DNA from: Desulfobacterales bacterium HSG17
Lineage (GTDB): Bacteria > Desulfobacterota > Desulfobacteria > Desulfobacterales > Desulfococcaceae
Reading direction: 5' to 3'
Assembly: GCA_030377945.1 (NCBI GenBank)
Contig: JAUCGD010000051.1
Coordinates: forward strand, 1-18,886
Length of the DNA: 18,886 bases
Below are positions 1 to 18,886 of this stretch, piece after piece (the stretch's first letter is position 1; the number at the start of each line of letters is the position of its first letter). The position numbers and the translations under genes are program-made. The notes below the pieces were generated by a model. It was not told the origin of the DNA. It saw only the letters and a list, made by a program, of their open reading frames with translations, and did not search any database.

Positions 1-136
1 CTTTGATCCAGAATGGATTGATATATGGCCTGCCTGATTTTTCTAACCCACCTGCGATAAATCAGTGAAAAAAGGGACTTATCCTATAAATGAAAAACTT
101 TTAATCTTTAAAATATTATAAACTCATTAATTACAC

Positions 137-220
137 TTGACAAATAACTTATTCCTTATTATCTATTCTCTTTTATATAAAATTGATGCTTATTTGATTT
201 ATATGTCATTGACATATTAT
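137..220 (+). promoter_or_regulatory. Candidate sigma-70 promoter region of sat
   Basis: Two readings are possible. TTGACA at 137-142 is a perfect -35 box, but its -10 candidates are imperfect: TATTAT at 157-162 leaves a 14-bp spacer, and TATCTA at 160-165 leaves 17 bp but matches poorly. Alternatively TTGATT (194-199) and TATTAT (215-220) with a 15-bp spacer would start transcription near 227 and place the 201-217 palindrome between the two boxes. The AT-rich background makes chance matches likely, so only a promoter zone is claimed. Confidence 0.3.
201..217. promoter_or_regulatory. Perfect palindrome ATATGTCA-T-TGACATAT, candidate operator of sat
   Basis: Two 8-bp arms are exact reverse complements around a single T. 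The site lies 44 bp upstream of the sat start codon and overlaps a possible promoter, which is the usual place for an operator. The core TGTCA-N-TGACA does not match the Rex pattern (TTGTGA...TCACAA), the FNR pattern (TTGAT...ATCAA) or the CRP pattern, so I cannot name the regulator. Confidence 0.5.
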
Positions 221-261
221 GGTAAACAATAATGTAACTTACTGAAAGGAGACAGAAACAC

Positions 262-1515
262 ATGTCTAATTTGATTCCTCCCCATGGCGGAAAAGGCCTG
301 ACCATTTGCTTGCTCGAAGGAGCTGAACTGGATGCTGAAAAGAAAAAAGCCGAAGGTTTGAAAAAACTTGACATCTCTACCCGTGCCCAGGGTGATCTTA
401 TAATGATGGGTATCGGCGGATTCAGCCCTCTTACCAGCTTCATGACCAAAGCAGACTGGAAAGGCGTTTGTGAAAATTTTCAATTGGCAGACGGCACATT
501 CTGGCCTGTACCTGTAACTCTTGATACAGATGATGACAGTATTAATACAGGTGATGAAATTGCACTGGTAAGCGAAGGTGAAATTTATGCCACCATGCAG
601 GTAACAGAAAAATATGAAATGACCGACGCTGATAAGACCTGGGAATGTGAAAAGGTTTATATGGGCGAAGGAACTCCTACTGCTGAAGAGTTCTGGAAGA
701 TTGCAAAAGATGATCATCCTGGTGTACAGATGGTTATGAATCAGGGTAAATTCAACCTTGCCGGTCCTGTTAAAGTTCTCAGCGAAGGTGAATATCCAAC
801 CAAATATGCCGGTATCTACCAGAGACCTGCTGAATCCCGCAAAATATTTGATGACAAAGGCTGGAATGAAGTTGCAGCCCTTCAGCTCAGAAACCCCATG
901 CATCGTTCCCATGAATACCTGGCAAAGATTGCTGTGGAAGTATGTGACGGTGTTTTTATTCATTCCCTGGTTGGAAACCTGAAACCCGGTGATATTCCTG
1001 CTGAAGTACGTGTTAAATGTATTGACAGCCTGGTTAAAAATTATTTTGTCGAAGATAAAGTTGTTCAGGGCGGTTATCCCCTGGATATGCGTTATGCAGG
1101 TCCCAGAGAAGGCCTCCTTCATGCAACCTTCCGCCAGAACTATGGCTGCTCACGTATGATTATTGGTCGTGACCATGCCGGTGTTGGTGATTTCTACGGA
1201 ATGTTTGAAGCCCAGACCATTTTTGACAAAATCCCGGCTCCTGAAGGCGGCAAAGCCCTGCTCTGCACTCCTCTCAAGATTGACTGGACCTTCTACTGCC
1301 ACAAATGTGACGGTATGGCTTCCCTTAGAACCTGCCCCCACGGAAAAGATGACCGTGTACTTCTTTCAGGAACCATGCTCCGCAAAGGTCTTTCCGAAGG
1401 CACAACTCTTCCAGATCATTTTGGTCGTGAAGAAGTTCTTGATATTCTCCGTGAATACTATGCAGGTCTTACTGAAAAAGTTGAAATCAAAACTCATTCA
1501 GCTGCAACCGGTTGA
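262..1515 (+). CDS. sat: Sulfate adenylyltransferase (ATP sulfurylase)
   Basis: This 417-residue cytoplasmic enzyme activates sulfate: ATP plus sulfate gives adenosine phosphosulfate and pyrophosphate, the entry step of dissimilatory sulfate reduction. The N-terminal PUA-like domain covers about residues 1-170. The catalytic domain has the nucleotide-binding [11 protein letters not shown] motif (208-218), whose HXXH histidines are H214 and H217, and the second motif [12 protein letters not shown] (302-313). Cysteines and histidines at C346, C349, C358 and H360 form the zinc site seen in bacterial and archaeal homomeric Sat. Length and motifs are those of the family, and no APS kinase domain is fused. 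The ATG is set by an AAGGAG site at 246-251. The gene is monocistronic by layout, closed by a strong terminator; no aprAB, qmo or pyrophosphatase gene is adjacent in this window. Confidence 0.97.
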
Positions 1516-1550
1516 TAATGAGTTAACAGCACCAGCTGTATAGTTTGATT

Positions 1551-1588
1551 AAAAAAGGGGGATGCTTTTTCAGCATCTCCCTTTTTTT
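1551..1588 (+). terminator. Intrinsic terminator after sat
   Basis: A 16-bp stem pairs 1551-1566 with 1572-1587 around the loop TTTTC. It has one G-U pair and runs from an A-tract into a T-tract of seven, so the hairpin is followed by the U-run expected of Rho-independent termination. The A-tract and T-tract symmetry could let it work in both directions. It lies 35 bp past the sat stop codon. Confidence 0.9.
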
Positions 1589-1603
1589 GTATAAAACGGT
1601 AGC

Positions 1604-1621
1604 GCCGCCTAAGTTGGCGGC
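1604..1621 (+). other. Small GC-rich hairpin in front of mnmG
   Basis: GCCGCC (1604-1609) and GGCGGC (1616-1621) are exact inverted copies around the loop TAAGTT, conspicuous in an AT-rich gap. The hairpin sits between the sat terminator and the mnmG Shine-Dalgarno (AGGG at 1629-1632), so it could be part of the mnmG 5' leader. There is no T-run after it, so it is not called a terminator. Function is unknown. Confidence 0.4.
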
Positions 1622-1640
1622 AACAAAAAGGGCAATTCTT

Positions 1641-3515
1641 ATGGCTTTTTACGGGAAAAAATATGATGTTATTGTTATTGGTGCAGGCCATGCAGGGTGT
1701 GAGGCTGCCCTGTCAGCAGCAAGGATGGGATGCTCGGTTCTTATGCTGGCTATTGATCTTGATAAGCTGGCAGCCATGCCGTGCAGCCCTTCCATCGGAG
1801 GTATGGCAAAGGGGCAGTTAGTCAAGGAGATTGACGCACTGGGCGGTGAGATGGCTAAGGTAACAGATAAAACAGCCATAAGCTATAATTTATTAAATAC
1901 AAAAAAAGGTCCGGCTGTTCATTCATCAAGAACCCAGAACGATAAAATGCGCTACCATATGGCAATGAAAGCAGCTGTTGAAAAACAAACAGGTCTGGAT
2001 CTTAAACAGGGTATGGTGGAAAGGCTGATTATTGAAAACGGGCAGGTTGCAGGTGTGGAAGATAGAACAGGTTTTGGATATTTTGCCAGGACTGTTGTTC
2101 TTGCAGCAGGTACTTTTTTAAGCGGTTTGGTTCACATAGGTTTTAAATCAATTAAATCAGGCAGAGCAGGAGAGTTTGCATCTTACGGACTGGCTGCTCA
2201 TTTAAAAGAGCTTGGTTTTACACTGGGACGCATGAAAACAGGAACTCCACCCCGTCTGCATAAAGCCAGTATTGATTTCAGCAAATTTGATCCACAGGAG
2301 CCAATGTCTGAGCCGTCTCCATTTTCTTTTTTTTCTGAAAATATCTCCATGCCCCAGGTTCCCAGTTATATGGGCCACACCAATGAAAAAAGTCAAAAAG
2401 TAGTTCTGGATAACCTGAAACACTCAGCCCTGTATGGAGGAATGATAAAAGGTGTATCTGCCCGTTATTGCCCCTCTTTTGAAGATAAGGTTGTGAAATT
2501 TCCCGAACGGACCCGTCATCATGTTATCCTGGAGCATGAAGGGCTGGATACTGATGAAATTTATGCCAGCGGTCTGGGAAACAGCCTGCCTGTTGAGGTT
2601 CAGGTTGAATTTGTACGTTCTGTTGCAGGTCTGGAACAGGCAGAGATCATGAGGCCCGGATATGCTATTGAATATGATTATATAAATCCTCTTCAGCTAA
2701 AACAGACCCTTGAAACCAAAAGGATTTCAGGTTTGTTTCTTGCAGGTCAGATTAACGGCACTTCAGGATATGAAGAAGCAGGAGCACAGGGCATGTGGGC
2801 AGGCATTAATGCTGCCTGCCAGGTTCAAAAACGACTTCCCTTTATCCTGGATCGTTCCCAGGCATATATGGGTGTTATGATTGATGACCTGATAACAAAA
2901 GGTACTAAAGAACCTTACCGCATGTTTACATCCCGTGCAGAGTACAGGCTTATGCTTCGGGAAGATAATGCAGATCTCAGGCTCATGTCTTTGGGTCATG
3001 AACTCGGTCTTATTGATAATGACACCTTAAAAGATGTTAATGAAAGAAAAAAACAGATTAAAGATGAGATCAGCAGGATAAAAAAAACAATTATCAAGCC
3101 TCTGCCATTAGTAAATGAATATCTTGAATCCAGAAATACCAGGCCCATAAATAACGGTGTCAGTCTGGATCAGATATTAAAGCGGGCTGAAATGGATTAC
3201 AGAGATGTAGAATTTCTTGGGCCTGCTCCTGAACCTTTGCCCTTAAAGGTTGTCAGTCAGGTTGTTATAGAAAATAAATATGAAGGCTATATCCAGCGCC
3301 AGTTCCGGGAAATTGAAAAATTTAAAAGCCTTGAAAATGTAAAAATACCTGAAAATTTTGACTACACAAAGGTTCATAGTCTTTCTAATGAGCTTTGTGA
3401 AAAATTATCATCTGTCCGGCCTGTATCTTTGGGCCAGGCATCCCGTATAGAAGGCATGACTCCTTCAGCTATTGCAGTACTTATGATTGGCATTAAAGCA
3501 GCCCGGAAAAGTTGA
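1641..3515 (+). CDS. mnmG: tRNA uridine-5-carboxymethylaminomethyl modification enzyme MnmG (GidA)
   Basis: The 624-residue protein is the FAD-binding partner of the GTPase MnmE. Together they install the cmnm5 group on the wobble uridine of certain tRNAs in the cytoplasm. Residues 8-20 hold the dinucleotide fold motif [10 protein letters not shown]. The family signature [19 protein letters not shown] and the segment [14 protein letters not shown] follow, then the FAD-proximal [17 protein letters not shown] around residues 368-384. The C-terminal MnmE- and tRNA-binding region ends with [16 protein letters not shown]. Size matches the family. An in-frame TTG at 1545 would add 32 residues but runs through the sat terminator hairpin, so the ATG at 1641, with AGGG at 1629-1632, is the chosen start. 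No mnmE is next to it. Confidence 0.96.
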
Positions 3516-3609
3516 TAAAAGCAAAAATATCTTGAAAAAAATTGTTTTTACAGGTTATCTATCCTAATTGATTGTGGGCATCATTAATTATACTATTAGG
3601 AGAATAATT

Positions 3610-4434
3610 ATGAAAAAGTGGAGATGTACAGTATGTGGTTATGTTCATACAGGTAATGAACCCCCTGATAAATGTCCGGTATGCGGAGCAGACAAAACTC
3701 TTTTTGAAGAAATTGAGGAAAAAGTAGAAGCTGTTTCCGAAACTGTTGAGCAAAATGAGTCTTCAGAGCTTTCTGAAAAAAAAGAACCTGATAGAACTGG
3801 AGTTCAGGCTCAGGAAGGAAAAGAATCTGCCAGTGAAGTTCAAACCGGTGAAACTCAAACCAGTGAAGTTCAAACCGGTGAAACTCAAACCAGTGAAGTT
3901 CAAACCGGTGAAACTCAAACCAGTAAAACTCAAACCAATGAAACTCAAACCGGTGAGACTTCAATTGATGAATCTTCAGAATCAAAGCCGGCCCGTATTT
4001 ACAATATGATTGTCAAACAACTCCTGAAACACCATGCCCATCCCATATCAGTCCATTTTCCCAATGGCGTGCTTCCCATGTCTGTTATTTTTATTGTCCT
4101 GGCAGTGGCATTTGAGATGAAAGAGTTCGAGATAGTGGGGTTTTACAGCATGATATTTGTTCTTATTATACTTCCTTTTGTTTTATTTACAGGTTATCTG
4201 GAATGGAAAAATAAATATGGAGGCCATCTGACAAAGATTTTTCTAACTAAAATTATCTGTGCCGTTATTGTAACAGGAACTGCCATCTGTGCTGTGGCAT
4301 GGCGCTTTGTTGATCCCAAGGTTATGGATATATATTCCCCTGACCGATGGACATATGTGCTTCTATGCCTTACCATGCTTGGTGCTGCCGTTGTTGCGGG
4401 TATGATCGGCGGCAAACTGGTTTTTAAAGATTAG
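3610..4434 (+). CDS. Rubredoxin-type iron domain fused to DUF2231 membrane protein
   Basis: This is a 274-residue predicted inner-membrane protein. Residues 1-33 are a rubredoxin-like module with C6, C9, C22 and C25 in two CxxC pairs, of the kind found at the end of rubrerythrins, which should bind one iron. Residues 34-130 are an acidic, glutamine- and threonine-rich linker that includes eight five-residue repeats (76-115). Residues 135-272 match the DUF2231 pattern: HPISVHFP at 144-151, the GYLEW signature at 195-199, and four hydrophobic spans near 153-170, 175-195, 210-231 and 248-268. An electron-transfer role at the membrane is inferred from the iron module; substrate and partners are unknown. 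AGGAG at 3598-3602 supports the ATG at 3610 over the more upstream in-frame ATT. Confidence 0.85.
   Translation: MKKWRCTVCGYVHTGNEPPDKCPVCGADKTLFEEIEEKVEAVSETVEQNESSELSEKKEPDRTGVQAQEGKESASEVQTGETQTSEVQTGETQTSEVQTGETQTSKTQTNETQTGETSIDESSESKPARIYNMIVKQLLKHHAHPISVHFPNGVLPMSVIFIVLAVAFEMKEFEIVGFYSMIFVLIILPFVLFTGYLEWKNKYGGHLTKIFLTKIICAVIVTGTAICAVAWRFVDPKVMDIYSPDRWTYVLLCLTMLGAAVVAGMIGGKLVFKD
3835..3954 (+). repeat. 15-bp tandem repeat (30-bp higher-order unit) inside the linker
   Basis: Eight 15-bp units encode (E/K)(V/T)QT(G/S/N). The first three pairs are exact 30-bp copies (3835-3864, 3865-3894, 3895-3924) of GAAGTTCAAACCGGT followed by GAAACTCAAACCAGT; the last two units are diverged. The unit is a multiple of three, so copy changes would lengthen or shorten the linker without a frameshift. 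Because the unit has no stop in several frames, it also creates spurious open frames on both strands here. Confidence 0.95.
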
Positions 4435-4452
4435 CCTCAAATTATTAATTAG

Positions 4453-4482
4453 TGTAGAGACAAGGCATGCCTTGTCTCTACA
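4453..4482. repeat. Perfect 30-bp palindrome, REP/MITE-like
   Basis: The arm TGTAGAGACAAGGCA (4453-4467) is followed immediately by its exact reverse complement. Sequences of the type GTAGAGAC...GTCTCTAC recur between genes in many environmental bacterial genomes, so a dispersed REP-like element is likely from general knowledge. It has no T-run, but as a hairpin it could stabilise or end the rubredoxin transcript, whose stop codon lies 18 bp upstream. Confidence 0.75.
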
Positions 4483-4582
4483 ACAGTATATGAACTAATG
4501 TTTTGCTGTTGTATTTAAGCCCTTCACCAATTTTTTCCTAAATCCCATATATTAAAGCTTGGACGTTCAAACTTTTTAAAGC

Positions 4583-4611
4583 TTGACACATAAAAGTTAT
4601 TTCACTATTTT
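4583..4611 (+). promoter_or_regulatory. Candidate sigma-70 promoter of the signalling cassette
   Basis: A perfect -35 TTGACA (4583-4588) and a -10-like TATTTT (4606-4611) are separated by 17 bp. Transcription would start near 4618, about 58 bp before the GTG start at 4676. A 10-bp direct repeat, TTAAAGCTTG at 4552-4561 and 4576-4585, has its second copy overlapping the -35 box, so a regulator could bind there. Confidence 0.5.
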
Positions 4612-4675
4612 TAAAATGAATTTTTGTCATTTACTGAATCCTCCCCAAATCTTAAAATAAAGGGAATTTTGTTTC

Positions 4676-5746
4676 GTGAAAAAGATTTTGATAGTAGATC
4701 AAGATACCGATAATCTTTCCATATTATCGGAAGCATTAATCCCTTATGATATATTCCGAATAATAACTGCTGAAAATGTCAGGCAGGCTGCTGAACTGCT
4801 TGAACAGAGCGAGTTTGATCTTGTTATAACGGAATTATACCTGCCTGAAATTAACGGATTAAAGCTTCTTGTTTATTTAAAAAAGAAATTTCCGAAAACA
4901 CATGCCATTGCCATGTTAAAATTATCTAAACCGGAAATACAACCAAAGCTGAGTGCATTAGGTGTTCAATACTACTTTATAAAGCCTTTGAATGTCACAT
5001 ATATGGTTGATGCAATTTTTGATGAATTGAATATAGTGCCCACAGGAAGAATTCATGGGATAAGTCTTGCCTCTTTTCTACAACTGGTTGACATAGAAAA
5101 AAAAACATGTACACTAAAAATTACATGTGGTGCTGATACAGGAATGGTGCATTGCCTGGATGGGGAGGTTATTGCTGCTGAAACAGGCAATTTGACCGGG
5201 AAAAAAGCTTTATACCGCATCATGTTCTGGAAAAAAGCTTTAATTGAGATTGAAGAAGAATGCAGAAAATCTGATAGAGAAATTGAAATACCGCTGATGT
5301 ATCTATTGATGGAAAGCCATCAGATTGAAGATGAAAACAAAGATGGAAAACAGCAGGAAGCAGGTAAAAAAATAACAAATGAAGATAACAATCCGGAAAA
5401 ATTGCTGTCTGAAGCAGATGCTCAAAAAATAAAATATTATTTAGCTGATTCCGATGATGTTGATGAATATGGAATATTTGATGAAAACGGTAAAGTGCAA
5501 TATACAAATAATACGTCAGATTCTTTTTTAAGCATAAATTTTTCTTTTTATATTAATACAGGACTCAGTGTAGGAGATGTTCTGGATATTTCTTTGAATT
5601 GTATAGATATTTATACTAAATCCCGTGCGCGTTACATTTTATTTAAATATCAAAATATTATTATCATTGCCGGGCTGAAACCAGGCTGCCGATCAATGGA
5701 TTTCATGAAAAGATTTAAGTTGCAGGATAAGGGGAAAAATGAATAA
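4676..5746 (+). CDS. Degenerate receiver plus DUF4388 (PATAN) regulator with roadblock-like tail
   Basis: A 356-residue cytoplasmic protein in three parts. Residues 1-118 have the response-regulator fold, starting KKILIVDQD, but the phospho-acceptor position in VITELYLPEING is E53 instead of aspartate. The conserved Ser/Thr region reads AMLKLSK, with L where Thr/Ser is expected, while K103 is kept (FIKPLN). Residues 127-215 match DUF4388/PATAN (GISLASFLQLVDIEKK). After an acidic linker, residues 260-340 look like a roadblock/LC7-type sandwich; this last call is weaker. The start is GTG, with AAAGGGA at 4659-4665. The stop overlaps the next start by 8 bp, so the two are translationally coupled. 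It likely acts as a phosphorylation-independent adaptor, an inference from the lost acceptor. Confidence 0.8.
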   Translation: MKKILIVDQDTDNLSILSEALIPYDIFRIITAENVRQAAELLEQSEFDLVITELYLPEINGLKLLVYLKKKFPKTHAIAMLKLSKPEIQPKLSALGVQYYFIKPLNVTYMVDAIFDELNIVPTGRIHGISLASFLQLVDIEKKTCTLKITCGADTGMVHCLDGEVIAAETGNLTGKKALYRIMFWKKALIEIEEECRKSDREIEIPLMYLLMESHQIEDENKDGKQQEAGKKITNEDNNPEKLLSEADAQKIKYYLADSDDVDEYGIFDENGKVQYTNNTSDSFLSINFSFYINTGLSVGDVLDISLNCIDIYTKSRARYILFKYQNIIIIAGLKPGCRSMDFMKRFKLQDKGKNE

Positions 5747-6401
5747 AATACTTGACGAGATTAAATCCATTCCCGGAATGATCGGGGGATTTATTTTTAA
5801 TTCTCAAAAAGGTATTAGAGCCAGCAACCTGCCAATGATCTTTAAAGAGGACAGGCTGCAAAAAATTGCAGGAATGCTGATAAAAATGTATTCCAACGGC
5901 AGAACCAATTTTTCTGATATTCTCGAAATTTCAATCTATTATGATGAATCAGTATTGATAATCAGGGATATAGGCGACTCCACATATTTAATAATCCTGT
6001 GTGATCCTTCAATTAATGAGAATCTTCTGACAATGTCTCTGAATCTTGTTATGGGTGATCTAAAAAAACAGAAAGAACCTCATGAAAAGATTTCAATTTC
6101 CGAGTCCGGCAAAAATAAAAATATTGGTCCAAAAAATGAAATAAACGGTGAAAATCTTTTAAATGAAGGGCCGATGTCGGAAAAACTCAAAGGAATGCAG
6201 ACAGCCCTGGCTAAAATTGTAGGCCCAATGGCAAAAATAATATTTATAGATGCTCTTGATGAATGGGTAAAAATCGAACAACCTGGTTTTTCTTCCATAA
6301 ATACCCTGGTAAAAATACTTGGCAGGGAGATAGGTGATCCTGAAAAGACTATTTATTATAGAAATCTCATAGAACCTTATATGGCAGATGGAAAAAAATG
6401 A
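5739..6401 (+). CDS. Roadblock/LC7-type protein with C-terminal helical domain
   Basis: This 220-residue cytoplasmic protein starts inside the end of the preceding regulator (8-bp overlap, GGGG at 5731-5734), a clear coupling signal. Residues 1-110 read as a roadblock/LC7 fold: an N-terminal helix, then GMIGGFIFNSQKGIRAS, and alternating strands ending YLIILCDPS. Residues 110-145 are a charged linker. Residues 147-216 form a helical segment around LAKIVGPMAKIIFIDAL, resembling the small IGPxA-type domain (DUF8082-like) found at the end of some bacterial kinases and regulators; that match is from memory. In other bacteria roadblock proteins such as MglB control small Ras-like GTPases, but no GTPase is encoded in this window. 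Confidence 0.7.
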   Translation: MNKILDEIKSIPGMIGGFIFNSQKGIRASNLPMIFKEDRLQKIAGMLIKMYSNGRTNFSDILEISIYYDESVLIIRDIGDSTYLIILCDPSINENLLTMSLNLVMGDLKKQKEPHEKISISESGKNKNIGPKNEINGENLLNEGPMSEKLKGMQTALAKIVGPMAKIIFIDALDEWVKIEQPGFSSINTLVKILGREIGDPEKTIYYRNLIEPYMADGKK

Positions 6402-6452
6402 TTCCTTGTTCCAGAAAAATATCAACCGGGAAAAAGACGGAAGGATCCTGCA

Positions 6453-6821
6453 ATGGCAGATATTCAAACTTTTGCTGATATGATATCAAAGATTGAAGGG
6501 GTTAAAAACTATATATTTGTGAGAAATGACGGCAGGGTCATTGTTCATAACACTAACAGTCCTGAAACTTTATCTTCAATGGTAACATTTGCCGGATTAA
6601 GCAGCGATGCTGTCAAATCTATCCTGGGAACCACTTATTTTAAATATTTTATACTATCAAGAAAAAACGGAGAAAAAATATTTGTTTTCCCCATTATAAA
6701 CTATTATCTTGGTATATTACAGGATTCAAAAGCCTATACACCTGATGTGATTCAGAAGATAGAACGCTTTGTAAATGCAGTTAGCAGGCATAAAAAGCAG
6801 CCTGCTTCAAATACTAAATAA
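6453..6821 (+). CDS. Small roadblock/LC7-like protein
   Basis: A 122-residue protein consisting of a single alpha/beta domain. The opening helix is followed by KIEGVKNYIFVRNDGRVIVH, then a helix, a strand pair FKYFILSRKNGEKIFVFPI, and a final helix. This is the order expected of a roadblock/LC7 fold, but similarity is at the pattern level only and no catalytic motif is present. GGAAGGA at 6439-6445 fixes the ATG. It follows the previous gene by 51 bp on the same strand, so it is likely the third member of the same transcript. It could form homo- or heterodimers with the two neighbouring roadblock-like domains. Confidence 0.6.
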   Translation: MADIQTFADMISKIEGVKNYIFVRNDGRVIVHNTNSPETLSSMVTFAGLSSDAVKSILGTTYFKYFILSRKNGEKIFVFPIINYYLGILQDSKAYTPDVIQKIERFVNAVSRHKKQPASNTK

Positions 6822-6855
6822 ATCTCTTTTTATATTACATCAAGGAGAAAATTGT

Positions 6856-7461
6856 ATGTTAAAATTAATCTGTTTTTATCTGCTGATAATTATCTCCTGG
6901 CTTAATATAACTGCATCCGCAATTTGTTTTGCACAGGAAAAGAAAATAGACGGTTTTGATCTCCAGGTCAGAAACTGGGCAGGAGCATGTAAAATTGAGA
7001 TTATTTCAGAGTTTCGAAAAATGTTTGAATCAAATATAATTAGCAAAGCTAAATTGTTTGACACCTTCTATATCCCTGTTCCAAATACAGACCCTCAAAA
7101 ATACCAGACCCAGTATGATAAACATACAGATAAGGCCCTTCAAAAAATCCTTGATAATTATCTTGCCAAAGACAACAGGCTTATATTTGTAGCTGTGGTT
7201 GACATAAACGGCTATCTGCCTACCCATAATTCAAAATACTCCAAACCCCTGACAGGGAACAGGGAACAGGATCTTATGGACAGCAGAACAAAAAGAATAT
7301 TCAATGATCGTACCGGACTTGCCGCAGCCAGAAATATTCAACCTTTTCTTATTCAGCGTTACAGCAGGGATACAGGAGAAGAAATGGTAGATCTTTCTGT
7401 TCCCATTTTTATAAATGACCGGCACTGGGGAGCAGTACGTTTTGGATATAAATATAAATAA
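6856..7461 (+). CDS. Secreted chemoreceptor-type sensor domain protein without output domain
   Basis: A 201-residue exported protein. Residues 1-26 are a signal peptide with a hydrophobic core (LICFYLLIIISWL) and a probable cut after ICFA. The rest is the conserved C-terminal half of a ligand-binding domain known from methyl-accepting chemotaxis proteins. It shows VDINGYLPTHNSKYSKPLTG (116-134), the SRTKRIF segment (143-149), RYSRDTGEEMVDLSVPIF (168-185) and HWGAVRFGY (190-198). There is no second membrane span, HAMP or kinase domain, so it should act in the periplasm, perhaps handing a ligand to the membrane-bound paralogue 112 bp downstream. The ATG at 6856 has AAGGAG at 6842-6847; an upstream in-frame ATG at 6775 overlaps the previous gene and lacks this site. 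Confidence 0.75.
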   Translation: MLKLICFYLLIIISWLNITASAICFAQEKKIDGFDLQVRNWAGACKIEIISEFRKMFESNIISKAKLFDTFYIPVPNTDPQKYQTQYDKHTDKALQKILDNYLAKDNRLIFVAVVDINGYLPTHNSKYSKPLTGNREQDLMDSRTKRIFNDRTGLAAARNIQPFLIQRYSRDTGEEMVDLSVPIFINDRHWGAVRFGYKYK

Positions 7462-7464
7462 CAA

Positions 7465-7517
7465 AACCACGAATAACACGAATTTAAAATTATAATATAT
7501 TCGTGTTATTCGTGGTT
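7465..7517. repeat. 19-bp inverted repeat with 15-nt AT-rich loop
   Basis: AACCACGAATAACACGAAT (7465-7483) is followed by its exact reverse complement at 7499-7517. CCACGAA-type inverted repeats occur between genes in many bacterial genomes, so a dispersed REP-like unit is likely. It starts 4 bp after the stop of the secreted sensor gene and may also attenuate read-through into the next gene. Confidence 0.8.
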
Positions 7518-7573
7518 AAAGAAAAAATGGGTTTTATTTCCTAAAGTATAAGAAAAAGAAAGGCATTTTATAA

Positions 7574-8467
7574 ATGATAAAAAAAAGAATCGGTTTTAAA
7601 ATTGCTCTGCTTGTAAACTGTGCATTATTTTTTGTACTTTTTGCAGGGTCGGTGTTTATCTTCAAACAGGAAACCGGACGTATGAAAGATCATCTGCTGG
7701 ATAAAGGAAGGCTTGCGTCCATGACAGGTTCAAAAGGCTTCAGTCGGATTATTGAAGAAGCAATTGATAACGGAGTTCTCAAACCGGCAGATGTTATGGA
7801 TACGGAATACACAGAAATTACCGGATTTGATCCTCCAAAATTTCATACAAAATACGACTGGTATCTTGATAAAGCCATTCTTTCATTTGAGGATGAATTT
7901 CTCAAGGAAAGTGATATATTATATGCTGTTGCAATGGATATAAAAGGCTATGTTCCCACACACAACACCAGGTATAACAAGCCTCCTACCGGGGACAAGG
8001 CAAAGGACCTGGAAGGCAACCGCACCAAGCGAATCTATGCTGATAAAATTGCAAAACAAGCTGCTGTAAATAAGCAAAACGGATTGGTGCAGGTTTACAG
8101 CCGGGATACCGGAGAAACGGTCTGGGATATTTCAACACCTGTTTTTATCAAAGGAAAACACTGGGGATGCTTCAGAGTGGGATTTGATCTGATAACTGTA
8201 AATAAGGCTGAAAAAAATCTGATTATTTCCCTTGGTATTATTATGCTGATAGTCATGTTCTTTATAATGATTATAACTTTTGTGTTGATTAATAAAACTT
8301 TAGCTCCTTTAGTAGAATTTACAAAAATTGCATCTGATTTTGCAGACGGCAATCTAGATACAAAAATCGTCTCAAAATCACAGGATGAAATCGGCAGACT
8401 GGCAGATGTACTGGAACGTTTAAGAATAAGCCTTAAAGCAGCAATGGAGCGTCTCAGCAGGCGGTAA
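7574..8467 (+). CDS. Membrane-bound chemoreceptor-type sensor ending after HAMP
   Basis: A 297-residue inner-membrane protein. TM1 lies near residues 8-30 and TM2 near 215-239, with the sensor domain between them in the periplasm. The sensor carries MDIKGYVPTHNTRYNKPPTG (121-140), NRTKRIY (149-155), VYSRDTGETVWDISTPVF (174-191) and KHWGCFRVGF (195-204), the same signature as the secreted protein just upstream. A HAMP linker follows (about 238-291: LAPLVEFTKIASDFADGNLD ... DEIGRLADVL). The protein stops there: no methyl-accepting, kinase or cyclase domain is present, and no obvious frameshift restores one in the next 33 bp before the permease gene. It must signal by contact with another protein or be a truncated receptor. 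The site before the ATG is AAAGG around 7559-7563. Confidence 0.82.
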   Translation: MIKKRIGFKIALLVNCALFFVLFAGSVFIFKQETGRMKDHLLDKGRLASMTGSKGFSRIIEEAIDNGVLKPADVMDTEYTEITGFDPPKFHTKYDWYLDKAILSFEDEFLKESDILYAVAMDIKGYVPTHNTRYNKPPTGDKAKDLEGNRTKRIYADKIAKQAAVNKQNGLVQVYSRDTGETVWDISTPVFIKGKHWGCFRVGFDLITVNKAEKNLIISLGIIMLIVMFFIMIITFVLINKTLAPLVEFTKIASDFADGNLDTKIVSKSQDEIGRLADVLERLRISLKAAMERLSRR

Positions 8468-8499
8468 AACAGAAATTATCTGCGGCTCGGTCATTTTTT

Positions 8500-9417
8500 A
8501 TGAATATTTTTATTACAATTATTCCAATATTTTCAGTCATCACCCTGGGCTGGTTTGCGCGCTGCCGGGGTTTTATGCCAGGAGAATTTTTAGAACCTGG
8601 CAACCGCCTGGTTTTTCATATTGCTATCCCTGCAATGATATTTCGTTCAATTTCCAAAGGTTCTTTAAAATCAAATTTTGATATCAATGTACTGGCAATT
8701 ACCCTGGTATCATTGATCTTGTTTTTTTTCTTTGCCCTGATAATAGGAAAAATAACCCATATTCAAAAAAATCAATTTGCTACATTTCTGCAAAGCTCTT
8801 TTCATGGCAACCTGGGATATATCGGACTGGCAGTAGCTTATTATTTTCTTGGAGATCAGGGTCTTGCCAGTGCCAGTATTCTTGCAGGATTTGTTATGAT
8901 TTTGCAGAATTTTTTAGCTGTAATTGTCCTTCAAAACTATTCAAAACAGGCTTCAAGAAAAAAAATCGGAACTCTGCTTTTAAAAATCATAAAAAATCCG
9001 GTTATTGTAACAGCCATAGCAGGCATATTATTTTCTGCATCAGGACTGGCTCTGCCACTTGTCATAAGCCGAAGCCTGGATATTTTAAGCGGACTGGCCC
9101 TGCCCCTTGCCCTGCTGCTCATAGGTGCATCTCTTTCCTTTGAGATGATGCGTTCCAGGATTTTTCCAGTTCTATATGCCGGCATAATGAAGCTCATTCT
9201 TCTGCCCGGGCTGGGATTTGTTTTATATAAATTCCGGTCCATAGAGCCACAGGACTATCTCCCCGGTCTGATACTCCTGGCCTCACCAACTGCAACCATT
9301 GCATATGTTATGGCAAAGGAAATGGGAGGAGATTCGGATTTTGCATCAGCTGCAATTTCATTCAGTACATTATTATCTTTAATAACCTTTTCAATATGGC
9401 TTAAATTAACCCTGTAA
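8500..9417 (+). CDS. AEC-family permease (auxin efflux carrier type)
   Basis: The 305-residue protein is almost entirely hydrophobic, with about ten membrane spans in two five-span halves. It has the family's opening, PIFSVITLGWFARCRG, and the helix-breaking motifs FHIAIPAMIF (about 39-48) and FHGNLGYIGLAVAYYFLG (about 104-121), with a matching LASPTATIAYVMAKEMGG late in the second half. AEC members are secondary transporters often moving organic acids such as malate; the substrate here cannot be read. The ribosome binding site is weak (no clear purine box before ATG 8500). It lies 32 bp after the HAMP sensor gene, so it may be on the same transcript without being functionally linked. Confidence 0.88.
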   Translation: MNIFITIIPIFSVITLGWFARCRGFMPGEFLEPGNRLVFHIAIPAMIFRSISKGSLKSNFDINVLAITLVSLILFFFFALIIGKITHIQKNQFATFLQSSFHGNLGYIGLAVAYYFLGDQGLASASILAGFVMILQNFLAVIVLQNYSKQASRKKIGTLLLKIIKNPVIVTAIAGILFSASGLALPLVISRSLDILSGLALPLALLLIGASLSFEMMRSRIFPVLYAGIMKLILLPGLGFVLYKFRSIEPQDYLPGLILLASPTATIAYVMAKEMGGDSDFASAAISFSTLLSLITFSIWLKLTL

Positions 9418-9439
9418 AAAGATCATAAAAGGAAAATGT

Positions 9440-10381
9440 ATGAAAATTAATTTCAAAAAAGCATTGATTACCGGAGGAGCAGGCTTTATAGGTTCTCACC
9501 TTGCAGAAACCCTGATAAAAGAAAAATGTGAAGTATCAATAATAGATAACCTTTCAACCGGTCATCTTTCCAATATTGGACATATCAATGATAAAATTAA
9601 ATTTTTTCAGGGAGATATTCAAGATACGGAACTTTTAACCCAGGCTGCCAAAGGCTGTGAAATAATATTTCATGAAGCAGCCCAGGTGTCAGTGCCCAAA
9701 AGTGTGGAAGATCCTGTAACATCTGCAATGATTAATGATATGGGAACCCTTCAGGTACTTGAGGCAGCAAGGCAAAATGGAGTAAAGCGGGTGGTTCTTG
9801 CCAGTTCCTCTGCTATTTACGGCGATAACCCGGATTCTCCAAAGCAGGAAGATATGAAACCCAGGCTTTTAAGCCCCTATGCTCTTCAAAAACTCACAGG
9901 CGAACTTAATGCAAAGCTGTATAATGATCTGTTCGGACTTGAAACGGTCTGCCTTCGCTATTTCAATGTTTACGGCCCCCGCCAGGATCCGTCATCCCCA
10001 TATTCAGGGGTCATCTCCATATTTATGACCAAAGCTTTTGCAGGTGAGAGTCCCCTGATTCACGGAAACGGAAATCAGACAAGGGATTTTGTTTTTGTCA
10101 AAGATGTAGTAAAAGCCAATCTGCTGGCAGCCTGTGTTCCCAATGCAGCAGGTGAAATATTAAATATTGGCATTGGCTCCTGTGTGAACATTAAGCAATT
10201 ATGGGAGATTATAGCCCGAATGGCCGGTCTGGATATTGCTCCTGAATACGGCCCCTCAAGAGCCGGAGATATAATGGAATCTCTGTCTGACATCAGCCGT
10301 GCAAAATCCATACTGGAATTTGTACCTGAGTATTCTTTTGAACAGGGCCTTGAACAGACATTGGAATGGTATCAACACTGA
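9440..10381 (+). CDS. NAD-dependent epimerase/dehydratase, UDP-sugar 4-epimerase type
   Basis: A 313-residue extended short-chain dehydrogenase acting in the cytoplasm on nucleotide sugars. The Rossmann motif GGAGFIG is at residues 12-18, followed by D36 and the DNLSTGH segment that usually contacts NAD. The catalytic triad is visible as S123/S124 in ASSSAIYG and Y147-x3-K151 in SPYALQKLTGE. RYFNVYGPRQ and GNGNQTRDFVFVKDV are typical of UDP-glucose or UDP-GlcNAc 4-epimerases (GalE or WbpP-like). Which sugar is used cannot be decided from the sequence. AAAAGGA at 9427-9433 fixes the ATG. The gap from the permease is 22 bp. It is the last gene of the plus-strand block. Confidence 0.88.
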   Translation: MKINFKKALITGGAGFIGSHLAETLIKEKCEVSIIDNLSTGHLSNIGHINDKIKFFQGDIQDTELLTQAAKGCEIIFHEAAQVSVPKSVEDPVTSAMINDMGTLQVLEAARQNGVKRVVLASSSAIYGDNPDSPKQEDMKPRLLSPYALQKLTGELNAKLYNDLFGLETVCLRYFNVYGPRQDPSSPYSGVISIFMTKAFAGESPLIHGNGNQTRDFVFVKDVVKANLLAACVPNAAGEILNIGIGSCVNIKQLWEIIARMAGLDIAPEYGPSRAGDIMESLSDISRAKSILEFVPEYSFEQGLEQTLEWYQH

Positions 10382-10549
10382 GCCTGACCACAATAAATGA
10401 TGCTCTCAGCCTGCAATATCTGCCAGGCAAAATCAGTAAGGTCATTTTGTAGCTGCCGCCCAGTCAAAGTCCCTCAAAAATTGTGTAGTGCCCAAATGTA
10501 CAAGTACGCCTATTCAAGCCACTGTTATCGTATATAATTTTTTATGGAA
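10382..10549. other. Non-coding gap between convergent genes
   Basis: The plus-strand epimerase and the minus-strand hybrid kinase end on either side of this 168-bp gap. I see no convincing bidirectional terminator; a weak GCCTG/CAGGC pair near 10410-10429 lacks a T-run. On the minus strand a short stop-bounded stretch around 10440-10510 reads TTQFLRDFDWAAATK, which could be a gene remnant but is too short to support. Confidence 0.5.
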
Positions 10550-13500
10550 TCATGAACTTGGGGTAATTAGTTTTATAATTTTTCCATATTCAAAATCTGC
10601 TGCCAGCTCAGACAGGTTATTTGCTAAATCAGTATTTATCTCACATAACTCATTAATAATCTCATCTGTTTTTTCCATATCAACATTAATAGCTGCCTGT
10701 TTCAGTCTTTTTAGTATGTTATCTGGTATGCCGGAAAGATCTTCGGAACTTATTGTCTTTGGTCTATTCTCATGGTATTTTTTTATATCAGCATCTTCAT
10801 AGACAAGTTGGACATTCAAATGGCGGTGCATCAACTCAAAAATCTCAGAATCCCTGAAAGGTTTTCGCAAAAAATCATTGCAGCCGGCCTCAATAATAAT
10901 TGTGCGTTCCTCTTCCAATACGCTGGCTGTCTGGGCTATGATAATTGTTTCAGTACCTTTGGGATTATTTTTTTCCATATCGCGTATAGTTTTTACAGCT
11001 TCATATCCATCCATGACCGGCATTCTCATATCCATCCAGATGAGATTTGGCAGATGTTTCTGCCAAATCTCCACGGCAATCTGTCCGTTTGATGCCTTGT
11101 ACAATTCAAATCCAAAGGGTTCAAGAATTTTGATAAGCAGATTTCGATTATCATTATTGTCATCAACAATTAATATTTTGTATCCTGGCTGGCCAGGTTT
11201 GATAGAAATTGCCTTTTGGGTTCGGGTCTTACTCTCTATCTCCTCAGCATCAGCTAAATGAATCTGGATTTCAAAGAAAAATGTTGTGCCTTTATCAACT
11301 TCACTTCTAACCTTGATTTCTCCGCCCATAAGCTGTACAAATTTTTGACTGATAGACAGTCCTAAACCGGTTCCTTCCTGGGTCTGTATACCTGTTTTTG
11401 TTTGAGCAAATGCCTTAAAAAGTGTCTCCATTTCATCCGGTTCAATACCGGGACCGGTGTCTTTTACAGTGAACACTAACCAGTAATCAGTGATCTTTTT
11501 TTCACTGTTTACTGATAACTGAATTTCACCCTGTTGAGTAAATTTAACTGCATTTCCAATCAGGTTAATCAGTACCTGGCGCAGTTTTATTTCATCGGTT
11601 TTGATAAATTGGGGAATATCAGGCCCATATGTAACAATCAATGATAAGTCTTTTTTTTCTGCCCGTAAGCCCAGCATGTCTTTTAAATCATCCAGCAGAT
11701 CATACAGGTTAAAGATATTTTCGTTTACAGTGGTTCTTCCGGCTTCTATTTTTGACATGTCCAGAACATCATTTATCAGGGAAAGCAGGTGTTTCCCGCT
11801 GCGCCGGATAATGGACAGATGTTCCCTGTGTTCAGGATTGAGTGTTTTGTCGTGGCTGATTAACCTGGAAAATCCAAGAATTGCGTTCATGGGGGTTCGC
11901 AGTTCATGGCTCATGTTTGCAATAAAAGCGCTTTTGGCTTGATTTGCAGCATCTGCTGCTTTTTCCGATAATCTCAGATATTCTTCTATCTGTTTAAGTT
12001 CGGTAATATCAGTGGCAATTTCCAGGCGTACCAGGTGCCCGTTCAGCCATTGAATGGCCTGGTCATGATTGTGATACCACATACCTGTTATAGTATTCTG
12101 AAAATCCCAGGTGTACAGGCCGGTTGGTCTGCCGTTAAGCACCAGATATTTATTTGTGCAAAAGGCACAAGGGCCTGTTTGCCCTTTTTGCAGTGCCTGC
12201 CAGCATATCTGCCCTTCAATATCACCAAATAATTTGCGAGTGTAATGATTGATAAATAAAATCTCATATGTATCCATATCAGCCACATAAATTATTGATT
12301 CCATGCTGTTCATTACAGCTGCAAACCGCTGTTCGCTTTTCTGCAATCTGGTTGTACGTTCCATGACTTCCTGCTCAAGTTCTGTTTTGCGATTTTGAAG
12401 AGATTTTATTCTCCAGGAATAAGCACTGAACATTGCAAGAATTATAGATGTCAGCATAAATCCCCTGAACAACCAGCTTGTCCACCAAGGAGGTAAAATG
12501 ATAACTTCCAGGGATGTTTCTTTATTGTTCCACACATTATCATTATTGGAACCTTTTACATGAAAAATATATTTGCCCGGATCCAGGTTGGTGTATCTGG
12601 CAAAACGGCGGCGGCTGTCCGTATAAATCCAGTCTTTATCAAAGCCTTCAAGCATGTAGGCATATTTGTTTTTCAAAGGGGAGATATAGTTCAGAGCTGA
12701 AAACTCAAATCCCAGTTTTGATAAATCATGGGAAAGGATAATTCTCTTTGTATAGGTGATATGCTTTTGCAGCACGGAATTTTTGGCAATTGGAACCGAT
12801 TTGTTGAACAATTGAAAGTCCGTCAGTATCACAGGCGGAATATGGGGATTATCTTTGATATTTTTGGGATGGAATCTGTTAAAACCGTTATTTCCGCCAA
12901 AATATAGTTCCCCGGTTTTGGTTTTACAGGATGCTTTTAATCTGAATGCTGCTCCCTGCAAACCGTCCTCTTTATCATAATTTCTGAATACACCTTTTTT
13001 TATTCTTTGGAAGTCAGGGATTAAGCAGGAAAGTCCTTTGTTGGTGCTGATCCATAGATTTCCCCGGTCATCTTCCACAACACCCTTGACAGAATTATTG
13101 GCCAGACCGTGTTTTATTGTATAATGGTGAAAAATTTCCGTTTCCCGGTCAAATCTGTCCAGGCCCCCCTCTGTACCAATCCACAGGTTATTGTTTTGAT
13201 CTTCATGCATCATTAAAACAGTTGCGTGCCCTAAACTGTCAGGATTGTCTGGGTTATGTTGGAAGTGAACAAATTTTTGGGTTTCAGGTTCAAACCTGTC
13301 CAGTCCTCCCACAGCACATATCCACAATACACCGGTTTTGTCCTGGAAAATATATAAAACCCTGTTGTCAACAAGGCTGTCAGGGTTGTAAGGGTCATGC
13401 AGAAAGCGGGTAAAGGTATTGGTTTCCCTGTTAAACCGGTTTAAACCTCCTTCCCAGGTTCCGACCCATAAATTATTTTTCCTGTCTTTTTTTACGAATG

Positions 13501-14941
13501 TCACCAGATTACTGCTGATAGTGTCCGGGTTGGCAGGATCATGTTTATAGTGGGAAAAAATTTCTTTTTCAGAATCAAATCTTTCCAGACCGCCTCCCCA
13601 GGTGCCAACCCAGAAAAAACCGGCATTCTCTTCACAAATGCTGATTGTATGTATAAGAGACAATGAATCGGGATTATTTTTATCTGGCAGATAATGCCTG
13701 TAATTTCCGGTTTCAGGATTAAATCTGTCCAGTCCTCCGCCTGTGAGACAAAACCATATATATCCTTTGCTGTCTTCGTAAATCTGATTAATTTTATTGC
13801 TGCCGATACTTAAAGGGGTGTCAGGATTATACTTATAATGAGGGAATTTGTTTTTTCTGAAATCTGTTTTACTTATGCCGTTTGAAGTTCCAAACCAAAA
13901 ACTGCCTGAATTATCTTCAAAAAAAGCCATTATACCGTCTTCAATCAGACTTTGAGGGTCATTGGGAGAATGGGTGTAATGCTTAAAAATTGCTTTTGGA
14001 TTCTCGCCTGTTTTTGAAATTATTAATTTATTCACCCCGCCGCCGTAGGTACCGATCCATAATACCCCTTGACTGTCTTCCCTGACAAATCGGACTGCAT
14101 TATGGCTGAGGCTGTCAGGATTATTTTCATCATGAAGAAATTTTTCAAATTTTATATGTTCATATTCTTTGGTTTCAGAAATGGCAAAACGATTCAGCCC
14201 CCTGTCCGTACAAATCCAGAGAAAACCTCTGCTGTCTTCATAAATATCTCTAACCATATTATGACTGAGACTTTGAGAATCTGAGGGATCATGCTGAAAA
14301 GAATCAAAGGTCCCGGTTTTACGGTCAAACAGGTTTAAGCCCCTGGAAGTACCGATCCAAAGGTTTTTCAGGCTGTCCTCAAAAACAACTTCTGCATGAT
14401 TGCTGCTCAGGCTTTTGGGATCATCAGGACTATGTTGATAATTAACAAATGTTTTGTTTTTATGGTCAAATTCGTATAATCCGCCGGTTCTTGCAGCAAT
14501 CCATACTTTTTCAGAAGAATCTCCATAAACCGACCAAATGGGATTGTAGGCAATTTTTTTATCAGGAATATATCTTTCAAATCTCTCGGTTTCAGGATCT
14601 AACATATTCAGGCCGCCCTGTGTCCCAAGCCATAATCTGCCGTTTTTATCTTCCCAGACCGCATTCACCGAGTTATTGATCAAACTGTGCGGATTTTCCG
14701 CATCATGCCTGAAAACAGTGAATGTATAACCGTCATATTTATTCAAACCGTCAGATGTGCCGATCCAGATAAATCCTTTTTTATCCTGGAAAATGAAGTT
14801 TATAAAGTTAGCTGACAGACCGGTATCCGGGGTAAAATGTTCGAATTTTATAGCAGGGTCTTCAGCAAAGAGGTTTGTGATCGGAATAAAGCTTATAATA
14901 AGAAAGATTGCTGAAAACAGTATTTTTTTTCGTTTTGTCAT
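10550..14941 (-). CDS. Hybrid histidine kinase with 14-blade two-component propeller, Y_Y_Y, PAS and receiver
   Basis: A 1463-residue inner-membrane sensor. Residues 1-26 are a signal peptide (cut after NLFA). Residues 45-690 hold 14 propeller repeats of the form EDxxGxLWIGTxxGGLxxFD...NPxSLsxN, enough for two seven-bladed propellers in the periplasm. A Y_Y_Y domain follows (about 735-815), then one membrane span (about 820-842) and a short coiled coil. A PAS domain (870-985) has C913, C925 and C928 in GPCAFC. The kinase core has H1012 in NMSHELRTP, N-box N1130, DTGPGI (1161) and GTGLGLS (1190). A receiver has acceptor D1304 and K1360. A 75-residue helical tail ends it, with no AraC helix-turn-helix as in Bacteroidetes HTCS proteins. 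An in-frame TTG at 14953 would add four residues; the ATG is preferred. Signal and target are unknown. Confidence 0.93.
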   Translation of the reverse strand: MTKRKKILFSAIFLIISFIPITNLFAEDPAIKFEHFTPDTGLSANFINFIFQDKKGFIWIGTSDGLNKYDGYTFTVFRHDAENPHSLINNSVNAVWEDKNGRLWLGTQGGLNMLDPETERFERYIPDKKIAYNPIWSVYGDSSEKVWIAARTGGLYEFDHKNKTFVNYQHSPDDPKSLSSNHAEVVFEDSLKNLWIGTSRGLNLFDRKTGTFDSFQHDPSDSQSLSHNMVRDIYEDSRGFLWICTDRGLNRFAISETKEYEHIKFEKFLHDENNPDSLSHNAVRFVREDSQGVLWIGTYGGGVNKLIISKTGENPKAIFKHYTHSPNDPQSLIEDGIMAFFEDNSGSFWFGTSNGISKTDFRKNKFPHYKYNPDTPLSIGSNKINQIYEDSKGYIWFCLTGGGLDRFNPETGNYRHYLPDKNNPDSLSLIHTISICEENAGFFWVGTWGGGLERFDSEKEIFSHYKHDPANPDTISSNLVTFVKKDRKNNLWVGTWEGGLNRFNRETNTFTRFLHDPYNPDSLVDNRVLYIFQDKTGVLWICAVGGLDRFEPETQKFVHFQHNPDNPDSLGHATVLMMHEDQNNNLWIGTEGGLDRFDRETEIFHHYTIKHGLANNSVKGVVEDDRGNLWISTNKGLSCLIPDFQRIKKGVFRNYDKEDGLQGAAFRLKASCKTKTGELYFGGNNGFNRFHPKNIKDNPHIPPVILTDFQLFNKSVPIAKNSVLQKHITYTKRIILSHDLSKLGFEFSALNYISPLKNKYAYMLEGFDKDWIYTDSRRRFARYTNLDPGKYIFHVKGSNNDNVWNNKETSLEVIILPPWWTSWLFRGFMLTSIILAMFSAYSWRIKSLQNRKTELEQEVMERTTRLQKSEQRFAAVMNSMESIIYVADMDTYEILFINHYTRKLFGDIEGQICWQALQKGQTGPCAFCTNKYLVLNGRPTGLYTWDFQNTITGMWYHNHDQAIQWLNGHLVRLEIATDITELKQIEEYLRLSEKAADAANQAKSAFIANMSHELRTPMNAILGFSRLISHDKTLNPEHREHLSIIRRSGKHLLSLINDVLDMSKIEAGRTTVNENIFNLYDLLDDLKDMLGLRAEKKDLSLIVTYGPDIPQFIKTDEIKLRQVLINLIGNAVKFTQQGEIQLSVNSEKKITDYWLVFTVKDTGPGIEPDEMETLFKAFAQTKTGIQTQEGTGLGLSISQKFVQLMGGEIKVRSEVDKGTTFFFEIQIHLADAEEIESKTRTQKAISIKPGQPGYKILIVDDNNDNRNLLIKILEPFGFELYKASNGQIAVEIWQKHLPNLIWMDMRMPVMDGYEAVKTIRDMEKNNPKGTETIIIAQTASVLEEERTIIIEAGCNDFLRKPFRDSEIFELMHRHLNVQLVYEDADIKKYHENRPKTISSEDLSGIPDNILKRLKQAAINVDMEKTDEIINELCEINTDLANNLSELAADFEYGKIIKLITPSS

Positions 14942-15066
14942 AACATACACCAAATTCCATATATCTATTCAGAGGCAAAAAAGCAGTTCTTCTTCATTTC
15001 GAGTCCAGACATGCTGTTCTATTCAATCTACTCTTTCACTAGTCTGTACAGGAACAAATGTACAGG
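14942..15066. other. Gap upstream of the propeller kinase
   Basis: The 125-bp gap separates two minus-strand genes. It holds a 7-bp inverted repeat CTGTACA / TGTACAG (15044-15050 and 15059-15065) next to the stop codon of the ATPase gene, without a T-run. I could not find a convincing promoter on the minus strand, so whether the kinase has its own promoter or is read from the genes upstream is open. Confidence 0.5.
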
Positions 15067-16797
15067 TTAAAAAATCCTGATTTCATTAGATGTTGCAACA
15101 CCTTTTTTCTTGCATAGCTCTAAAGCTTCATCTGTAAATCCTCCTGCTGAAAAAAGTGCAGGAACAACCTGTTTTTCAGGATGCAGTTCTGAAAAAATGG
15201 CTGACTTTTCAATAAAATCTTTTATCACAGTCAAAGCAATGGGGGTTTTGGTCTTTTTAACCTCCACTGCTAACAATCTAGCACAGTCAGACTGTGCCAG
15301 CACATCTATTTCCATTTCTTTTCCGTCAGGTCTTTGAAATTTTACGCGCATTTTCACATCAATGATATTAAGTTCTGCATCATCTTTGACATCTGCAAAA
15401 TAACGGGATAAACAAAATCGTTTTTTGCTCCTGAATTCCATTGCCAGCTGGTATTCTGCCATCATTCCGCTGAGATGATTGACCATTCCCTGAAGGGATT
15501 TTTTTTCTCTTTTCAGTTTTTCAAGTTCATAATGAAAATTCTTTTTTAAATCAGGTTGAAAGGTGGCTATTTCTTTTTCAAATCTGTTTCTGAGAATCAG
15601 GTTAAGGGTTCCGTCTGTAAGTCCAGAATAATCAATATCCGAATTTCCTTCCAGAATAAGATCAGCTTTAACCATTATTCTCAAAAGCTTATGGATTTCT
15701 TTTTCATCAATATCCAGTTTCAGTTCTTTTTTCAAATCGCCAGGGGTCCATTCCCGTTCCGGAAACTTGCTCAGATGCAGAAGTATTTGTTTGGAATTGA
15801 CTGTATTGATTCGTTTTAATGACAATTCAATATATTCACCCCAGGTCATTGACATTTCCGATTTACGGAAAGTGATTTCATGGTGAACCGTGTCAACAAC
15901 TCCCTGTTCTGTTGTCAGGTCTTTGCCTTCATAATCGCTTTGAATAACACAATAAATAAAAAAAGGATCGGACATGCAAAGGCGGTTGATCTGGACAGCG
16001 CTTTTATTGCTGACCGGTTCCCTGCAATACTCGGAATATTTATATACGGCCTGGAGTCCGTTTTCAGGTAAAAGATAGGGGTTTAGAAAAGTTCGCTTCA
16101 GCCTTCCTGCTTCAAGATATGTGTCTATGATATTTATTAGCCAGCCTATATATGAGCCTGTTACAAGTATTGGCGCAAGTTTGGATTCTGAAAGATCGTG
16201 CCAGGTTCCGGGGATGGTTTCATCCCTGGCAGTTTTACATTCTTCATCCCTGTAAATATATTCGCCTGTGTTCTGGAATTCATCCATGATAACCAGAAAA
16301 CGCAGATCAAAAGCCCCTGCATAACGCTGGGGTGCAGAACTGGCTGTCTGCCACATTGAATCATGCCTTCCTTCTGCTTCATCTTCTACAAGCGAATCCA
16401 CATCAATCACAAAATGCTCCATTGATTTTGATTTGCCGTATTGTCTTATTTGACTGAGTGTCAGTGGAATAGATACAATTTTTTTATCTCTTTCTAAAAA
16501 TGATATGTAATGAGAAGCAAATATTCTGTAATAATTCCTGGAAAATTCAGGAAACCATACTTTCCGCTCCGGGATATTGATATAAAACGGGATAACCTTC
16601 CCGTTTTCACTCCAAAGCCTGTTGAATATTCGCTCAACAAATGCAGTCTTACCGCTTTTGCGGCGCGCAAGTATGGCCCTGGATTTGGAAAGACGATCAG
16701 GTATCCGGCTGATCCATTTGTCGAAAAGAGCGAATTCTTTGTCTCTGCCCACAAAAAGGTCGGGATTGCCTATTTTTTCAGGTAAGGGGTATTGCAT
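15067..16797 (-). CDS. AAA ATPase with C-terminal PD-(D/E)XK nuclease-like domain
   Basis: A 576-residue predicted cytoplasmic protein. Residues 14-260 form a P-loop ATPase of the AAA/archaeal-ATPase type: VGRDKEF at 16-22, Walker A ARRKSGKT at 44-51 (alanine in place of the first glycine), Walker B FLVIMDEFQN at 167-176 (D172, E173), and a sensor-1-like ILVTGS at 210-215. Residues about 335-395 look like a winged helix. Residues 440-576 resemble the restriction-endonuclease fold: E448, D498 in EMEIDVLAQ, and E512-V-K514 in LLAVEVKKTK, so the metal-binding set appears complete. Substrate is unknown; related families often carry dead nuclease domains. The site AAAAGGA precedes the ATG by about nine bases. 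It lies 47 bp after the hybrid kinase upstream, so co-transcription is likely. A defence role is possible but unproven. Confidence 0.78.
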   Translation of the reverse strand: MQYPLPEKIGNPDLFVGRDKEFALFDKWISRIPDRLSKSRAILARRKSGKTAFVERIFNRLWSENGKVIPFYINIPERKVWFPEFSRNYYRIFASHYISFLERDKKIVSIPLTLSQIRQYGKSKSMEHFVIDVDSLVEDEAEGRHDSMWQTASSAPQRYAGAFDLRFLVIMDEFQNTGEYIYRDEECKTARDETIPGTWHDLSESKLAPILVTGSYIGWLINIIDTYLEAGRLKRTFLNPYLLPENGLQAVYKYSEYCREPVSNKSAVQINRLCMSDPFFIYCVIQSDYEGKDLTTEQGVVDTVHHEITFRKSEMSMTWGEYIELSLKRINTVNSKQILLHLSKFPEREWTPGDLKKELKLDIDEKEIHKLLRIMVKADLILEGNSDIDYSGLTDGTLNLILRNRFEKEIATFQPDLKKNFHYELEKLKREKKSLQGMVNHLSGMMAEYQLAMEFRSKKRFCLSRYFADVKDDAELNIIDVKMRVKFQRPDGKEMEIDVLAQSDCARLLAVEVKKTKTPIALTVIKDFIEKSAIFSELHPEKQVVPALFSAGGFTDEALELCKKKGVATSNEIRIF

Positions 16798-16844
16798 GTT
16801 ATGGATTCCTTTTATACAGAAATAAAACCGGGAAGTTTTTAAGT

Positions 16845-18875
16845 TTATTCCTGAATCGTATAAGCTTCAATAAATGCCAGCAGTTTTTTATCTTCAAAGT
16901 CATTTGCAAGGCGTTTTAATTCATTGGCAAAGGCAGTATATCTGATGTCTGCTGCCTTGATATCTTCTGCACGTTTTGCAATGCGCGGCAGCATACCGAT
17001 ATTTGCCATTTGATGGAGTTTTTCAAGTTCTTCATACGGAGGAGCGATAATCTCAGGATCAGAGATGTTATGGATAGTACTGATTTTTTTAATTTTATTT
17101 TCCAGGATATTTATGAGTTCCGGCAGACGCGCTTTTGCAGACTCCGGGATTTCAGGGAGAATTCCAGTTTCAGCAGGTAATTTTTCATACACCCATTCTA
17201 TATCCAGTAATTTTCCAAGCATTTCATAGAGGCGCTCTGCATTGATTGGTTTGGATAGAAAACCATCAGCTCCGGCTTTACGGCTTTTCAGATAATCCTC
17301 TTCATATACACTGGCAGAGGAGGCTATGACAGGTGTATTTTTCAGCACAGGATGTCTTCGTATCTGCCGGATAAGTTCAACCCCGTCTGTTTTTGGCATG
17401 ATGAGATCGGTAATAACTGCATCAGGCTGCAATATCTCTGCTTTTTTTAGTGCATCCTGCCCGTTTCCCGATTCGCTGATTTCAAATCCAAGGGGACTAA
17501 GCATGTATTTAAACACTGTCCGGTTTACCATACTGTCATCAATTACAAGGACTTTCATGGTTGTTGTTAAGGGGATTTCCGAATTTTCGCATATTTTTTG
17601 TTTTGTGCTGTTTTTTCTGAAACCGATAATTTTCTTTCCAGGGGTTCTTATTTTTTTATACTGTTTTTGAGTATCAATAACAGGCATTTCCAGCTCAAAG
17701 AAAAATAAGCTGCCTGATTCGGGCTGACTTTCGGCCTTCAGGGTTCCTCCCATTAGAGTTAGCAGTTTCCGGCTGATGGGAAGCCCCAGTCCAGTGCCTT
17801 CAGCCCTGCGTTTCACATCCCCTGCCTGCTGAAAAGGTTTAAATATGTTTTTCATATCTTCCGGAAAAATGCCGACCCCGGTGTCTTCAATCTGAAATCT
17901 GAAAACACTTTTGGATTCTGAATCCCGTTTTTTTTCCTCTATTTTTAATGCTTTCAGGGTTACTTTACCTGCATCGGTAAATTTTACTGCATTGCCGAGC
18001 AGATTAAGAAGAATCTGGCGCAGATGCTGTTCATCGCCCCGGACAGTGACAGACAGATTGCCGGATATTTCCAGGAAGAATTCAATTTTCTTTTGCTTTG
18101 CCCTAACCCTAATAATTTCAGTAGTTTGCTTAAGAAAAGAAGGCAGATCAAAGTCAGTTTCATGCACTTCAACCTTTCTGGATTCAATTTTTACAAGATC
18201 AAGAACATCATTGATAAGGCTCAGCAGATGATTGCCGCTTTGTTCAATAACATTAACTCCTTTCAACTGCCTGGCACTGACTGTTGGGTCGTTTCTGAGA
18301 ATCTGGGTAAATCCCAGTATCCCGTTAAGGGGTGTGCGAAGTTCGTGGCTCATATTAGCCAGAAAGGTACTTTTGGCTTTGTTGGCGACTTCTGCTTCTT
18401 CTTTGGCCATACGCAGAGATTTTTCCGTTTTTTTGCGTTCAGCGATTTCGTTTTGGAGAAGCACATTTCTTTCAGCAAGTTCTTTTTGGGCTTTCCGAAG
18501 GGATAGATGAGTATCAATACGGGCCAGGAGCTCTTCTTCATTAAAAGGTTTGCTTACATAATCCACTCCACCGCCGGAAAATGCTTTCACTTTATCAATC
18601 GGGGCATCCAAAGCACTGATAAATATAATCGGAATATCCTGGGTTATGCTGTTTGCTTTTAATCGTCTGCATGTTTCATAACCGTCCATTTCCGGCATAA
18701 GAATATCCATTAAAATCATGTCAGGCGGGTTTGATATGGCGGAATTAATTGCTGTCTGCCCGTCTTTAGCAGGTCGTACTTTATAATCATTATCCTTTAA
18801 AATACCGACTAACAAACGAAGATTATCAGGGTTATCATCAACAACTAAAATATTAGATTGTTTATTTTCAGTCAT
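16845..18875 (-). CDS. Hybrid sensor kinase/response regulator, REC-HisKA-HATPase-REC
   Basis: A 676-residue protein with no signal peptide or membrane span, so cytoplasmic. Receiver 1 (residues 7-125) has acidic D13/D14, acceptor D57 (ILMDILMPEMDG) and K109. A coiled coil (126-168) leads to the kinase core: H177 in NMSHELRTP, N295 in NLLGNAVKFT, D331 in DTGVGI and GTGLGLP at 360-366. Receiver 2 (440-557) has D446/D447, acceptor D490 (VITDLIMPKTDG) and K542. The helical C-terminal region (575-676) resembles the tail of the propeller kinase downstream and has no Hpt-type HxxKG motif. Input is probably phosphate from another kinase onto D57. It is the first visible gene of the minus-strand cluster; AGGTGA lies close before the ATG. 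Its promoter is probably beyond the window. Confidence 0.93.
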   Translation of the reverse strand: MTENKQSNILVVDDNPDNLRLLVGILKDNDYKVRPAKDGQTAINSAISNPPDMILMDILMPEMDGYETCRRLKANSITQDIPIIFISALDAPIDKVKAFSGGGVDYVSKPFNEEELLARIDTHLSLRKAQKELAERNVLLQNEIAERKKTEKSLRMAKEEAEVANKAKSTFLANMSHELRTPLNGILGFTQILRNDPTVSARQLKGVNVIEQSGNHLLSLINDVLDLVKIESRKVEVHETDFDLPSFLKQTTEIIRVRAKQKKIEFFLEISGNLSVTVRGDEQHLRQILLNLLGNAVKFTDAGKVTLKALKIEEKKRDSESKSVFRFQIEDTGVGIFPEDMKNIFKPFQQAGDVKRRAEGTGLGLPISRKLLTLMGGTLKAESQPESGSLFFFELEMPVIDTQKQYKKIRTPGKKIIGFRKNSTKQKICENSEIPLTTTMKVLVIDDSMVNRTVFKYMLSPLGFEISESGNGQDALKKAEILQPDAVITDLIMPKTDGVELIRQIRRHPVLKNTPVIASSASVYEEDYLKSRKAGADGFLSKPINAERLYEMLGKLLDIEWVYEKLPAETGILPEIPESAKARLPELINILENKIKKISTIHNISDPEIIAPPYEELEKLHQMANIGMLPRIAKRAEDIKAADIRYTAFANELKRLANDFEDKKLLAFIEAYTIQE

Positions 18876-18886
18876 TACTCACCTGT

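Follow-up and report, generated by a model that had tools for sequence, protein, structure and literature searches.

A five-gene roadblock/PATAN cassette that seems to belong to a widespread family of bacterial sensors with a detached signalling partner

The usual reader of a HAMP domain is an output domain fused after it, and receptors that end at the HAMP domain have no obvious signalling route. One such receptor is encoded in an 18,886-nt stretch of DNA from a Desulfonema-like bacterium (hereafter, the window) as the last of five plus-strand genes at positions 4676..8467, which raises the question of where its signal goes. The five-gene cassette was confirmed to be real and its genes to belong together; it seems to be a member of a widespread family of bacterial sensors with a detached signalling partner, for which DUF8082, a domain carried by the second gene, offers a testable candidate.

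Architecture of the cassette

Gene 1 (4676..5746, plus strand; 356 aa, GTG start) encodes a response-regulator-like protein organized into a receiver (residues ~1–117), a PATAN/DUF4388 domain (~121–228) and a C-terminal roadblock-like domain (246–353). The PATAN assignment is supported by a PF14332 match of 53.9 bits against a cut-off of 25. The C-terminal domain is putatively roadblock-like, an assignment made solely from its order of secondary-structure elements; the PDB chains listed as similar to the gene 1 model are all receivers. Within the receiver alignment, with positions rechecked, Glu53 (codon 4832..4834, plus strand) occupies the phospho-acceptor position and the acidic pair reads Asp8-Gln9, while Lys103 is retained. 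Gene 1 therefore lacks the phospho-acceptor Asp and acidic pair that define a two-component response regulator, bearing out the first-pass annotation, which had described a regulator without a phospho-acceptor.

Gene 2 (RB1; 5739..6401, plus strand; 220 aa) comprises a roadblock domain (residues 1–112), a flexible linker (~115–136) and a helical DUF8082 domain (residues 147–219; 6171..6398, plus strand), the last identified by profile match and, from the association tests below, the proposed partner of the receptor tail. Gene 3 (RB2; 6453..6821, plus strand; 122 aa) consists of one roadblock domain. An alpha-beta-beta-alpha-beta-beta-beta-alpha fold, together with a match to known roadblock proteins, places these proteins in the Roadblock/LC7 superfamily. 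The gene 3 family profile, built from 35 aligned proteins, matches dynein light chain roadblock (E 7.7e-8), and Robl_LC7 is matched at E<=1 by 20 of the 35 family members, with 7.7e-5 as the best value; gene 3 of the window is not among them. Structures listed for gene 2 span its roadblock half only, and DUF8082 is accordingly assigned no fold here; gene 2 and its 54 aligned relatives matched nothing in NCBIfam at E<=0.01, and the word DUF8082 was not found in the literature searched.

The remaining genes encode two sensors. Gene 4 (SEN1; 6856..7461, plus strand; 201 aa) carries a signal-peptide-like N-terminus, recognized by eye, followed by a soluble Cache-like sensor domain, and its product is predicted to be periplasmic. 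Its family alignment (25 proteins) contains 30 invariant columns, with weak sCache_3_2 matches in 11 of the 25. Gene 5 (SEN2; 7574..8467, plus strand; 297 aa) presents the same SEN domain between two transmembrane segments assigned by eye, followed by a HAMP domain (E 1.8e-7) and a short C-terminal tail at residues 281–297 (8414..8464, plus strand; from the tail alignment, residues rechecked). The SEN domain is also present in chemoreceptors. Gene 5 stops 9 residues past the HAMP match, and its aligned relatives (25 proteins) end likewise; domain search and this alignment revealed neither a kinase domain nor any output domain, and with no MCP signalling domain C-terminal to the HAMP, gene 5 is not a methyl-accepting chemotaxis protein. 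The output-less HAMP sensor read in the first pass is thus real, as is the overall layout of one regulator, two roadblock proteins and two sensors, with the roadblock-like domain of gene 1 as a third.

The cassette is flanked by a rubredoxin/DUF2231 gene and a membrane transport gene, and domain search found no Ras-like GTPase among the five genes or these two neighbours. Promoter- and terminator-like sites occur at chance level and are therefore uninformative on a single transcript.

Conservation of the gene set and state of the receiver

The order of genes 1–5 recurs in 24 of 67 mapped loci, which were selected because they match gene 2, and spans two classes; 17 of the 24 begin with a PAS histidine kinase gene. 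The earlier statement that the usual partners are missing accordingly stands for the window's cassette, which has no GTPase, MCP domain or kinase, but not for the family kinase in these relatives. Across 271 genomes, relatives of SEN2 and of gene 2 (the latter at >=100 bits) occur together in 37, SEN2 without gene 2 in 3, gene 2 without SEN2 in 17 and neither in 214, counts that rest on re-typed match lists. Fusions of gene 1 with gene 2 were observed in four loci (L074, 604 aa; L075, 609 aa; L083, 645 aa; L105, 489 aa). Desulfonema limicola (G192), which shares synteny with the window and served as comparison genome in its stead, retains all five genes divided between two places, as one inversion would leave. 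Scattering of the genes, named beforehand as the refuting case, is therefore seen there in a mild form, yet with nothing lost. SEN1–SEN2 pairs also occur with no roadblock or DUF8082 match among the genes mapped (L178, L179–L184, L198), and all 8 genomes with such isolated pairs have DUF8082 elsewhere. Together, conserved order and co-occurrence support the view that the five genes have evolved as a unit, in line with the shared function inferred in the first pass.

The state of the receiver follows the kinase. All 27 relatives with an adjacent family kinase carry Asp at the phospho-acceptor position and an intact acidic pair, compared with an intact motif in 6 of 16 loci without one. This comparison draws on 44 alignment rows from loci chosen by their match to gene 2; L089 and L094, both missed by the overlap limit of the script, were assigned manually to the kinase-adjacent group (the later gene-order count agrees), L121 was scored as lacking the kinase because its match is weak, and L107, with the kinase one gene away and an intact receiver, was excluded. 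The receiver of Desulfonema limicola has Glu in place of the phospho-Asp, as in the window, and among neighbouring genes no family PAS histidine kinase lies beside the cassette in either. The kinase of L002, the one scanned, contains the Pfam types PAS (just below cut-off), HisKA and HATPase and nothing else. Receiver decay goes with absence of an adjacent kinase, and the family kinase is part of the wider system.

Association of tail-ended receptors with DUF8082

The conserved post-HAMP tail of gene 5 is shared by output-less receptors bearing other sensor domains. We collected 87 distinct ones, whose sensors include the SEN domain, dCache_1, Cache_3-Cache_2, dCache_3, Tll0287-like and zinc-ribbon/Cache types. 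Of 57 roadblock loci with DUF8082, 43 have a tail-ended receptor on the same strand no more than 6 kb away; of the 10 loci lacking DUF8082, none has one. Roadblock kind and lineage are mixed into this contrast, as 8 of the 10 represent another roadblock type, leaving L119 and L120 as the sole close siblings of the cassette among them. The genomes of the 14 DUF8082 roadblock loci without a nearby receptor all show a receptor-length tail-type match elsewhere (that of G140 was not read). Gene neighbourhoods thus favour the link between HAMP sensor and roadblock proteins suggested in the first pass, but the receptor tracks DUF8082 rather than the roadblock fold. With its gene 5 tail and gene 2 DUF8082, the window shows the neighbourhood of the proposed HAMP-tail/DUF8082 signalling family.

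The same contrast bears on an alternative, which we consider unlikely, in which the cassette is a polarity or motility module of the MglA-MglB-RomR type, its roadblock proteins acting on an MglA-like GTPase encoded elsewhere and the receptor merely biasing the outcome. Of 10 genomes searched, 3 have an Arf-family match next to a PATAN gene, but these matches are weak (~26–31 bits). When MglA-like GTPases were sought with PF00025 (Arf), most matches were weak and 12 of 14 control genomes were positive as well; a GTPase is therefore not claimed. The absence of a GTPase from the window's five genes and of a nearby tail receptor from the 10 roadblock loci without DUF8082 also argues against such a module.

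Stand-alone DUF8082 genes allowed the association to be examined apart from the roadblock domain. Twenty were picked by score order before their neighbours were inspected, being the first 20 by E-value with a match starting at model position >=90 and not previously fetched. Of the 20, 13 are followed directly by a tail receptor gene on the same strand (<=200 bp), and 19 of the 20 fetched stretches contain one at some point, L216 being the exception. The corresponding number is 0 for 20 control stretches, which were hand-picked, 19 on the same contigs and 1 on another genome. Homologue search with the stand-alone proteins returned 88 matches, those with an organism name, a minority, being Desulfobacterota-type apart from one labelled only Pseudomonadota. 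DUF8082 is also fused to other parts, as receiver-DUF8082 in L029 and receiver-PATAN-DUF8082 in L026 and L027. These neighbourhoods weigh on a further, rather improbable reading, that the tail switches the detached PAS histidine kinase while DUF8082 and roadblock proteins serve as scaffolds or pathway outputs. Its appeal lies in the kinase gene leading 17 of the 24 five-gene loci, in the PAS, HisKA and HATPase make-up of the L002 kinase and in the intact receivers wherever the family kinase adjoins; however, the window and several tail-receptor/DUF8082 loci have no adjoining family kinase, and DUF8082 is the more constant neighbour of the tail receptor.

At the genome level, 562 genomes divide, by the matches listed, into 163 with both tail receptor and DUF8082, 9 with the tail receptor only, 25 with DUF8082 only and 365 with neither. 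The corresponding numbers are 67, 6, 5 and 193 for the 271 genomes of Desulfuromonadia and 96, 3, 20 and 172 for the 291 of Desulfobacteria. Tail sets comprise listed matches down to ~40 bits and the counts rest on re-typed match lists; the first set was filtered for open frames <=440 aa with a match to position >=57 (G372 was kept though a contig end cuts it), the second for <=520 aa, with 9 longer rows set aside. In Desulfobacteria, 101 of 141 listed tail rows (<=520 aa) fall within 6.5 kb of one of 150 listed DUF8082 rows and 40 have no listed DUF8082 row within that distance. G157 encodes a receiver-PATAN-DUF8082 protein and has zero matches to the HAMP-tail model. Adjacency and co-occurrence alike are uncorrected for kinship among genomes and loci, so the Fisher values make the cases look more independent than they are; A11 was partly built from loci adjoining receptors.

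That the output-less receptors instead regulate other receptors, joining chemoreceptors or kinases in mixed dimers or arrays and being tied to DUF8082 indirectly, appears quite improbable: the SEN domain does occur in chemoreceptors and SEN1–SEN2 pairs at times stand alone, but mixed dimers predict neither conservation of the tail over several unrelated sensor types nor its tracking of DUF8082 in the genomes of two classes. Mere neighbourhood with no common function is strongly disfavoured, since despite the split set of Desulfonema limicola and the parts found apart in some genomes, order is kept across two classes, genes are fused or retained together after separation, and the recurrent order and the stand-alone test (0 of 20 controls) led us to reject chance adjacency.

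Proposed signalling route and its meaning

We consider it most likely that DUF8082 receives the signal of the HAMP tail in trans and that PATAN and roadblock domains carry the output, both the contact and the output being inferred. The gene 5 receptor would use its Cache-like domain to sense an outside signal, probably in cooperation with the secreted paralogue encoded by gene 4. It stops just after the HAMP domain and so has no output of its own; its HAMP dimer and basic helical tail would signal to the helical DUF8082 of the adaptor encoded by gene 2. The roadblock domains of genes 2 and 3 and the roadblock-like domain that ends gene 1 may then assemble and alter the state of the PATAN regulator, which would deliver its output by contact, plausibly on a type IV pilus or gliding motor or a small GTPase. 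In Desulfuromonadia, a PAS kinase that seems to be soluble, and whose gene lies immediately upstream, probably also phosphorylates this regulator. In Desulfonema, with no family kinase beside the genes and Glu in the receiver, this input seems lost, which probably leaves the HAMP receptor as the main one.

Gene 5 resembles the Af1503 HAMP receptor of Archaeoglobus, which is not known to have an output domain, in being a membrane receptor that ends at the HAMP, and its HAMP matches an AF1503 structure (E 1.6e-6); gene 5 has in addition a conserved tail and, in DUF8082, a proposed partner. Compared with MglA-MglB-RomR of Myxococcus xanthus, the cassette has no MglA, its regulator contains PATAN and its proposed input is a HAMP receptor. 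Conservons, the actinobacterial G protein systems (AGPS; CvnA–D), likewise have a conserved operon that combines a HAMP membrane sensor with a roadblock protein of the MglB type, and two reports describe a kinase module in CvnA and a Ras-like GTPase in the operon (PMC13343842, PMC4316618). Measured against that description, gene 5 stops after its HAMP with no kinase-like module, no GTPase gene lies among the five genes or flanks, and DUF8082 and PATAN are present. Synechocystis PATAN regulators act on the pilus motor PilB, an output of the contact type, according to two reports (PMC10519157, PMC7690835). Gene 1 joins PATAN to a receiver as the cyanobacterial PATAN-CheY regulators PixE, PixG and LsiR do, but places the receiver first, adds a roadblock-like domain and has roadblock/DUF8082 proteins and a HAMP-only receptor as neighbours.

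More tentatively, DUF8082 could well be a general reader of output-less HAMP receptors, coupling them through the conserved tail to soluble adaptors, with sensors swappable in front of the PATAN/roadblock machinery. The DUF8082 adaptor tracks tail receptors over two bacterial classes and several sensor types. If the proposal is true, two-component kinases and methyl-accepting chemoreceptors would be joined by a third wiring scheme, a function would be suggested for DUF8082, and the PATAN-roadblock proteins of Desulfobacterota would have an input. It would also mean that receiver phosphorylation can be dropped, as in Desulfonema, with the rest of the signalling complex retained.

Cassette order, relatives and neighbouring features

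The layout recognised in the first-pass annotation was confirmed, with genes 1–5 in cassette order in 24 of 67 loci mapped overall, the window included (60 stretches were read and mapped for gene order). Relatives of the membrane receptor SEN2 (gene 5) and of gene 2 occurred together in 37 genomes, with SEN2 alone in 3, gene 2 alone in 17 and neither in 214. Used as a query against genome contigs, gene 2 matched 8 loci, and its profile matched 60/291 and 109/277 genomes of the two classes searched, many matches covering one protein half only. Fusions of genes 1 and 2 (L074, L075, L083, L105) argue for physical association. Desulfonema limicola retains all five genes, and its aligned DNA blocks are 73–86% identical to the window; genes 1–2 lie ~377 kb from genes 3–5 in opposite orientation, with the break separating gene 2 from gene 3, an arrangement that a single inversion would produce. 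A full six-gene cassette (L003) sits on a contig titled Gammaproteobacteria, reflecting either misbinning or inter-phylum transfer.

Between genes 4 and 5, a 93-bp stretch (7462–7554), missing at the same D. limicola junction, looks like a short palindromic insertion. It contains a 22-nt inverted repeat (95% complementary; arms 7465–7486 and 7496–7517), and the 17-base core of one arm had zero exact matches among 244 loci. A perfect, loopless 15-nt inverted repeat (4453–4482) lies 5′ of gene 1 and immediately 3′ of a gene (3568–4434) whose product has a repetitive ETQTSEVQTG-type linker connecting its rubredoxin-like domain to a DUF2231 membrane domain. Two hybrid histidine kinases are encoded on the minus strand (10550–14953 and 16845–18875), one carrying a two-component-regulator propeller and Y_Y_Y domain.

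A PAS histidine kinase gene comes first in 17 of the 24 ordered loci (L002–L006, L008, L089, L090, L093, L094, L097–L099, L101, L103, L104, L126), the majority from Desulfuromonadia; the one kinase scanned gave Pfam matches of PAS, HisKA and HATPase type and nothing else. No kinase of this family adjoins the cassette in the window, D. limicola or several further loci. The receiver motif was intact in 27/27 loci with this kinase adjacent versus 6/16 without (counted by hand; Fisher test applied). L119 and L120 are kinase–gene 1–gene 2–gene 3 cassettes whose gene 2 lacks DUF8082, with no tail receptor close by.

Output-less receptors and their DUF8082 neighbours

In gene 5 and its relatives, HAMP is followed directly by a conserved tail, where the protein ends. 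A HAMP-plus-tail model, built from the gene 5 family only, recovered further output-less receptors, and 87 distinct ones were gathered from loci: 42 with the cassette sensor domain and 45 with others. Their Pfam sensor types include dCache_1, Cache_3-Cache_2, dCache_3, Tll0287-like and zinc-ribbon/Cache. Receptors found with stand-alone DUF8082 genes (L199–L217) mostly bear an N-terminal zinc ribbon (Zn_ribbon_4 in 14/15 scanned). In six proteins (L185–L190) the cassette sensor domain lies C-terminal to an MCP signalling domain and is therefore probably cytoplasmic.

Many of the output-less receptors adjoin DUF8082 proteins of different build: receiver–DUF8082 (L029), receiver–PATAN–DUF8082 (L027), stand-alone proteins of 150–180 aa, and short proteins with a DUF8082-like C-terminus beside a CheY-like protein (L161–L164, L166), a likeness weak or seen by eye; the three of them that were scanned matched nothing in Pfam. 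These last loci represent a second recurring cassette, in which the CheY-like and short proteins precede a HAMP-tail receptor (Tll0287-like in L161, the sole one scanned), followed by a c-type cytochrome (L161) or receiver–PATAN regulator (L162).

Association of tail receptors with DUF8082

The association between tail receptors and DUF8082 is strong, by counts that ignore kinship between genomes and loci and with a DUF8082 model partly sourced from loci beside receptors. A same-strand tail receptor lay within 6 kb at 43/57 roadblock loci with DUF8082 versus 0/10 without, 8 of the latter being roadblock proteins of another kind; for each of the 14 non-adjacent roadblock–DUF8082 loci, the genome carried a tail-type match as long as a receptor at another site. 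We also selected, by top E-values, 20 stand-alone DUF8082 matches outside the stretches read earlier (match start at model position ≥90), their neighbours still unseen. A tail receptor started within 200 bp downstream in 13/20 and occurred anywhere in the stretch in 19/20, versus 0/20 control stretches (19 on the same contigs, 1 from a different genome). With one search per class, the matches listed placed both in 67 of 271 Desulfuromonadia genomes (receptor alone 6, DUF8082 alone 5, neither 193) and in 96 of 291 genomes of Desulfobacteria, the class that includes D. limicola (3, 20 and 172, respectively). Of the 17 gene-2-only genomes, 12 had, among the matches listed, a tail receptor belonging to a different length class.

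Against the association stand, among the matches listed, the 20 Desulfobacteria genomes with DUF8082 alone, 9 genomes across both classes with a tail receptor and no DUF8082 match, and 40/141 tail rows without DUF8082 within 6.5 kb, together with one genome (G157) having DUF8082 and no HAMP-tail match and one DUF8082 stretch (L216) without a tail receptor. SEN1–SEN2 pairs, in which SEN1 is the secreted sensor of gene 4, can also stand alone; 8/8 such genomes have DUF8082 elsewhere.

A candidate contact-based signalling complex

The simplest account would be that DUF8082 reads the HAMP tail in trans, because DUF8082 is the steadiest companion, whereas roadblock, PATAN, receiver and kinase vary. 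The earlier proposal that HAMP talks to roadblock dimers is partly right and needs sharpening: the HAMP tail probably signals to DUF8082, and roadblock and PATAN would act further along.

The PATAN–roadblock neighbourhood is not new, since passages of a GTPase survey already record PATAN genes near MglB homologues (PMC4316618). Within a limited literature collection, we found no paper mentioning DUF8082 and none combining DUF4388 (PATAN) with roadblock; two mention both PATAN and a HAMP domain, one of them this survey, whose HAMP passage concerns CvnA.

Roadblock domains are dimerising adaptors. In Synechocystis, according to passages of two papers, PATAN regulators act through contact on the pilus motor PilB (PMC10519157, PMC7690835). 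We therefore infer that the cassette proteins form a complex that works by contact and may have motility as its output. The title of one paper (PMC6390638) names gliding of Desulfonema.
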